From: Oryzicola mucosus
GTDB taxonomy: Bacteria; Pseudomonadota; Alphaproteobacteria; Rhizobiales; Rhizobiaceae
Length of the DNA: 64,000 nucleotides
Assembly (NCBI RefSeq): GCF_014534685.1
Contig: NZ_JACVVX010000004.1
Location: 186,001 to 250,000, forward strand
Direction: 5' to 3'
Shown: one piece after another, positions 1-64,000 of the stretch
Layout: each line of letters opens with the position of its first letter
Numbering within the stretch: position 1 is the first letter of the stretch
Translations under genes and position numbers: made by a program
Notes under the pieces: generated by a model
The model's database searches: none
What the model was told of the DNA's origin: nothing
What the model saw: only the letters and a program-made list of their open reading frames with translations

Positions 1-283
1 TGGAGGACAGCGATGAAAGCGCTTCGGGATTGATTTCATACAGCGAGCGCGGGCGCTGGGGCGCATAACGGACCAGCCCTGCCTCGACGAGAATCTTCAG
101 ATGCTGCGAGACTGTCGACTGCGCAAGGTCGAGATGATCGACCACATCCTTGCAGCAGCATGGCGAACTGCCGCCCAGCCGGCGTAGAATTTCGAGCCGC
201 GCCGGATGCGACAGCGCAGCGAATTTAGCCGCCGCGCCCACCTTGGGATCGCCTTCGGAAATATCTGCAGTCTTGGTATTCAT
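1..283 (-). CDS. ArsR-family winged-helix transcriptional regulator (partial, C-terminus outside window)
   Basis: The visible 94 residues begin at an ATG at 283 and have the ArsR/SmtB layout: an N-terminal helix with the LSHPARLEILRRL motif, then a helix-turn-helix with the family's DLAQSTVSQHLKIL recognition-helix signature, then the start of the wing (LVRYAPQRPRSLYEI). Members repress their own promoter and neighbours and are relieved by metals or small ligands. A Cys triplet (SPCCCKDV) sits just before the helix-turn-helix, where metal-sensing members carry their CxC ligands; metal sensing is only an inference. The reading frame has no stop before position 1, so the gene runs off the window. 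A palindrome directly upstream of the start may be its own operator. Confidence 0.85.
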   Translation of the reverse strand, partial: MNTKTADISEGDPKVGAAAKFAALSHPARLEILRRLGGSSPCCCKDVVDHLDLAQSTVSQHLKILVEAGLVRYAPQRPRSLYEINPEALSSLSS

Positions 284-288
284 CGTCC

Positions 289-304
289 ATCGTCGATATA
301 CGAT
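289..304. promoter_or_regulatory. Inverted repeat upstream of arsR-like gene, candidate operator
   Basis: ATCGT and ACGAT flank a 6-base AT-rich centre, 6 bases upstream of the regulator's start codon. ArsR-family repressors bind imperfect palindromes in this position. The link is by position and shape only. Confidence 0.4.
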
Positions 305-370
305 GAAGCCGATTTAAGCAAGCCCGCAGTAGGTTCATGCTGACATCGGCTGAATTCAGGGAACCGATAT

Positions 371-1771
371 CTACTGGACGGTCGTCGCCTGGTCTTTCAA
401 CGCCTTCATGTCGGCGTCGGTGCCGTCATCCGCCTTTGTCGGGACCTTGAAGACCTGACCGGGCCAGATCTTATGAGGATTCTGGATCTGCGGCTGGTTG
501 GCAATGTAGATGTTGGAATAGCGTACGCCCTGGCCGTAGACGCGGCGCGAAATCCGCCACAGCGAATCGCCCTTGCGGATGATGACGGCGCCGCTGGCGG
601 GCTGCAGCTTGGCGGCGGTGGCCGTGTCGTGGGCCGCTGCGACGCGTGCGTTGGCAGGTGCTTCAGAAGGCGCGGCGGCAGGAGCGGCGACTGCGGAAAC
701 CTGTTCGCCCGGTTCGCGCTCGAAGGGTACGGCGGCGCGGGCAATGACCGACGCGCCGTCCTTGTCCAGCGCATCGACGCGGATGATATAATCGCCAACG
801 GGAAGCCGGCGCTGCTGCTCGATCAGGAAGCGGCCATCCGGCGAGGCAATGGCATCGCCCAGAAGAACCTCATTGGCGTAAGCGCGAACGCGCCGGTCCG
901 GATCGGCAATGCCGGCAACGAAAATCTTGTCGCCTTCGATCTCGACGGCCTCGACGGAAACCTTGGGGCCTGTCGCGGCGGCTTGCACAGGGGCCGCCGG
1001 CTGCTGCGCCGGGGCAGTGGCCTCGGTTTGCGTGCCCGCGGTTGCCGGAGCGTCAGGCGCCTGCGGCTGCGCAGCGGAAGGCGCATCGGCCACCGGCTGG
1101 CGCGGCTGAGGAACGGTGATCAGTTCGGAGGGCTTGCCCGCCTGCTCGACCAGCGCCAGGACCTGGCCGGACGGAGTGTCGGGGATGGAGACCACGGCGG
1201 TCTCGGGAGACATCGCCACGACCTTGTCGGGGTTGGTCGCCCTCAATACGAGTTGGTAGTCGCCCGGTGCCAGCGGATTGTCGAGCACGACAGCGAAATC
1301 GCCGTTCGGGCCGGCGGTCGCACTGCCGAGCACGCCGGAGCCCTTCATCACCTCGACCTGCGCATTCGGCGCGGCCTTGCCGGCGATCACCAGCGATCCA
1401 TCGCCCTCGGCGCGAACCACATCGAAAGACGGCGGGACGATTTCAGGCGTTGCCTGCTGCTGTGCCGGTGCCTGTGCGGCGGTGCCCGGCGCGGCCGGTG
1501 CGGCGTCGGCGACAGGTCCTGCCGGAGCAGGCGTTGCCGCGGGCGCGGCCGGGTTGATTGGCAAGGCCGGCGCCGCTGGAGAGGTCGGCGCTGCCGGGGC
1601 TGGGCTGTCGGAGGCAGGCGCCGGCGCGGCGGGTGCCGGCTGCGCGGGAACGGAGGCAAGGCTCGCAGGTTCCGGCTGCGAATTGAACGCGCCCGAATAA
1701 TACGCCACCGCGCCGGCGGCGATAATCACCCCTGCTCCGAAAAGAAGTCCTTTTCCCGCCGTCATCGCCAT
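371..1771 (-). CDS. LysM-domain envelope protein with Ala/Pro linker and two Ig-like modules
   Basis: This 466-residue protein starts with one membrane-spanning segment (residues about 8-27, GLLFGAGVIIAAGAVAYY), so it is anchored in the inner membrane or exported. A long Ala/Pro-rich linker follows (about 30-110). Two related beta-sandwich modules come next, near residues 115-200 and 270-350; each has a G-D-(Y/F)-x-(L/I) segment close to its end, as in bacterial Ig-like repeats. A single LysM domain lies near the C-terminus (IIRKGDSLWRISRRVYG ... NPHKIWPGQVFKVP), which predicts peptidoglycan binding. It has no catalytic domain, so it is probably a structural or tethering protein of the cell wall. 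It is transcribed divergently from the LOG-family gene at 1886. Confidence 0.85.
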   Translation of the reverse strand: MAMTAGKGLLFGAGVIIAAGAVAYYSGAFNSQPEPASLASVPAQPAPAAPAPASDSPAPAAPTSPAAPALPINPAAPAATPAPAGPVADAAPAAPGTAAQAPAQQQATPEIVPPSFDVVRAEGDGSLVIAGKAAPNAQVEVMKGSGVLGSATAGPNGDFAVVLDNPLAPGDYQLVLRATNPDKVVAMSPETAVVSIPDTPSGQVLALVEQAGKPSELITVPQPRQPVADAPSAAQPQAPDAPATAGTQTEATAPAQQPAAPVQAAATGPKVSVEAVEIEGDKIFVAGIADPDRRVRAYANEVLLGDAIASPDGRFLIEQQRRLPVGDYIIRVDALDKDGASVIARAAVPFEREPGEQVSAVAAPAAAPSEAPANARVAAAHDTATAAKLQPASGAVIIRKGDSLWRISRRVYGQGVRYSNIYIANQPQIQNPHKIWPGQVFKVPTKADDGTDADMKALKDQATTVQ

Positions 1772-1885
1772 GGTTATTTTTGCCCTCGTCGTCTTTAGCC
1801 GGGTCTAGCGTGTTTTGTGCGACGCGACAAGAAAAAGCCCAATAACGCTTGACCTCGCCATCAAACGAAATACCCAATCGACGCC

Positions 1886-2497
1886 ATGAACACGATTCGA
1901 TCCATCTGCGTTTACTGCGGCTCATCTCCCGGCAAGGATGAGATTTATCTCAAGGCCGGACAGCAGCTCGGCCGGTCGCTCGCACAAGCCAACGTCCGCC
2001 TTGTTTATGGCGGCGGCACCAAGGGCATCATGGGCGCGGTCGCCGAGGGTGCCCTGCGCGCGGGCGGCAAGGTCACCGGCATCATCCCGCGCTTCCTGAT
2101 GAACAAGGAAGCCACCGAAACCGCCCTCGCCCGGCTGGACGAACTGGTCATCACCGAGAACATGCATGAGCGCAAGCATATCATGTTCGAGAAATCCGAC
2201 GCTTTCGTGGCCTTGCCCGGCGGCATCGGCACGGTGGAAGAGATCGTCGAGATCATGACCTGGGCGCAACTCGGCCATCATCGCAAGCCCATCGTCTTCG
2301 CCAATATTGCCGGCTTCTGGGATCCGATGCTGACGCTGATCGACCACATGAAGCAGGAAGGTTTCGTCCACACCTCGCATCTGGTGCAGCCGCTTGTGAT
2401 CGATCAGGCCGATGCTGTCGTGGCAGCCATCATCACGGCGGCAAGCGCCGACAACGCTCCCACCGAGGGCGTCAGCGCCGTCATCGACAAGATGTGA
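1886..2497 (+). CDS. LOG-family (TIGR00730) nucleotide 5'-monophosphate phosphoribohydrolase
   Basis: The 203-residue protein has the Rossmann fold and both family signatures: the N-terminal VYCGSSPG segment and the catalytic PGGIGTVEE motif near residue 112. Upstream of that motif is MHERKHIMFEKSDAF, the usual (M)HxRK segment. Characterised family members hydrolyse cytokinin riboside 5'-monophosphate or other nucleoside monophosphates to free base and ribose 5-phosphate; in most bacteria the physiological substrate is unknown. The older label lysine decarboxylase is not supported, because there is no PLP site. It ends one base before the convergent rarD stop codon. Confidence 0.92.
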   Translation: MNTIRSICVYCGSSPGKDEIYLKAGQQLGRSLAQANVRLVYGGGTKGIMGAVAEGALRAGGKVTGIIPRFLMNKEATETALARLDELVITENMHERKHIMFEKSDAFVALPGGIGTVEEIVEIMTWAQLGHHRKPIVFANIAGFWDPMLTLIDHMKQEGFVHTSHLVQPLVIDQADAVVAAIITAASADNAPTEGVSAVIDKM

Positions 2498-2498
2498 T

Positions 2499-3425
2499 TC
2501 AGTCCGGTTTGCGGCTGCCGAAGAACACCGACCAGGTAAAGACGATCAGCGCCGACCAGATGAACAGGAAGGCGACGAAGGTCGACAGCGTGAACGGCTC
2601 CTTGAAGACGAAGACGGCGACCAGGAAGATGATGCTGGGCGCTATGTATTGCATCATGCCGATTGTCGAGAGCTTCAAGAGCTTCGCGCCATTGGCGTAC
2701 AGCATGAGCGGTCCGGCTGTGACGATGCCGGAGGCCATGATCAGCCAGGCATCGGTGCCGGCAAGGCTGCCGAAATGCGAGTTGCCGGTGGCGACCAGCC
2801 AGGCGATGTAGCCGAGCGCCGGCACGCTGATGATCAGCACTTCGATGAAAAAGCCCTGGTTTGGCCCGATCGGCAGCGACCGCTTGAACATGGCGTAAAA
2901 ACCCCAGGACACCGCCAGGCTCACCGAGACCCAAGGCAGGCCGCCCCGCTCCCACGTCAGGATGCCGACCGCGATCACCGCGAGGCCGATGGCCACGAGC
3001 TGCGGCTTCGTCAGCTTCTCGCCGAGAAACATTGCGGCCAGAAACACGCTGAACAGCGGATTGATGTAGTAGCCAAGCGCTGCCTCGACCGTGCGCCCCG
3101 CACCGATCGCCCAGACATAAACACCCCAGTTGACCGATATGATGGCGGCCGTCAGCACAGCCATGCCCAGCATGCGCGGCGTGCTCAGCGCGATTTTGAT
3201 GTCCGCCGTACGTCCCAGCCAGACGATGATGAGGCCGGCCAAAGGCACCGACCACACGGCGCGATGCGCGACCACCTCGGCGGCGGGAATATGCGCGACA
3301 GCTTTCATGTAGAGCGGAAGGCCGCCCCAAAGCAGATAGGCCGACAGCGCAAATAGAAAACCGCGCGACGAGCCGCTCTCGCGGGCGGCGGCATCGTTTT
3401 CGACAGGGGTGGACTGGAGTGCCAT
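2499..3425 (-). CDS. rarD: RarD-type EamA permease
   Basis: A 308-residue inner-membrane protein with about ten hydrophobic segments and the RarD opening (GFLFALSAYLLWGGLPLYMK). It belongs to the drug/metabolite transporter superfamily; rarD was named for chloramphenicol phenotypes but the natural substrate is not known. The start was placed at 3425 because the purine-rich AGGA lies a few bases upstream and the residues encoded further upstream (QWRGTPCGC) do not resemble the family. It converges tail to tail on the LOG-family gene with a one-base gap. Confidence 0.9.
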   Translation of the reverse strand: MALQSTPVENDAAARESGSSRGFLFALSAYLLWGGLPLYMKAVAHIPAAEVVAHRAVWSVPLAGLIIVWLGRTADIKIALSTPRMLGMAVLTAAIISVNWGVYVWAIGAGRTVEAALGYYINPLFSVFLAAMFLGEKLTKPQLVAIGLAVIAVGILTWERGGLPWVSVSLAVSWGFYAMFKRSLPIGPNQGFFIEVLIISVPALGYIAWLVATGNSHFGSLAGTDAWLIMASGIVTAGPLMLYANGAKLLKLSTIGMMQYIAPSIIFLVAVFVFKEPFTLSTFVAFLFIWSALIVFTWSVFFGSRKPD

Positions 3426-3549
3426 GATCCTGCCTATGCACCCGCAAGGCGTTCCGCGCCATTGCAAAGTTCTGATGGTTCAGTCGCTTTTCGTTGATGG
3501 ATCAACGGGCAGGATGCCCAGAGCTTGAGCACCTGTAACGAGATTGATC

Positions 3550-5166
3550 CTACTCCGCGGCCACGAGCCCCGCCATTTCACGGTTCTTCATCAGCTTGTA
3601 GACGATGGAGTCCATCAAGGCCTGGAACGAGGCTTCGATGATGTTGTCCGACACGCCCACCGTCCACCAGCGCGCGCCGGTGGAGTCATGCGATTCGATC
3701 AGCACGCGGGTGATGGCCTCCGTGCCGCCATTGAGGATACGCACCTTGTAGTCCGCCAGTTCCAGATCGCCGATCTCGTGCTGGAACTTGCCGAGATCCT
3801 TGCGCAGCGCCAAATCGAGCGCGTTGACCGGGCCATGACCCTCGGCCACGGACATACGCTCCTCGCCGTCGACCACCACTTTCACGATGGCCTCCGATAC
3901 GGTCTTGATATTGCCGTTGGCGTCGAAGCGCCGCTCGATCATGCAGCGGAAGCTGGTGACGTTGAAGAACTCCGGCACCGTGTGCAGCATCTTGCGCGCC
4001 AGAAGTTCGAAGCTCGCATCCGCGCCTTCATAGGCATAGCCTTCGGCCTCGCGCTCCTTGACCACGGCGATCAGCGCATCAAGCCTCTGGTCGTTGCGCG
4101 GCACGTCGATGCCGCGCCGCTTCAACTCGGCGATGAAGTTGGCCTTGCCGCCCTGGTCCGACACCATCACCTTGCGCCGGTTGCCCACCGTTTCAGGCGG
4201 CACATGCTCATAGGTCGCCGGCTCCTTGATCAGCGCCGAGGCATGGATGCCCGCCTTGGTGGCGAAGGCAGAGCCGCCGACATAGGGCGCCTGCGCTTCC
4301 GGCGCGCGGTTGAGCAGTTCGTCGAACGCACGCGACAGCCGCGAGATGCCAGCCAGTCCCTGCTGCGGGATGCCGGTGGAAAAGCGCTCGGCATAGAGCG
4401 GCTTCAGCATCAAGGTGGGGATCAGCGTGATCAGGTTGGCATTGCCGCAACGCTCGCCGATGCCGTTCAGCGTGCCCTGCACCTGGCGCGCACCGGCCTC
4501 GATGGCGGCGAGCGAATTGGCCACCGCCTGGCCGGTGTCGTCATGCGCGTGGATGCCGAGCCGGGCGCCGGGCACGCCGGAGGCAATCACCTTGCCGACG
4601 ATCTCGCGCACCTCGGCGGGCTGCGTGCCGCCATTGGTGTCGCACAGCACCACCCAGCGCGCGCCGGCATCCAGCGCCGTCCGGGCGCAAGCCAGCGCAT
4701 AGTCGGGATTGGCCTTGAAGCCATCGAAGAAATGCTCGCAATCGACCAGCGCTTCCTTGCCCGCGGCAATCGCCGCTTCCACCGAGGCACCGATCGAGTC
4801 GAGATTCTCCTCGTTGGTGCAGCCCAGCGCCACGCGGACATGATAGTCCCAGCTCTTGGCGACGAAGCAGACCGCGTCCGACTTGGCCTGCAACAGTGCT
4901 GCAAGGCCGGGATCGTTGGAGGCCGAAACCCCTGCCCGCTTGGTCATGCCGAAGGCGACGAAACGCGCATCCGCGGTGCGGTTCTGGGCAAAAAAAGCGG
5001 TGTCGGTCGGGTTCGCGCCGGGATAGCCGCCTTCGACATAATCGATGCCGAAGCCGTCCAGCAGCTTGGCGATCTCGATCTTGTCCTCGACCGAAAAATC
5101 GATGCCGGGCGTCTGCTGGCCGTCGCGCAGCGTCGTGTCGAAGAGGTAGATGCGTTCTTTGCTCAT
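3550..5166 (-). CDS. cimA: (R)-citramalate synthase
   Basis: A 538-residue member of the HMGL-like acyltransferase family. The DTTLRDGQQTPG catalytic segment lies at residues 9-20, and the metal-binding HAHDDTG motif is near residue 202. The C-terminal third carries the LeuA/CimA regulatory dimer domain (about 400-520). Citramalate synthases condense pyruvate and acetyl-CoA to (R)-citramalate, feeding an alternative, threonine-independent route to 2-oxobutyrate and isoleucine. The length and the TTLRDGQQTPG form separate it from 2-isopropylmalate synthase, although substrate cannot be proven from sequence. It stands alone, followed on the same strand by rarD. Confidence 0.88.
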   Translation of the reverse strand: MSKERIYLFDTTLRDGQQTPGIDFSVEDKIEIAKLLDGFGIDYVEGGYPGANPTDTAFFAQNRTADARFVAFGMTKRAGVSASNDPGLAALLQAKSDAVCFVAKSWDYHVRVALGCTNEENLDSIGASVEAAIAAGKEALVDCEHFFDGFKANPDYALACARTALDAGARWVVLCDTNGGTQPAEVREIVGKVIASGVPGARLGIHAHDDTGQAVANSLAAIEAGARQVQGTLNGIGERCGNANLITLIPTLMLKPLYAERFSTGIPQQGLAGISRLSRAFDELLNRAPEAQAPYVGGSAFATKAGIHASALIKEPATYEHVPPETVGNRRKVMVSDQGGKANFIAELKRRGIDVPRNDQRLDALIAVVKEREAEGYAYEGADASFELLARKMLHTVPEFFNVTSFRCMIERRFDANGNIKTVSEAIVKVVVDGEERMSVAEGHGPVNALDLALRKDLGKFQHEIGDLELADYKVRILNGGTEAITRVLIESHDSTGARWWTVGVSDNIIEASFQALMDSIVYKLMKNREMAGLVAAE

Positions 5167-5220
5167 GTCGGATGCCTGTACGCGCCGTTCGGGACGGTTG
5201 GGTGTCTATCGAATTCGGGC

Positions 5221-6643
<1,423 letters not shown>

Positions 6644-6647
<4 letters not shown>

Positions 6648-7135
6648 GATCTGCCCTCCGGAGGCCATTGATCGGTGTCGTGGTCGGGATGCTGGTAGGA
6701 AACGAGATGCGCCAGGAAGTCGGTCGCGCCGACATCGGCCATGGTGTCCTCGCCCGGCAGCGCGGCAACGCCGTCGACATAAGGCAGCTTCGCCTCGATG
6801 CCCCACTGGATTTTTGGTGCGATGCTTTCGGCCTCGTCGAAGCTGCCGATGGTCAGCGCCATGCCATCCGGCGCTTCATAGGTCAGCGGCGTGCCGCACT
6901 CGCCGCAAAAGCCGCGCCGGCCGACATTGGACGACTGGAACCGCTTCGGCTCGCCGCGCGTCCAGGTCACCTCGGCACCGCGCACCGACACCAGCGGCTC
7001 ATAGAAGCCGCCCACGGCTTTCTGGCACATGCGGCAGTGGCACACCGAGGCATCGCCCAGCGCGCCCTCGACACGGAAGCGTACCGCGCCGCACTGGCAT
7101 CCGCCTGTGTAGACCGGTTTGTTGTCGAGACTCAT
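6644..7135 (-). CDS. GFA-fold (CENP-V/GFA) zinc protein, copy 2
   Basis: A 163-residue paralogue of the adjacent GFA protein with the same ligand pattern: GGCQCGAVRFRVEG, CHCRMCQKAVGGF and FCGECGTPLTY. The pair probably arose by tandem duplication and then diverged, since the central and C-terminal parts differ. Its stop overlaps the downstream start by four bases (ATGA), and its own start overlaps the stop of the DUF559 gene in the same way, so translation is likely coupled along the unit. The substrate is unknown. Confidence 0.88.
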
Positions 7136-7527
7136 GCAGTTCCTCCCTGGTTCGTCGCGGGGTTGGCTGTCAGGCCGGACGCAATGACGATATGCTGGCA
7201 CACACCATCAATATCCCTGAGCACGTCATCGTTCCAGAACCGCTGAACGGTCCAGCCGGCGGAACGGAGGAAAGTGTCACGCACCGCGTCGTATTCGGCC
7301 TGAGTTGCTTCTCCATGCTGAGAACCGTCGACTTCGACGACCAAGCGCTTCGCCGAACAGGCGAAATCGACGATATAGGGTCCGATCGGCACTTGCCGCC
7401 TGAAGGAGAGCCCCATCAGCCTGTGCGCCCGAAGCTCGTTCCAAAGCTTCAACTCAGCTTCGGTCATCACCTTGCGCATCGATTTGGCATTTTTGCGTTG
7501 GCGTGGAGCGACGATGTCATGCGGCAT
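7132..7527 (-). CDS. DUF559 (Vsr-like PD-(D/E)XK fold) putative endonuclease, locus 1
   Basis: A 131-residue protein of the DUF559 family, related to very-short-patch-repair endonucleases. The N-terminal RKVMTEAELKLWNELR segment is followed by the strand RRQVPIGPYIVDFAC, whose Asp is a candidate metal ligand, and then VVEVDGSQH with a probable catalytic E-x-D. Family members are predicted nucleases of unknown function. It heads an operon of genes overlapping by four bases each (GFA, GFA, pip). Immediately upstream is a perfect 46-bp inverted repeat. A second DUF559 gene at 31816, 40 percent or more similar by eye, also sits in intergenic repeats. Confidence 0.85.
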   Translation of the reverse strand: MPHDIVAPRQRKNAKSMRKVMTEAELKLWNELRAHRLMGLSFRRQVPIGPYIVDFACSAKRLVVEVDGSQHGEATQAEYDAVRDTFLRSAGWTVQRFWNDDVLRDIDGVCQHIVIASGLTANPATNQGGTA

Positions 7528-7562
7528 GGAAATGTCCTTGCCGGTATGTCAGCGCTCTACGG

Positions 7563-7720
7563 CGCCCCCCTCTGTCCTGCCGGACATCTCCCCCGCATGG
7601 GGGGAGATCAGCAGCTCCGCGCTCCGCGCCTCTTTTGGAACGCCTGCGATTAGCGAAAGCCGACGAGACATCCAATCTCCCCCCATGCGGGGGAGATGTC
7701 CGGCAGGACAGAGGGGGGCG
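7563..7720. repeat. Intergenic inverted-repeat element, family A (46-bp perfect arms)
   Basis: The arm at 7563-7608 is the exact reverse complement of 7675-7720; the arms are separated by 66 bases. Each arm starts at its outer end with CGCCCCCCTCTGTCCTGC and contains an internal CCCCCGCATGGGGG hairpin. The whole could form a long cruciform or RNA hairpin between the DUF559 start and the cysS stop. The same outer 17 bases form a palindrome at 23566-23599, so this is a dispersed element and not a local accident. Confidence 0.9.
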
Positions 7721-7770
7721 TTGTCCCGCCAACGTCTCCACACAGCAAAGGCGAACGGCCAATCCCATCG

Positions 7771-9186
7771 CTATCTCTTGACCTCCCAGCTCGTGATGCG
7801 CTCGCCGGTAACGGGGTCCTTGCCGTCCTTCAACTGGACACCCTGGGCCAGAAGCTCGTCGCGGATCTTGTCGGCCTCCGCCCAGTTTTTGGCCGCTATC
7901 ATGTCGAGGCGGCGAGCTATAGTGCGTTCCACCTCTGGCCTGTCCAATTCGGCAGCCTGCAGCGAGAAACCCAGGAAGGCGAGCGCAGCGCGCAGGCGCG
8001 GTGCCTCGGCAACATCGTCAAGCGCACGAGACGCCACTTGCGACAGGAGCTGCACGGCCGCAGGCGTCGCGAGATCGTCGGACAAAACCGAGAGCAGACC
8101 TTCGGGCAGCCCGCCTGAAGCATCGGCACCGTCCGCCGCGCGCTTCCACTTGCGCAGAATATTCTCCGCCTCCTCCAACCGCCTGACACTGAAATCGATC
8201 GGCTCGCGATAGTGCGTCATCAGCATGGCGAGGCGCAGCACCTCGCCCGGCCACTTCCTGCCGCCGAAGGTCTCCGTCTCCATCAACTCGTTGATGGTGT
8301 AGAAATTGCCCAGGCTCTTGGACATCTTCTGGCCCTCGACCTGGAGAAAGCCGTTGTGCAGCCAGTAGTTGGCCATGACATCGGTGCCATGGGCGCAGCG
8401 GGACTGGGCGATCTCGTTTTCGTGGTGCGGGAAGATCAGGTCGAGCCCGCCGCCATGGATGTCGAACACCTCGCCGAGATAGGCCGCCGACATCGCCGAG
8501 CACTCGATGTGCCAGCCCGGCCGGCCACGGCCCCAGGGGCTGTCCCAGCCTGGCTCCTCGGGCGACGACTGCTTCCACAACACGAAGTCGGCCGGGTTCT
8601 TCTTCTGCGCATCGACCTCGACGCGTGCGCCGGCCTGCTGCTCGTCCAGCGGCCGCTTCGACAGGTGCCCGTAGTCGGCCATGGAGGCGGTGTCGAACAG
8701 CACTTCGCCATTGGTTTCATAGGCATGGCCGCGTTCGATCAGACGGTGAATCAACGTAATCATGTCGGCACGACCGTCGGCGCGCGGCTGCACGAACTCG
8801 GTTGCGCGCGGCTCCACCGTCGGCTGCAAGCATCCCAGTGCCTTGACGTCGTCGTGGAACTGGTCGGCGGTCTTTTCCGTGACCCGGCGGATCGCCTCGT
8901 TCAACGGCAGATCCGGAAAATCGCGCAAGGCGCGCGCATTGATCTTGTCGTCCACGTCGGTGATGTTGCGGACATAGGTCACAGCCGTCTCGCCATAGAG
9001 ATGGCGAAGCAGCCGGAACAGCACGTCGAAGACGATGACCGGCCGGGCGTTGCCGATATGGGCGAAGTCGTAGACCGTGGGGCCGCAGACATACATGCGC
9101 ACGTTACCGGCATCGATGGGGACGAAATCCTCCTTCGAGCGCGTCAGCGTGTTGTAAAGTCGCAAACCCCTGGATGCTTCGGACAT
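7771..9186 (-). CDS. cysS: Cysteinyl-tRNA synthetase
   Basis: A 471-residue class I aminoacyl-tRNA synthetase charging tRNA-Cys with cysteine. The HIGH-type motif is HIGN at residues 43-46, and the KMSKS motif is intact at 287-291. The zinc-site Cys of CGPTVYDF, Cys in WHIECSAM, and HENE lie in the expected order. The C-terminal helical domain ends in a short basic tail. Length is normal. It is a single gene with about 380 bases of non-coding DNA upstream. Confidence 0.97.
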
Positions 9187-9567
9187 AACCCACTTCCCCT
9201 CATTCGGCGCATGCCGAATACGTGACGCGGCCTGCTGGCCGGGGCGTTTGTCCTGTCTTTTGGAGATGAGGCGAAAACGTCCGGACCAGCGCGAGCGCTA
9301 GCCAATAATGCAAATGCCGCAGATGGCAAAAGACGTTTTCATGGCCGCTTTATCGCGCCCTCACCTGTTGCCGTCAAGACGCAGCGTCAAGAATTGTGAA
9401 CGGAAAAACAGGGGCAAAAGCGGAACAATGCCGCAAAGAAACATTTGGTTAAACATGTCGCCACTCAGATGAAACATACGGCGGCTAACGGAACCCATGC
9501 CACCATTCGGACCAAGTTGGACCGCAACAACAGTGAGCACCCGCAACAGATCCTTAGGGAAGAGACA
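9187..9567. other. Non-coding stretch upstream of cysS and of a small ORF
   Basis: This stretch separates the leftward cysS from a rightward small gene and should hold both promoters. I see no tRNA, convincing terminator or conserved riboswitch here. A purine-rich GGGAAGAG segment ahead of 9568 is the ribosome site for the small gene. Confidence 0.5.
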
Positions 9568-9738
9568 ATGAAACGGCCTCAAAGCCAAGTCGACAAGACC
9601 CAGCCACAGAAGAACGAACTGCACAAACAGTATCGCGCAATCGGCCCAGCGGCGATTGCGGCAGCACTCGTCTTTTCGCGCAAGCGCAAGCCGGTCGCCG
9701 CGACAACGCCCAGCCTGAAGTCAGGCAAGGCTGCGTAA
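9568..9738 (+). CDS. Small basic hypothetical protein, 56 aa
   Basis: The start at 9568 is preceded by a purine-rich ribosome site (AGGGAAGAGAC). The product is short and basic: a hydrophilic N-terminus (MKRPQSQVDKTQPQKNELH), a short hydrophobic stretch (AIGPAAIAAALVF) and an RKRK cluster. This could be a single short membrane-associated helix. It overlaps the convergent lysE stop by 18 bases. I do not recognise a family. Confidence 0.5.
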   Translation: MKRPQSQVDKTQPQKNELHKQYRAIGPAAIAAALVFSRKRKPVAATTPSLKSGKAA

Positions 9739-10344
9739 AAGGCTGATTGCGATCGTGGCCATGACGAGCCCGATCAGCAGATCGAGCACGCGCCAGGCCG
9801 ACGGCCTGGCAAACAGCGGCTGCAAGAGCCGCGCGCCATAGCCGAGCGCGAAGAACCAGACGAAGGATGCGAGACATGCCCCCGCGCCATAGGCTATGCG
9901 GCCCGCTCCTTCATAGGCAGCCGACAGCGAGCCGAGCAGGACCACCGTGTCGAGATAGACATGCGGGTTCAGGAAGGTGAAGGCCAGGCACGCGGCAACG
10001 GCCGGCGCCAGCCGCATCTCGCCCTTCTTTGCTGCCTGCAACGCCTCCGGCTTCATCGCCCGCCGGAACGCGATGAACGCATAAGCGAACAGAAAGGCTG
10101 CTCCGCCGAGCGTCACGAGCGTGATCAGTTGCGGCGAGGACGAGATCAGCGTGCCAAGCCCCGCCACGCCAACCGCGATCAGCAGCGCATCGGATAGAGC
10201 GCAAATCAGGCACAGCACGAAAACATGCTGGCGCATCAGCCCCTGGCGCAGAATGAACGCATTCTGGGCGCCGATCGCAATGATGAGCGAGCCGCCGAGC
10301 AGGAAACCGGACAGAGCGGCGGGGAGAAGCGTCGAGATATCCAC
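9721..10344 (-). CDS. LysE/ArgO-type amino acid exporter
   Basis: A 207-residue inner-membrane protein with about six hydrophobic segments. It has the ArgO/LysE signatures GAQNAFILRQGL near residue 25 and FLNPHVYLDTVVLLG near 124, the latter with the conserved Asn-Pro of the family. Members export lysine, arginine or related basic amino acids. The start is a GTG with AAAGG upstream. No LysG/ArgP-like LysR regulator gene is adjacent. Confidence 0.9.
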   Translation of the reverse strand: MDISTLLPAALSGFLLGGSLIIAIGAQNAFILRQGLMRQHVFVLCLICALSDALLIAVGVAGLGTLISSSPQLITLVTLGGAAFLFAYAFIAFRRAMKPEALQAAKKGEMRLAPAVAACLAFTFLNPHVYLDTVVLLGSLSAAYEGAGRIAYGAGACLASFVWFFALGYGARLLQPLFARPSAWRVLDLLIGLVMATIAISLLRSLA

Positions 10345-10364
10345 GGCGCCTTTCTAGAACAGCT

Positions 10365-11135
10365 TCAGAACAAGGTCATCTGCTTGCTGTCGCTGGCCTC
10401 ATTTTTCGGCTTGGCTGGCTTTTCGGCCAAGGGCTGAGGATTTTCCACCAGACGCTCCTGAAGCTCGACGCCGACATTGGCTGTTTTGTTCACCTTGTCG
10501 GAGACAGGGATAGCCTCGAAGAAGCTGGGCTCGACCGGCCGAAGCAGATCGGCCACGTCACGCGGCTCCTGCGTGCGGCAGTCGAGCCAGCGCGCGAAAT
10601 CCTCGGGGCGGATCACCACCGGCATTCGTTCGTGGATATCGGCGATTTCGCCGTTCGCCGACGTCGTCAGGATGGCTGCCGTATCGATCTCCGAGCCGCC
10701 GGCATCGGCATAGGGCTCGAACAGCCCGCCAAACGCCACCAGCCCGCCTCGCCGCGGCCGTATCCAATAGGCCTGCCGCTGATTGCCGGGCAGCTTGCGC
10801 CATTCGTAAAAGCCCGAGGCCGGAAACAGCACGCGACGATGGCGCATGGCGGTTCGGAACGATGCCTTTTCGGATGCGGTTTCCGAGCGCGCGTTGAACA
10901 GAAGCGGCATGTCGGCCGGGTTCTTCGTCCAGCCGGGAATAAGCCCCCACCGCGCCAGCATCGCCATCCGGTCGGGCAGGTTCGATCCCGGCTCGCGCGG
11001 CGGCGCAGCGGTGACGATCAAGACCGGCTGGGTCGGCGCAATGTTGTAGCGCGCCGGAAAATCCTCCAACTCGGCCACACCCATGAAGGCTGCCGTCTGA
11101 TCGGGCGTTGCAGTCAGCGCAAATCGTCCGCACAT
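10365..11135 (-). CDS. SRAP-domain (YedK/HMCES) abasic-site DNA-protein crosslinking protein
   Basis: A 256-residue SOS response-associated peptidase-like protein. The catalytic Cys directly follows the initiator Met (MCGRFALT), which fixes the start at 11135. The conserved YNIAPTQ segment lies near residue 31, the NARSETA motif near 80, and PASGFYEW near 105. E. coli YedK and human HMCES form a covalent thiazolidine link with abasic sites in single-stranded DNA. The C-terminal tail after about residue 215 is basic and variable. It is divergent from the Nudix gene at 11252. Confidence 0.93.
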   Translation of the reverse strand: MCGRFALTATPDQTAAFMGVAELEDFPARYNIAPTQPVLIVTAAPPREPGSNLPDRMAMLARWGLIPGWTKNPADMPLLFNARSETASEKASFRTAMRHRRVLFPASGFYEWRKLPGNQRQAYWIRPRRGGLVAFGGLFEPYADAGGSEIDTAAILTTSANGEIADIHERMPVVIRPEDFARWLDCRTQEPRDVADLLRPVEPSFFEAIPVSDKVNKTANVGVELQERLVENPQPLAEKPAKPKNEASDSKQMTLF

Positions 11136-11251
11136 GGCTTTTACTTTCCAGAAATCTCGTAGGCCGAAAGTGGGGAGAGAAAGCGGCTGCCGCAACCTGC
11201 AAAGGCTGATAGAATCGTCCCGTCCACAGCAAGCCGCATAAGGAACCGCAT

Positions 11252-11689
11252 TTGACAACGCCAGCCGAAATTCCGGCCGTCTCCGTCGCCTTGGTGCGCG
11301 GCGACACCGTCATGCTGGTGCGCCGCGGACACGCACCGTCCAAAGGGCTTTATGCATTTCCCGGCGGGCGGGTCGAGCAGGGCGAGACGCTGGAAGAAGC
11401 CGCGCGGCGCGAACTTCTGGAAGAGACCGGGCTTGAGACCGCCGATCTGCGGCCGGTGCGCGAGATCGTCATCGACAGCCGCCGGGAGGACCAGTCCTTC
11501 TTCTACCGGCTCACCGTGTTTGCGGGCAACCATATCGGCGGCGAGCCGGTGGCCGGAGACGATGCCGACGAGGCGAGCTTTCTGACGATGGAACAGATGC
11601 AGGCGCTGCCGCTGACCGATTCGACGCTGGAGATCGTCATCGAATTGCTCGGCGAAAGCAGCGATCCTGCCATGCGCTTGACAAATTGA
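11252..11689 (+). CDS. Nudix hydrolase
   Basis: A 145-residue Nudix-fold protein with a complete Nudix box, from the Gly at residue 35 (GRVEQGETLEEAARRELLEE, then TG). This fits pyrophosphohydrolysis of a nucleoside diphosphate derivative; the substrate cannot be told. Translation appears to start at a TTG (11252) behind AGGAA, because no ATG fits the conserved N-terminal strand (AVSVALVRGDTVMLVRRG). The TIGR02301 gene follows closely on the same strand. Confidence 0.9.
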   Translation: MTTPAEIPAVSVALVRGDTVMLVRRGHAPSKGLYAFPGGRVEQGETLEEAARRELLEETGLETADLRPVREIVIDSRREDQSFFYRLTVFAGNHIGGEPVAGDDADEASFLTMEQMQALPLTDSTLEIVIELLGESSDPAMRLTN

Positions 11690-11706
11690 GGGGGCATCAG
11701 CGCGCT

Positions 11707-12078
11707 ATGCGCGGACGTTTTTTCACAGCACTGTCGATGGTCTCTGCCCTCTGCCTGACCCAGCCGGCCCAGGCTGCGGAAGCGCCTTTCGATGCCGGGT
11801 TGGCGCGGCTGGCCGAGGTGCTTGGTTCGCTGCATTTCCTGCGCAATCTGTGTGGCGAGAAAGGCACCGAATGGCGCGACGAAATGGAAAAGCTGCTGGT
11901 TTCCGAAAACCCCTCGCCCGAACAGCGGACCAGGCTGGTTGCCGGCTTCAACCGAGGCTACCGCTCGTTCGACGCCTCCTATACGTCCTGCACGCCTTCC
12001 GCGACCGTCGCCATCGACCGCTACATGAAGGAAGGCGAAGCCTTGAGCCGGGACATCGCATCCCGCTACGGCAACTGA
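11707..12078 (+). CDS. TIGR02301-family periplasmic protein
   Basis: A 123-residue protein with a cleavable signal peptide (RGRFFTALSMVSALC ... AQAAEA) and a mature helical domain containing LRNLCGEKGTEWRDEMEKLL and the segment FNRGYRSFDASYTSC. That pattern matches TIGR02301, a family found in Alphaproteobacteria with no assigned role. Two conserved Cys could form a periplasmic disulfide. The start at 11707 is preferred because it gives a compact signal peptide; a TTG overlapping the Nudix stop would add seven residues. It probably shares a transcript with the Nudix gene. Confidence 0.8.
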   Translation: MRGRFFTALSMVSALCLTQPAQAAEAPFDAGLARLAEVLGSLHFLRNLCGEKGTEWRDEMEKLLVSENPSPEQRTRLVAGFNRGYRSFDASYTSCTPSATVAIDRYMKEGEALSRDIASRYGN

Positions 12079-12154
12079 ACGAGCCGTACGTCGAGCAAAT
12101 GCCCATCGCGCGGGCATATGGTGTTTTTGCATAGCAAATATGCAAAAATTGCAG

Positions 12155-12183
12155 TTGATGAAATCGAAGGCTTTCCTTAAATA
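12155..12183 (+). promoter_or_regulatory. Candidate promoter of the alpha-r14-type sRNA
   Basis: TTGATG (12155-12160) and TAAATA (12178-12183) are spaced by 17 bases. This would start transcription near 12190, just before the first hairpin. It is an inference from consensus similarity. Confidence 0.45.
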
Positions 12184-12189
12184 TCAACT

Positions 12190-12301
12190 TGTCAGCGGCT
12201 CACCTCCTCCCGGGCCTCTGACACACTGAACGCACTACTCCTCCTCCCAAGTGCGTTTCCAGATTGAGCCCGTCGCACCTCCTCCCGCGACGGGCTTTTT
12301 C
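12190..12301 (+). ncRNA. alpha-r14-type trans-acting small RNA with three anti-Shine-Dalgarno loops
   Basis: Three consecutive stem-loops are visible. Hairpin 1 has stem GTCAG/CTGAC (12191-12222), hairpin 2 has AACGCACT/AGTGCGTT (12229-12257), and hairpin 3 has the 10-bp perfect stem AGCCCGTCGC/GCGACGGGCT (12267-12296) followed by a T-tract. Each loop exposes the identical nonamer CCTCCTCCC, at 12203-12211, 12240-12248 and 12278-12286, complementary to purine-rich ribosome binding sites. This architecture and size (about 110 nt) is that of the rhizobial alpha-r14 family (Sinorhizobium NfeR1-type RNAs), which bind mRNAs with the loop motif, often repressing ABC transporter genes. The 5' end is inferred from the promoter. 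Confidence 0.88.
12267..12301 (+). terminator. Rho-independent terminator of the sRNA
   Basis: A perfect 10-bp GC-rich stem with a 10-base loop is followed by TTTTTC. The loop doubles as the third anti-Shine-Dalgarno site. Confidence 0.92.
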
Positions 12302-12658
12302 TTTGCGCTGTTTTCTTTGGAAATCTCTCAAATCCGCCTTGAAAGCGTCGCGCTAGGCTATGCACCGGCTTCATCTGTGGCTATATCGCGACAACTGTGG
12401 CCAGAATGCAACAGCCTTAACGAAACGCTACCATCCAATTGCGGAATTAACTCAAAACTTAGGTTTCGGTTTCGGGGACAGGGGCAATCGACTACGATCC
12501 ACTGTATAGGAAAGCGCGTCGTGCTCGGGCGGATTGAGACCGGCCCTATTGATGGCACAATCGGAAGCGCTTTGGTCGCCGCGGTTGTCGAGGTGCAGAG
12601 GGACAACTCAAGTTTGATCCGGCTTGTCGGGTCGCCGCTTGAAAGGGTGGAATAGAAA
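12302..12658. other. Non-coding stretch between sRNA terminator and small ORF
   Basis: It is less GC-rich than its surroundings. An open frame crosses the sRNA terminator and this stretch but its translation looks random and lacks a ribosome site. I see no further RNA structure or repeat. Confidence 0.5.
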
Positions 12659-12916
12659 ATGGAACACGCCGTCAGCGATATCGACGCACTGGTCAGGGAA
12701 GAAAAACGGCTGACCGCTGTCGAGAGCCACAATGAGGCCTGGGCGGAAGGCCTGTCGGCCGGCATCGAACCCGAGATCATCGCAGAGGCCGCTCTCGCCA
12801 CCGCTTTCGCCGAGATCCTGCGTACGGAAGGCGAAGACTCCGCGCTGGCCTTGCTCGAGCGCATGCGCGAAAAGGTGATCGCCGGAGAGTTCGATCCCGT
12901 CCGCTATCGGCATTGA
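12659..12916 (+). CDS. Small acidic hypothetical protein, 85 aa
   Basis: The predicted product is helical, acidic and soluble, with Glu/Ala-rich heptads (AEAALATAFAEILRTEGED) and no signal peptide. A GGTGG segment about 10 bases before the ATG could serve the ribosome. Base composition at third codon positions is GC-rich as in its neighbours, which supports coding. I do not recognise a family and it is not obviously linked to nearby genes. Confidence 0.6.
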   Translation: MEHAVSDIDALVREEKRLTAVESHNEAWAEGLSAGIEPEIIAEAALATAFAEILRTEGEDSALALLERMREKVIAGEFDPVRYRH

Positions 12917-12985
12917 TCGGCCTGGGGCTTTGACGGCGCGCCGCGACAACGGCATACCGGCCCGCGATTTCAGGCCCAGGCACTG

Positions 12986-13810
12986 GTGAGGCCAGCAGGG
13001 AAATTTGGCAGAGTGACTTCTTACACGCTTACCTCGGCTTCGATCCTATCCGCGCGGCGCTTAGCGCTCGCAGCGGGCGCTGTGCTTTGTGTCTTTGCCA
13101 CCACCTCCCTGCCCGCCTACGCGCTGAGCGAAATCAAGCGCGAGGAACTGCCGGCGCCCGCGCCAGGCCCGGACGATCAGTCCGTACCTGAAAACGCGGT
13201 GCCGATGCCCGATCCGATTGCGCCGCCGCCGTCCTCGGACGAGCCGGCCGACCCCTCGGCGCCGGATGAGGAAGAACCCGAACAGGTCGAACCGGAAGAG
13301 CCCGGCGCAGGCACCATGCCCGACCTCGACCCGAATGCGCCGCTGCCTGAAGTCGTCTACGATTTGAGCCGCCTGCCCGAGCCCGTCCGGCGCATGCATG
13401 GCCTGCTGGTGGAAGCCGCCAAGACCGGCGACATCGAGAAGCTGCGCCCGCTGATCGGCACCGGCGACAGCGCCCCGCAGCTCTCCTTCGGCGATATCGG
13501 TGGCGATCCCATCGAATTCCTGCGCGGCCTTTCCGGCGACACCGAGGGCCAGGAAATCCTCGCCATCATCGAGGAAATTCTCGATGCCGGTTATGTCCAT
13601 CTCGGCGAAGGCACCTCCGACGATCTCTATGTCTGGCCTTATTTCTTCGGCATCCCGCTGGATCGGCTCGACGCCCGTCAACGCGTGGAACTGTTCAAGA
13701 TCGTCACCGCCGGCGACTACGAAGACATGAAGACCTTCGGCTCTTACATTTTCTACCGCCTCGGCATTACGCCCGAAGGCCGCTGGGCGTTCTTCGTCGC
13801 CGGAGATTGA
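12986..13810 (+). CDS. Exported hypothetical protein with acidic proline-rich linker
   Basis: A 274-residue protein. A signal peptide (ARRLALAAGAVLCVFATT ... PAYA) leads into a long Pro/Glu/Asp-rich linker (about residues 48-115) and then a compact alpha-helical domain (about 125-274). That domain ends in an aromatic-rich segment (DDLYVWPYFFGIPLDRL and SYIFYRLGITPEGRWAFF). I recall the C-terminal domain as a widespread rhizobial protein of unknown function. The start is uncertain between GTG codons at 12986 and 13013; both keep the signal peptide. Confidence 0.75.
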   Translation: MRPAGKFGRVTSYTLTSASILSARRLALAAGAVLCVFATTSLPAYALSEIKREELPAPAPGPDDQSVPENAVPMPDPIAPPPSSDEPADPSAPDEEEPEQVEPEEPGAGTMPDLDPNAPLPEVVYDLSRLPEPVRRMHGLLVEAAKTGDIEKLRPLIGTGDSAPQLSFGDIGGDPIEFLRGLSGDTEGQEILAIIEEILDAGYVHLGEGTSDDLYVWPYFFGIPLDRLDARQRVELFKIVTAGDYEDMKTFGSYIFYRLGITPEGRWAFFVAGD

Positions 13811-13816
13811 GAAAGT

Positions 13817-13850
13817 TGGCAAAATGAAAGCTATATGCTTACATTTGCCA
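13817..13850. promoter_or_regulatory. Inverted repeat TGGCAAA/TTTGCCA overlapping the higB start, candidate HigA operator
   Basis: TGGCAAA at 13817-13823 and TTTGCCA at 13844-13850 are perfect inverse arms separated by 20 bases. The second arm ends on the A of the higB ATG. Antitoxins of this class repress their own operon from such palindromes. Confidence 0.5.
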
Positions 13851-14128
13851 TGATCCGATCGTTTCGTAGCAAGGTGCTGGCTGAGTTGTTCGAAAACGGC
13901 AGGTCGGCCGGCATTGATGCGCGGCTGCACAAGCGAATTCTTGTTGGTCTGGACCGGCTGGATGTTGCGACGCGACCGGAAGATATGAACCTTCCCGGCT
14001 TCGATTTTCATGGACTGAGGGGCTTCTCACCGACGCGCTACACCATCCATGTGAATGGGCCTTGGTGCATAACCTTTGAGTTCGACGGCAATGACGCAAT
14101 GAAAGTCGACTTTGAGCAGTATCATTGA
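13850..14128 (+). CDS. higB: HigB-type mRNA-interferase toxin (RelE/ParE superfamily)
   Basis: A 92-residue basic protein with the HigB layout: IRSFRSKVLAELFENG at the N-terminus, an internal RLHKRILVGLDRLDVA helix, then DMNLPGFDFHGLRGF and the core strands YTIHVNGPWCITFEF. Relatives of Proteus HigB cut mRNA on the ribosome. The start at 13850 is preferred over one five codons upstream because family homology begins there. The toxin precedes the antitoxin, which is typical of higBA and the reverse of most type II pairs. Confidence 0.9.
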   Translation: MIRSFRSKVLAELFENGRSAGIDARLHKRILVGLDRLDVATRPEDMNLPGFDFHGLRGFSPTRYTIHVNGPWCITFEFDGNDAMKVDFEQYH

Positions 14129-14137
14129 GGATTGGCG

Positions 14138-14452
14138 ATGGTTGACCATAACCCCAAGCGGCCTATCGAACGCTGCCCTTCCCATCCGGGAGCCTTGCTG
14201 GACGACATCATCCCAGCGACCGGCAAAACCAAGGTCGAAATAGCGAGCCTGCTCGGTATTTCTCGGCAGCAGCTTTACGACATCATCCGCGAACGCAAAC
14301 CCATTTCGCCCTCCGTCGCCGCGCGGCTTGGCAAGATGTTCGGCGACGGCGCCGCCGTGTGGCTCCGTATGCAGGCCGCCTACGATGCGTGGCATGCCGA
14401 GCGCGAGACCGATGTCAGCAATGTGCCCACGCTCGGTGCCAAGGCGGCCTGA
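14138..14452 (+). CDS. higA: HigA-type antitoxin (XRE helix-turn-helix)
   Basis: A 104-residue protein with an XRE-type helix-turn-helix (KTKVEIASLLGISRQQLYDI) and the HigA tail motif SVAARLGKMFGDGAAVWLRM. It should neutralise HigB and repress the operon. TTGAGG ahead of 14138 sets the start; the gap to higB is nine bases. The pair lies between a hypothetical gene and the convergent amidohydrolase, without flanking transposase or repeats. Confidence 0.92.
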   Translation: MVDHNPKRPIERCPSHPGALLDDIIPATGKTKVEIASLLGISRQQLYDIIRERKPISPSVAARLGKMFGDGAAVWLRMQAAYDAWHAERETDVSNVPTLGAKAA

Positions 14453-14457
14453 CCGGT

Positions 14458-15792
14458 TCAGCCCCGCAAATACGCTTCCGAAAACTCCACCGGCCGCCCC
14501 TGCCCGGCGTTCACAAGTTCGCCCTCCCACATCACGCGGGTGCCGCGCACAATCGTGCCGACGGGCCAGCCGGTGACCTGCTTCCCGTCATAAGGCGTCC
14601 AGCCCGCCCTGGAGCCGGCCTGCGCATTGGTGATGATCTCCTTGCGCTTCAGGTCGACCACGGTGAAATCCGCGTCATAGCCTGCCGCGATGCGGCCCTT
14701 GCGCGCCATGCCGAAGATGCGGTTGGGACCGTGGCTTGAAAGGTCGACGAAACGCTCCAGGGTCAGACGCCCGGCGTTCACATGGTCGAGCATGATCGGC
14801 ACCAGCGTCTGCACGCCCGTCATGCCGGAGGGCGAGGCCGGGTAGGGTTTCTGCTTCTCCTGGAGCGTGTGCGGCGCATGGTCTGAGCCGAGCACGTCGA
14901 CGATGCCCTGCTCGATTCCTTTCCACACGCCATCGCGGTGGCGGGAATCGCGCACTGGTGGGTTCATCTGGATCAGGGTGCCGAGCCGTCCATAGTCGTC
15001 CGCGCTCAAGGTCAGATGATGCGGCGTCGCCTCGCAGGTCGCCACATCCTTGTGCTGCTGCAGAAACTCGATTTCCTCAGCCGTCGAGATGTGCAGCACA
15101 TGGATGCGCGCCCGAACCTCGCGCGCAATCCGGACCAGCCGCTCGGTGCATTGCAAGGCGGCGATCTCGTCGCGCCAGACCGGGTGCGAGGACGCATGGC
15201 CCTCGACCCGCTCGCCCAGCCGCTGGCGCAGGCGGAACTCGTCCTCGGAATGGAAGGCGGCGCGGCGGCGGGTGTTGCGCAGGATCGACGCCACGCCTTC
15301 GTCGTCCTCGACCAGAAGGTCGCCGGTGGACGAGCCCATGAACACCTTGATGCCGGCCGCGCCCGGCAAGCGCTCCAACTCGGCAACGTCGCTAGCGTTC
15401 TCACGCGTACCGCCGACCCAGAAAGCGAAATCGCAATGCATGCGGCCCGTGGCGCGAGCGATCTTGTCGTTCAGCGCCGCCTCGCTGGTGGTCAGGGGAT
15501 TGGTGTTCGGCATTTCGAAAACGGCTGTCACCCCGCCCAGCACGGCGGCCAGCGAGCCGCTCTGCAGGTCTTCCTTGTGCTCCAGCCCCGGTTCGCGGAA
15601 ATGCACCTGGCTGTCGACCACGCCGGGCAGGATGTGAAGGCCCGAACAATCGACCGTCTCACCGGCGGATGCCTGCGACAGGTCGCCAAGCGCTGCGATG
15701 CGGCCGCCGATCACGCCGATGTCGCGCGCGCCGGTGCCGTCATGGTTGACGACCGTGCCGCCCCTGAGGATGAGATCGAAGGTGGTCGCCAT
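14458..15792 (-). CDS. Dihydroorotase-like amidohydrolase (metal ligand His replaced by Gln)
   Basis: A 444-residue cyclic amidohydrolase of the TIGR00857 type. Present are the would-be carboxylated Lys (GIKVFMGSSTG, near residue 149), further metal ligands in AAFHSEDE and HVLHIST, and the catalytic Asp in LGSDHAPH. The N-terminal HxH motif reads DSQVHFREPG, so the first metal-binding His is Gln. Canonical dihydroorotase makes dihydroorotate in pyrimidine synthesis. No pyrB lies beside it, so this may be a paralogue with another cyclic amide substrate. The substitution is, to my recollection, shared by a proteobacterial subgroup. Confidence 0.8.
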   Translation of the reverse strand: MATTFDLILRGGTVVNHDGTGARDIGVIGGRIAALGDLSQASAGETVDCSGLHILPGVVDSQVHFREPGLEHKEDLQSGSLAAVLGGVTAVFEMPNTNPLTTSEAALNDKIARATGRMHCDFAFWVGGTRENASDVAELERLPGAAGIKVFMGSSTGDLLVEDDEGVASILRNTRRRAAFHSEDEFRLRQRLGERVEGHASSHPVWRDEIAALQCTERLVRIAREVRARIHVLHISTAEEIEFLQQHKDVATCEATPHHLTLSADDYGRLGTLIQMNPPVRDSRHRDGVWKGIEQGIVDVLGSDHAPHTLQEKQKPYPASPSGMTGVQTLVPIMLDHVNAGRLTLERFVDLSSHGPNRIFGMARKGRIAAGYDADFTVVDLKRKEIITNAQAGSRAGWTPYDGKQVTGWPVGTIVRGTRVMWEGELVNAGQGRPVEFSEAYLRG

Positions 15793-15878
15793 GTCGCCCT
15801 GCTCCTGTCTGGTAGCTCTTGTGCGGTGGATGTGTGCGGCTTACGTAATGACCTCTCTATTTGCAAGATTGCGGACCC

Positions 15879-16760
15879 ATGCCGACAGCCATTCTCGACA
15901 ATCGCGCGCTGATTTCCGTCTCCGGTGGAGATGCGGAGCATTTTCTGCAGAACATCCTGACGCTCGATCTCGACAAGCTCGCCGAGGGCGAAGCGCGGCC
16001 CGGCGCTCTGCTGACGCCGCAAGGCAAGATCCTGTTCGACTTCCTGATTTCGCGGAATGGCGCGGACGCCTTCCTGCTCGAGTGCCGTGCCGATATCGCC
16101 GCCGATTTCATCCGCCGGCTGATGCTCTACAGGCTCCGGGCCAAGGTGGAGATTTCCCAGCGGGATGAATCGGTTACCGCCGTCGGCTGGCGGGATGATT
16201 CATCGACCTCGGATTTCGATTCAACGGGCTGGCTGCGCGATATGCGTTTTGCCGAACCCGCACAAGCCTGGCGCAGCTACGAGGCCGGCATCGATCCGAC
16301 AGAAACCCTCGCCGGCTGGCATGCCTTCCGCATCGCCCAGGGCGTGGCCGAGAGCGGGGTGGATTATGCCCTGGGCGACGCCTTTCCGCATGATGTGCTG
16401 CTCGACCAAAATGCCGGCGTAGCGATCCGCAAGGGCTGCTATATCGGCCAGGAGGTCGTCTCGCGCATGCATCATCGCGGCACCGCGCGCCGGCGCGTGC
16501 TGCTGGCGCATGCCGACGGCACATTGCCCGATACCGGCGCCGACATCGTTGCCGGCGGCAAGACTGTCGGAACGCTGGGCTCGTCTTCAGGCGCCAACGC
16601 GCTCGCCATCGTCCGTATCGACCGGGTCAAATCCGCCCTGGATGCCGGACTGCCGATCAAGGCGGGTGACGCGGTGCTGGAACTGACCATTCCAGCGTGG
16701 GCGACCTTCACCTTCCCCGAGACGGCTGGCCCAGAAGCAGCGGCAACGGACGAAGCCTGA
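15879..16760 (+). CDS. ygfZ: YgfZ/IbaG-type folate-binding iron-sulfur cluster maintenance protein
   Basis: A 293-residue GcvT-fold protein. The hallmark KGCYIGQEVVSRMHHRG motif near residue 190 contains the Cys essential in E. coli YgfZ. The N-terminal LISVSGGDAEHFLQN segment and GALLTPQGKILFDF are also family-typical. YgfZ uses tetrahydrofolate and supports maturation of certain iron-sulfur proteins such as MiaB. The start at 15879 was chosen by homology. Its TGA overlaps the ATG of the next gene, implying coupled translation. Confidence 0.9.
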   Translation: MPTAILDNRALISVSGGDAEHFLQNILTLDLDKLAEGEARPGALLTPQGKILFDFLISRNGADAFLLECRADIAADFIRRLMLYRLRAKVEISQRDESVTAVGWRDDSSTSDFDSTGWLRDMRFAEPAQAWRSYEAGIDPTETLAGWHAFRIAQGVAESGVDYALGDAFPHDVLLDQNAGVAIRKGCYIGQEVVSRMHHRGTARRRVLLAHADGTLPDTGADIVAGGKTVGTLGSSSGANALAIVRIDRVKSALDAGLPIKAGDAVLELTIPAWATFTFPETAGPEAAATDEA

Positions 16761-17365
16761 TGGCCGACCGCGCCGGCGCTCCGCCGCGTGCCTGGCAGCG
16801 CATGCTGTCGGGCCGGCGGCTCGACGTGCTCGACCCCTCGCCGCTCGACGTCGAGATCACCGACATCGCCCACGGGCTCGCCCGCGTCGCCCGCTGGAAC
16901 GGCCAGACATTCGGCGACCACGCCTTTTCAGTCGCGCAGCATTCTCTGGTGGTGGAGGATATTTTCGGCCGCATCTGCCCCGCCGCCACGGTCGACATGC
17001 GGCTCGCCGCCCTTCTGCACGATGCGCCCGAATATGTCATCGGCGACATGATCTCGCCGTTCAAGTCGGCGGTCGGCGGCGGCTACAAGGAAGTCGAAGC
17101 GCGGCTGCAGCAGGCCATCAACCTGCGCTTTGCACTGCCTGCGGAAACCGATGCGAAGCTCAAGAAGGACATCAAGCGCGCCGACCAGATCGCCGCCTAT
17201 TTCGAGGCGACGCTTCTTGCCGGCTTCGGCTCTGCGGAAGCCACGCAGTTCTTCGGCCGTCCGCGCGGCATCTCGGCCGACGGGCTCGACCTGTCGCCTC
17301 AACCAGCGAAAGCGGTGCAGGCAGCGTTTTTGAAGCGGTTTTCGGATATCGAGGCGGCGCGCTAG
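16760..17365 (+). CDS. HD-domain phosphohydrolase (YfbR-like)
   Basis: A 201-residue HD-fold protein. The metal-binding residues appear as the His in FSVAQHSLVV, the HD doublet in LAALLHDAPEYVIGD, and the downstream Asp in IKRADQIAAYFEA. The pattern matches YfbR-type 5'-deoxynucleotidases and related predicted hydrolases. The start overlaps the ygfZ stop codon by one base (TGATG), and the two probably form an operon. The substrate is not established. Confidence 0.82.
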   Translation: MADRAGAPPRAWQRMLSGRRLDVLDPSPLDVEITDIAHGLARVARWNGQTFGDHAFSVAQHSLVVEDIFGRICPAATVDMRLAALLHDAPEYVIGDMISPFKSAVGGGYKEVEARLQQAINLRFALPAETDAKLKKDIKRADQIAAYFEATLLAGFGSAEATQFFGRPRGISADGLDLSPQPAKAVQAAFLKRFSDIEAAR

Positions 17366-17491
17366 ACCTATGGCATGTTGCCTGCGAACCACGCTCACGC
17401 ATCAAAAAAACTGAACGATTCCCGATGTTCAATTGATTATGCGGGAACGCTGCGATGCGGTAAAAACGACCGTCAGATGGAGACTCCCAAG

Positions 17492-18727
17492 ATGGTGATG
17501 GCAGTACCGGCGCGGCAGGCACGCGGCATTCCCTGGCTTCTGGTCATATGCGGCTGCATCATCGCCGGTTTGACCTTCGGGCCGCGCTCGGCCATGGGCT
17601 TCTTCCAGCTTCCAATGCTCGCCGAACGCGGCTGGGACCGCACCACCTTCGGCCTCGCAATGGCTCTGCAGAACCTGTTCTGGGGCATTGGCCAGCCTTT
17701 CTTTGGCGCCATTGCCGACAAGTTCGGTACCTGGCGGGTGCTCGTCGTCTCCGCCATCCTCTATTCCTCCGGCCTGATCCTGATGGCGCATGCCGAGAGC
17801 ACCACGATGCTGCATATCAGCGGCGGCATCCTGGTCGGCCTCGGCGTCGCCGCCGGCTCTTTCAGCATCGTGCTGTCGGCTTTCGCCCGAAACGTCTCGG
17901 CCGAGAATCGCAGTCTCGTCTTCGGCCTTGGCACGGCGGCGGGCTCAGCCGGCATGTTCCTGTTCGCGCCCATCAGCCAGGGCCTGATCGACGCTTATGG
18001 CTGGTCGGACACGCTGGTCTATCTGGGCATCGCCATGCTGGTCATCCCGCTGCTTGCCATCCCGTTGGCCGGCAACTCCAAGACCGGCAGGATCGCGCAG
18101 ACCGACATCGAGCAATCCGCATCGGCCGCCCTGCGCGAAGCGCTCGGCCACCGCAGCTATGTGCTGTTGACCTCGGGCTTCTTCGTCTGCGGCTTCCAGG
18201 TGGCCTTCATCACCGCGCACTTCCCCGCCTATATCCGCGACCTCGGCATCGACGCCCGCTATGCCGTCATCGCGTTGGCGCTGATCGGCTTCTTCAACAT
18301 CATCGGCTCGCTCGCAGCCGGCTTTATCGGACAGCGCTATTCGAAGCCGGCCTTCCTGGCATGGATCTATATTGGGCGCTCGATCGTCGTCACAGTGTTC
18401 CTGCTGATTCCGCAGACACCGACAACGGTCATCATCTTCGCCGTCGCCATGGGGCTGTTGTGGCTGTCGACCGTGCCGCCGACGAACGGGCTTGTGGCGA
18501 TCATGTTCGGCACGCGGCATCTCGGCATGCTCGCGGGCGTGGTGTTCTTCTCCCACCAGATCGGCTCGTTCCTCGGCGTCTGGCTTGGCGGCTATCTCTA
18601 CGACCAGTTTGGCTCCTACGACCCCGTCTGGTGGCTCGGCGTGGCGCTGGGGCTGTTCGCCGCGGCGGTTCATATGCCGATCAAGGAGCGGCCCATCGAC
18701 CGTTCGGCTCTGGTGCCGGCGGAGTAG
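17492..18727 (+). CDS. Major facilitator superfamily transporter
   Basis: A 411-residue membrane protein with twelve hydrophobic segments and the MFS loop 2-3 motif (GAIADKFGTWRVLVV, residues about 75-90). It resembles the oxalate/formate antiporter-like and monocarboxylate MFS groups (early AMALQNLFWGIGQPFFG segment), but the substrate is unknown. The start at 17492 is chosen because GGAG lies nine bases upstream; an in-frame ATG five codons earlier has no such site. It is convergent with the DUF2339 gene. Confidence 0.88.
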   Translation: MVMAVPARQARGIPWLLVICGCIIAGLTFGPRSAMGFFQLPMLAERGWDRTTFGLAMALQNLFWGIGQPFFGAIADKFGTWRVLVVSAILYSSGLILMAHAESTTMLHISGGILVGLGVAAGSFSIVLSAFARNVSAENRSLVFGLGTAAGSAGMFLFAPISQGLIDAYGWSDTLVYLGIAMLVIPLLAIPLAGNSKTGRIAQTDIEQSASAALREALGHRSYVLLTSGFFVCGFQVAFITAHFPAYIRDLGIDARYAVIALALIGFFNIIGSLAAGFIGQRYSKPAFLAWIYIGRSIVVTVFLLIPQTPTTVIIFAVAMGLLWLSTVPPTNGLVAIMFGTRHLGMLAGVVFFSHQIGSFLGVWLGGYLYDQFGSYDPVWWLGVALGLFAAAVHMPIKERPIDRSALVPAE

Positions 18728-18773
18728 GCTGTTCGATTGACGGGCAGCACGCTCGCACGCCCTCACGCGAATT

Positions 18774-21461
18774 CTACCGCGCCGCCCGTGTGAGCAGCTT
18801 CTGATAGAACAACCCGATCCCGATCAGCACCGCGCCGAGCCCGATGAAGGACAGCGCACGCAGCACGCCTTCAAGTTCGGACATGTCGAACAGGAAGACC
18901 TTCGCCACCGAAACGACGATGAGGGCCGCGGAGGCGATGCGCAGCACCTGCGACTTCATCTGCACGCCGGCCACCAACAGCCCGACGCCCATGATCAGCC
19001 ACAGTGCCGAGTAGGAATATGTCTCCCACGGCTCCAGCCCGGCCCAACTGCCGATATACTCGCCCTTGAACAGACGGCGCACCGACAGCGTCGCGTAGGC
19101 GAAGACCAGCAGCGAGGCCATCGCCGCCAGCATCGCCGAATACCATTTCGGCCGCTTGTCGCGCGCATACCAGGCCAGTCCCGCCGCCGCCACGGCCGGC
19201 AGCAGATAACCGAGGAACAGCAAATTGAAGACCGGGATGCGCCCGGTCGATTCACCGGTGAACAGCGGGTTGAGCAGCCCGAAATGCTGGATCGCGATGA
19301 AAGCGGCCGACACCACGCCCATGCCGAGCGAACCGTAGCGCAGCACCGAACTCGGCGAGCGCATGTCGAGCGACACCATGATGCCGCCGCTGCCCAGCGC
19401 CAGAAGCGTGTAGATCGCCTGTTCGGCAAGCGTCGGCGCGCTTGAGGTGATGACGCCGCCATTCATCGCATGCCGCACCAGCATCGCCACCGTCAGCAGC
19501 GACAGCAGAGCCGTCGCCGCCTCCATGATCAGACGCGGGCGTCCGTCGGCGGTGCGCCGGAGCTGCCAGGCGGCGGCGAGGAAGGCAAGCGCCGGGACGC
19601 CATAGCCCAAAAGCAGCCAGTTGAAGACCGGCGTGGTCGACAACCGGTCCGCACCGACGATGGTCGGGTCGAGTGCGATGCGGCCGATGACCACGACCGC
19701 GAGCGCGGCACTCAGCCAGCCCAGCACCGGATAGGCGCGCTGCCGCGTCGCAAGCGCGGGCACCGCCGCGAGCACGCCGCAGAACACGGTGGTCAAGCCC
19801 GAACCGAAGGCCATGTGCAGCATGACAACGGCAGCCACGGCCGCCCCTCCCAGGGCGATGGAAACGGCGACGCCGCCCGACAGCGGCGGATGTTCGGCGC
19901 GCGCGACCCATTCCCCACCGGCGGCAAAGGCGAGCGCCAGCACCAGCATGACGGCGGCATAGAACAGGTCGCGGTCGATATTGCCGAAGCCGAGCCACAG
20001 GCAGGTGGCGACTGCGAACGGAGCGATCACCGCCCAGGCCGACCAGTTGGCGGCCAACAGCGGCTGTTCGGCCACCATTCGCCGCGCGCTCCAGAAGCCG
20101 GCTGCCGGAAAGACCGCGCCGAACAAAAGGCCCAGCCAGCGCAAACTGTCGCCCATGGCGAGATAGGCCGGCCCGCCGACCAAGGTGTCAACCGCCGGTG
20201 ACACGCCGCCCAGCACATAGCGCAGATAGATCAGCACCACGGCCGCGCCAGCACCATGCAGCAAGGGCAGCGCACGGCCACGATAGAGCGCCCCGCCCAC
20301 CATCGCCAGGATCAGCACGGCAGCGCCCAGCGGACTCAGCAGGCTGACCGCGCGACTGTCGATGAAGAGTGAAATTGCGGCCAGCGCCAGCAGGAAAGCG
20401 ACGGCGATGGACGGCGCGTCCGGCTTGCCCGGTACGGCGAACGGCGCGCGCCGCGTCAGCCACACGCCCAGCAGCAGCGCCAGGCTGACCAGCGTCATGA
20501 ACAGAACCGCGGGCACAGAAAGCGCTGCCGCGTTGCCGATATAGAGCAGCGTCCAGAGACCGGTGCCGACAAAGGCCGCGGCCATGAGGAAGGACCAACT
20601 GCGCATGCGCGCGATGACCGCCGTCGCCGCCAGCACGATCGCCAGATAGCCGAACAGCGCCCAGACATTGGGCGCCTGCGAATCGACCAGCATCGGCGTA
20701 ACGAAGGAGCCGAGCAGGCCGACACCCGCCAGCGCCCTGCCATGCACCAGCGAGGCGGCTATGGTGGCGACGCCGATCAGGCCCATCAGCAGGAAGGCCG
20801 GGACCGGGCCAAGGAAGCCGTAGACGCCATAAGCCGCATAGACCACGCCGAACAGCGTGAACGCGCCCGCCGCCGTCAGGATGGCGGGAATATAGGCTGC
20901 CGCGGCACCCTGCACGGGCACCTTGAAGCCCGTGCGGCGGATGAATTCGCCGCCGCCGATCAGCACGAGGCCAAAGAGGGCCGCCAGCGTCAGCCGCGCG
21001 GCGGGCCCGAAATAGCCGGCCTCGATGGAATAGCGCACGAGGAACACACCGCCCAGCGCCAGCGCCACACCGCCGACCCAGACCGCCCAGCGCGTGCCGA
21101 GCGCTGTTTCGATATCGGGCTTGGCCGCCACCGTTTCGGCTGGGACCGATGCCGCAGCCGCCTGTTCCCAGGGGCTGTCGGCCACCGGCTGCGGATCACT
21201 ACTGACTGCCTCGGGAGCTTCCACGGCAACCGGTGTTTCGGCTTCCAGCAGCGACGGTTCTTGCATGTCCGTGGATTCAGGCCGCTGCGTTTCGACGGCT
21301 TTTGCCTCTTCCACAGCCGGCTTGGCCGCGACCGCGCCCGACAGCACCAGGCTTCTCAGCGCGCCGAGTTCGCGTTCCAGCAGACCGACGCGGTTGCGCA
21401 GGCGCAACACCAGAACGAGAGGCACAAGGACGAGGATAAAGCCGATCAGGCCTTCGAACAT
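18774..21461 (-). CDS. Large polytopic DUF2339 membrane protein
   Basis: An 895-residue integral membrane protein. An N-terminal anchor and short coiled segment (RLRNRVGLLERELGALRSL) are followed by a Pro/Glu/Ala linker (residues about 50-120). The rest consists of more than twenty hydrophobic helices. The GTRWAVWVGGVALALGGVFLVRY-like opening of the membrane domain (near 127) is typical of DUF2339. Members are widespread in Proteobacteria and no function is established; the size and topology suggest a transporter or envelope scaffold. It does not overlap the upstream thioesterase gene. Confidence 0.85.
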   Translation of the reverse strand: MFEGLIGFILVLVPLVLVLRLRNRVGLLERELGALRSLVLSGAVAAKPAVEEAKAVETQRPESTDMQEPSLLEAETPVAVEAPEAVSSDPQPVADSPWEQAAAASVPAETVAAKPDIETALGTRWAVWVGGVALALGGVFLVRYSIEAGYFGPAARLTLAALFGLVLIGGGEFIRRTGFKVPVQGAAAAYIPAILTAAGAFTLFGVVYAAYGVYGFLGPVPAFLLMGLIGVATIAASLVHGRALAGVGLLGSFVTPMLVDSQAPNVWALFGYLAIVLAATAVIARMRSWSFLMAAAFVGTGLWTLLYIGNAAALSVPAVLFMTLVSLALLLGVWLTRRAPFAVPGKPDAPSIAVAFLLALAAISLFIDSRAVSLLSPLGAAVLILAMVGGALYRGRALPLLHGAGAAVVLIYLRYVLGGVSPAVDTLVGGPAYLAMGDSLRWLGLLFGAVFPAAGFWSARRMVAEQPLLAANWSAWAVIAPFAVATCLWLGFGNIDRDLFYAAVMLVLALAFAAGGEWVARAEHPPLSGGVAVSIALGGAAVAAVVMLHMAFGSGLTTVFCGVLAAVPALATRQRAYPVLGWLSAALAVVVIGRIALDPTIVGADRLSTTPVFNWLLLGYGVPALAFLAAAWQLRRTADGRPRLIMEAATALLSLLTVAMLVRHAMNGGVITSSAPTLAEQAIYTLLALGSGGIMVSLDMRSPSSVLRYGSLGMGVVSAAFIAIQHFGLLNPLFTGESTGRIPVFNLLFLGYLLPAVAAAGLAWYARDKRPKWYSAMLAAMASLLVFAYATLSVRRLFKGEYIGSWAGLEPWETYSYSALWLIMGVGLLVAGVQMKSQVLRIASAALIVVSVAKVFLFDMSELEGVLRALSFIGLGAVLIGIGLFYQKLLTRAAR

Positions 21462-21472
21462 GGCAGCGCCCC

Positions 21473-21991
21473 TCAGCGTGCGGCAAGCTTCCCGATCGGG
21501 AAAATGGAGCAGGTCTCGGTACCGAAGGCGAGAAGCTTGCCGCTGCCGTCCTTCAGCGTCGCTTCCGAGACCGCAAGCGTGCGCCCCTTATGGATCACCC
21601 TGCCCTCGCAGACAACCTCACCGGTTTTCGGAGAAATCGGCCGGGTCAGGTTCACCTTGAACTCGGCGGTTGTATAGGCCTCGCCCTTGTCGAGCATGGA
21701 GTGCACGGCGCACCCCAGCGCCGAATCGAGCAGCGTCGCCGCCCAGCCGCCATGCACCCCGCCAAGCGGATTGAGATGCTGCGCGCCGGGAAGCCCGCGA
21801 AACACGACCCTGCCCTCCTCCGCCTCGGACAGACCGAAATTCATAATCGCCGAGATCGGCGGCGCGGGGTAGAGCCCGGCAATCAGCCGCCGCAACATCT
21901 CCAGTCCGGTATATGTTTCGACGTCTTCGTGCGGAATGGTGCCGAGACCGAGACGGGACACATAGCCGGGGAACAGTTCGACTTCGCTCAT
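21473..21991 (-). CDS. PaaI-family hotdog-fold thioesterase
   Basis: A 172-residue hotdog protein. The family segment [20 protein letters not shown] (about residues 76-95) holds the catalytic helix, followed by FKVNLTRPI and the strand [18 protein letters not shown]. PaaI-type enzymes hydrolyse acyl- or aryl-CoA thioesters. The start at 21991 overlaps the recO stop by four bases (ATGA), indicating translational coupling with recO. The substrate is not predictable. Confidence 0.85.
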
Positions 21992-22749
21992 GCAGCGCTC
22001 TCTCCATGGTGGGACGCAGGCGCGGCATGATGCTTGCGCAGCGCGGCCAGAAAGCCGGCCCGCGCATCGGGCTGCTGCATGCCGCGCGGTTCGTAGACGT
22101 GGCGCGTGAAGAAGAACGCCGTCAGCCGGAATGCGTCCTCGACATCGTTCAGCGCAGCTCCCCTCCCTGCGGTGACGGCAAGAAACCCCGGCAGCGCCAG
22201 CATCCTGTCGCGCCAAGGCGCACCCGCAGCCCGCGATACGGCGCGGCCGGATTTCGGCGACACATAGACCAGATCCTGCCGCGAGCCGGTGGCTGCGCAT
22301 TCGCTGAGATCGAGGCCGAAGCCCAGCTCCTCCAGCACCATCAGCTCGAAGCGAACCATCAGTTCGCCGGCGAGATGCGGATCGTCGAGATGCGCCAGCA
22401 TCACCGACAGCGTTTCATAAAGTGCCGCGTGTGGATCGCGCTCGGGCAGAAGCCGCAGGTGCGCGGCCAGCGTCTGCAGGCCATAGACGGCGATGGCGCT
22501 GTCGATGAGCCGCGCGGCATTGGATTCCAGCGATTCGGCCTGGAACAGTCCGAGATGCTCGTCCAGCCGCGCGCGCCAGATCAGCTCGACGCGATTTCCC
22601 GGCTGCAGCAGCGGCTGCTGCCGGCGTGACCGTCCGCCCTTGACCATGCCGAGATGCCGGCCATGCGCCCGCGTCATGACCTCCAATATCGCACTGGTTT
22701 CGCCATGCCTGCGGGTGCCGAGGATGATTCCTTCGTCGCGCCATTCCAT
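21988..22749 (-). CDS. recO: DNA repair protein RecO
   Basis: A 253-residue protein opening with the RecO OB-fold signature ([20 protein letters not shown] ... [11 protein letters not shown]). The C-terminal helical region follows ([17 protein letters not shown]). RecO anneals SSB-coated DNA and loads RecA with RecR in gap repair. In related rhizobia recO directly follows era; here a brnTA pair and a palindrome separate them, so recO has to have its own promoter or be read through about 0.9 kb. Confidence 0.93.
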
Positions 22750-22851
22750 GGCCGAAGCCTTTCACGGCGCACGAGGCAAAATCAAGGTCGCTTTGCCGAC
22801 GCTAATCTTGTTTTTCTATGCTGCTAGCCTATTTTTGGTGTACAAATAATC

Positions 22852-23100
22852 ATGAAGATCGTGTGGGATGAGCCGAAGCGGAAACACAATCTGGCTAAGC
22901 ATGGTTTGGACTTCAGCAATCTGTCGTTCGAGTTCTTCCTATCTGCGAACATTAAGCCCGCGAAGGAGAACCGATTTCTTGCCATCGGCGAACTCGACGG
23001 TCAGATCGTTTTAGCCGTCGTGTTCAAGCCGCTCGGTTCGGAAGCTCTCTCCGTCATCTCCATGCGCCGCGCCAGTCACGGTGAAAGGAACCGGCTATGA
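22852..23100 (+). CDS. brnT: BrnT-family toxin
   Basis: An 82-residue protein with the BrnT signature at the N-terminus (IVWDEPKRKHNLAKHGLDF) and a C-terminal SMRRASHGERNRL close to the family's (I)SARRA..ER. Brucella BrnT is a ribonuclease toxin with a RelE-like fold. Its stop overlaps the brnA start (ATGA, 23097-23100). The middle part (FFLSANIKPAKENRFLAIGELD) matches the family. A short AT-rich run just upstream could carry the promoter. Confidence 0.88.
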   Translation: MKIVWDEPKRKHNLAKHGLDFSNLSFEFFLSANIKPAKENRFLAIGELDGQIVLAVVFKPLGSEALSVISMRRASHGERNRL

Positions 23101-23540
23101 CCAAAAAATGGCCCAGCTTCGTCACAAAGGATTTGGGAGACGGCCCCGAAGACGAGGCAGAGATGCACCGTCGATGGGAGACTTATAATCGCGAGATGCA
23201 GGCGATTATATCGGCGGGCGGCGTCCATCGGGACGCTGACGGCTGGTGGGTAGATGATGCAACTGGCGCGTTGATCGGTCCTGACCCTGAAATCGAACGC
23301 CCCCTGACAGCACAGGAGCTTGCAGGTGCCAAGCCACTCAAGGACGTGTTGCCAGACCTTTACGAAAGCCTCCAGCGCGCGCGCGGCAGGCCAAAGGTAG
23401 AGAAGCCGAAGCAGGCAGTAACCTTGCGGCTTGATCCCGATACGTTGGCCTTTTTTAAAGACAACGGCCCGGACTGGCGCAGCAGGATGGCAGAGATTTT
23501 GGACCATGCCCGCAGGACCCGGAAGCGTGCGGGAGGTTAA
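23097..23540 (+). CDS. brnA: BrnA-family antitoxin, extended N-terminus
   Basis: A 147-residue protein. The C-terminal part (PKQAVTLRLDPDTLAFFKDN ... WRSRMAEILDHARR) is the ribbon-helix-helix BrnA domain that binds DNA and neutralises BrnT. Upstream lies an unusual hydrophilic portion of about 90 residues, with MHRRWETYNREMQAIISAGG; typical BrnA proteins are nearer 80-110 residues, so this is a longer variant. It overlaps brnT by four bases. The pair is inserted between the core genes recO and era, with a 34-bp palindrome just after its stop. Confidence 0.85.
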   Translation: MTKKWPSFVTKDLGDGPEDEAEMHRRWETYNREMQAIISAGGVHRDADGWWVDDATGALIGPDPEIERPLTAQELAGAKPLKDVLPDLYESLQRARGRPKVEKPKQAVTLRLDPDTLAFFKDNGPDWRSRMAEILDHARRTRKRAGG

Positions 23541-23565
23541 GGGCTTGCAGCGCCGAGCTCTACGT

Positions 23566-23599
23566 CGCCCCCCTCTGTCCTGCAGGACAGAGGGGGGCG
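23566..23599. repeat. Perfect 34-bp palindrome, minimal family A element
   Basis: CGCCCCCCTCTGTCCTG is directly followed by its exact reverse complement. The same 17 bases form the outer end of both arms of the element at 7563-7720. It lies between the convergent brnA and era stop codons and could also act as a bidirectional terminator stem, although no T-tract follows. Confidence 0.9.
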
Positions 23600-23669
23600 C
23601 GAAGGAATGCGGCGCATGTGAAGGTTATGCACAAACCACCGATCCGTCCCGGCCCGACCTCACCTCACC

Positions 23670-24584
23670 TCACTTCGGGAAATCCAGTCCCATCTCGCGA
23701 TAGCGCTCGGGATCGTCGCCCCAGTTCTCGCGGACCTTGACGAACAGGAACAGGTGAACTGTCTGTTCGAGGATGTCGCCGATCTCCTTGCGCGCGGATT
23801 GGCCGATGGCGCGGATGGTTTCGCCCTTGTGGCCCAGCACGATCTTCTTCTGACTGTCGCGCTCGACAAAGATGACCTGCTCGATGCGCACCGAGCCGTC
23901 CTTTTTCTCTTCCCACTTTTCGGTTTCGACATGGGACGAATAGGGCAGTTCCTGATGCAGACGCAGATACAGCTTTTCGCGCGTGATCTCGGCGGCGAGT
24001 TGGCGCATCGGCAGGTCGGAAATCTGGTCTTCCGGATAGTACCACGGACCGAGCGGCAATTCGGCCGCCAGATAGTCGAGCAAATCCTTGCAGCCCGAAC
24101 CGGTCAGCGCCGAGACCATGAAGGTGCGCTTGAACGGCACGCGCTCATTGGCCGTCTGCGTCAGCGTCAAAAGCGCCTCGGGCCGCACCCGGTCGACCTT
24201 GTTGAGAATCAGGACCATGGGCTGGCGCACATCCTTGAGCCGTTCGAGGATCGCATCCGCGTCGCCCTTGATGCCGCGCTCCGCGTCGATCAGCACCAGC
24301 ACCACGTCGGCGTCGCGCGCACCGCCCCAGGCTGTCGTTACCATCGCTTCGTCGAGACGGCGGCGCGGCCTGAAGATGCCGGGCGTATCGACGAAGACGA
24401 TCTGCGCGGTGTCATGGGTGGCGATGCCGCGCACGATGGCGCGCGTGGTCTGCACCTTGTGGGTGACGATCGACACCTTGGCGCCGACGAGCTGGTTGAC
24501 CAGCGTTGACTTGCCGGCGTTCGGAGCGCCGATGAGCGCGACGAAACCCGAGCGGGTGGTCGCCTGTTCCGGCTGTTCTGTCAC
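23670..24584 (-). CDS. era: GTPase Era
   Basis: A 304-residue two-domain protein. The G domain shows GAPNAGKSTLVNQL (G1), DTPG (G3) and LNKVDRV (G4). The C-terminal KH domain contains the family segment VIFVERDSQKKIVLGHKGETI. Era binds the 3' end of 16S rRNA and is needed for 30S assembly. Its ATG overlaps the rnc stop by four bases. Confidence 0.97.
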   Translation of the reverse strand: MTEQPEQATTRSGFVALIGAPNAGKSTLVNQLVGAKVSIVTHKVQTTRAIVRGIATHDTAQIVFVDTPGIFRPRRRLDEAMVTTAWGGARDADVVLVLIDAERGIKGDADAILERLKDVRQPMVLILNKVDRVRPEALLTLTQTANERVPFKRTFMVSALTGSGCKDLLDYLAAELPLGPWYYPEDQISDLPMRQLAAEITREKLYLRLHQELPYSSHVETEKWEEKKDGSVRIEQVIFVERDSQKKIVLGHKGETIRAIGQSARKEIGDILEQTVHLFLFVKVRENWGDDPERYREMGLDFPK

Positions 24585-25303
24585 GATAGGATTTCCTCGT
24601 TTTTCCAGACGCCCTCGCGCAGCAGGATTGCCGCGGCCGCTGCCTGCTCTGCTTCACGCTTGGAGCGCCCCTCGCCCAGTCCGGGCGGGAACTTTCCCAC
24701 CTTCACCTCGACGGTGAAAACCGGGTCGTGGTCCGGCCCCTTGCGTCCGGTAATCGCGTAGGTCGGCGTCACCGCCGCCGCCTGGTGCGCCCATTCCTGC
24801 AATTCGGTCTTGGGGTCGCGGCGGGCCGCACCAACTGCCTTGGCGCGCGGCTTCCAATATGTGTGGATGAAGGCGCGGGCAGCCTCGATGCCGCCGTCGA
24901 GATAGAGAACGGCGATCAGCGATTCCAACGCGTCGGCGCGCAGGTTCACCAGCTTGCGTTCGGCCAGGCTGCGCACTTCGCTGCCGGCCCGGATCAGGTC
25001 GGGAAGGCCGATCTCGTCGGCGATCGCAGCCAGCGCTTCCGCATTGACCAGTGCGTTGAGCCGGCGCGACAGCTCGCCCTCGGCGGCATCCGGGAAACCC
25101 TCCAGCAGCATGTCGGCCACCATCAGGCCGAGCACCCGGTCGCCCAGAAACTCGAAGCGCTCATAATCGACGCCCGCATGCGCGCTGCGCGCACTGCCAT
25201 GGGTCAGCGCGCGCTGCAGCCGCTTTGGATCGTTGAACACGTGTCCCGTGCGCTCGGCGAGGATGTCGGCGAGCTCGGTTGCTGTCAGCCGTTTCGCTGT
25301 CAT
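24581..25303 (-). CDS. rnc: Ribonuclease III
   Basis: A 240-residue enzyme. The RNase III signature YERFEFLGDRVLG (about residues 45-57) carries acidic metal ligands, with a second acidic cluster near ALESLIAVLYLDGG. The C-terminal double-stranded-RNA-binding domain (PKTELQEWAHQ ... GRSKREAEQAAAAAIL) is intact. It processes rRNA precursors and structured mRNAs, and would cut duplexes formed by the long inverted repeats of this window if transcribed. It sits between lepB and era. Confidence 0.97.
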   Translation of the reverse strand: MTAKRLTATELADILAERTGHVFNDPKRLQRALTHGSARSAHAGVDYERFEFLGDRVLGLMVADMLLEGFPDAAEGELSRRLNALVNAEALAAIADEIGLPDLIRAGSEVRSLAERKLVNLRADALESLIAVLYLDGGIEAARAFIHTYWKPRAKAVGAARRDPKTELQEWAHQAAAVTPTYAITGRKGPDHDPVFTVEVKVGKFPPGLGEGRSKREAEQAAAAAILLREGVWKNEEILS

Positions 25304-25306
25304 GTC

Positions 25307-26053
25307 TTATCTTACGACATTCAGCAGGCGCGATGCACGCATATCCGACGGCCAGTTCCAGATCGCCAGCGGGCTCGACTTGTCGGCGATGGAGAAGAAG
25401 ATGATGTTGGCGCGGCCGACGAGGTTTTCAGCCGGCACGAAGCCGAAGACGCGGCTGTCGGACGAGTTGTCGCGGTTGTCGCCCATCATGAAGAAGTTGC
25501 CCTCGGGCACCACGAATTCGCGCGTGTTGTCGTAGGAGCCGTTCGGCGACAGGTCGAGCGTATCGTAGGACACGCCGTTTGGAAGCGTTTCGCGATAAAC
25601 GTCGACCGGGCGCCTTTCCTCGGTCACGTCGGGATTGTTGATCTCGCCGACCTTCTCGCGCTTGACCGCTTCGCCATTGATGTAGAGCACGCCCTCGCGC
25701 ATCTGCACGCGATCGCCCGGCAGGCCGATCACGCGCTTGATGTAGTCGAGCGACGGATCGGGCGGATACTTGAACACGGCGACATCGCCGCGCGCAGGAT
25801 CGCTGCCGAAGATGCGTCCCGAAAACAGGTTGGGCGAGAACGGCAACGAATAGTGCGAATAGCCGTAGGCCCATTTGGTGACGAACAGATAGTCGCCTTC
25901 CAGAAGCGTCGGCCGCATCGAACCGGAGGGAATCGAAAACGGCTGGAACAGCAGCGTGCGGATCACCAGAGCCAGCAGCAAGGCCTGCACGATGACGCTG
26001 ACGGTCTCGCCGAGGCCGCCCGATTTCTTCTGCGTTTTGTCCGCCACGCTCAT
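25307..26053 (-). CDS. lepB: Signal peptidase I
   Basis: A 248-residue membrane-anchored serine protease. An N-terminal transmembrane helix (SVIVQALLLALVIRTLLF) is followed by the catalytic Ser in PSGSMRPTLLEGD. The catalytic Lys is in YIKRVIGLPGDRV and the box E is MGDNRDNSSDSR. It removes signal peptides from exported proteins such as the porins in this window. The gap to rnc is three bases. Confidence 0.97.
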   Translation of the reverse strand: MSVADKTQKKSGGLGETVSVIVQALLLALVIRTLLFQPFSIPSGSMRPTLLEGDYLFVTKWAYGYSHYSLPFSPNLFSGRIFGSDPARGDVAVFKYPPDPSLDYIKRVIGLPGDRVQMREGVLYINGEAVKREKVGEINNPDVTEERRPVDVYRETLPNGVSYDTLDLSPNGSYDNTREFVVPEGNFFMMGDNRDNSSDSRVFGFVPAENLVGRANIIFFSIADKSSPLAIWNWPSDMRASRLLNVVR

Positions 26054-26137
26054 CTCGTTCTCGATTTCAGTCGCGTTGATATAAGGGGTTGGCGCGCGCA
26101 GGGCAACGCCTCAGCATGCGCTGCACCAATCGCAGGA

Positions 26138-26548
26138 TCATGGCGCTTGTTCGACGGGCAAAGCCTCGATGATCACGAATGCCTGCGCGAGCGGGAAATC
26201 GTCGGTGATGGTCAGATGCACCACGGCGCGGTGGCCTGCGGGAAGCATCGAGCGCAGCCGCGTCTCCGCCCCGCCCGACAGTTCCATGGTCGGCCGACCG
26301 CCAGGCAGGTTGACGACACCCATGTCGCGCCAGAACACGCCGTCGGAGATTCCCGAGCCGAGCGCCTTCGAGCAGGCTTCCTTAGCGGCGAAGCGCTTGG
26401 CATAGGACGCCGCCCTCCCCCTGCGGCCTTCGGACTTGGCCTGTTCGACATCGGTGAAGATGCGCTGGATGAAGCGCTCGCCATAGCGCTCCAGCGAGCG
26501 CTCGATGCGGCGGATGTCGATCAGGTCGCTGCCAATGCCGAGGATCAT
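26138..26548 (-). CDS. acpS: Holo-[acyl-carrier-protein] synthase
   Basis: A 136-residue trimeric phosphopantetheinyl transferase. The Mg-binding Asp is in [13 protein letters not shown], and [14 protein letters not shown] carries the conserved Glu and Lys. It transfers 4'-phosphopantetheine from CoA to acyl carrier protein, activating it for fatty acid synthesis. About 80 bases separate it from lepB. Confidence 0.96.
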
Positions 26549-26555
26549 GCCGCGC

Positions 26556-27134
26556 TCACATGTTCCGGCTGCCGGGCTTCACCGCCGGCAGGGCTGCCAG
26601 TTCCGGCGGCAGCGCGTCGGCCGGATAGGCCGGAACCTCGTATTCGGCGAGTGCTACCAGCGGCACGCCGACATCGCTCTTGCCGGCCGAACGGTCGATG
26701 ATGCAGGCCGCCGCCACGACCTCCGCGCCCAGCGCCTTCAAACATTCGATGGTCTCGCGGATCGACAGGCCGGTGGTGACGATGTCCTCGACGATGACGA
26801 CGCGGGCGCTTTGTTCGATCTCGAATCGGCGCAGGCGGAACGTGCCCTGCTCGCGCTCGACCCAGATCGCCGGAACGCCCAGATGACGCGACGTCTCATA
26901 GGCCGGGATCAGGCCGCCGATGGCGGGACCAACGACATAGTCGATCTGGCCCGGCACCTGCTCCCGGATCTTTTCGGCCAGCGCCTTGCACAGCGTCTCG
27001 GTCTTGTCGGCATGCATGAAGACCCGCGCCTTCTGCAGGAAGACGGGACTGCGCAGGCCGGACGTTAAGATAAAATGCCCTTCCAGCACCGCCCCCGCGT
27101 CGCGAAAAATCTCCAGAACGTCGTCGGTGTTCAT
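26556..27134 (-). CDS. pyrE: Orotate phosphoribosyltransferase
   Basis: A 192-residue type I phosphoribosyltransferase with the PRPP-binding loop [16 protein letters not shown] near residue 112 and the N-terminal [16 protein letters not shown] segment. It converts orotate and PRPP to OMP in pyrimidine synthesis. It lies seven bases ahead of acpS and 18 bases after rel, in what looks like one transcript. Confidence 0.95.
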
Positions 27135-27152
27135 CGGCAGTCTGTCCCCTCG

Positions 27153-29384
27153 TCAGCCATTGACGCGCCGCGCTTCGCTGACGCTCGAATTGTCCTTGAG
27201 CTGCGACAGCAGCCGGTTGAGATGCTTGAGGTCCCACACTTCGAGATCGACCAGCATTTCGGTGAAATCGGGCGCGGTGCGGATCATCGAGAGATTGTGG
27301 ATGTTGGCATCGTTGGCCGCCATCACCTGGGCGATGTCGGCGAGCGAGCCGGGCGCGTTGATCGCCGTCACCGAAACCCGCGCGGGAAAGCGCTCCTTCG
27401 AGCCTTCCTCGAGGTCCCAGCGGACATCGATCCAGCGTTCGGGCTGGTCGTCGAAGGCGGTCAGCGAGGGCGACTGGATGGGATAAATCGTAATGCCCGA
27501 GCCCGGCTGCAGGATGCCGACGATGCGGTCGCCCGGCACGGCCCCTTCCGGGGCGAAGCGCACCGGCAGGTCGCCCCGCACGCCGCGGATCGGCACCGCG
27601 CCCGCCGCCTCGCGGGCAGCGGCCCGCGACGGCGAGGCCGACGACAGGCCCGGAATCTGGAACAGCATGCCCGCCGCGTCGCGGATCTTCGACCAGCCTT
27701 CTTCGCGCGGACGCTGCGGCTGGGCGGCGCGCTCGTCCTTGTAATCGGGATAGAGCGCGCGCAGCACATCGTTGGATGCCAATTCGCCCCGGCCGACCGT
27801 GGTCAGCACGTCCTCGATGTCCTTGCGCGCCAGCCGGTGCAGCACCGTCTTCAGGCTCTCCTTGGAGAACTTCTTGCCGCTGCGCTCGAAGGCGCGCTCC
27901 AGAATGCGCAGGCCAAGGCCGGAATACTGCTTGCGGATGGCATTCTTGGTGGCGCGGCGGATCGCCGAGCGCGCCTTGCCGGTGACCACGACCGATTCCC
28001 ACGCCGCTGGCGGCACCTGCGCCTTGGAGCGGATGATCTCAACCTCGTCGCCATTCTTCAGCTCCGTCATCAGCGGCATGACACGGCCGTTGACCTTGGC
28101 GCCGACGCAGGTATCGCCCACCTCGGTGTGAACCGCATAGGCGAAGTCGATGGGCGTGGCACCCCGCGGCAGCGCGATCAGCATGCCCTTGGGCGTGAAA
28201 CAGAACACCTGGTCCTGGAACAGTTCCAGCTTGGTGTTTTCCAGGAAATCCTCCGGGTTGTCCCCGTCGGTCAGTTGCTCGATCGTCCGCCGCAGCCAGG
28301 CATAGGCGTTGGTCTCGTTGGACAGGGTATGCGCGGCCCCGTTCGGCTTGATCCCGTCCTTGTAGATCGAATGCGCGGCCACGCCATATTCGGCGACCTT
28401 GTTCATCTGCGCGGTGCGTATCTGCAGCTCGATGCGCTGGCGCGACGGGCCGACGATGGTGGTGTGGATGGAGCGGTAGTCGTTCTGCTTGGGTGTCGAG
28501 ATGTAGTCCTTGAAGCGCCCCGGCACCATCGACCAGCGCTGATGGATCACGCCGAGCGCGCGGTAGCAGTCCTCGACGTTGTCGACGACGACGCGGAAGC
28601 CGAACAGATCGGACAGTTGCTCGAAGGAGAGCGACTTGGTCTCCATCTTGCGGAACACCGACCAGGCCTTCTTGCGCCGGCTCTTCACCGAAGCCTGGAT
28701 GCCACTCTTTTCGAACAGATCGGCCAGAAGCTCGGTGATCTCGTCGACCACGCCCTGGTTGCGCGCGAATATCTCTTCAAGCCGCTCGGTGACGGTCCTG
28801 TAGGCGTCCGGGTTGACATAGCGGAAGGCGAGTTCTTCCAGCTCCTCGCGCATGCTCTGCATGCCCATGCGGCCGGCCAGCGGTGCATAAATGTCCATCG
28901 TCTCTTCGGCGATGCGCAGCCGCTTGCTGTCGGGAACGTGATGCAATGTGCGCATGTTGTGCAGCCGGTCGGCCAGCTTGACCAGAAGCACGCGCACATC
29001 TTCGGAAATGGCGAGCAGAAGCTTGCGCAAATTCTCCGCCTGCTCGGCCTTCTTGGAGACGAGATCGAGCTTCTTGAGCTTGGTCAGTCCCTCCACCAGC
29101 TTGCCGATGTCGGGACCGAACAGTTCGTCGATCTCCTGGCGGGTGGCCGATGTATCCTCGATCGTGTCGTGCAACAGGGCGACGGCCACCGTGGCCTCGT
29201 CCATATGCATGTCCGTCAGGATGGCGGCGACTTCGAGCGGATGTGAAAAATAGGGATCGCCAGAGGCGCGGCGCTGATGGCCATGCTTCTGCATCGCATA
29301 GACATAAGCCTTGTTGAGCAAGGCTTCGTTGACGTCAGGCTTGTAGCGCTGAACGCGCTCGACAAGCTCATACTGACGCATCAT
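27153..29384 (-). CDS. rel: Bifunctional (p)ppGpp synthetase/hydrolase (RSH)
   Basis: A 743-residue Rel/SpoT homologue. The N-terminal HD hydrolase domain is intact (HPLEVAAILTDM, LLHDTIEDT, KLADRLHNMRTL). The synthetase domain follows (LFGFRVVVDNVEDCYRALG, STPKQNDYRSIHT), then TGS (VFCFTPKGMLIALPRGATPI) and a C-terminal ACT domain ending at the stop. Alphaproteobacteria generally have one such enzyme that both makes and degrades the alarmone, so this is probably the cell's main stringent response factor. It lies downstream of rpoZ, which encodes the RNA polymerase subunit forming part of a ppGpp site in E. coli. Confidence 0.96.
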   Translation of the reverse strand: MMRQYELVERVQRYKPDVNEALLNKAYVYAMQKHGHQRRASGDPYFSHPLEVAAILTDMHMDEATVAVALLHDTIEDTSATRQEIDELFGPDIGKLVEGLTKLKKLDLVSKKAEQAENLRKLLLAISEDVRVLLVKLADRLHNMRTLHHVPDSKRLRIAEETMDIYAPLAGRMGMQSMREELEELAFRYVNPDAYRTVTERLEEIFARNQGVVDEITELLADLFEKSGIQASVKSRRKKAWSVFRKMETKSLSFEQLSDLFGFRVVVDNVEDCYRALGVIHQRWSMVPGRFKDYISTPKQNDYRSIHTTIVGPSRQRIELQIRTAQMNKVAEYGVAAHSIYKDGIKPNGAAHTLSNETNAYAWLRRTIEQLTDGDNPEDFLENTKLELFQDQVFCFTPKGMLIALPRGATPIDFAYAVHTEVGDTCVGAKVNGRVMPLMTELKNGDEVEIIRSKAQVPPAAWESVVVTGKARSAIRRATKNAIRKQYSGLGLRILERAFERSGKKFSKESLKTVLHRLARKDIEDVLTTVGRGELASNDVLRALYPDYKDERAAQPQRPREEGWSKIRDAAGMLFQIPGLSSASPSRAAAREAAGAVPIRGVRGDLPVRFAPEGAVPGDRIVGILQPGSGITIYPIQSPSLTAFDDQPERWIDVRWDLEEGSKERFPARVSVTAINAPGSLADIAQVMAANDANIHNLSMIRTAPDFTEMLVDLEVWDLKHLNRLLSQLKDNSSVSEARRVNG

Positions 29385-29510
29385 CGCTGCAAACCCCGGG
29401 ACCGAAATGAATCATGCGCCGCAATAACTTGCAGCGCATGTCATAGATAGCCACGAAACTGCCGTAACAAAAGGCCGAAGCGGGCTTACACGCGCCGCCC
29501 GCTCGGAAAC

Positions 29511-29619
29511 GCGTCAGGGCGTGACGAAAATGGCGGTTTCGAGAACCGGAGCGGAGCGTACTTTCAGGTACGTGAGCACCGGAAGCGCAGAAACCGCCAT
29601 GTGCAGGCCGCCCTCACGC
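29511..29619. repeat. Long imperfect hairpin between rpoZ and rel
   Basis: Nested arms are visible: GCGTCAGGGCG with CGCCCTCACGC (29511-29521 and 29609-29619, one mismatch), ATGGCGGTTTC with GAAACCGCCAT (29530-29540 and 29590-29600, perfect), and CGTAC/GTACG at the tip. It occupies the 245-base gap between the leftward genes rpoZ and rel. It could attenuate or process the transcript, or be a dispersed repeat; hairpins with a similar GTAC tip occur in rhizobial intergenic regions to my recollection. Confidence 0.7.
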
Positions 29620-29629
29620 TGTTTCCAAG

Positions 29630-30028
29630 CTAGTAGTCGTCGCTCTTTTCTGGAGCAACAAGCCCCTCGATGCCGGCAAGCAGATCTTCTTCCGTCATGC
29701 GGTCGAAGGTGATGTTCTCTTCTTCCTCGACATCGGCAGTGACTGCGGCGGCGGTCGCCTGGTCCGGAATCTCGGGCGCATCGGCCTCGGGCTCGTCGAC
29801 CTCGACATGCTTCTGCAGCGAATGGATCAGGTCTTCCTTGAGATCGTCGGGCGACAGGGTCTCGTCGGCGATTTCGCGCAGCGCGACCACCGGGTTCTTG
29901 TCGTTGTCGCGCGGAATGCTGATCTGCGCACCCTGCGAGATCATGCGGGCGCGGTGGCCGGCCAGAAGCACGAGCTCGAAGCGGTTGTCGACCTTGTCAA
30001 TGCAGTCTTCAACGGTTACGCGGGCCAT
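29630..30028 (-). CDS. rpoZ: RNA polymerase omega subunit
   Basis: A 132-residue protein opening [20 protein letters not shown], followed by [11 protein letters not shown] and [20 protein letters not shown], the conserved omega core. The acidic C-terminal extension is typical of alphaproteobacterial omega. It promotes RNA polymerase assembly. It is the first gene of the leftward core block and shares an upstream region with the divergent NYN nuclease. Confidence 0.96.
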
Positions 30029-30170
30029 GGAATGCCCCTTTCATGCATGGATTTATCGGGAAACTGACGGGCTCCATAACCTGAAAGGCCCGCCAAGACA
30101 AGTCTTTGGCGCAGCGAGGAACCGCGTCTTGCGTCTTCCTGAGCTTCGAAAAGCAAACTTCGCTGCGGAT

Positions 30171-30191
30171 ATCGCTGTTTACAACAGCGAT
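30171..30191. promoter_or_regulatory. Perfect inverted repeat between rpoZ and the NYN gene
   Basis: ATCGCTGTT and AACAGCGAT are exact inverse arms around a 3-base centre. The site lies between the divergent starts of rpoZ and the NYN gene. It could be a transcription factor operator or a small hairpin in the NYN leader. Confidence 0.4.
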
Positions 30192-30308
30192 TCGGGCCTG
30201 GGAGACCTATTGTCACGCCCGCTTCCAACTATAGATGGTGTCATAAGCGGCTTGCGGCCTATAGTGACGACCATTGCCAGACCATTCATTGCGAGAAGGA
30301 CCTTTTCG

Positions 30309-30893
30309 ATGTTCGACCAGAGAGAGAAAATCGCGTTGTTCATCGACGGCGCCAATCTCTACGCAACGTCTCGGGCGCTCGGTTTCGACATAGACTATCG
30401 CAAATTGCTGTCCAGCTTCCAGAAACGCGGCTATCTGCTGCGCGCTTATTACTACACCGCGCTGGTTGAGGATCAGGAATATTCTTCGATCCGTCCCTTG
30501 ATCGACTGGCTCGACTATAATGGCTTCCAGGTCGTCACCAAGCCTGCCAAGGAATTTACCGACGCGGCCGGCCGGCGCAAGATCAAGGGCAATATGGATA
30601 TCGAGCTGGCCGTCGATGCGCTTGAACTGGCCGATGTCGTCGATCACTACGTCATCTTCTCGGGCGACGGCGATTTCCGCACCCTCGTCGAAGCGCTGCA
30701 GCGTCGCGGCCGCAAGGTGTCCATCGTCTCGACCATGGCCTCGCAACCGCCGATGATCTCCGACGATTTGCGTCGCCAGGCCGACCATTTCGTCGATCTC
30801 ATGACCCTGAAAGGCGAAGTCGGGCGCGACCCGTCCGAACGGCCGGCACGTCGCTCCGAACCCGCTGCTCCCAGCGAGGAAGACGACTATTGA
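30309..30893 (+). CDS. NYN-domain (LabA/DUF88) putative ribonuclease
   Basis: A 194-residue PIN-like protein. The first acidic site is in ALFIDGANLYATSRALG, the second in GNMDIELAVDALE and the third in VIFSGDGDFRTLVEALQ; together these give the NYN metal-binding pocket expected for RNA cleavage. The C-terminal tail is acidic and disordered. The start at 30309 fits the family N-terminus. Its TGA overlaps the glycosylase ATG by one base. This NYN-UDG-rpoZ neighbourhood is common in rhizobia. Confidence 0.9.
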   Translation: MFDQREKIALFIDGANLYATSRALGFDIDYRKLLSSFQKRGYLLRAYYYTALVEDQEYSSIRPLIDWLDYNGFQVVTKPAKEFTDAAGRRKIKGNMDIELAVDALELADVVDHYVIFSGDGDFRTLVEALQRRGRKVSIVSTMASQPPMISDDLRRQADHFVDLMTLKGEVGRDPSERPARRSEPAAPSEEDDY

Positions 30894-31561
30894 TGCCTGA
30901 CGTCCTGCTTGGCAGGCACGTTCCGGAGCCCGACCGCGACTGCCCGCTCTGCCCCCGCCTGCACGAGTTCATCGCAGCCTGGCGCGAACGCGAACCGGAA
31001 TGGCACAACGCGCCCGTTCCCACCTTCCTGCCGCCCGAAGGTGCCGAGAGCGTGCGCTTTCTCGTCGTCGGGCTTGCGCCTGGGCTGCGCGGCGCCAACC
31101 GCACTGGGCGTCCCTTCACCGGCGACTATGCCGGGGATCTGCTCTACGCCACCTTGATCCGTTTTGGTTTCGCGCGCGGCCGCTTCGAGGCACGGCCCGA
31201 CGACAGCCTGAAACTCGTCGGCACCGCCATCACCAATGCGGTTCGCTGCGTGCCGCCCGAAAACAAGCCGGTCGGCGCCGAAATTGCCACCTGCCGCAAT
31301 TTTCTGGTTCCCACCATCGCCAGCTTCCCAAATCTCAGGGCCATTCTGGCGCTTGGCTCCATCGGCCATCAGTCGACGGTGCGGGCGCTGGGGCAGCGCG
31401 TCGCGGCCATGCCCTTCAAGCACGGCGGACGCTATCAGGCAGGACCGGTCACGCTGTTTTCGAGCTATCACTGCTCGCGCTACAACACCAACACCGGCGT
31501 GCTGACCGAAGACATGTTCGTCAAGGTCTTCGCCGATATTGCTGAGTTTCTGGCAGAGTAA
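30893..31561 (+). CDS. Uracil-DNA glycosylase, family 5 (UDGb type)
   Basis: A 222-residue protein. The family 5 motif GLAPGLRGANRTGRPFTGD is near residue 60 and lacks the acidic residue used by families 1 and 4. The second motif is SSYHCSRYNTNTG near 188, where many relatives read HPS instead of HCS. Four Cys (CPLC, RCVPP, TCRNF) are placed as iron-sulfur cluster ligands. UDGb enzymes remove uracil and hypoxanthine from double-stranded DNA. It is translationally coupled to the NYN nuclease gene. Confidence 0.9.
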   Translation: MPDVLLGRHVPEPDRDCPLCPRLHEFIAAWREREPEWHNAPVPTFLPPEGAESVRFLVVGLAPGLRGANRTGRPFTGDYAGDLLYATLIRFGFARGRFEARPDDSLKLVGTAITNAVRCVPPENKPVGAEIATCRNFLVPTIASFPNLRAILALGSIGHQSTVRALGQRVAAMPFKHGGRYQAGPVTLFSSYHCSRYNTNTGVLTEDMFVKVFADIAEFLAE

Positions 31562-31654
31562 GGCTCCGTTTCTCGTTCAGGATGGCAAAGCGCCTCATTC
31601 TGCCTGGCCCCGCGCCTTCGTCATTCTCGGGTGCAGCCGAGCGCAGCGAAGGCG

Positions 31655-31700
31655 ATAAGGAACGCCCCCTTCTCCCCTTGCGGGAGTGAAGAGCGGTCGG
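31655..31700. repeat. Family B palindromic repeat fragment
   Basis: The core GCCCCCTTCTCCCCTTGCGG is followed by GTGAAGAGCGGTCGG. The same composite recurs at 32204-32240 and 32566-32600. It lies just downstream of the UDGb gene. Confidence 0.75.
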
Positions 31701-31759
31701 AGCCCTGGCGGTAGTGCCTCGTCAGCGCCGACGCCCCCTTCTCCCCTTGCGGGAGAAGG
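31701..31759 (+). repeat. Family B direct repeat, left copy flanking the DUF559 gene
   Basis: It begins AGCCCTGGCGGTAGTGC and ends in a CTTCTCCC...GGGAGAAGG palindrome. It matches 32174-32227 with only a handful of mismatches over about 50 bases, in the same orientation, 473 bases apart. Confidence 0.85.
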
Positions 31760-31815
31760 AAGAGGCGCGGGTTTCAGCCTCTTTTCTTCTGAAAACGCGG
31801 CGGTAAAATCCTGCC

Positions 31816-32187
31816 ATGCCGCATCAGCCTGTTCCGCCCGAAAAGCGCCGGTTCGCCAAAACGCTTCGGCGCGACATGACCGAAGCCGAGGAGCGGCTGT
31901 GGCAGGAATTGCGCGGGCGGCGGCTGAACGGCATCAAGGTGCGGCGGCAGGTTCCGGTCGGGCGATACGTCGCCGATTTTCTTTGTGCGGAGGCGATGCT
32001 GATCATCGAGATCGACGGCTCCCAGCACGCGATGTCCGATCACGACCGCCGACGTTCCGCCGACCTGCAAGCCCAAGGCTTTCGCGTGTTGCGGTTCTGG
32101 AACCACGAGGTGCTGCGGGAGATGAACTCGGTCTGCGATACCATCGTCGCCTTTACACGCGACCGAACTTTGCAGCCCTGGCGGTAG
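31816..32187 (+). CDS. DUF559 (Vsr-like PD-(D/E)XK fold) putative endonuclease, locus 2
   Basis: A 123-residue DUF559 protein with [17 protein letters not shown], then [15 protein letters not shown] with the candidate metal-binding Asp, then IIEIDGSQH with the E-x-D, then [14 protein letters not shown]. It is a clear paralogue of the gene at 7132; both start MPH. It is bracketed by two direct copies of a family B repeat, and its last codons (Pro-Trp-Arg-stop) are contributed by the right-hand copy. The equivalent bases in the left copy are non-coding. It is a predicted nuclease of unknown target. It sits between a uracil glycosylase gene and smpB, a place otherwise filled by core genes. Confidence 0.85.
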
Positions 32188-32262
32188 TGCGCCGTCAGCG
32201 CCGACGCCTCCTTCTCCCCTTGCAGGGTGAAGAGCGGTCAGCGAAGCTGATCGATCGACGAG
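32174..32262 (+). repeat. Family B direct repeat, right copy, encoding the DUF559 C-terminus
   Basis: It opens AGCCCTGGCGGTAGTGC, with the DUF559 stop codon TAG inside it (32185-32187). After the palindrome core comes GAAGAGCGGTCAGCGAAGC, which recurs in diverged form at 32585-32604. Confidence 0.85.
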
Positions 32263-32282
32263 ATACACCTGCGAAGGCAGAA

Positions 32283-32531
32283 AGGAGCGCCCCCCTTCTC
32301 CCCTTGCGGGAGAAGGTGTCGCCCTTGAGCGAACGCAGAGAGCGAAAGACAGGCGACGGATGAGGGGTGTTGGACGAAGTGAGAGGCTGGAGAGTACGCA
32401 CGCCGATGCACCGAGCTTCCCCTTCCTGCACCGCCTCGTTTCTTCCAGCACCCCTCATCCGCCCCTTCGGGGCACCTTCTCCCGCAAGGGGAGAAGGGGG
32501 CGTCGGCGCTGACGACGCACTACCGCCATGA
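32283..32531. repeat. Family B inverted-repeat element (about 220 bp, nested palindromes)
   Basis: The outer arm at 32289-32318 (CCCCCTTCTCCCCTTGCGGG core, then AGAAGGTG) is inverted at 32473-32502. Inside, GGATGAGGGGTG (from 32359) pairs with CACCCCTCATCC (32449-32460). The right edge runs into an inverted copy of the CTGGCGGTAGTGC direct repeat (32503-32530). The layout of inverted ends around a non-coding core is MITE-like. Confidence 0.75.
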
Positions 32532-32559
32532 CTTTGAATTCCGGTGGCGAGCATGTAAC

Positions 32560-32890
32560 GCCATCCCTTCTCCCCCTGCGGGGTGAAGAGCGGTCGGCGA
32601 AGCCGATCAATCGACAACGATTTGTCGATTGAAGCGATGAACGCCCGGAGCCCAAGCGGAGGGCCGGGGGTGGCCGAGCCGAGCGCAGCGAAAGCGAGGT
32701 CGGATGAGGGGTGATGGACGGAGTGAGAGGCTGCGTATTGCGCGCCAATGCACGAGCTTCCCGGTCCTCCATCGCCTCGTTTCTTCCAGCACCCCTCATC
32801 CGCCCCTTCGGGGCACCTTCTCCCGCAAGGGGAGAAGGGGGCGTCGATGCCGGCGCTATCTCCCCTTGGTGGGGGAGAGTGAAGAGCGGG
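32560..32890. repeat. Second, diverged family B inverted-repeat element
   Basis: Its right part (32753-32848) closely matches 32412-32507 of the previous element, and its GGATGAGGGGTG segment (from 32702) again faces CACCCCTCATCC (32790-32801). The left core is CCTTCTCCCCCTGCGGGGTG. Together with the neighbouring copies it makes about 1.2 kb of repeat mosaic with no convincing gene other than the DUF559 frame. Confidence 0.75.
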
Positions 32891-32972
32891 CGCTGAAATC
32901 GCCCACGGTTTATCCACACTCTCCACCCCCGCCATACACTCCCACCGCCTTGAACGACGAAAGGAGGCGGCG

Positions 32973-33734
32973 ATGGATTGGGCAGGGGCGATCGACAAGC
33001 ATCAGGCAGCGCTCAAGCGGCTGCTCGCTTTGCTCGTCGCCATGGCCGGCATGACGGTTGCGGCTGGCGAAAGCCACCATACGGCCGGCACGGATGTTGG
33101 CCAAAACACTCTGCCGCGCCATCTGCATCGCGCCATTCTCCGGCTGCTGCGTCCCGCCGAGGCGGCGGCACGACGGCTGATCATTCTTGCCGCGCGCGGC
33201 ATGATTGTGCCACCGCCGCGCCCGCGTCTTGGAACTTCGCAGCAACACTCCGCCTTCCTGCGCGCGCCCGGCGGCACCGGCATCGTGATGCCGAAAGGTG
33301 CCATCCCGCTCCGCCCCGCGCCTCAGTCCATGGCCCTTCCGCTGCTCGATCCGCTGCGCCTGCCCCGGCAAAAGCCGTCGCGGTCGGCTATCGTGCCCCG
33401 TATTCGCGGCTTCGGCTTCGGCTTCGAGGCGTCCTCGCTTATCCCGGCCCGACCCGCCCCGCTGCCAGACGATCCGCTCGATGCCGACCGCCTGCGGCTC
33501 AGGCTGGCAGCGCTTGGCCGCGCGCTCGACGATCTGCCGCGCCAGGCCCGGCGCTTCGTGCGCTGGCGTCAGCGGCCGCGGCGCGGCGCGTTTCATCGCC
33601 TGTCGCCGCTGCGCGGCGGGCCGCCGCCGGGCTTGCGGTCGCCCGGCTCGCGCCACGCCCGTGAGGTCGACCGCACTCTGGACGATCTGCACGGGCTGGC
33701 GCTGTGGACGCTGGAGCACCCCGACAGCTCATGA
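32973..33734 (+). CDS. Basic hypothetical protein, 253 aa
   Basis: A strong ribosome site (AAAGGAGGCGG) precedes the ATG. The product is Arg/Pro-rich. A hydrophobic N-terminal stretch (LKRLLALLVAMAGMTVA) is followed by LPRHLHRAILRLLRPAEAAARRLIILAARG, which I recall as the conserved part of an uncharacterised alphaproteobacterial protein. Next come a variable middle and a helical C-terminal half rich in DRLRLRLAALGRALDDL. Another frame is also open over this stretch, as expected at this GC content, but lacks a ribosome site. No function can be assigned. Confidence 0.7.
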   Translation: MDWAGAIDKHQAALKRLLALLVAMAGMTVAAGESHHTAGTDVGQNTLPRHLHRAILRLLRPAEAAARRLIILAARGMIVPPPRPRLGTSQQHSAFLRAPGGTGIVMPKGAIPLRPAPQSMALPLLDPLRLPRQKPSRSAIVPRIRGFGFGFEASSLIPARPAPLPDDPLDADRLRLRLAALGRALDDLPRQARRFVRWRQRPRRGAFHRLSPLRGGPPPGLRSPGSRHAREVDRTLDDLHGLALWTLEHPDSS

Positions 33735-34036
33735 CCTACAAGTCTTGCGACAGAACAGCTTTGTCCGCTGCCGCGCAGCCACGCCTGCGCGCGCCAAAAC
33801 CGTTGGCCGATTGCGCGCGGTCCGACTATTTTTTCAGCAGCGTTTTTGGGGCGGTGGACAAAGCCGGCCGGCACCGATCAGTCGGTTCGGGGACGCCACT
33901 TGGCTCCCCGCCCCGCGCCGACCGCCCTCATTCCGAGGTGCGAGCCCGCAGGACACCGAAAACCGAAGCCAAATCCTCGAAGGGCGAGCCTCGAAGGACG
34001 CACCCAGCCGTTAAAGTTGACAGCTGTCAACTCGTA
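33735..34036. other. Non-coding stretch
   Basis: It separates the convergent hypothetical gene and the small TonB-like gene. I see no clear terminator, RNA or repeat in it. Confidence 0.5.
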
Positions 34037-34384
34037 TCATTTACCGCCAATGCTCAGCGACACTTGAAACGAAAGTGGAATGGAAGCCGGAACATTCTTG
34101 ATTGGATCGAGGCGTTCGAATGCCCTTACGATGTAAACATTCAACTCTCTCGACATGGGGCTCGAAACGATTTTCACCCTCTGGATCTTTCCGTCCGCAC
34201 CAACAGCGAACGCAACCTTGATCAGCTTTGCGTCCAACCTGCCGGCCGATTGACGCACGATGGGATCGTAGCGAACGGCGTCGACGTGTTTTTGAAGGCG
34301 GGCGGCGAACGCCTCGCGGCTTTCCGCAGAATATGCCGATGCAATTGAAGAAAGCAGGCAAAAAAGAAAGATGAACAGACGCAT
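34037..34384 (-). CDS. Small exported protein with TonB C-terminal-like domain
   Basis: A 115-residue protein with a signal peptide (RLFIFLFCLLSSIASAYSAE) and a mature part of about 95 residues. The mature part resembles the TonB/TolA C-terminal fold: VRQSAGRLDAKLIKVAFAVG, DGKIQRVKIVSS, then VRAFERLDPIKNVPASI and a final strand. It lacks the membrane anchor and proline spacer of a working TonB, so it is not an energy transducer as such. It is a stand-alone gene upstream of smpB with lower GC than its neighbours. Confidence 0.7.
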   Translation of the reverse strand: MRLFIFLFCLLSSIASAYSAESREAFAARLQKHVDAVRYDPIVRQSAGRLDAKLIKVAFAVGADGKIQRVKIVSSPMSRELNVYIVRAFERLDPIKNVPASIPLSFQVSLSIGGK

Positions 34385-34469
34385 GTTAGCCCCCCGGCAG
34401 CGACAGTCACGCTCTTCACATAAGAGCCGCTTTCACGCAAGGGAGTCGCACCGGGAGCAACGTGACGGC

Positions 34470-34949
34470 CTACCCCCGCTCCTTGAGCAGGCGGCCTTTC
34501 TCGCGGTTCCAGTCGCGCTGCTTCTCGGTCTCGCGCTTGTCGTGCAATTTCTTGCCGCGCGCCACGGCGAGCAGGAGTTTCGCCCGGCCCCGATCGTTGA
34601 AGTAAATCTTCAGCGGGATGAGCGTCATGCCCTCGCGGTCGACGCTCTGCGACATGCGGGAGAGTTCCCGCTTGCTGACCAGAAGCTTGCGGCGGCGGCG
34701 CGGCTCATGATTGAAGCGGTTGGCCTGAAGATATTCCGGCAGATAGGAATTGATCAGCCACAACTCGCCGCCCTCGACCGAGGCGTAGGAATCCTGGATG
34801 TTGGCCTGCCCGCCGCGCAGAGATTTCACCTCGGTGCCGGTCAGCATCAAGCCGGTCTCGACGGTGTCGAGGACCTCATAGGAAAACCGCGCCTTGCGAT
34901 TCTCGGCGACGGTCTTGTTGTTGGGATCGGCTTTTCTGACCTGGTTCAT
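34470..34949 (-). CDS. smpB: SsrA-binding protein SmpB
   Basis: A 159-residue trans-translation factor. The OB-fold core [36 protein letters not shown] and the tmRNA-binding LLVSKREL region are present. The basic C-terminal tail ([20 protein letters not shown]) enters the ribosomal decoding centre. It acts with tmRNA to release stalled ribosomes. It follows dapA by 23 bases. Confidence 0.97.
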
Positions 34950-34972
34950 GACGCTGAAGTGGGCTGATCCAC

Positions 34973-35854
34973 CTAATTTATCAAGCCGGCATGCTTCATC
35001 GCCGCGTCGATCTTTTCAGCGGTGGCGTCCTCGACCGTCATCAACGGCGAACGCAGCACGTTTTCCAGCTTGCCGAGACGCGACAGTGCATATTTTGCGC
35101 CGGACACGCCCGGCTCGATGAACAGCGCCTTGTGCAGCGGCATCAAACGGTCCTGCAACTCGAGCGCCGTCTTGCCGTCGCCGGCGAGCGTCGCCTCCTG
35201 GAACTCCGCGCAGAGGCGCGGCGCGACATTCGACGTCACCGAGATGGCGCCGACGCCGCCATGGGCGTTGAAGCCGAGTGCGGAGGCATCCTCGCCGGAA
35301 AGCTGGATGAAATCGGTTCCGCAGGTGATGCGCTGTTCGGACACGCGCTCGACCTTGCCGGTCGCGTCCTTGACGCCGGCGATGTTCTTGAAGTCGTTCG
35401 CCAGCCGGCCCATCGTCTCCGGCGTCATGTCGATGACCGAACGCGGCGGGATGTTGTAGATGATGATCGGAAGGCGGACCGCCTTGGCGATCGAGGCAAA
35501 ATGCTCGTAAAGACCGCGCTGCGTCGGCTTGTTGTAATAGGGCGTCACCACCAGGACGGCATCGGCGCCGACCTTTTCGGCATGCTTGGCAAGGCTGATC
35601 GCCTCGGCTGTGTTGTTGGAACCGGCGCCTGCGACGACAGGCACGCGGCCGTTGGCGACGTCCACACAGGCTTCGACGACGCGACGGTGCTCCTCATGGC
35701 TCAGCGTGGGCGATTCGCCGGTCGTGCCGACAGGAACCAGCCCCCGCGTGCCTTCGGCTATCTGCCATTCGACGAACGCACGAAAGGCTTTCTCGTCCAG
35801 TCCGCCATCCTTGTCGAAGGGCGTAACCAGCGCTGTCAATGAGCCTCTCAGCAT
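34973..35854 (-). CDS. dapA: 4-hydroxy-tetrahydrodipicolinate synthase
   Basis: A 293-residue TIM-barrel lyase. The substrate-binding [10 protein letters not shown] is near residue 44, the catalytic Tyr lies in IIYNIPPRS near 133, and the Schiff-base Lys is in IAGVKDATG near 162. It condenses pyruvate with aspartate semialdehyde on the lysine/diaminopimelate pathway. The start at 35854 begins the conserved [13 protein letters not shown]; longer frames upstream do not fit the family. dapA-smpB order is typical of rhizobia. Confidence 0.96.
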
Positions 35855-36118
35855 GTCGTGCGAACTCCCGGAACCTTTTTGGTCAGATTTTGGTTGCGCG
35901 CCCGACCCATCGGACCCTGGACACGAAGCGGGCTTTCTATCCGAAAGTGAAGCTGCGCACCATAGTCTCGACATCAATTTGGAGGAAATTGGCTCAATCC
36001 CCATATGGGCGGTTCAAATGCCTTTGCCGGAGCTGATAACCTTTTCTTCACCATCCCTTCATGTCCCGACATTACCCTTTTGGACAGAGCTGACCGCCAT
36101 CTGCGCAGGAACAGACGC

Positions 36119-38152
36119 ATGAAGCATCGTTTCTCAGCCTTGAGGCTCGATCGTGCCGCCCTGGCCGCGGTAACGCTGCTGCTTGCGCCGACGGCGATCG
36201 CCGCCGAGCCTCTCGATTCGAAGCTCAACTCCGCTGTGTCCTATGTCCGGCAGATGCTGGGCATGACTGCGCCGGAAACGATCGATACTTTGAAACGCGG
36301 CCTCGACGCGCTTGCATCGCGCGACATTGACGGCGCGCGTTCGGTACGCGACAGCCTGCCCAGGGATGCGCTCGACCGGCATATCCTGACCTGGGCGGTG
36401 GCCCTTTACGGCGGTAGCCGCGTTCCCAGCGAAGAGATTTCCACCGCTGCCGAAATCCTGCAGGGCTGGCCCGGTCTCGACACACTTGCGCAGAACGCCG
36501 AACGCGCGCTTGCGCGGGAAAATGCCGGCCCGCGCGCCGTCATGGCTGCGTTCGACGGCAAGACGCCAAAGACGATGGAGGGCGCGGTGATTCTGGCGCG
36601 CGCGCGCGTCCATCTGGGCGACCCGGATGGCGCACGCGCAGCACTTGTACCCTTCTGGCGAACCGAAAAGCTGGAGCCGGAGGAAGAACGAGCGCTGATT
36701 GCAGAATTCGGCGCGCTGATTCCCGCGACCGATCATCGCTTCCGCATGGAACGCATGCTCTACGCAGAACGCGCCAATTCCGCCCAACGTCTCGCACCTC
36801 TTGCCGGCGCAAAGGCGCTTGCCGACGCCTGGAGTGCCGTGCTGCGCGGCGACAAGACAGCCGGTACGCTGCTTGACGCGGTGCCGGCGGACCAGCGGTC
36901 GGGCGGTTATATTTTCGCCAAGGCCAAATATCTGCGCTGGCAGAAGAAGTATCAGGACGCAGCCGCCGTGATGCTATCGGCGCCTGAGGGGCGCGAGGCA
37001 CTGGTCGACCCCGACGCGTGGTGGATCGAACGCCGGGTCCTGTCGCGCGAACTTTTGGATGCAGGCGATGTGGGAGCGGCTTATCGGATCGCGGCCGGCC
37101 ACTCGGCGGAGAGCCCTGCCAATGCTGCCGACGCGGAGTTTCATGCCGGCTGGTACGCGCTGCGCGGCATGCGCGACCCGAAAACAGCGGCCGAGCATTT
37201 TGCCCGAATCGCCGATGTCTCCGAAGGGGCTATATCGCTGTCCCGCGCCTATTACTGGCTCGGCCGCGCCGCGGAAGACGGCGGCCCCGGCGATGCAATG
37301 GCTTATTACCAGCGGGCGGCGAGCTATGGCGCGACATTCTACGGCCAGCTCGCATCGGAAAAAGCCGGCAGCCACACACTGAACATCGCGACGCCGCAGC
37401 CATCGCAAGCGGATGTGAAGGCATTCGGCGAGCGCGAGGCGGTCAATGCCATCAAGCGTCTCGAACAAGCAGGCTACCCGCGCTACGCGGACGCGCTTTA
37501 TCGCGACCTCGCCCGGCAACTCGCTAGCCCCGGCGAGGTGGCGCTTTTAGCTGATATGGCGGAGAAACAAAAGAATCACTATCTCGCGCTGCGAATCGGC
37601 AAAGCCGCCGCCGGCAATGGCGTCGATGTCGGTGCTTTGTCGCATCCGGTCGGCGTGATTCCCACCGATACCGATATTTCCGGATCCGGAACGGCGCTTG
37701 CCTACGCCATTGCCCGCCAGGAGAGCGAGTTCAATGTCGGCGCGGTTTCGGGCGTCGGCGCGCGCGGTTTGCTGCAACTGATGCCGGGCACGGCCAAGGA
37801 CATGGCGCGCAAGGCCGGCCTCCCCTACTCACAATCGCGGCTGACCACCGATGCCGGCTATAACGCAGCGCTTGGCGCTGTCTTCCTTGGCGAACAGCTC
37901 GGCCGGTTCAACGGCTCCTATGTGCTGACCTTCGCCGGCTACAATGCCGGCCCGACCCGCGCGCGGCAGTGGGTGCAGCGCTATGGCGACCCGCGCGGCA
38001 AGCCGATCGAAACCGTCGTCGACTGGATCGAACGTATTCCCTTCGCCGAAACGCGCAGCTACGTTCAGCGCGTGATGGAAAACTATCAGGTCTACAAGAT
38101 GCGGCTGTCAGGCAGCGTCGATATTGCGGGCGACCTCGTCAACGGGCGGTGA
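36119..38152 (+). CDS. Soluble lytic murein transglycosylase
   Basis: A 677-residue periplasmic enzyme. A signal peptide (LDRAALAAVTLLLAPTAIAAEP) leads to an alpha-superhelical region of about 450 residues. The C-terminal SLT domain has the catalytic Glu in IARQESEFNVGAVSGVGARG and LLQLMPGTA, and the AGYNAGPTRARQW motif. Slt-type enzymes cleave peptidoglycan to 1,6-anhydromuropeptides. AGGA before 36119 supports that start. It is divergent from dapA. Confidence 0.93.
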   Translation: MKHRFSALRLDRAALAAVTLLLAPTAIAAEPLDSKLNSAVSYVRQMLGMTAPETIDTLKRGLDALASRDIDGARSVRDSLPRDALDRHILTWAVALYGGSRVPSEEISTAAEILQGWPGLDTLAQNAERALARENAGPRAVMAAFDGKTPKTMEGAVILARARVHLGDPDGARAALVPFWRTEKLEPEEERALIAEFGALIPATDHRFRMERMLYAERANSAQRLAPLAGAKALADAWSAVLRGDKTAGTLLDAVPADQRSGGYIFAKAKYLRWQKKYQDAAAVMLSAPEGREALVDPDAWWIERRVLSRELLDAGDVGAAYRIAAGHSAESPANAADAEFHAGWYALRGMRDPKTAAEHFARIADVSEGAISLSRAYYWLGRAAEDGGPGDAMAYYQRAASYGATFYGQLASEKAGSHTLNIATPQPSQADVKAFGEREAVNAIKRLEQAGYPRYADALYRDLARQLASPGEVALLADMAEKQKNHYLALRIGKAAAGNGVDVGALSHPVGVIPTDTDISGSGTALAYAIARQESEFNVGAVSGVGARGLLQLMPGTAKDMARKAGLPYSQSRLTTDAGYNAALGAVFLGEQLGRFNGSYVLTFAGYNAGPTRARQWVQRYGDPRGKPIETVVDWIERIPFAETRSYVQRVMENYQVYKMRLSGSVDIAGDLVNGR

Positions 38153-38190
38153 CCCGTTCCTCTTAGACGCTGTTGCCGATCGGAGGGACA

Positions 38191-39084
38191 ATGACCGGCG
38201 AGCAACAGGATTTCTCGGACTTTTTCTACAAGTCCGACGATGGGTTGAGGCTTCACGCGCGGCTCTATGGCGGCGCGGCCGATGGCAGGCTGCCCGCCAT
38301 CGTCTGCCTGCCTGGCCTCACTCGCAATGCGCGCGACTTTCATCACCTCGCGCTGCACCTTGCCAATGATCCCACGACCCCTCGTCTGGTCGTTGCCTTC
38401 GACTATCGCGGCCGCGGACTGTCCGATTACAGTCCCGATCCCGCCACCTATTCGGTCGCGGTCGAGGCGCGGGATATCGTCACTGGTCTGAATGAACTGG
38501 GCGTTGAGCAGGCTCAGTTCATCGGCACATCGCGCGGCGGGCTGATCATGCACATTCTCGCCGCGACGAATCCGGACCTGATGAGTGCTGCCGTGTTCAA
38601 CGATGTCGGCCCCGCCCTCGAGGTCGAGGGCCTCAGGCAGATTCGGGACTATCTCGACGGCAGCCGGACGCCCAAATCCTTCGGCGAGGCAGTCGACATC
38701 CAGCGCGGCATCCATGGGGCGGCGTTTCCGGCGCTGCGATCGGAAGATTGGGAGCGATTCGTCCGCGCCATCTATCGCGACGAATCGGGCGTTCCAGTCC
38801 TGGACTACGACCCGAAGCTTGTCGCCCTGTTCAAGGCCATGACATTGGAAGGGCCGCTGCCGACGCTATGGGAGCAGTTCGACCTCATGGCCGGCATTCC
38901 TATGATGGTGATTCGCGGAGAAAATTCGCGGCTGTTGTCGGTAGAGACCGTGGCAGAGATGGAAAGAAGGCATCCAGGACTGATCGCGATCACCGCAGCC
39001 GGTCAGGGCCATGCGCCGCTGCTGGAAATGGCCAGTCATCCGGAGACTATCGGGCGATTCCTCAGAAACGCTGCGAAACTGTAG
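38191..39084 (+). CDS. Alpha/beta-fold hydrolase
   Basis: A 297-residue alpha/beta hydrolase. The cap-preceding VCLPGLTRNARDF segment, the nucleophile elbow GTSRGGLI with Ser near residue 111, and AAGQGHAPLL with the C-terminal catalytic His are present. GGAGGGACA precedes the ATG and decides the start. The substrate is unknown; the sequence is of the broad esterase/lactonase type. It lies 38 bases downstream of the transglycosylase stop. Confidence 0.88.
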   Translation: MTGEQQDFSDFFYKSDDGLRLHARLYGGAADGRLPAIVCLPGLTRNARDFHHLALHLANDPTTPRLVVAFDYRGRGLSDYSPDPATYSVAVEARDIVTGLNELGVEQAQFIGTSRGGLIMHILAATNPDLMSAAVFNDVGPALEVEGLRQIRDYLDGSRTPKSFGEAVDIQRGIHGAAFPALRSEDWERFVRAIYRDESGVPVLDYDPKLVALFKAMTLEGPLPTLWEQFDLMAGIPMMVIRGENSRLLSVETVAEMERRHPGLIAITAAGQGHAPLLEMASHPETIGRFLRNAAKL

Positions 39085-39136
39085 CTGTCTGTGAACTACG
39101 AATGCACCAACGACGTCGCGACAACTGGCCAAAGAA

Positions 39137-39162
39137 AAACCCGGCAGTTGCCTGCCGGGTTT
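39137..39162 (-). terminator. Terminator of porin gene 1
   Basis: An 11-bp perfect stem (AAACCCGGCAG/CTGCCGGGTTT) has a 4-base loop and is followed on the minus strand by TTTTTC. An identical structure ends porin gene 2. Confidence 0.92.
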
Positions 39163-39186
39163 CCGTATTCCGATCAGATGAACTGA

Positions 39187-40281
39187 TTAGAACGAAGCGT
39201 CAAGACGGAGGAAGCCGCTGAAAACGCCATCACCATCGTTATATTCGTCGTAGGTGTCGCCATCATTGTAGTTGAGAGCGAGCTTAGCGTCGAGGTTCTC
39301 GACGATCTTGTAGTCGACGACAGCGCCGACGACCCAGTCATTGTTGCCACCAACGTCTGCGATGCCGTCAAGCAAACCATTGCTATGAGCGTCGGCGAAA
39401 TACTGACCACCGGCGCCAATAGCAAGCTTTTCGTTGACCTGATACATCAGGTAACCACCAGCCGACCATTCGTAACCATCATACGGGCTGCTGATGCCAA
39501 CGATTGGGTTACCAAAGCCCCAGTAGGTCGGGCCAGACTCGTAGGCTGCGAGCAGTTCGATCGTAAGAGCTTCTGTCGCCTTGATCTTGGCAATGCCCTT
39601 CAGAGCGAACTCTTCATAAGCGTTGTCATAACCAGCGAAGAGGTCAACCGAGCCCCAGCCCTGAGCGATCGAGACTTTACCAACGATGAGCGGAACGTAG
39701 TCGTAATCGTTAGACTCTTCTTCCAAGCCGAGCGAAACAGCAATGCCATTGCCGGCATCGAAGGTGTAACGGATCTGGTTGACGCGCTCACCACCGCCGG
39801 TATCAAACTCACCCGACAGATCGCCATCGAACAGGGTATCTGTGTGACCGACAAGGAGACCGCCGAGTTCGAAATAAGCATGACGCAGAGCCGTGCCGCT
39901 TTCATCGGAAGCGCCGGTCCAGTAGTCGACACCGTCTTCTTCAACCCAGCCACGCGCGTTTGCCGAGGCCTGGAACTCGATGTAACGACGGAACGTGCCG
40001 TATTCGGTTTCCGAACGCGCATCGATCTTGAGGCGCATCAGCGCTTCCTTGCGCCAGCCGTCGTCATTGTCAGCCCAGTTGATCTGGTAGCGAACGAGAC
40101 CGCCGATCTTCAAGCAGGTTTCGGTACCGGGGATGTAGTAGAAGCCGGCGCCGTAGACGTCGCAAATGCGAACGTATTCCATGGGTTCCGGTTCGGCGAC
40201 GACGATAGCGTCGGCAGCGCGAGCGCCGGATACTGCGAGCAGGGCCGCAGCGGAGCCGAGAAGAAGGCTCTTAATGTTCAT
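39187..40281 (-). CDS. Omp2-type outer membrane porin, copy 1
   Basis: A 364-residue porin of the alphaproteobacterial Omp2/RopA family. A signal peptide (SLLLGSAAALLAVSGARA) is followed by EYVRICDVYGAGFYYIPGTE, with a Cys pair (C-D-V ... T-C-L), and alternating beta strands ending in the C-terminal Phe (RLDASF) needed for outer membrane insertion. The start at 40281 follows TGGAGGTCAG. The protein is nearly identical to copy 2 over the first 165 or so residues, then diverges, with an extra loop (GNPIVGISSPYDG). It should form trimeric channels for small solutes. Confidence 0.93.
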   Translation of the reverse strand: MNIKSLLLGSAAALLAVSGARAADAIVVAEPEPMEYVRICDVYGAGFYYIPGTETCLKIGGLVRYQINWADNDDGWRKEALMRLKIDARSETEYGTFRRYIEFQASANARGWVEEDGVDYWTGASDESGTALRHAYFELGGLLVGHTDTLFDGDLSGEFDTGGGERVNQIRYTFDAGNGIAVSLGLEEESNDYDYVPLIVGKVSIAQGWGSVDLFAGYDNAYEEFALKGIAKIKATEALTIELLAAYESGPTYWGFGNPIVGISSPYDGYEWSAGGYLMYQVNEKLAIGAGGQYFADAHSNGLLDGIADVGGNNDWVVGAVVDYKIVENLDAKLALNYNDGDTYDEYNDGDGVFSGFLRLDASF

Positions 40282-40693
40282 TTTCTGACCTCCAGTCAAA
40301 AGTTCAAAATAAGGGTCCGGATAGTTCGAAATCTAAAGCCCGTCCCGGCGCCCCAAAGCCCGAGGAAAAGACAGGGAGGTGTCTCTTCCTTGAGTTCAAC
40401 TTTATCCGCCCCGACCAAACGAACAACCGAAAAGCGTTGGATCGGAACCGTCGAGACCTGCTATGGAAAATCGCTGTTGCGGAAATGACACGTTTTGATG
40501 GGCCGGCTTAATCCTCTGTTAACCCTGAAGCTCCAGCGCGGTAATTTCCCGGCAAATTGATGCTCCAAGAGGAAGCTTGGCCAACCGAACGTTGCTCCTT
40601 GTTCTATTCGAACAGGAATCAGCACCGTTTTTCAGAAAACGCCGGAAACGATGTTGCTTGTGGCTCAGCTTTTCTTTATCGAGCGGACGCGAC
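40282..40693. other. Upstream region of porin copy 1 and of tRNA-Ser
   Basis: It should hold the porin 1 promoter and a long leader on the minus strand and the tRNA promoter on the plus strand. It shares no visible similarity with the porin 2 upstream region beyond the last 20 or so bases before the start codons. No other gene is seen. Confidence 0.5.
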
Positions 40694-40784
40694 GGAGAGG
40701 TGGCCGAGTGGTCGAAGGCGCTCCCCTGCTAAGGGAGTAGAGGTCAAAAGCTTCTCGTGGGTTCGAATCCCATCCTCTCCGCCA
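40694..40784 (+). tRNA. tRNA-Ser (anticodon GCU)
   Basis: Acceptor arms GGAGAGG and CCTCTCC pair perfectly. The anticodon stem-loop CTCCCCTGCTAAGGGAG reads GCT. A long variable arm typical of class II tRNA-Ser and the GTTCGAATC T-loop follow. The 3' CCA is encoded (40782-40784). It lies between the two porin genes. Confidence 0.97.
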
Positions 40785-41161
40785 TTATTTCACTCACGTC
40801 ACTCTCGCGTTGCTCAACGCCCCCACCCCAGGGACTCGGACGTGCAGTCGCGTTCCAGACTTCTCAGCAAATCGCACACCGCAAAAAACATAGCCTCCCG
40901 CCGCCGCTCATCGACCTGTTCGTAAACGCCTGGTTAACGCCACATCTCACATCGTGCTTTTTCTGCAACACAGGGCAAATAGATAGGCATCCTATCCGAC
41001 TTCACGGCCGTGTGAGCATTGCGTGAAAAATGCTGGTCTGTATTCTCATCATAGGAAACGAGGGGACGCCTAGTTTGCTTTTTTCCGGCGGGGGTGTGGG
41101 ACAACGCTGCCTTCAGCCAAACTGCCCAACCCTGAATTAAACTTTGACTGGAGGTCAGAAA
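40785..41161. other. Upstream region of porin copy 2
   Basis: It should contain the porin 2 promoter and leader. I see no gene, no integrase remnant and no tRNA-end duplication in it. Confidence 0.5.
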
Positions 41162-42229
41162 ATGAACATTAAGAGCCTGCTTCTCGGCTCCGCTGCGGCC
41201 CTGTTCGCAGTATCCGGCGCTCGCGCTGCCGACGCTATCGTCGTCGCCGAACCGGAACCCATGGAATACGTTCGCATTTGCGACGTCTACGGCGCCGGCT
41301 TCTACTACATCCCCGGTACCGAAACCTGCTTGAAGATCGGCGGTCTCGTTCGCTACCAGATCAACTGGGACGACAATGACGACGGCTGGCGCAAGGAAGC
41401 GCTGATGCGCCTCAAGATCGATGCGCGTTCGGAAACCGAATACGGCACGTTCCGTCGTTACATCGAGTTCCAGGCCTCGGCAAACGCGCGTGGCTGGGTT
41501 GAAGAAGACGGTGTCGACTACTGGACCGGCGCTTCCGATGAAAGCGGCACGGCTCTGCGTCATGCTTATTTCGAACTCGGCGGTCTCCTTGTTGGTCACA
41601 CAGATACCCTGTTCGATGGCGATCTGTCCGGTGAATTCGATGATGGCGGCGGCGAACGCGTCAACCAGATCCGTTACACCTTCGATGCCGGCAATGGCGT
41701 GGCGCTTACGGTCGGTTTGGAAGAAGAGTCCAACGACTACGACTATGTTCCGCTGATCACGGGTAAGGTTGCGATCGCCCAGGGTTGGGGTACCGTCAAC
41801 ATCTATGGCGGTTATGACAACGCTTATGAAGAGTTCGCTCTGAAGGCCATCGCCAAGATCAAGGCGACCGATGCCCTGACCGTTGAACTGCTCGGAGCTT
41901 ACGAGTCCGGCCCGACCTACTGGAGCCTGGGTTCGCCTTACAACGGCTACAAGTGGTCCGCTGGTGGTTACCTGAAGTATCAGGTCAACGAAAAGCTGGC
42001 TATTGGTGCTGGTGGTCAGTACTATGGCGACGCTCATGAGAACAATCTCAGCGCAGTCCTTTGGGAAGGCGAGAACAACTGGGCTGTTGGCGCTGTCGTC
42101 GATTACAAGATCGTCGAGAACCTCGACGCTAAGCTCGCTCTCAACTACTTCGATGGCGACACCTGGGATCGCGTAAATGATGGTGACGGCTCGTTCGCTG
42201 GCTTCCTCCGTCTCGACGCTTCGTTCTAA
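41162..42229 (+). CDS. Omp2-type outer membrane porin, copy 2
   Basis: A 355-residue paralogue of copy 1 with the same signal peptide and C-terminal RLDASF. Only about three residues differ in the first 165 (for example Leu15 to Phe). Beyond that, loops and strands diverge (NIYGGYDN against DLFAGYDN; a shorter SLGSPYNGYKW loop), and the last 15 residues are again almost the same. Expression of the two may differ because their upstream regions are unrelated. Brucella omp2a/omp2b are arranged as a comparable inverted pair. Confidence 0.93.
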   Translation: MNIKSLLLGSAAALFAVSGARAADAIVVAEPEPMEYVRICDVYGAGFYYIPGTETCLKIGGLVRYQINWDDNDDGWRKEALMRLKIDARSETEYGTFRRYIEFQASANARGWVEEDGVDYWTGASDESGTALRHAYFELGGLLVGHTDTLFDGDLSGEFDDGGGERVNQIRYTFDAGNGVALTVGLEEESNDYDYVPLITGKVAIAQGWGTVNIYGGYDNAYEEFALKAIAKIKATDALTVELLGAYESGPTYWSLGSPYNGYKWSAGGYLKYQVNEKLAIGAGGQYYGDAHENNLSAVLWEGENNWAVGAVVDYKIVENLDAKLALNYFDGDTWDRVNDGDGSFAGFLRLDASF

Positions 42230-42253
42230 TCAGTTCATCTGATCGGAATACGG

Positions 42254-42282
42254 AAACCCGGCAGGCAACTGCCGGGTTTTTC
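42254..42282 (+). terminator. Terminator of porin gene 2
   Basis: The same 11-bp stem as for porin 1 (AAACCCGGCAG/CTGCCGGGTTT) is followed by TTC. Confidence 0.92.
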
Positions 42283-42356
42283 GTTTCTGGAGGACATGTT
42301 GACAGGTTAGCGTCTGTTGCAAAGATTCTCCTCTTGTAAGAGAGAGAAATCATCGC

Positions 42357-43499
42357 GTGCACGAGTTCTCCGCTCCAGAGTTGCCTATGATTCTCCGCCC
42401 AAAGCTCGCCCCCATCATTGACGCCTTGCCCTCCACCGTTCCGTTCGTCGGCCCCGAAGCGCAGGAGCGAGCGAGAGGCGACGTTTTCCGCGCGCGGATC
42501 GGTGCCAATGAGAGCAGTTTTGGACCGGCGCCCAGCGTGATCGCGCGTATGGCGGAAGCCGCGCCCGAGATGTGGAAATACTGCGACCCCGACAATTACG
42601 ATCTCAAGGCAGCACTTGCCGCGCATCTGGGGATTTCGCTGAGCAATGTGGTCGTCGGCGAAGGCATAGACGGGCTGCTCGGGCTCATCGTCCGAATGTA
42701 TGCGGGGCCAAATACGCCGGTCGTGACCTCGCGGGGCGCTTATCCTACCTTCAATTTCCATGTTGCGGGTGTCGGCGCACGGCTCGTGCCGGTACCTTTC
42801 AGGGATGACCGCGAGGATCGCGAAGGGCTTCTGGAGGCGGTGAAGCGCGAGAACGCGCCGCTGGTCTATCTGTCCAATCCAGACAATCCGATGGGGACCT
42901 GGTGGGAAGCGGCCGACATCCAGCGTTTCGCCGACTCGCTGCCGGAAACGACGATGCTGATTCTCGACGAGGCCTATGGCGAGTTGGCGCCCGAATCGGC
43001 ACGACTTCCGCTCCAGGTTACTCGGCCCAATCTCGTCGTGATGCGGACATTCTCGAAGGCCTACGGGCTTGCCGGCATCCGTTGCGGCTACGCGATCGGC
43101 GAGGAAACGGTAATCGCTGCTTTCGAACGGATCCGGAATCACTATGGCGTCAGCAAAATGGCGCAAATCGCTGGCGAGGCCGCACTGGCCGACCAGGACT
43201 ATCTGCGATCGGTCGTGGATCGGGTCATGGCCGGCAGAGCGCGAATCACCGCCATTGCCGAAGCCAATGGACTGACCGCCCTGCCCTCGGCGACAAATTT
43301 CGTCACCATCGACTGCTGCGGCGGGGCGGATTTCGCTGGAGCCGTCATGCAAACCCTGCTGTCTCGCGGTGTTTTCATCCGCAAGCCGATGGTGCCCGTG
43401 CTCGACCGCTGCATCCGAATCAGCATCGGTCTCGACCGCGAGCTCGACATCTTCGCGGAAGAACTGCCCGCTGCACTCAAGGCGGCGCGCGGCGGTTGA
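42357..43499 (+). CDS. PLP-dependent aminotransferase (HisC-like, class I/II)
   Basis: A 380-residue fold-type I aminotransferase. The substrate segment GANESSFGPAPS is near residue 49, the cofactor-binding VYLSNPDNPMGTW near 165, LDEAYGELAP near 205, and the PLP Lys in TFSKAYGLAGIRCGY near 232. It resembles histidinol-phosphate/aromatic aminotransferases, but a dedicated HisC usually sits in a his operon, so an aromatic or other amino acid substrate is as likely. Translation may start at GTG 42357, after GAGAGAG, or at ATG 42387. Confidence 0.85.
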   Translation: MHEFSAPELPMILRPKLAPIIDALPSTVPFVGPEAQERARGDVFRARIGANESSFGPAPSVIARMAEAAPEMWKYCDPDNYDLKAALAAHLGISLSNVVVGEGIDGLLGLIVRMYAGPNTPVVTSRGAYPTFNFHVAGVGARLVPVPFRDDREDREGLLEAVKRENAPLVYLSNPDNPMGTWWEAADIQRFADSLPETTMLILDEAYGELAPESARLPLQVTRPNLVVMRTFSKAYGLAGIRCGYAIGEETVIAAFERIRNHYGVSKMAQIAGEAALADQDYLRSVVDRVMAGRARITAIAEANGLTALPSATNFVTIDCCGGADFAGAVMQTLLSRGVFIRKPMVPVLDRCIRISIGLDRELDIFAEELPAALKAARGG

Positions 43500-43590
43500 A
43501 CGCCGTCAACACGGCTTTTTCTGAGTCGCCATGGCGTCCGAGAAGCGGCTGCCGCTTTGGTGCGGGTTCAAAGCTTGGGTCTTGAATGAA

Positions 43591-43611
43591 TTGAACGTTC
43601 GTTTTATTAAT
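43591..43611. promoter_or_regulatory. Candidate TetR operator ahead of the leucine cluster
   Basis: The 8-base palindrome GAACGTTC lies in TTGAACGTTCGTTTTATTAA, about 20 bases before the regulator's start. TetR repressors of acyl-CoA pathways often bind AACGTTCGTT-like sites; the assignment is an inference. Confidence 0.45.
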
Positions 43612-43628
43612 GACCCAGGAGGACAAGG

Positions 43629-44276
43629 ATGGCGCGGACGGCGGGTTCCGATGGCAGCCGAACCGAAGCGGCGATTCGCGATGCGGCGGTCGAGTTGATC
43701 GCGCGTCATGGCCACGAGGCCGTGACCATGCGGCAGCTCGCGGCACGGGTCGGTGTCCAGCCAGCAGCCCTCTACCGCTATTTCCCCACCAAGGAAGATC
43801 TGCTGTTCACGCTGATGCGCGAACATATGCAGGCACTGATCGCTGCATGGCGAAGTGCGCGTCCAAACAACGACGCTGATTCGATTGCCGCGCTTACCGC
43901 TTTCATCACGAATCATATCCGCTTTCATCTCGAACGCCGGCATGCGACGCATGTGTCGAACATGGAACTGCGCAGCCTCTCCGCCGACAGGCTCGAGACG
44001 ATCCTTGCCTTGCGCAATACTTATGAGACCGCTTTGCGGCACATCCTGCGCCAGGGCGCGGATGCGGGGCTGTTCGTAATCGAAGACACCGCACTGACGG
44101 CGATGGCGATCATCCAGATGATCACCGGCGTCATCGTCTGGTTCCGTCCCGATGAGCGGCTTTCGGTCGACGAGATCACCCAGAACTATCTTGCAATGAC
44201 TTTGCGCCTGACGGGAGCGGGCGCACCAGGGAGCAACATCTATGTACGACAGGACGCTGAATTTCGGACTGGGTGA
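43629..44276 (+). CDS. TetR-family regulator of the isovalerate/leucine cluster
   Basis: A 215-residue TetR repressor. The N-terminal helix-turn-helix ([20 protein letters not shown], then [20 protein letters not shown]) is followed by a helical ligand domain with the WFRPDERLS segment near residue 175. Its last codons overlap the isovaleryl-CoA dehydrogenase start by 35 bases, so the two are co-transcribed. By analogy with other liu or acyl-CoA catabolic regulators, an acyl-CoA may be the inducer. Confidence 0.88.
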
Positions 44277-45402
44277 GGATATCGACGGTCTGCGCGAGAT
44301 GGTGCGCCGGTTCGCCGCCGAGCGCATCGCGCCGCTGGCCGCCGAGATCGACCGCACGAATGACTTCCCTGCCCCTCTGTGGCGCGAACTGGGCGAACTC
44401 GGCTTGCTGGGAATCACCGCCGATCCGGATTTCGGCGGCAGCGGCATGGGCTATCTGGCGCATGTGGTGGCGATGGAGGAAATGTCGCGGGCTTCCGCCT
44501 CTGTCGGCCTGTCCTTCGGGGCGCATTCCAATCTTTGCGTCAACCAGATCAACCGCTGGGGCACGTCGGCGCAGAAAGAAAAATACTTGCCTGCGCTGTG
44601 CTCGGGCGAAACTGTCGGCGCCCTGGCGATGTCGGAGCCGGGCTCCGGCTCAGATGTCGTTTCGATGCGGCTGAAGGCGGAAAAGCGCAACGACCGATTC
44701 GTGCTGAACGGCACCAAGATGTGGATCACCAACGGTCCGGAGGCCGGCACGCTGGTGGTCTATGCCAAGACAGATCCGGAGCGGAAGTCGCGCGGCATCA
44801 CGGCCTTCATCGTCGAAAAGGAGATGCAAGGGTTTTCGGTGGCGCAGAAGCTCGACAAGCTCGGCATGCGCGGCTCCAACACCGGCGAACTGGTGTTCGA
44901 AGATGTCGAAGTGCCGTTTGAGAACATTCTGGGTGAAGAGGGCCGCGGCGTCGAGGTGCTGATGTCAGGCCTGGATTATGAGCGCACAGTGCTGGCCGGC
45001 GGGCCGCTCGGCATCATGGCGGCATGCCTGGACGCGGCTATGCCTTATGTGCACGAGCGCCAGCAGTTCGGCCAAGCAATTGGCGAGTTCCAGCTCGTGC
45101 AGGGCAAACTGGCCGACATGTATACGACGATGAACGCCTGCCGCGCCTATGTCTATGCCGTCGCCGCCTCCTGCGACCGCCAGGAGACGACACGCAAGGA
45201 CGCGGCCGGCTGCATTCTATACGCTGCGGAAAAGGCAACTCTGATGGCGCTCGACGCCATCCAGCTTCTGGGCGGCAATGGCTACATCAACGATTATCCA
45301 ACCGGGCGCCTGCTGCGCGACGCCAAGCTCTACGAGATCGGCGCCGGCACCAGCGAAATCCGCCGCTGGCTGATCGGGCGCGAGATGATGAATAAATCAT
45401 AA
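44242..45402 (+). CDS. ivd: Isovaleryl-CoA dehydrogenase
   Basis: A 386-residue FAD-dependent acyl-CoA dehydrogenase. Signatures are [18 protein letters not shown] near residue 125, [19 protein letters not shown] near 155, and [20 protein letters not shown] near the C-terminus. The Glu of [12 protein letters not shown] near 250, in the helix position typical of isovaleryl-CoA rather than straight-chain enzymes, supports the substrate, as do the carboxylase genes downstream. It oxidises isovaleryl-CoA to 3-methylcrotonyl-CoA and passes electrons to ETF, hence to the ETF-QO encoded at 58.5 kb. Confidence 0.93.
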
Positions 45403-45436
45403 TGTATTTTACGTTTTACATTTGACTTTATGATTT
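45394..45436. promoter_or_regulatory. AT-rich inverted repeat overlapping the ivd stop, candidate toxin-antitoxin promoter/operator
   Basis: AAATCATAA (45394-45402) and TTATGATTT (45428-45436) are perfect inverse arms. Between them TGTA and TACA (45403-45420) form a nested pair. The left arm includes the ivd TAA. A TTGACT at 45422-45427 could be a -35 element. The segment is far more AT-rich than its surroundings. Confidence 0.5.
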
Positions 45437-45480
45437 TCTCATATTACCCATTCCATATCAATTTTGTTATGGAGGCGACA

Positions 45481-45978
45481 ATGAATATGCTTCATAAATC
45501 GGTACGCTCAGGGTCGGCAAAAGCCCGCATCTGGCAGATTTGCGATGAGTTGATGTCCAAGAACGGCGTCATGCCTTCGGGACGCGAGGTTGTGGATATT
45601 TATATTGCCGAAGGCGGCAACGAAGGCACCGGATTCACACAGTATTCACATTGGAAGAAAGAGATGGTCGTACGGAGCGCCGATGCAGCGTCTTATGAGG
45701 ACGCGTCGGATGCCGAACCCGGGTCAGCAGCTTTCCGACCCATGACCATTTCCGCAGACGGTCATCTGGTTCTGTCGCCCGAATTGCGGCGTGCGATGCT
45801 CCTGGATTCGGATGGGCGCGTCACGGTCAGTGTCGTCGATGGCGAACTCAGGGTGATTTCCCCAATGTCGGCTGTGCGGCAGCTTCAACGCCGTGCGTCC
45901 AGTCTGGTGCCGAAAGGTACGCTGGTCTCCGATGAACTGATCGCGGAGCGACATGCGGAAGCCGAACTCAATGGCTGA
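45481..45978 (+). CDS. AbrB/SpoVT-domain antitoxin-like protein with N-terminal KfrA-like part
   Basis: A 165-residue protein. The C-terminal portion (MTISADGHLVLSPELRRAML ... DGRVTVSVVDGELRVISP) is a swapped-hairpin AbrB/MazE DNA-binding domain. The tail (VPKGTLVSDELIAERHAEAE) is of the type that wraps PIN toxins. The N-terminal half (KARIWQICDELMSKNGVMPS, then GREVVDIYIAEGGNEGTGFTQYSHWKK) looks like a separate winged-helix or plasmid-type DNA-binding module, making it longer than usual antitoxins. GGAGG precedes the ATG. It overlaps the PIN gene by 8 bases. Confidence 0.82.
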   Translation: MNMLHKSVRSGSAKARIWQICDELMSKNGVMPSGREVVDIYIAEGGNEGTGFTQYSHWKKEMVVRSADAASYEDASDAEPGSAAFRPMTISADGHLVLSPELRRAMLLDSDGRVTVSVVDGELRVISPMSAVRQLQRRASSLVPKGTLVSDELIAERHAEAELNG

Positions 45979-46354
45979 GGTCGTTTTTGACGCCTCCGCC
46001 GTTCTGGCAATCGCATTTCAGGAACCGGGGGCGGAGGTCGCGATAGGCAAGATGTCGGGTGCGGTCATCTCCTCCGTCAACTACTCGGAAGCCGGAGCAA
46101 AACTCATCGACAAGGGCTTTGGGGCCGACGAAGCTTTCCGCTGGCTGGCAGCGCTGCGGCTCGACGTCATCACCTTCGACGAAACGCATGCAAGGCAGGC
46201 AGCGGTGCTCCGGTCGACGACGAAGGCGCGGCGGCTTTCTTTCGCTGATCGGGCCTGCATCGCGCTGACGATCGAACGCCACGCGACCGTAGTGACTACC
46301 GATCGCGCATGGGCTGAACTCGACCTGCCTTGCGCCATAGAACTCATTCGCTAG
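45971..46354 (+). CDS. PIN-domain toxin (VapC-like)
   Basis: A 127-residue PIN protein with acidic residues in [43 protein letters not shown] and [13 protein letters not shown], the four-acid pocket of VapC ribonucleases. It is encoded overlapping the AbrB-type antitoxin and ends eight bases before the methylcrotonyl-CoA carboxylase gene. The pair thus interrupts the catabolic cluster while preserving orientation, so read-through of the downstream genes remains possible. Confidence 0.9.
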
Positions 46355-46362
46355 GAACCGTA

Positions 46363-47970
46363 ATGCCTGTCATCACATCCAGCATCCAGCCCGCCTCCGA
46401 CGCATTTCGCGCCAATGCCGAGCGCATGAAGGCGCTTGTTGCCGATATCGCAGCCAAGGCGGCGAAGATCGAGCGCGGCGGTTCGGAAGAGGCGCGGGAG
46501 CGGCATGTCTCGCGCGGAAAGCTCCTGCCGCGAGAGCGGTTGGCTCAACTGCTGGATACGGGCTCGCCGTTTCTTGAGATCGGCCAGTTCGCGGCCTGGG
46601 ACATGTATGGCGAGGACATTGCCGCGGCCGGAATGATCGCCGGCATCGGCCGCGTCGAAGGAACCGAGGTGATGGTGGTGGTCAACGACGCCACGGTCAA
46701 AGGCGGGACCTATTATCCGCTGACGGTGAAGAAGCATCTGCGCGCGCAAGAGATTGCCGCACAGAACAACCTACCCTGCATCTATCTGGTGGATTCGGGC
46801 GGCGCCAACCTGCCCAACCAGGATGAGGTGTTTCCCGACCGCGACCATTTCGGCCGCATCTTCTTCAACCAGGCCAACATGTCTGCGGCCGGCATTCCGC
46901 AGATTGCCTGCGTGATGGGCTCATGCACAGCGGGCGGCGCCTATGTGCCGGCGATGGCTGACGAGTCGATCATGGTACGCAACCAGGCGACCATCTTCCT
47001 CGGCGGCCCGCCCTTGGTGAAGGCGGCGACCGGCGAAGAGGTGTCGGCGGAGGATTTGGGCGGCGCGGAAGTGCACACGCGACAGTCCGGCGTAGCCGAT
47101 CACTATGCGATGGACGACGAGCACGCCCTCGCCATCGTGCGCAGGATCGTCAAGAATCTGAATCGAAAGAAGGAGATAGGGCTAGCTTTGAACGATCCGA
47201 TTCCGCCGCTTTATGCAGCGGATGAGATTTACGGCGTGGTCCCGCAGGACACACGGCAGCCATACGACGTGCGAGAGATCATTGCGCGCGTGGTCGATGG
47301 CTCCGAGTTCGACGAGTTCAAGCAGAACTACGGCACCACTTTGGTGACAGGCTTTGCGCGCCTTCATGGCATGCCAGTGGGCATCATCGCCAACAATGGT
47401 GTGCTGTTTTCCGAAAGCGCGCTGAAGGGCGCGCATTTCATCGAGCTGTGCTGCCAGCGCAAAATCCCGCTGATCTTCCTGCAGAACATCACCGGCTTCA
47501 TGGTCGGCCGCAAATACGAGGCCGGCGGCATTGCCAAGGACGGCGCCAAGCTGGTGACAGCGGTGGCAACCGCACAGGTGCCGAAGGTGACGATGATCAT
47601 CGGCGGCTCGTTCGGTGCCGGCAATTACGGCATGTGCGGCCGCGCCTACTCGCCGCGCTTTTTATGGATGTGGCCGAATGCGCGCATCTCGGTGATGGGC
47701 GGCGACCAGGCGGCAACGGTGCTGGCGATGGTCAAGCGCGACGGCATCGAACGCAAGGGCGGCACATGGAGCGCGTCCGACGAAGCTGAGTTCCGCGCGC
47801 CGATCCTGGAGAAATATGAGCGCGAGGGCCACCCGCTCTATTCTTCGGCGCGGCTCTGGGACGACGGCATCATAGACCCGGCGCGCACCCGCGAGGTGCT
47901 TGCTCTAAGCCTCTCAGCCGCCCTAAACGCACCGGTTGCGGAGACGAAATTCGGTGTTTTCAGGATGTAG
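46363..47970 (+). CDS. mccB: Methylcrotonyl-CoA carboxylase, carboxyltransferase (beta) subunit
   Basis: A 535-residue biotin-dependent carboxyltransferase. Both halves of the crotonase-like fold are visible: [20 protein letters not shown] near residue 195 and the C-terminal [20 protein letters not shown] near 420, with [19 protein letters not shown] near 380. The length and [11 protein letters not shown] segment favour methylcrotonyl-CoA over propionyl-CoA. It transfers CO2 from biotin to 3-methylcrotonyl-CoA on the leucine pathway. It works with the alpha subunit at 48863. Confidence 0.93.
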
Positions 47971-48030
47971 CACTCGTCACAACCGAAGCGTACCATCCTT
48001 CACTTGCATCAAGAACGGGAGGAACAAGCC

Positions 48031-48810
48031 ATGACTTCAACTCAAAGCAAATTCTTCTGGTACGAATTGATGACCTCGGACATGGATGCCGCCGAGGCAT
48101 TCTACAAAGCAGTGGTCGGCTGGCAGACCGAGCCATTCCCCGCATCGGACTTCAAATATGTGATCTTCAAGCCGAGTGACGCGCCCAAATCCGGAGTTGC
48201 CGGGCTTATGGCGCTGCCGGAAGAAGCCGCGGCGAGCGGCATGCGCCCGGCATGGCTCGGCTATATCCATGCGACAGATGTCGACGCGGCAACCGAATCC
48301 CTGCGCAAGGCCGGCGGCACAGTGCACCGCGAGCCCAGCGACATCCCGGAAGTCGGCCGTTTTTCCGTGGTCGCGGATCCGCAAGGCGCAATGTTCATGC
48401 TTATGACGCCCAATGGCGAAGGTGGCGAGCCGGCGCCACCCATGACACCCGGCCATATCGGCTGGCATGAGCTCTTTGCCGGCGAGTGGTCGGCGGCCTT
48501 CGACTTCTATGCCGGCCAGTATGGCTGGACCAAGGGCGAACCGATGGATATGGGCCCGATGGGCATCTACCAGATCTTCAACATCGATGGCGAGATGGCC
48601 GGCGGGATCATGACGAAAACCGCCGACATGCCGCATCCGTTCTGGCTGTTCTATTTCATCGTCAGCGACATCGACGACGCCGCGAAACGCGTGACCGACA
48701 ATGGCGGCAAGGTGCTGATGGGGCCGATGGAGGTTCCCGGCGGCGCGTGGGTCGTCCAGTGCATGGATCCGCAGGGCGCGATGTTCGCTTTGGTCGGTTT
48801 CCGCAACTAG
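48031..48810 (+). CDS. Two-domain VOC-superfamily protein
   Basis: A 259-residue protein with two tandem vicinal-oxygen-chelate domains. The first opens FFWYELMTSDMDAAEAFYKA and closes GRFSVVADPQGAMFMLM; the second opens GHIGWHELFAGEWSAAFDFY and closes VVQCMDPQGAMFALVG. It resembles the glyoxalase-like CFP30/27-kDa antigen group; no activity is established. GGGAGGAACA sets the start. It lies between the two carboxylase subunit genes. Confidence 0.88.
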   Translation: MTSTQSKFFWYELMTSDMDAAEAFYKAVVGWQTEPFPASDFKYVIFKPSDAPKSGVAGLMALPEEAAASGMRPAWLGYIHATDVDAATESLRKAGGTVHREPSDIPEVGRFSVVADPQGAMFMLMTPNGEGGEPAPPMTPGHIGWHELFAGEWSAAFDFYAGQYGWTKGEPMDMGPMGIYQIFNIDGEMAGGIMTKTADMPHPFWLFYFIVSDIDDAAKRVTDNGGKVLMGPMEVPGGAWVVQCMDPQGAMFALVGFRN

Positions 48811-48862
48811 CAAGGACTCCGCGCCAGCGACAACGCTGGCGCGGATTTCCCGAGGAGCAAAT

Positions 48863-50800
<1,938 letters not shown>

Positions 50801-50837
50801 TGCAAACTCGCACTTTGCAGCGCACAAAGGGACCACG

Positions 50838-51461
50838 ATGCAGCCAGCCAGTCAAAACACAACCGTTGCGCGGCATCGGTTCTATGAGGACGTGCTCGCC
50901 ATTTTCATGGGGACGCTGCTGGCCGCACTCGGGCTCGCTCTCTACACCCATGCCGGATTGATCACCGGCGGCTCGGTCGGGCTGGCGCTGCTGCTCAACT
51001 ATGCCAGCAGCTACCCATTCGGCGTTATCTTCTTCCTGATCAACCTGCCTTTCTATTACCTCGCCATGCGACGGATGGGCTGGCCCTTCACGATCCGGAC
51101 CTTCGTAGCCGTGGCTGTCCTGTCGGTCCTGTCACGCCTGACGCCGCAGTGGATCAGTTTCGGCACATTGGAGCCCATCTACGCAGCGGTTGCCGGCGGG
51201 GCGCTGATGGGAATGGGGCTTCTGGTGCTGTTCCGGCACCGAGCCGGGCTCGGCGGCTTCAACATCCTGGCACTTTACATGCAGGATCGAAACATCATGC
51301 GCGCCGGCTATTTCCAGCTCAGCCTCGACCTCGCCATCCTCGTCGTTTCGCTGTTCTACCTCGACTGGCACAAGGTGGCGCTGTCGGTGCTCGGTGCCGC
51401 CGTCCTGAACATGGTCCTGGCGATCAATCACAAGCCCGGGCGCTATGCCGGCATGAGCTGA
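50838..51461 (+). CDS. YitT-family membrane protein
   Basis: A 207-residue inner-membrane protein with about five to six hydrophobic helices and the family segments THAGLITGGSVGLALLLNY near residue 36 and GALMGMGLLVLFRHRAGLGG near 118. YitT proteins are widespread and uncharacterised, and lack the C-terminal DUF2179 domain here. AAGGGACC before the ATG supports the start. It lies 37 bases after mccA but need not share its function. Confidence 0.85.
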   Translation: MQPASQNTTVARHRFYEDVLAIFMGTLLAALGLALYTHAGLITGGSVGLALLLNYASSYPFGVIFFLINLPFYYLAMRRMGWPFTIRTFVAVAVLSVLSRLTPQWISFGTLEPIYAAVAGGALMGMGLLVLFRHRAGLGGFNILALYMQDRNIMRAGYFQLSLDLAILVVSLFYLDWHKVALSVLGAAVLNMVLAINHKPGRYAGMS

Positions 51462-51469
51462 TGCAAAAA

Positions 51470-51507
51470 GGCCGCGCCGATCTGTTCCGACCGGTCGCGG
51501 CTCTTTT
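51470..51507 (+). terminator. Probable terminator after yitT
   Basis: GCCGCG (51471-51476) and CGCGGC (51496-51501) enclose a 19-base GC-rich loop and are followed by TCTTTT. It would end the leucine cluster/yitT transcript. Confidence 0.6.
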
Positions 51508-51653
51508 CGTTGAAGTTCTCGGGGCGCGCCCCCCGCTCCCCAAATTGCCTGCCCTGCCTGTCTTCGCGCGGCTGCTCTTGTCGGCGCCGTCGTCTTGGTC
51601 TTGGGACCGCCGTCTTCCGCGGCTTGCGTCCTTTGCTTCCCTGTTGGAAGAAA

Positions 51654-51920
51654 TCAGTGCGCGGTCATCCATTCGCGGGCTTCGCGCAGCGCCTTGGCGA
51701 TGTCGGCCTTGGACATGGTCGTGGACAGTTCGGAGCGCAGCTCCGCGGCCCGGGCAGAGCCCTTGATCGCGGCGATGTTGAGCCACTTGTGAGCAGACAC
51801 CACATCGGCCTCGCAGTCGCGACCTGCCGCATACATCATGCCGAGTTCCAAAAGGACGTCTGCCTGAGCGGTGGTTCCCATGACGCCGGAACCGGCATCG
51901 AGCATTTCAAAACGTGCCAT
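51654..51920 (-). CDS. Short Sel1-repeat-like protein
   Basis: An 88-residue cytoplasmic protein. It contains one recognisable Sel1/TPR-like helical pair (LLELGMMYAAGRDCEADVVS, then AHKWLNIAAIKGSARAAELR) and a C-terminal amphipathic helix (SKADIAKALREAREWMTA). Sel1 repeats mediate protein contacts; a single unit suggests a small adaptor. AGGGGA eight bases upstream decides the ATG at 51920 over an in-frame TTG. The role is unknown. Confidence 0.75.
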   Translation of the reverse strand: MARFEMLDAGSGVMGTTAQADVLLELGMMYAAGRDCEADVVSAHKWLNIAAIKGSARAAELRSELSTTMSKADIAKALREAREWMTAH

Positions 51921-52352
51921 TTTCAATCCCCTGTTAGCATCCTGAGAGCGCCCCGTTTTTCGCCTTGAGGTCTGCTCGTTCGATGGTTCGAGAATGCACC
52001 AGCCGCTTGAATCCGGCGTTAAATGGCGTGCTTAACGTCAAGAAAACAAAGTACAAACAATGGGTAAAGCAAGGAATTCATTAAGGATGGAGTCCCTTGG
52101 CCACGCTGGAAACTTCAGAAGATTCGACGAAAATTTCAGCGCGGCGCGTCAATGCTTCGCTAACCACGCCGCAAGCAGATCGAGAAAGCCGGCCGACTGA
52201 ATTCTGAAAAAGGAGGCGTTCCGCGCGGAGACATTTAACCGCCTCCTACCCCGCCGTACCGCTTTCGCTTTGGCCAAAGCTGGATTACGCTTACGTTTGC
52301 GTAAGGAATGGCGGCGTGCCCGCCACGCGATGCAGCTCTGGGAGGACACACT
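51921..52352. other. Non-coding stretch between divergent genes
   Basis: It should hold promoters for the leftward Sel1-like gene and the rightward DUF2147 gene. A small inverted repeat GCGTTAA/TTAACG lies near 52017-52039. No gene or stable RNA structure stands out. Confidence 0.5.
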
Positions 52353-52697
52353 ATGCTTCGCATTTTGACGATGACTTTCGCGGCTAGCCTGTTGATGGCA
52401 GGAGCGGCCCTGGCTGATCCTATCGAAGGCAATTGGAAGACGGATTCGGGCGCTACCGCCGCGATTACCACCTGCGGCAGCAGCTTCTGCATCACGCTGA
52501 AGGACGGCAAGCACGCGGGCAAGCGCATCGGCACCTTCAACGCCGACGGCGCCAACGCCTATTCGGGCAAGATCACCGATCCCGCCAACGACAAGACCTA
52601 TAACGGCAAGGCCTCGCTTTCCGGCAGCACGCTGAAAATGAGCGGCTGCGTGCTGGGCGGCCTGATCTGCCGCGGGCAGAACTGGAAGAAGATCTGA
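52353..52697 (+). CDS. DUF2147-family exported protein
   Basis: A 114-residue protein with a signal peptide (RILTMTFAASLLMAGAALA) and the DUF2147 pattern: EGNWKTDSGATAAITTCGSS at the mature N-terminus, then ITDPANDKTYNGKASLSGST and a final GGLICRGQNWKK. Two Cys pairs may form disulfides. The family is a small beta-rich periplasmic fold of unknown function. GGGAGGACAC precedes the ATG. Confidence 0.85.
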   Translation: MLRILTMTFAASLLMAGAALADPIEGNWKTDSGATAAITTCGSSFCITLKDGKHAGKRIGTFNADGANAYSGKITDPANDKTYNGKASLSGSTLKMSGCVLGGLICRGQNWKKI

Positions 52698-52743
52698 GCG
52701 AGTAGCGAGTAGCGAGTAGCGAGTAGCGAGTAGCGAGTAGCGA
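52698..52743. repeat. Tandem 7-bp repeat (GCGAGTA)
   Basis: Six perfect copies of GCGAGTA and a partial seventh follow the DUF2147 stop codon. Related words (GCTCGCTATTCGC) appear 50 bases further on. The tract is non-coding and probably variable in copy number. Confidence 0.95.
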
Positions 52744-52902
52744 AGGATCGACGACGGCTCCTTCGGTCAACCTAAATCCCTACTCCCTATCGGCTGCTCG
52801 CTATTCGCCCCCTTAACCAATTTGAACCCCACATGAACGGCCCCCTCAGAGCCGGTTCAGTCGCACAGGAGCATTGTGGCGAACATCGAAGGAGACAACA
52901 CG

Positions 52903-53091
52903 ATGTTCGCCCGCCCCGTTCCACTGACAACCCTTCTGCCCCGCGCTCTGCTGATCGTCCTGGCCTTGGCGGCACCGGTGCTGGCCATGCCGCATCTGGG
53001 CCGCGGCGGCGGACCGGTCACGATCGAGGCGCCGACGATGAAGAAGACCGGCATGGGTTTCGTTCTTCTCGTCAGCCTGCAGCGGAACTGA
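52903..53091 (+). CDS. Small exported hypothetical protein, 62 aa
   Basis: The product is almost entirely a signal-peptide-like helix (LLPRALLIVLALAAPVLAMP) followed by about 30 residues (GRGGGPVTIEAPTMKKTGMG). GGAG lies 11 bases before the ATG; an in-frame GTG at 52876 is an alternative start. It could be a small periplasmic or membrane protein. Codon use is like the neighbours. I do not recognise a family. Confidence 0.5.
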   Translation: MFARPVPLTTLLPRALLIVLALAAPVLAMPHLGRGGGPVTIEAPTMKKTGMGFVLLVSLQRN

Positions 53092-53146
53092 AGCGAAAGC
53101 GTTCGTCCCCCCTCCCAAGCGGCGCTGCGACCCACTATATTGGGCC

Positions 53147-54652
53147 ATGGAAAAGCGAATCTATCCGACACCCATCAAATCCGTCGTCTCACCCGAGCGT
53201 CTTGCGCCGCAGACTTTTACAGATGCGAAGGAAGCCGTTCAGGCGCTGAAGACGCTTTACGAGCGTAACACGGCCTTTCTACGCCATGCCTTCTCCGAAC
53301 TGGCGCATGGACGTGGCGACAAGGAAAAGCGCTATCGCGCCTTCTACCCCGAGGTCGGCGTGACGACGACGTCTTATTCCCAGGTCGATTCCCGGCAGGC
53401 CTATGGCCACATGCCGATCCCCGGTCATTTCACCACGACAATCACCCGCCCGGATTTGTTCGAAAGCTATCTGGTCGAGCAGCTCAGCCTGATCATGCGC
53501 AATCACGGCGTTGCGATCATCGTGGGCGAGTCCGGCACTCCCATCCCTGTGCATTTCGCCTTTCTCGAGGGCACCCATGTCGACGGCGCGGCGGCGGACC
53601 GCATCAACCGGCCGATCCGCGATCTGTTCGATGTGCCGGATCTCGACGGCACCGACGACCACATCGCCAATGGCACATTCGAATTCATCCCTGGCGAGGC
53701 GCGGCCGCTCGCGCCCTTCACCGCCCAGCGCATCGACTATTCGCTGCACCGGCTGGCGCACTACACCGCCACCAGCCCGCAGCATTTCCAGAATTTCGTG
53801 CTGTTCACCAACTACCAGTTCTACATCGACGAGTTCTGCGTCTACGCCCGCAACCTCATGGCCAATGGCGGCGAAGGCTATGAGGCCTTCATCGAACCCG
53901 GCAACATGATCACGCGCGCCGGCGACGAAGGCCCTTCGGTGGGTACCACGCCACCGCGCCTGCCGCAGATGCCGGCCTACCACCTGCACAAGCCGGGCCA
54001 TGGCGGCATCACCATGGTCAATATCGGCGTAGGCCCCTCCAACGCCAAGACCATCACTGACCATATCGCGGTCCTGCGCCCGCATGCCTGGTTGATGCTG
54101 GGGCATTGTGCCGGACTGCGCAACACGCAGGCCCTGGGCGATTACGTGCTGGCGCATGCCTATATGCGCGAGGATCACGTGCTCGACGACGATCTTCCCG
54201 TCTGGGTGCCGATCCCGCCGCTGGCCGAGGTGCAGGTGGCGTTGCAGGAGGCCGTCGCCGAGGTGACGGGGCTGTCCGGCTACGACCTCAAGCGCATCAT
54301 GCGCACGGGCACGGTGGCGACCATCGACAACCGCAACTGGGAATTGCGCGACCAGCGCGGACCGGTGCAGCGGCTGTCGCAGTCGCGCGCCATCGCGCTC
54401 GACATGGAATCGGCCACCATCGCCGCAAATGGCTTTCGCTTCCGCGTGCCCTACGGCACCTTGCTGTGCGTTTCCGACAAGCCGCTTCACGGCGAGCTGA
54501 AACTGCCGGGCATGGCGACCGACTTTTACAAGCGCCAGGTGGCCCAGCATCTGACCATCGGCATCAAGGCGATGGAGAAGCTGGCTGAGATGCCGATGGA
54601 GAGGCTGCATTCCCGCAAGCTGCGCAGCTTCGCCGAAACCGCCTTCCAGTAA
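53147..54652 (+). CDS. amn: AMP nucleosidase
   Basis: A 501-residue enzyme. An N-terminal Amn-specific domain (about 1-180) precedes a nucleoside phosphorylase-like catalytic domain with GGITMVNIGVGPSNAKTITD and MLGHCAGLRNTQALGDYVLA near residue 320. A C-terminal segment (ALDMESATIAANGFRFRVPYG) has the Glu typical of the superfamily's ribose site. It hydrolyses AMP to adenine and ribose 5-phosphate, controlling the adenylate pool. The length is normal. Confidence 0.94.
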   Translation: MEKRIYPTPIKSVVSPERLAPQTFTDAKEAVQALKTLYERNTAFLRHAFSELAHGRGDKEKRYRAFYPEVGVTTTSYSQVDSRQAYGHMPIPGHFTTTITRPDLFESYLVEQLSLIMRNHGVAIIVGESGTPIPVHFAFLEGTHVDGAAADRINRPIRDLFDVPDLDGTDDHIANGTFEFIPGEARPLAPFTAQRIDYSLHRLAHYTATSPQHFQNFVLFTNYQFYIDEFCVYARNLMANGGEGYEAFIEPGNMITRAGDEGPSVGTTPPRLPQMPAYHLHKPGHGGITMVNIGVGPSNAKTITDHIAVLRPHAWLMLGHCAGLRNTQALGDYVLAHAYMREDHVLDDDLPVWVPIPPLAEVQVALQEAVAEVTGLSGYDLKRIMRTGTVATIDNRNWELRDQRGPVQRLSQSRAIALDMESATIAANGFRFRVPYGTLLCVSDKPLHGELKLPGMATDFYKRQVAQHLTIGIKAMEKLAEMPMERLHSRKLRSFAETAFQ

Positions 54653-54707
54653 TCGGGATGCGATCAGCACACGGAACCGTCGGCGACGACTGCGGAAGAC
54701 GACCTTC

Positions 54708-55715
54708 ATGAGGTTGCTCCGCAATCTCTGCTTCCTGGCGATGATGGTGGCGTCGCTGCCGCTGGTCGCGGGCTTCTTCGGCTCCCTGCATCCAGCCTTC
54801 GACTCGTTTGCCCACTTCCGGATTCACCTCGCCGCGGTCATGATCCTGTGCGCGCTGCCCCTCTTGCTCAGCGCGCTTCGCACGGAAGCGTTGATGGCGC
54901 TGGCCTTCGGCGTCGCAGCGCTTGCGACCGTGCGCGAGGACTTTACCTTCACCGGCGCATTCCCGGCTGAGGACATAAGCTCCCAGCCCGTCTATCGGCT
55001 GATGCAGCTCAACCTGCGCTACGACAATGCAGCGGTTCAGAACGTGATGAATCTGATCGAACGGGTCCAGCCTGACGTGATCACGCTTCAGGAGGTTTCC
55101 GCAGTCTGGCGCGGCAATCTCGGGCCGCTTTCGGAAACCTATCCCTACAACCTGATCTGTCCCGCCCCGCATGGCGTGTTCGGCGTGGCAATCTTCTCAC
55201 GCCAGGCTTTCACGGAAGGTGCCGAAAAACGGTGTCTGGACTACGGCCGCATGGCGGTTGCGTCTTTCGATTTTGCCGGGCGCAGCACGGATGTGGTTTC
55301 GCTGCATCTGGATTGGCCATGGCCGGCCGCTCAGTCCAGCGAAATCGACGGGCTGGTGCCCGTGCTGTCCGCGCTGGGCGAGACCGCCCTGCTCGGCGGG
55401 GATTTCAACGCCACCCCATGGAGCGCCGCAGTGCATCGCGTGGGGGTGGCCGGCGGTCTGACAACGATGCCCTCACCCGGCCCGACATGGCTTTATCGAG
55501 CCCTTCCGCCCGTCATCGACAAGCTTGGGCTTCCCATCGACCAGGTGATGAGCAAAGGCGACCTGCGCATCCGTTCGGCGCGGCTTGGGCCACGCGTCGG
55601 CTCCGACCATCTGCCTGTTCTCGTCGAATTTTCATTCGTGCCGGGATCGGCGGTACCTGCCGAGCAGGAGACATCGACCGCCACCTTCCGTCAATCCGCG
55701 GCATTGCGGAGATGA
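54708..55715 (+). CDS. Endonuclease/exonuclease/phosphatase (EEP) family membrane-linked protein
   Basis: A 335-residue protein. The N-terminus has two to three hydrophobic helices (FLAMMVASLPLVAGFFGSL and VMILCALPLLLSALR). The EEP catalytic domain follows with MQLNLRYDN, DVITLQEVS (metal-binding Glu), LLGGDFNATPWS (Asp/Asn) and SDHLPVLVEF (catalytic His). It is probably membrane-anchored with the domain in the periplasm, cleaving phosphodiesters of unknown type (nucleic acid, lipid or nucleotide). Confidence 0.85.
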   Translation: MRLLRNLCFLAMMVASLPLVAGFFGSLHPAFDSFAHFRIHLAAVMILCALPLLLSALRTEALMALAFGVAALATVREDFTFTGAFPAEDISSQPVYRLMQLNLRYDNAAVQNVMNLIERVQPDVITLQEVSAVWRGNLGPLSETYPYNLICPAPHGVFGVAIFSRQAFTEGAEKRCLDYGRMAVASFDFAGRSTDVVSLHLDWPWPAAQSSEIDGLVPVLSALGETALLGGDFNATPWSAAVHRVGVAGGLTTMPSPGPTWLYRALPPVIDKLGLPIDQVMSKGDLRIRSARLGPRVGSDHLPVLVEFSFVPGSAVPAEQETSTATFRQSAALRR

Positions 55716-55859
55716 CGCGTTCTTAACAGCTGCACAGCACGACGATTTCGCGATACAGACGATGGATATCGCATCGCATATTGCCTCCCAGCCGCTGCTT
55801 CCCAACAGATCGCCCGGAGACTGCGCGCGATGCGCTGGTTTGACGATTGAGAGATAAAG

Positions 55860-57005
55860 ATGCGCCTGCAGAACTGCCACAACTTCCATGACTTCCGTCG
55901 TCTGGCCAAGCGGCGGCTGCCGGGCCCTATCTTCAACTATATCGACGGCGCGGCCGACGACGAGGTGACTTATCGCCGGAACACGACGTCCTTCGAGAGT
56001 TGCGACCTGCTGCCCAGCGTGCTGCGCGGCGTCAGCACGGTCGACATGTCGGTGACGGTGATGGGCCAGAAGCTGGCGATGCCGGTCTATTGCTCGCCGA
56101 CCGCCTTGCAGCGACTGTTCCACCATCAGGGCGAGCGCGCAGTGGCGGCAGCGGCGGGCAAATATGGGACGATGTTCGGCGTCTCCTCGCTCGGCACCGT
56201 CAGCCTCGAAGAGGCGCGCAAGATCAGCAAGGGCCCGCAGGTCTATCAGTTCTATTTCCACAAGGACCGTGGACTGAATCGCGAGATGATGGCGCGGGCC
56301 AAGCAGGCCGGCGTCGAGGTGATGATGCTGACGGTGGACAGCATCACCGGCGGCAACCGCGAGCGCGATAAACGCACCGGCTTCGCCATTCCGTTCAAGC
56401 TGAACCTCGCGGGCATGGCGCAATTCGCGATGAAGCCTGCCTGGGCGATCAACTATTTCACCCATGAGAGCTTCAAGCTGCCGCAGCTCGACAGCCATGT
56501 CGACATGGGCGGCGGCACCATGTCGATCAGCCGCTATTTCACCGACATGCTCGACCCCTCCATGACCTGGGACGACGTGGCCGAGATGGTCAAGCATTGG
56601 GGCGGGCAGTTCTGCCTGAAGGGCATCATGACGGCGGAAGACGCCCGCCGCGCGGTCGATATCGGCTGCACCGGCATCGTGCTCTCCAACCATGGCGGAC
56701 GCCAGCTTGACGGCTCGCGCAGTGGCTTCGACCAGCTGGCCGAGATCGTCGACGCCGTGGGCGACAAGATCGACGTCATCATGGATGGCGGCGTGCAGCG
56801 CGGCACGCATGTGCTCAAGGCGCTGTCGTTGGGCGCCAAGGCCGTCGGCGTCGGCCGCTACTATCTCTTTCCGCTTGCCGCCGCCGGCCAGGCCGGCGTG
56901 GAGCGCGCGCTGGAGCAGATGAAGGTCGAGATCGAACGCGGCATGAAGCTGATGGGCTGCACGACCGTCGATCAGCTGTCACGGGCGAACCTGCGGTTTC
57001 GCTGA
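55860..57005 (+). CDS. lldD: FMN-dependent L-lactate dehydrogenase (LldD type)
   Basis: A 381-residue TIM-barrel alpha-hydroxy acid dehydrogenase. The FMN and substrate residues appear in FNYIDGAADDEVTYRRN, YCSPTALQRLFHHQGE, LTVDSITGGNRERDKRTGF, the catalytic His of LSNHGGRQLDGSRS near residue 280, and DGGVQRGTHVLKALSLGA. It oxidises L-lactate to pyruvate at the membrane with electrons to quinone. Glycolate or mandelate cannot be fully excluded as substrate. No lactate permease is adjacent. Confidence 0.88.
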   Translation: MRLQNCHNFHDFRRLAKRRLPGPIFNYIDGAADDEVTYRRNTTSFESCDLLPSVLRGVSTVDMSVTVMGQKLAMPVYCSPTALQRLFHHQGERAVAAAAGKYGTMFGVSSLGTVSLEEARKISKGPQVYQFYFHKDRGLNREMMARAKQAGVEVMMLTVDSITGGNRERDKRTGFAIPFKLNLAGMAQFAMKPAWAINYFTHESFKLPQLDSHVDMGGGTMSISRYFTDMLDPSMTWDDVAEMVKHWGGQFCLKGIMTAEDARRAVDIGCTGIVLSNHGGRQLDGSRSGFDQLAEIVDAVGDKIDVIMDGGVQRGTHVLKALSLGAKAVGVGRYYLFPLAAAGQAGVERALEQMKVEIERGMKLMGCTTVDQLSRANLRFR

Positions 57006-57070
57006 GGGCAGCCATAATTAAGCCGTCCTGGTTTCCGGTCTTGGAAAGAGGATCATCACTGGAGTTTTGA

Positions 57071-58144
57071 ATGGCACCTTCTTCGAGCAGACTGCGCATC
57101 GCCGTGCTTTTCGGCGGGCGCTCCTCCGAGCACGACGTCTCCGTCATGTCGGCGACCAATGTCATCGCCGCGCTCGATCCCGACCGATACGATGCGGTGC
57201 CCATCTTCGTCACCCGCGAAGGTCAGTGGCTGCTCAGTCATCTCAACGATGGCGAGTTGGTGCAACCCACATCCGGAACCGAGATCTGCCTCGTGCCGGG
57301 AGGACAGGGGCGGATCATGGCGATACCAGAGCATGGCGACCCCCATGACCTGCCCGGGATCGACGCGCTGTTTCCGGTTCTGCATGGCCTGCATGGCGAG
57401 GATGGCTCTGTCCAAGGCCTCGCCGCGGTGGCTCGCGTGGCACTGGTTGGCTGCGACATTCTCGGCTCAGCAACAGCGCTCGACAAGGACATCGCCAAGC
57501 GGCTTCTGATAGAGGGTGGCGTGCCCACTGCGCGGTCGGCCACCATTCACCAAGGTTCCGCGCCAGACTTCGCAGAGTTGGAAACCGCGCTCGGGCTACC
57601 GCTCTTCATCAAGCCGGCGCGCCAGGGTTCGTCCGTCGGTGTCAGCAAGGTTGCGACCCGGCAGGACTACGATGCAGCGCTCACGGAAGGCTTCAGGCAC
57701 GACCGCAAGCTTCTGGCGGAAGAATTCATCCAAGGACGGGAGATCGAGTTCAGCGTGCTGGAGGACATCGAAGGCGGGCTCTATGTTTCGCGTCCCGGCG
57801 AGATCGTGCCGGCCGAAAGCCACGGCTTCTACACTTATGACGCCAAATATATCGATGAGGCCGGCGCGGCCTTGAAAGTGCCGGCCGAACTGCCTCGGGA
57901 GGTCGAGGACGCCATGCGCGAGATGGCGGCGAAAGCCTTTCGCGTCGTCGGCTGCGACGCCATGGCAAGGGTCGACTTTTTCCTGACCCCCGACATGCGG
58001 TTTCTGATCAACGAACTCAACACGATCCCCGGATTCACCGACATCAGCATGTATTCCAAGGCGATGGCGGCAAGTGGGGTCAGCTATGCCGAAATCATCG
58101 ACAGGTTGGTGGAACACGGGCTGGCGCGGGCCGGACGGGAGTGA
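57071..58144 (+). CDS. ddl: D-alanine--D-alanine ligase
   Basis: A 357-residue ATP-grasp ligase. The N-terminal FGGRSSEHDVSVMSA, FPVLHGLHGEDGSVQGL, the Lys-containing KPARQGSSVGVSKV, and the C-terminal NELNTIPGFTDISMYSKAM are all intact. It joins two D-Ala for peptidoglycan precursors. It lies away from the division-wall cluster, so it is likely a second copy besides the one usually beside ftsQ. GGAG nine bases upstream supports the ATG. Confidence 0.92.
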   Translation: MAPSSSRLRIAVLFGGRSSEHDVSVMSATNVIAALDPDRYDAVPIFVTREGQWLLSHLNDGELVQPTSGTEICLVPGGQGRIMAIPEHGDPHDLPGIDALFPVLHGLHGEDGSVQGLAAVARVALVGCDILGSATALDKDIAKRLLIEGGVPTARSATIHQGSAPDFAELETALGLPLFIKPARQGSSVGVSKVATRQDYDAALTEGFRHDRKLLAEEFIQGREIEFSVLEDIEGGLYVSRPGEIVPAESHGFYTYDAKYIDEAGAALKVPAELPREVEDAMREMAAKAFRVVGCDAMARVDFFLTPDMRFLINELNTIPGFTDISMYSKAMAASGVSYAEIIDRLVEHGLARAGRE

Positions 58145-58164
58145 CGATGGCCGAGGTCAAACCG

Positions 58165-58446
58165 TCAGTTTTCTGACCCGCTGCGGTCTGCCAACCGGCC
58201 GAGATGCACAACAGCTGCCGCCAGCGCAATCAGAATTGCCGGTTGGAATAATGCACCTCCTAAAAGATTGGAAAGCATGATCAGCGTATCGTCCAGTTCA
58301 AAGGAGTTGCCTATGCCAAAGCTCCGGAAGCTGGCGGTTAATGCCGTTATCACGTTAACAATCATGACAAGAATCGCCGAGACGAATAAAAAGCTTGGCG
58401 CCAGTTCGATCAACTTGGCTTCGACCTGTTTCATCGTGACCCGCAT
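58165..58446 (-). CDS. Small membrane protein, 93 aa
   Basis: Two hydrophobic segments (FLFVSAILVMIVNVITALT and FQPAILIALAAAVVHLG) are separated by a loop with ELDDTLIMLSNL. The start could be 58446 or four codons later. The gene has lower GC than its neighbours. I do not recognise a family. Confidence 0.55.
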   Translation of the reverse strand: MRVTMKQVEAKLIELAPSFLFVSAILVMIVNVITALTASFRSFGIGNSFELDDTLIMLSNLLGGALFQPAILIALAAAVVHLGRLADRSGSEN

Positions 58447-58496
58447 TGTTCACACGCTCTCAAAAAGAAGCCCGCTCAATGGCGGCCTTTTTGCTT

Positions 58497-60176
58497 TTAC
58501 ATGTTGACGTAGACAGGCCCTTCGCCACCTTGCGGCGGCACCCAGTTGATGTTCTGGTTGGGGTCCTTGATGTCGCAGGTCTTGCAGTGCACGCAGTTCT
58601 GCGCGTTGATGACGAAGCGCACGTCCTTGGCGTCCGGGTCGGCGGCCGCATTTCCATCCTTGTCGACCCACTCGTAGACCCCCGCCGGGCAATAACGGGT
58701 CGAGGGGCCTGCGAAGACGTCGTGCTCCGACCGCTTCTGCAGTTCCATATCCTTGACCTGCAGATGGACCGGCTGGTCTTCCTCGTGGTTTGTCGAGGAC
58801 AGGAACACCGACGACAGGCGGTCGAAGGTCAGGACGCCATCCGGCTTGGGATAGGCGATCTTCTTGTGCTTGGCGGCCGGCTCGAGCGACTGTGCGTCGG
58901 TTTTGCCATGTTTGAGCGTACCGAAGGGCGAGAAGCCGAACAGCGTGTTGAGCCACATGTCCAGGCCGCCCAAGCCGATGCCGAGCAGCGTGCCGAAGCG
59001 CGACCAGAGCGGCTTGACGTTGCGGACTTTCTTGAGGTCCTTGCCGATGTCGCTGTCGCGCCAAGCGTTTTCGTAACCGACGAGTTCGTCGTTGGCGCGG
59101 CCGGCTGCAACGGCTTCCGCCACATGGTCAGCCGCCATGATGCCCGACAGCACGGCGTTGTGGCTGCCCTTGATGCGCGGCACGTTGACCAGTCCAGCCG
59201 AGCAGCCCATCAGGAGACCGCCGGGGAAAGAGAGCTTGGGCACCGACTGCCAGCCGCCTTCCGTGATGGCGCGCGCGCCATAGCCGATGCGCTTGGCGCC
59301 CTCGAAGGTATTGCGAATGGCGGGATGCGTCTTGAAGCGCTGGAACTCCTCGAACGGCGCCAGATAGGGATTCTTGTAGTTGAGGTGCAGCACGAAGCCG
59401 ACCGCGACCATATTGTCTTCGAGGTGATACAGGAACGAGCCGCCGCCGGTCTTCAAGTCCAGCGGCCAGCCGAAGGAGTGCTGGACGAGGCCGGGCTTGT
59501 GGTGCTCCGGCTTGACCTGCCAGAGCTCCTTCAGGCCGATTCCGTATTTGGCAGGCTCGCGGCCTGCGGCAAGATCGTATTTCTGAATCAGCTGCTTGGC
59601 GAGCGAGCCGCGCGCGCCCTCGCCGATCAGCACATATTTGCCCATCAGCGCCATGCCGGGCGCGAAGTTGGGACCGTGCGAGCCGTCGCGTTCGACACCC
59701 ATGTCGCCGGTGATCACGCCGGTAACGGCGCCCTCGTCGTTGTAGACGACTTCGGCGGCAGCAAAACCAGGATAAATCTCGACGCCGAGCGCCTCAGCCC
59801 GACCGGCGAGCCAGCGGCAGACATTGCCCAGCGAAACGATGTAGTTGCCGTGATTGTTCATCAGCGGCGGCATCAGGAAGTTCGGCAGGCGGACGGAGCC
59901 GGCAGGCCCGAGCACCAGGAAATGGTCGGCGGTGACCGGCGTCTTGAACGGGTGGTCGCTGTCCTCGCGCCAATCCGGCAGAAGCTTGTCGATGCCGATG
60001 GGATCCACCACTGCGCCAGACAGGATGTGGGCTCCGACCTCGCCACCTTTTTCAAGCACCACGACGGAAAGATCGGCGTTCAATTGTTTCAGGCGAATGG
60101 CTGCGGCAAGCCCTGCAGGTCCTGCTCCGACGATGACTACATCGAACTCCATGCTTTCGCGTTCGATTTCGCTCAT
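58497..60176 (-). CDS. Electron transfer flavoprotein-ubiquinone oxidoreductase
   Basis: A 559-residue membrane-associated flavoenzyme. The FAD-binding GAGPAGLAAAIRLKQLN is at residues about 18-34, the quinone/membrane region lies in the middle, and the C-terminal [4Fe-4S] ligands are in RYCPAGVYEW and NAQNCVHCKTCDIKDPNQNI. It passes electrons from reduced ETF to ubiquinone and so serves acyl-CoA dehydrogenases such as ivd in this window. The start at 60176 opens MSEIERESMEFDVVIVGAG. Confidence 0.96.
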   Translation of the reverse strand: MSEIERESMEFDVVIVGAGPAGLAAAIRLKQLNADLSVVVLEKGGEVGAHILSGAVVDPIGIDKLLPDWREDSDHPFKTPVTADHFLVLGPAGSVRLPNFLMPPLMNNHGNYIVSLGNVCRWLAGRAEALGVEIYPGFAAAEVVYNDEGAVTGVITGDMGVERDGSHGPNFAPGMALMGKYVLIGEGARGSLAKQLIQKYDLAAGREPAKYGIGLKELWQVKPEHHKPGLVQHSFGWPLDLKTGGGSFLYHLEDNMVAVGFVLHLNYKNPYLAPFEEFQRFKTHPAIRNTFEGAKRIGYGARAITEGGWQSVPKLSFPGGLLMGCSAGLVNVPRIKGSHNAVLSGIMAADHVAEAVAAGRANDELVGYENAWRDSDIGKDLKKVRNVKPLWSRFGTLLGIGLGGLDMWLNTLFGFSPFGTLKHGKTDAQSLEPAAKHKKIAYPKPDGVLTFDRLSSVFLSSTNHEEDQPVHLQVKDMELQKRSEHDVFAGPSTRYCPAGVYEWVDKDGNAAADPDAKDVRFVINAQNCVHCKTCDIKDPNQNINWVPPQGGEGPVYVNM

Positions 60177-60452
60177 GCAATTCCTCCGCACTGGCTGGCC
60201 CGGCCGGGCATCTCGCTGGCTACGCTTCAAGTATAAACAGGGCGACAGCGCAAGACATCAACGCGTCGTTTTCCATTGAAGGCCGTAATTTCGCATCCAT
60301 GTCGTTCAGGAGATAGCGGCTTCGGTCAATGCGGCGGACTGTCCCAAGCAACGCAGTTTTCGATATTCGCCAGCGCCAAACTGGGCAATACTTGGAAAAT
60401 GAGCCGGCTTCTCGCCAGAAAATCAGCATGTCAGTGCCCCTGGCGGAACGCC

Positions 60453-61034
60453 ATGCGGTTGTTGGGTTTTGCCGGATTTCTCGCGGGCGCATCCGCCGCT
60501 CATGCCGAGGAAGCGCACCGGATCGTCGCCGGCGCCTATTCCTTTTCCGACGAGCTCGGCGGCTTTCGCTTGCTCTCGGTCACCGGTGACGGAACGGTAG
60601 AAAGCCCTTTTGTCATCCGCCAGGAACTGGTTTCAGCGTCTCCGGTAACGCTGACGATCAGGGCGGAACGGCCGATCCGCGCTTTCGACACCTCCGGCAG
60701 ATATGCCAACGGTTTCATGCATATGCGCGTCGAACTTCTCAACAACAGCGGCCATTCCTGGATCGAGTTCGAGTTCGAACTGCAGGAGGCTGAAGGCGTG
60801 CCGAGCACCTTCGGCGACGGGCTCTCGTTCGACCAGCGACAGCGCGACGGCAGCACGATCGGCTCGGAGACCTTCGCCCGCTTCAACCGTGCCTTCGAGC
60901 CCTATGACCAGTTGCGCTTCTCGCAAGGCAAGGTCGATCCGCTGGAGAGTGCCGGGTTCCGCTTCCTGGTCACCGACTACACCCCGCGTTGGACGTTCTA
61001 TCTGGTGCAGGATCCACGCATACCGTCCTCATGA
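60453..61034 (+). CDS. Exported hypothetical protein
   Basis: A 193-residue protein. A signal peptide (RLLGFAGFLAGASAAHAEEA) leads to a predicted all-beta mature domain (RIVAGAYSFSDELGGFRLLS ... LTIRAERPIRAF ... FMHMRVELLNNSGHSWIEFE). I recall it as a conserved rhizobial protein without assigned function. A start at 60399 would give a longer, more basic leader. It is followed 36 bases later by the uracil-DNA glycosylase gene. Confidence 0.72.
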   Translation: MRLLGFAGFLAGASAAHAEEAHRIVAGAYSFSDELGGFRLLSVTGDGTVESPFVIRQELVSASPVTLTIRAERPIRAFDTSGRYANGFMHMRVELLNNSGHSWIEFEFELQEAEGVPSTFGDGLSFDQRQRDGSTIGSETFARFNRAFEPYDQLRFSQGKVDPLESAGFRFLVTDYTPRWTFYLVQDPRIPSS

Positions 61035-61070
61035 GCTTGCAATGACCTGCCATCGGATCGTAAATGCGGC

Positions 61071-61928
61071 ATGACCGACGGCTCGGCTCCTTCCTATGAT
61101 CTCCGCGAACTCCTCGCCTTCTATGCTGCGGCGGGCGTAGACGATGCGTTGTGCGACGAGCCCGTCGACCGTTTCGCCGAAAACGCCCAGCCCGCTCCGG
61201 CCCCTGCGCGCAGCGAGCCGCAAATGCGTGCCGAACCCCAGAACTCCGAACGACCGAAGGCTCTGCCACCGCAGCCGGCGCCGCCGCCAAGGATGCCGCA
61301 GCGCCCCGCTGTTCCGGATGAAGGCCAGGCGGCACTGGCGCGCGAACTTGCGGCGAAGGCGTCCAGCCTCGAGGAACTGCGCGAGATTGTTTCTGGCTTC
61401 GACGGTTGCAACCTGAAATTCACCGCCAAGAACACCGTTTTCGCCGATGGCAATCCCGAGGCCGACCTGATGCTGGTCGGCGAGGCGCCGGGCCGCGACG
61501 AGGACATCGAAGGCCGGCCTTTCGTCGGCCGCTCGGGCCAGCTTCTCGACCGGATCCTTGCGGCGATCGGGCGGGATCGCACCCAGGTCTACATCTCCAA
61601 CGTCATTCCCTGGCGGCCGCCCGGCAATCGCACGCCGACGCCGCATGAGACCGAGATTTGCCGGCCATTCATCGAACGCCACATCGCCTTGGTCAAGCCG
61701 AAAGTCCTTGTGACGCTTGGCGGGTCATCGGCAAAGGTGCTGCTGAATACCAGCGAAGGCGTGCTCAGGCTGCGCGGCAACTGGCGGCAGCATGTGACCG
61801 CCGAGAATGTCACCATCCCGGCGATGCCGACTCTGCACCCCGCCTATCTTCTGCGGAACCCGGCGCATAAGAAGCTGACCTGGCGCGACTTTCTTGAGGT
61901 CAAGGCCAGGCTGCGTGCCGCTGTCTGA
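61071..61928 (+). CDS. Uracil-DNA glycosylase, family 4-like, with iron-sulfur Cys lost
   Basis: A 285-residue protein. About 90 N-terminal residues are a Pro/Ala-rich extension (PQPAPPPRMPQRP). The glycosylase core has motif A GEAPGRDEDIEGRPFVGRSG near residue 140, and motif B HPAYLLRNPAHKK near 260. Canonical family 4 enzymes use four Cys for a [4Fe-4S] cluster. Here the first pair is reduced to a single Cys (DGCNLKF) and the KCRPPGNRTP position reads PWRPPGNRTP, so the cluster is probably absent. It matches the alphaproteobacterial variant class and should excise uracil from DNA. Confidence 0.88.
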   Translation: MTDGSAPSYDLRELLAFYAAAGVDDALCDEPVDRFAENAQPAPAPARSEPQMRAEPQNSERPKALPPQPAPPPRMPQRPAVPDEGQAALARELAAKASSLEELREIVSGFDGCNLKFTAKNTVFADGNPEADLMLVGEAPGRDEDIEGRPFVGRSGQLLDRILAAIGRDRTQVYISNVIPWRPPGNRTPTPHETEICRPFIERHIALVKPKVLVTLGGSSAKVLLNTSEGVLRLRGNWRQHVTAENVTIPAMPTLHPAYLLRNPAHKKLTWRDFLEVKARLRAAV

Positions 61929-61971
61929 CTGCTGGAACAGAGATCGGCTTTGATCTAACGCGATCCGCGCC

Positions 61972-62916
61972 TCAGGGCGTGGAGGCTCGCTTGGCCGCGG
62001 TGCGGTTCTTGAGCCCGAGTTGTTGCTCGCGCCAGACAATGAAGATGCCGGCGCCGATGACGATTACCCCGCCGACGAGCATGTTGAGGGTCGGAACGTC
62101 GCCGAAGAGGAAGTATCCTGCCACGATGCCGACGATCATCGAGGAATATTCGAACGGCGCTACGGTGGATGCCTCGGCGTAACGATAGGTCTCGGTCATC
62201 AGGATCTGTGCGATGCCGCCGAGGATTCCCGCCGACACAAGACATGCCACTTGTTCAAAAGACATCGGCGCCCAGCCGAAGGGGATCGTCAAAAGGCCTG
62301 CGACGCTGGAAGTGATCGAGAAATAGAAGACGATGGTCGAGCTGCGTTCGGAATGAACCAGGCTGCGCACGAGAAGGACCGCCCATGCGGTGAGCGCAGT
62401 GGCCGAAAGCGCTGCCACAGTGCCGAGCGCTTCGCCGCTTTCCATGGTGCCGCTGGTGAACAGCGTCAGGTTCGGCCAGGAAATGATCAGGACACCGAAC
62501 AGGCCGATGCCCACCGCCGACCAACGGTAGATCCGAACGACCTCGCCCATGAAGACGGCACTGAACACCACGATCAGGAGCGGCTGGGCATAGCTCAGCG
62601 TGATTGCCTCCGGCAGCGGCAGACGCAGAAGTGCAAAGAAGCTCAGCATCATGCTGGAGACGCCGACGACACCTCGTATCACATGGCTGAGCGGACGCTC
62701 CGTTTTAAACGCGTAGCGAAGCTCGCCGGCCCACCACAGAAACACCAGCACCGGCAGCGTGGCAAAGAAGGAGCGAAAGAACACCACCTGCCCGACCGGA
62801 ATATCGCCCGCCGCCTTGATCAGAGACGCCATGCCGACAAAAAACAGAACCGAGGCCAGTTTAAAGCATATTCCGATAAGAGGCTGCTCAAGCTGCGGGG
62901 CCTTGATATGTTTCAC
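61972..62916 (-). CDS. EamA-family (DMT) permease
   Basis: A 314-residue membrane protein with ten hydrophobic helices and two EamA repeats (about residues 15-145 and 165-300). Segments typical of the family include FFRSFFATLPVLVFLWW and PFEYSSMIVGIVAGYFLFGD. The start is a GTG at 62916 that overlaps the stop codon of the upstream molybdenum hydroxylase gene by one base, so the two are co-transcribed; a link in substrate is possible but unproven. Confidence 0.88.
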   Translation of the reverse strand: MKHIKAPQLEQPLIGICFKLASVLFFVGMASLIKAAGDIPVGQVVFFRSFFATLPVLVFLWWAGELRYAFKTERPLSHVIRGVVGVSSMMLSFFALLRLPLPEAITLSYAQPLLIVVFSAVFMGEVVRIYRWSAVGIGLFGVLIISWPNLTLFTSGTMESGEALGTVAALSATALTAWAVLLVRSLVHSERSSTIVFYFSITSSVAGLLTIPFGWAPMSFEQVACLVSAGILGGIAQILMTETYRYAEASTVAPFEYSSMIVGIVAGYFLFGDVPTLNMLVGGVIVIGAGIFIVWREQQLGLKNRTAAKRASTP

Positions 62917-64000
62917 TATCCCGTTGCCGTCCTGATGGCATTCCAGACACGCGCAGGCGTTGCAGGCATCTCGATATGATCGATTCCGTAGCTTCGATAG
63001 AGAGCGTCGGTGATGGCGTTCATCACAGCCGGCGTGGAACCAATCGTGCCGGCCTCCCCCGCTCCCTTTATGCCCAGCGCGTTCGTGGTGGAAGGCACAT
63101 TACGCGTCTCGAAGTGAAAAAACGGGAACAGGTCAGCCCTCGGCATGGCGTAGTCCATGAAGGAGGCGGTCAGCAATTGCCCGTCCTCGCCATAGACAGT
63201 GTCCTCCGACAGCGCCTGTCCGGCGCCCTGGACCACACCGCCATGAACCTGGCCGGCAAGCAGGATCGGGTTCACCGTCGCGCCGAAGTCGTCGACGATG
63301 GTGTAGCGCTCAATGCTGGTCGCCCCGGTGGCGGGATCGATCTCGACCTCGCAGATATGCGTGCCGTTGGGATAGGTCGCTTCCTCCTGCACGAACTCGC
63401 CCACCGCCGAAAGGTCCTCGGCGTTCTTGGCGGCGCGGGCGATGGCAGCGAAATCCATGGCGCGGTCAGTGCCAACGATCCTGGCCTCGCCGTCGACCAG
63501 TTCGATGTCGGCCGCTGACGCTTCGAGTTCGTCGGCTGCGATCCGTTTGAGCTTTTCCCCAAGCGCCTCGCTCGCCCTCGAGGCGGACACGCCGCCAAGC
63601 GGGATGGAACGCGAGCCGCCGGTGCCGCCGCCGCTCGCAAGCTCATCGGTATCACCCTGGTGGACGTTGATCTGCGACAGGTCGAGGCCGAGTTTTTCGG
63701 AAACGAACTGCGCATAGGCGGTGGCATGGCCCTGACCGTTCGACTGGGTGCCGATGAACAGCGTCACGGTGCCGTCTTCGTTGAGCTTCGCATGGGCCGG
63801 CTCCGATCCGGCAAAGGCACAGGCTTCGACATAGGTCGCCATGCCAATGCCGCGCACCTTGCCGGCGTTGCGGGAGGCCTCCAGCCGTTCGTCGAAGCTT
63901 TCCCACCCCGCCCGCTCCATGGCCAGGGTCATATGGCCATCGAACTCGCCGACATCGTAAAGCCGGCCGGTGGCGGTGCGGTAGGGAAACTGGTCCGGCG
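62916..64000 (-). CDS. Molybdenum hydroxylase large subunit (xanthine dehydrogenase/CO dehydrogenase type), partial
   Basis: The C-terminal 360 or so residues of a molybdopterin-binding subunit; the 5' end lies beyond 64000, and the frame is open to the edge with PYRTATGRLYDVGEFDGH in the expected place. Visible are GTQSNGQGHATAYAQFVSEK, with the Gln-Gly segment near the cofactor, TGGSRSIPLGGVS and the terminal GIKGAGEAGTIGSTPAVMNA with the active-site Glu (GEAG). The substrate is not determinable; many Hyphomicrobiales paralogues exist. It ends by overlapping the EamA permease start. Confidence 0.92.
   Translation of the reverse strand, partial: PDQFPYRTATGRLYDVGEFDGHMTLAMERAGWESFDERLEASRNAGKVRGIGMATYVEACAFAGSEPAHAKLNEDGTVTLFIGTQSNGQGHATAYAQFVSEKLGLDLSQINVHQGDTDELASGGGTGGSRSIPLGGVSASRASEALGEKLKRIAADELEASAADIELVDGEARIVGTDRAMDFAAIARAAKNAEDLSAVGEFVQEEATYPNGTHICEVEIDPATGATSIERYTIVDDFGATVNPILLAGQVHGGVVQGAGQALSEDTVYGEDGQLLTASFMDYAMPRADLFPFFHFETRNVPSTTNALGIKGAGEAGTIGSTPAVMNAITDALYRSYGIDHIEMPATPARVWNAIRTATG

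Follow-up and report, generated by a model that had tools for sequence, protein, structure and literature searches.

DUF559 genes and their matching CTCCC hairpins suggest a mobile gene-and-repeat partnership built on a Vsr-fold nuclease

Here, we report that DUF559 genes are associated with CTCCC-type hairpin repeats, that the type of hairpin matches the type of DUF559 protein both beside the gene (in cis) and genome-wide, that the active-site residues of the protein are conserved, and that a segment containing the gene is present in one genome and absent in its congener. Taken together, this suggests that DUF559 genes and their matching hairpins are an unrecognised mobile gene-and-repeat partnership, which resembles the RAYT/REPIN systems and is built on an unrelated nuclease.

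The DUF559 locus in the window

The locus lies in a 64,000-nucleotide stretch of the Oryzicola mucosus genome (the whole of which we call the window), where an earlier note, made from the sequence alone, had described a DUF559 gene flanked by two same-orientation repeat copies, with the stop codon of the gene inside the right copy. Both copies of this repeat (family B) were found, at 31701-31753 and 32174-32226, as 53-nt stretches on the same strand with 92% identity and a spacing of 473 bp, and the TAG at 32185-32187 does fall within the right one. With at most 3 mismatches allowed, the 34-mer core of family B occurs 3 times in the window, the third time inverted at 32499-32532, vs 0 in 100 shuffles, and the ORF at 31816-32187 matches DUF559 (Pfam PF04480) with 133.9 bits against a gathering cut-off of 20.6. 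The features of the locus and of its surroundings are as follows.

31816..32187, + strand: DUF559 nuclease gene, 123 aa, C-terminus QPWR-stop, Pfam match
31737..31759, + strand: left outer hairpin HP1 (CCTTCTCCCCTTGCGGGAGAAGG), perfect 9-bp stem, 5-nt loop
31760..31783, + strand: left inner stem-loop HP2 (AAGAGGC...GCCTCTT), between HP1 and the gene, read by eye
32189..32207, no strand given: right inner stem-loop HP2' (GCGCCGTCAGCGCCGACGC, imperfect; consensus GTAGTGCGTCGTCAGCGCCGACGCC), read by eye
about 32207..32232, + strand: right outer hairpin HP1' (CTCCTTCTCCCCTTGCAGGGTGAAG, imperfect), from repeat comparison, read by eye
31701..31735, + strand: left family B copy, with last codons and HP2', 18 nt of gene-tail homology
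32499..32533, - strand: inverted family B copy, gene-tail homology of just 14 nt
32291..32500, no strand given: gene-free inverted repeat pair, HP1 at 32294-32316 and inverted HP1 at 32475-32497
32701..32838, no strand given: second, incomplete repeat pair, inner motifs near 32701 and 32790, HP1 at 32816-32838 on the - strand

In the predicted DNA fold, HP1 (31737-31759) is formed (z -2.56), and HP2 (31760-31783) is absent from the minimum-energy structure; an HP2-like sequence is present in the two other Corticibacterium copies. At the right end, the predicted fold is no better than shuffles (z -0.32). A second DUF559 copy in the same genome is 94% identical over window positions 31726-32232, with the common stretch stopping at HP1'. 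The gene-free pair at 32291-32500, which carries CGGATGAGGGGTG near 32357 (the inner motif) and CACCCCTCATCCG near 32449 in its interior, is one of 14 such pairs that were aligned in this genome.

The proposal that the repeat supplies the stop codon of the gene is rejected on two grounds. The terminal PWR-stop is kept in all nine aligned Mesorhizobium-like relatives (9/9), whose downstream sequence differs, hence the final codons belong to the gene itself and do not come from the repeat. In addition, eight non-genic family B copies in the examined stretches of the own genome, including the left one, contain 14-85 nt of gene-tail homology (two of the eight carry 14 nt only, which is weak), and two of these copies, on contigs C1 and C24, start at one and the same gene position, window 32114. 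From this gene-tail homology, family B appears to be largely the right end of a DUF559 element, and the left copy is probably a remnant of the right (3') end of another such element. At 36/81 loci, the stop codon is located within the first hairpin downstream or past it, a count which does not show that the gene would be open without the hairpin.

Other features of the window were also recorded. A second DUF559 gene, of another type, lies at 7186-7503 on the - strand, with ATCTCCCCC hairpins upstream only, and is found at the same place in the congener (G001). Another dispersed repeat, at about 29496-29628, has matches of about 73-96% at many places in both genomes, and the bases at about 31620-31654 resemble a CGTC-type REP that is broken off where the DUF559 segment starts and is apparently intact in the congener. 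Positions 32565-34008 form a module, about 1.4 kb long and present in multiple copies, whose 253-codon ORF (32973-33734) has no match in Pfam, NCBIfam or PHROGs; more copies are located at C12:321058, C1:491032, C24:64226 and C24:127239, as well as in the congener, and those that were mapped adjoin hairpin repeats.

Hairpins at DUF559 genes and turnover of the sites

We define a CTCCC-type hairpin as a perfect stem of at least 8 bp with a loop of 3-8 nt and CTCCC in the 5' arm. The definition was settled once the first 34 loci, all included in the 72 below, had been looked at, and it was not altered for later sets. Among 61 genomes of relatives, 34 hold a total of 74 DUF559 matches, 72 of which were analysed. 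Such a hairpin was found within 300 bp of the domain match in 65/72 loci vs 10/285 at positions shifted by 3-5 kb, the 65 loci having it upstream in 55, downstream in 47 and on both sides in 37. The density of CTCCC-type hairpins is 4.7 per kb within 150 bp of DUF559 and 0.03-0.10 per kb past 1 kb, and that of other hairpins is flat (0.26-0.47 per kb). In longer stretches, where the control consisted of mechanical ORFs and not of annotated genes, hairpins accompany 40/47 DUF559 genes vs 13/280 other ORFs in the relatives, 27/39 vs 12/191 in the class set, and 69/73 vs 44/266 at the named loci. The earlier note had named a lack of enrichment of the repeats at DUF559 genes as refuting its reading, and these counts did not refute it.

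The association extends to more distant hosts. A class-wide draw of 69 loci among the matches listed, two of which belong to the own order, gave 50/69 loci with a hairpin, composed of 22/29 (no shift control) and 28/40 (shift control 10/224). Elsewhere in the phylum, among 14 loci labelled as same phylum only (those of the own class or closer being left out), the count was 13/14, with no shift control, and for the named loci it was 75/80 vs 16/430 in the shifted control. These locus sets are not independent, as some named loci repeat genomes of the relatives set (e.g. L195, G001 C56). Hairpin-less DUF559 genes, which the earlier note held would count against its reading, do exist, as a minority: 7/72 in the relatives, where 65/72 carry hairpins, 7/29 and 12/40 in the two parts of the class-wide draw, 1/14 in the phylum set and 5/80 among the named loci. 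One DUF559 gene is at the same place in both congeners (G000:C12:228917, the own genome, and G001:C56:167304), with hairpins in neither, and is perhaps domesticated.

On three Deinococcus plasmids, the DUF559 gene is embedded in a paa or hpa cluster, and 2/3 show inverted perfect hairpins. The D. psychrotolerans gene is placed between paaD and paaZ and its ends are inverted; of the two plasmids with hpa clusters, one has inverted perfect hairpins and the other a perfect hairpin upstream only. Hairpins also occur at one Desulfuromonadales locus and at 1/2 Nitrospira loci. DUF559 matches were found in 44 of 72,556 plasmid records and in 3 of 50,697 phage records, and a phage gene is rejected on the latter count. 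Among the six plasmid and two phage records that were inspected, a Synechocystis record has one hairpin and in a Pseudanabaena record none was found. Two unverified metagenomic phage scaffolds (L289, L290) contain DUF559-like genes with CTCCCC hairpins nearby, and one 3.4-Mb genome (G072) has ten DUF559 matches, with CTCCC hairpins within 300 bp at 7/7 of those inspected.

How are the hairpins arranged? The earlier note had described a unit bracketed by direct repeats, and a direct-repeat transposon is rejected as the general form: among the 54 loci that are comparable on both sides, the two nearest hairpins have an inverted orientation at 43 and a direct one at 10, with 1 tie, some of the 43 being inverted by one base only and 22 exactly. 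Of 37 named loci, 22 are inverted, 7 direct, 1 tied and 7 not comparable. Terminal inverted repeats of the insertion-sequence kind are therefore present at 43/54 and 22/37 loci, and not at the window locus itself, where the nearest perfect hairpins are direct; some relatives also have direct ones, and 4/9 comparable loci of the series L195-L213 do so. An arm-like motif that follows the hairpin toward the gene is only partly general, being found inward at 164 of 306 ends, outward at 46 and in shuffled inward sequence at 88.

Similar ends are found without a gene. The own genome has 38 sites of a 22-mer (at most 2 mismatches), which give 14 convergent neighbours within 250 bp and 1 of another arrangement, with 29/38 sites in pairs. 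The 14 aligned gene-free pairs have in common the hairpin and the motif GGATGAGGGG, the interior being variable, and this inverted layout is the same as that of REPINs.

Comparison with the congener shows turnover of these sites. In G001, 61 bp stand in place of window positions 31655-32564, with the repeats kept alongside. A second site, between two genes that look by eye like branched-chain amino-acid transporter genes, consists of a hairpin, a D-type DUF559 gene and a hairpin in the own genome, and in G001 just one hairpin is present there; this state is explained equally well by G001 having lost the gene through recombination of the two hairpins and by gain in the own genome. The transporter site has matches in 50/61 genomes, many of them partial, and 11 were examined, G031 being not informative: the two genes abut in 9/11, so something inserted on the way to this genus, and G626 has a 375-bp insert with no hairpins. 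Extra bases without known origin lie outside both hairpins at this site, and inspection of the transporter and paa sites by eye revealed no target-site duplication. Elsewhere, G001 has an A-type gene where the own genome has a repeat pair (L035/L085) and an E-type gene where the own genome has an A-type one (L094/L089), and two DUF559 loci are conserved between the two genomes, one without hairpins. Gene-free sites thus exist, one of them with a single hairpin copy (the transporter site in G001), and these sites, together with the unrefuted enrichment, agree with the earlier suggestion that gene and repeat behave as one unit.

The match between hairpin type and DUF559 type

We distinguish five hairpin arm types, A-E, of our own definition (CCTTCTCCC, ATCTCCCCC, CTCTCCC, CCTCCCC and TCTCCCCC), with ten loci of mixed hairpin types assigned to the commonest one. 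On the DUF559 protein tree, which is built on 108 columns and has many weak forks, hairpin type changes 12 times over 62 labelled rows, vs 26.5 on average, and never fewer than 18, when types are shuffled within genomes (0/2000). When the hairpin-less rows of the same tree form a class of their own (treekit), there are 18 changes vs 41.2 in the shuffle (0/200).

The match also holds away from the gene, as the resident DUF559 type predicts the genome-wide hairpin class. Over the 61 genomes, there are 1645 TCTCCC palindromes vs 26 of the reversed pattern, and 840 CCTCCC palindromes vs 125. Together they number a median of 48.5 per genome in the 34 genomes with DUF559 vs 3 in the 27 without, kinship being ignored. 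The pooled share of CCTCCC is 85% in the six genomes with D-type genes only and 20% in the seventeen with other types only (rank test on per-genome fractions, p 4e-4, kinship ignored), the 85% leaning on two genomes, G046 and G058, which give 238 of the 284. There are exceptions: 8/27 genomes without a DUF559 match hold at least 10 hairpins, up to 101, and in G035 CCTCCC hairpins outnumber TCTCCC ones despite the lack of a D-type gene. Two genomes without a DUF559 match, G041 and G012, contain 101 and 71 CTCCC-type hairpins, respectively, and may have lost the gene or use a different enzyme. G058 is a good model case: it has one DUF559 match and 88 CCTCCC hairpins, and many of the listed ones have loop variants similar to those of the hairpins beside the gene.

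A nuclease acting on hairpins of its own type is the simplest cause of a protein-repeat match that is seen both beside the gene and genome-wide. We therefore favour, as a reasonably probable reading, that the gene and its hairpin ends are a mobile element whose encoded nuclease recognises hairpins of its own type; recognition, cleavage and mobilisation are what we infer here. The window element would measure about 0.5 kb (31737-32232), with the DUF559 gene and a hairpin at each end, and each end would comprise an outer hairpin with CTCCC...GGGAG arms and often, on its gene-proximal side, a short spacer or a second stem-loop together with the arm-like motif. The Vsr-fold nuclease would recognise hairpins of its own type and would nick or cut those that are single-stranded or extruded, as may happen in replication; subsequent repair or copying would spread the ends. 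Such a process could yield whole-element copies, gene-free inverted pairs and truncated ends. RAYTs are likewise thought to act on REPs.

One option is that the gene is carried along passively, with another enzyme spreading the repeats and ordinary inter-repeat recombination copying or deleting DUF559 genes, the nuclease being uninvolved. This would fit the occurrence of repeats both with and without the gene, the truncated ends, the hairpin-rich genomes without DUF559 and the single hairpin at the transporter site, which is what recombination between two palindromes would leave, and the accessible text of PMC12308824 reports Legionella segments with a transposase and DUF559 as recombination hotspots. 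We consider this option unlikely, as it does not readily explain why hairpin type tracks the DUF559 protein across and within genomes, nor why the class and number of hairpins genome-wide track the resident DUF559 type.

The DUF559 protein, related systems and significance

In light of a nuclease that may act on hairpins, what kind of protein is it? The predicted model (mean pLDDT 86) indicates a Vsr-like fold, and a common fold does not show function. The closest structure is PDB 3hrl (NGO0050), a solved structure and by title a putative endonuclease-like protein (Z 17.2, 48% identity), and Vsr itself (1cw0) is matched with Z 11.9 over 102 residues at an rmsd of 2.2. Residues E25, D54, E65, D67 and H71 are conserved in at least 98% of 225 proteins. 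The dN/dS of the window gene is 0.29 against the second own-genome copy and 0.10 against the congener copy; pairs other than the two own-genome copies, seven in all, range from 0.06 to 0.14, four of these seven having more than 1 synonymous change per site. No HUH/Y1 tyrosine transposase was matched by the window protein (Pfam, E up to 1), the other match, MTES_1575, being below its cut-off. A defence gene is rejected, with a weak sole PADLOC match (DpdF, E 0.0014), as is an RNA family, with no Rfam match at the gathering score; the weak Rfam matches are mostly to microRNA precursors and probably reflect the hairpins.

The earlier note regarded DUF559 proteins as having no accepted function, which no longer wholly applies: in the accessible part of a 2026 report, the Caulobacter DUF559 protein VsrA is needed for the SOS response of cells without the cytosine methyltransferase ScmA, and VSP repair is proposed for it (PMC12907096). 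This functional tie to a methyltransferase (PMC12907096), the Vsr-like fold (Z 11.9) and the closeness of hairpins to the gene ends would all agree with DUF559 being a Vsr-like mismatch or DNA-repair nuclease, with the hairpins as its vertically inherited regulatory or terminator elements. We regard this as quite improbable, since multi-copy genes, presence in one congener with absence from the other, and the occurrence of different DUF559 types at a single site are unlike a vertically kept repair gene, the gene-free pairs are dispersed, and the Vsr model (NCBIfam TIGR00632) reaches 18.7 bits, far under its cut-off of 97.85. A homing-type element, whose nuclease would cut gene-less hairpin sites for gene conversion to copy the gene in via hairpin homology (gene-free pairs spreading otherwise), is suggested by I-Bth0305I being the best fold match after 3hrl (profile match E 0.004; Z 12.9 over 93 residues) and by the one hairpin in G001 where the own genome has hairpin-gene-hairpin, and is very unlikely because homing alone explains neither the inverted gene-free pairs nor insertion between genes which in relatives are directly adjacent and have no hairpin between them.

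Our preferred reading, a mobile element with a nuclease that would act on its own type of hairpin, has its nearest parallel in the RAYT/REP/REPIN systems, whose enzymes are IS200/IS605-like HUH tyrosine transposases. As described in the available text of PMC3116915 and PMC3733652, these comprise one small gene flanked by palindromic repeats, dispersed repeats that are often inverted doublets, and repeat flavours that match gene types. DUF559 genes are likewise flanked by genome-dispersed palindromic repeats, with inverted doublets too. The difference is that the DUF559 enzyme has a Vsr nuclease fold and matches no Y1 transposase, and that its repeats have CTCCC arms. Alphaproteobacterial CGTC REPs, according to the portion of PMC3733652 that is available, are also palindromic, are often inverted dimers, occur partly in the same hosts and are reported without a dedicated transposase, whereas their stems almost always have A-T in the first two positions, which the main CTCCC types do not. 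Membership in either REP class is rejected, the GTAG tag being near 1/431 hairpins and the CGTC tag near 16/431.

We also draw a distinction between DUF559 and the Vsr endonucleases. These have the fold in common with our protein, as Caulobacter VsrA has the DUF559 domain, whereas Vsr genes are described as usually linked to cytosine methyltransferase genes (PMC12907096), and the accessible sections of that paper mention no hairpin partnership. I-Bth0305I, whose entry is named a mobile intron protein, likewise has a fold in common with the DUF559 protein. In one open-access library, among titles and the available text of PMC12907096, PMC12308824 and PMC7251935, our search found no report of hairpin repeats at DUF559/COG2852/PF04480 genes.

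More broadly, and tentatively, DUF559 proteins could be the cognate mobilising nucleases of a large unnamed super-family of CTCCC hairpins that extends from Pseudomonadota to Deinococcota. This would constitute a minimal transposon class together with a REPIN-like system, with a Vsr-fold nuclease as its sole enzyme in place of an HUH, DDE, serine or tyrosine recombinase. On this basis, each DUF559 type is predicted to act on its own hairpin type.

Hairpin repeats of the CTCCC kind are dispersed in alphaproteobacterial genomes. If DUF559 proteins move or maintain them, a widespread family of uncertain role would gain a function, one class of orphan repeats would gain an enzyme, and the Vsr fold would join the DNA-mobilising enzymes. 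It would be relevant, too, to the interpretation of Caulobacter VsrA as a VSP-repair protein.
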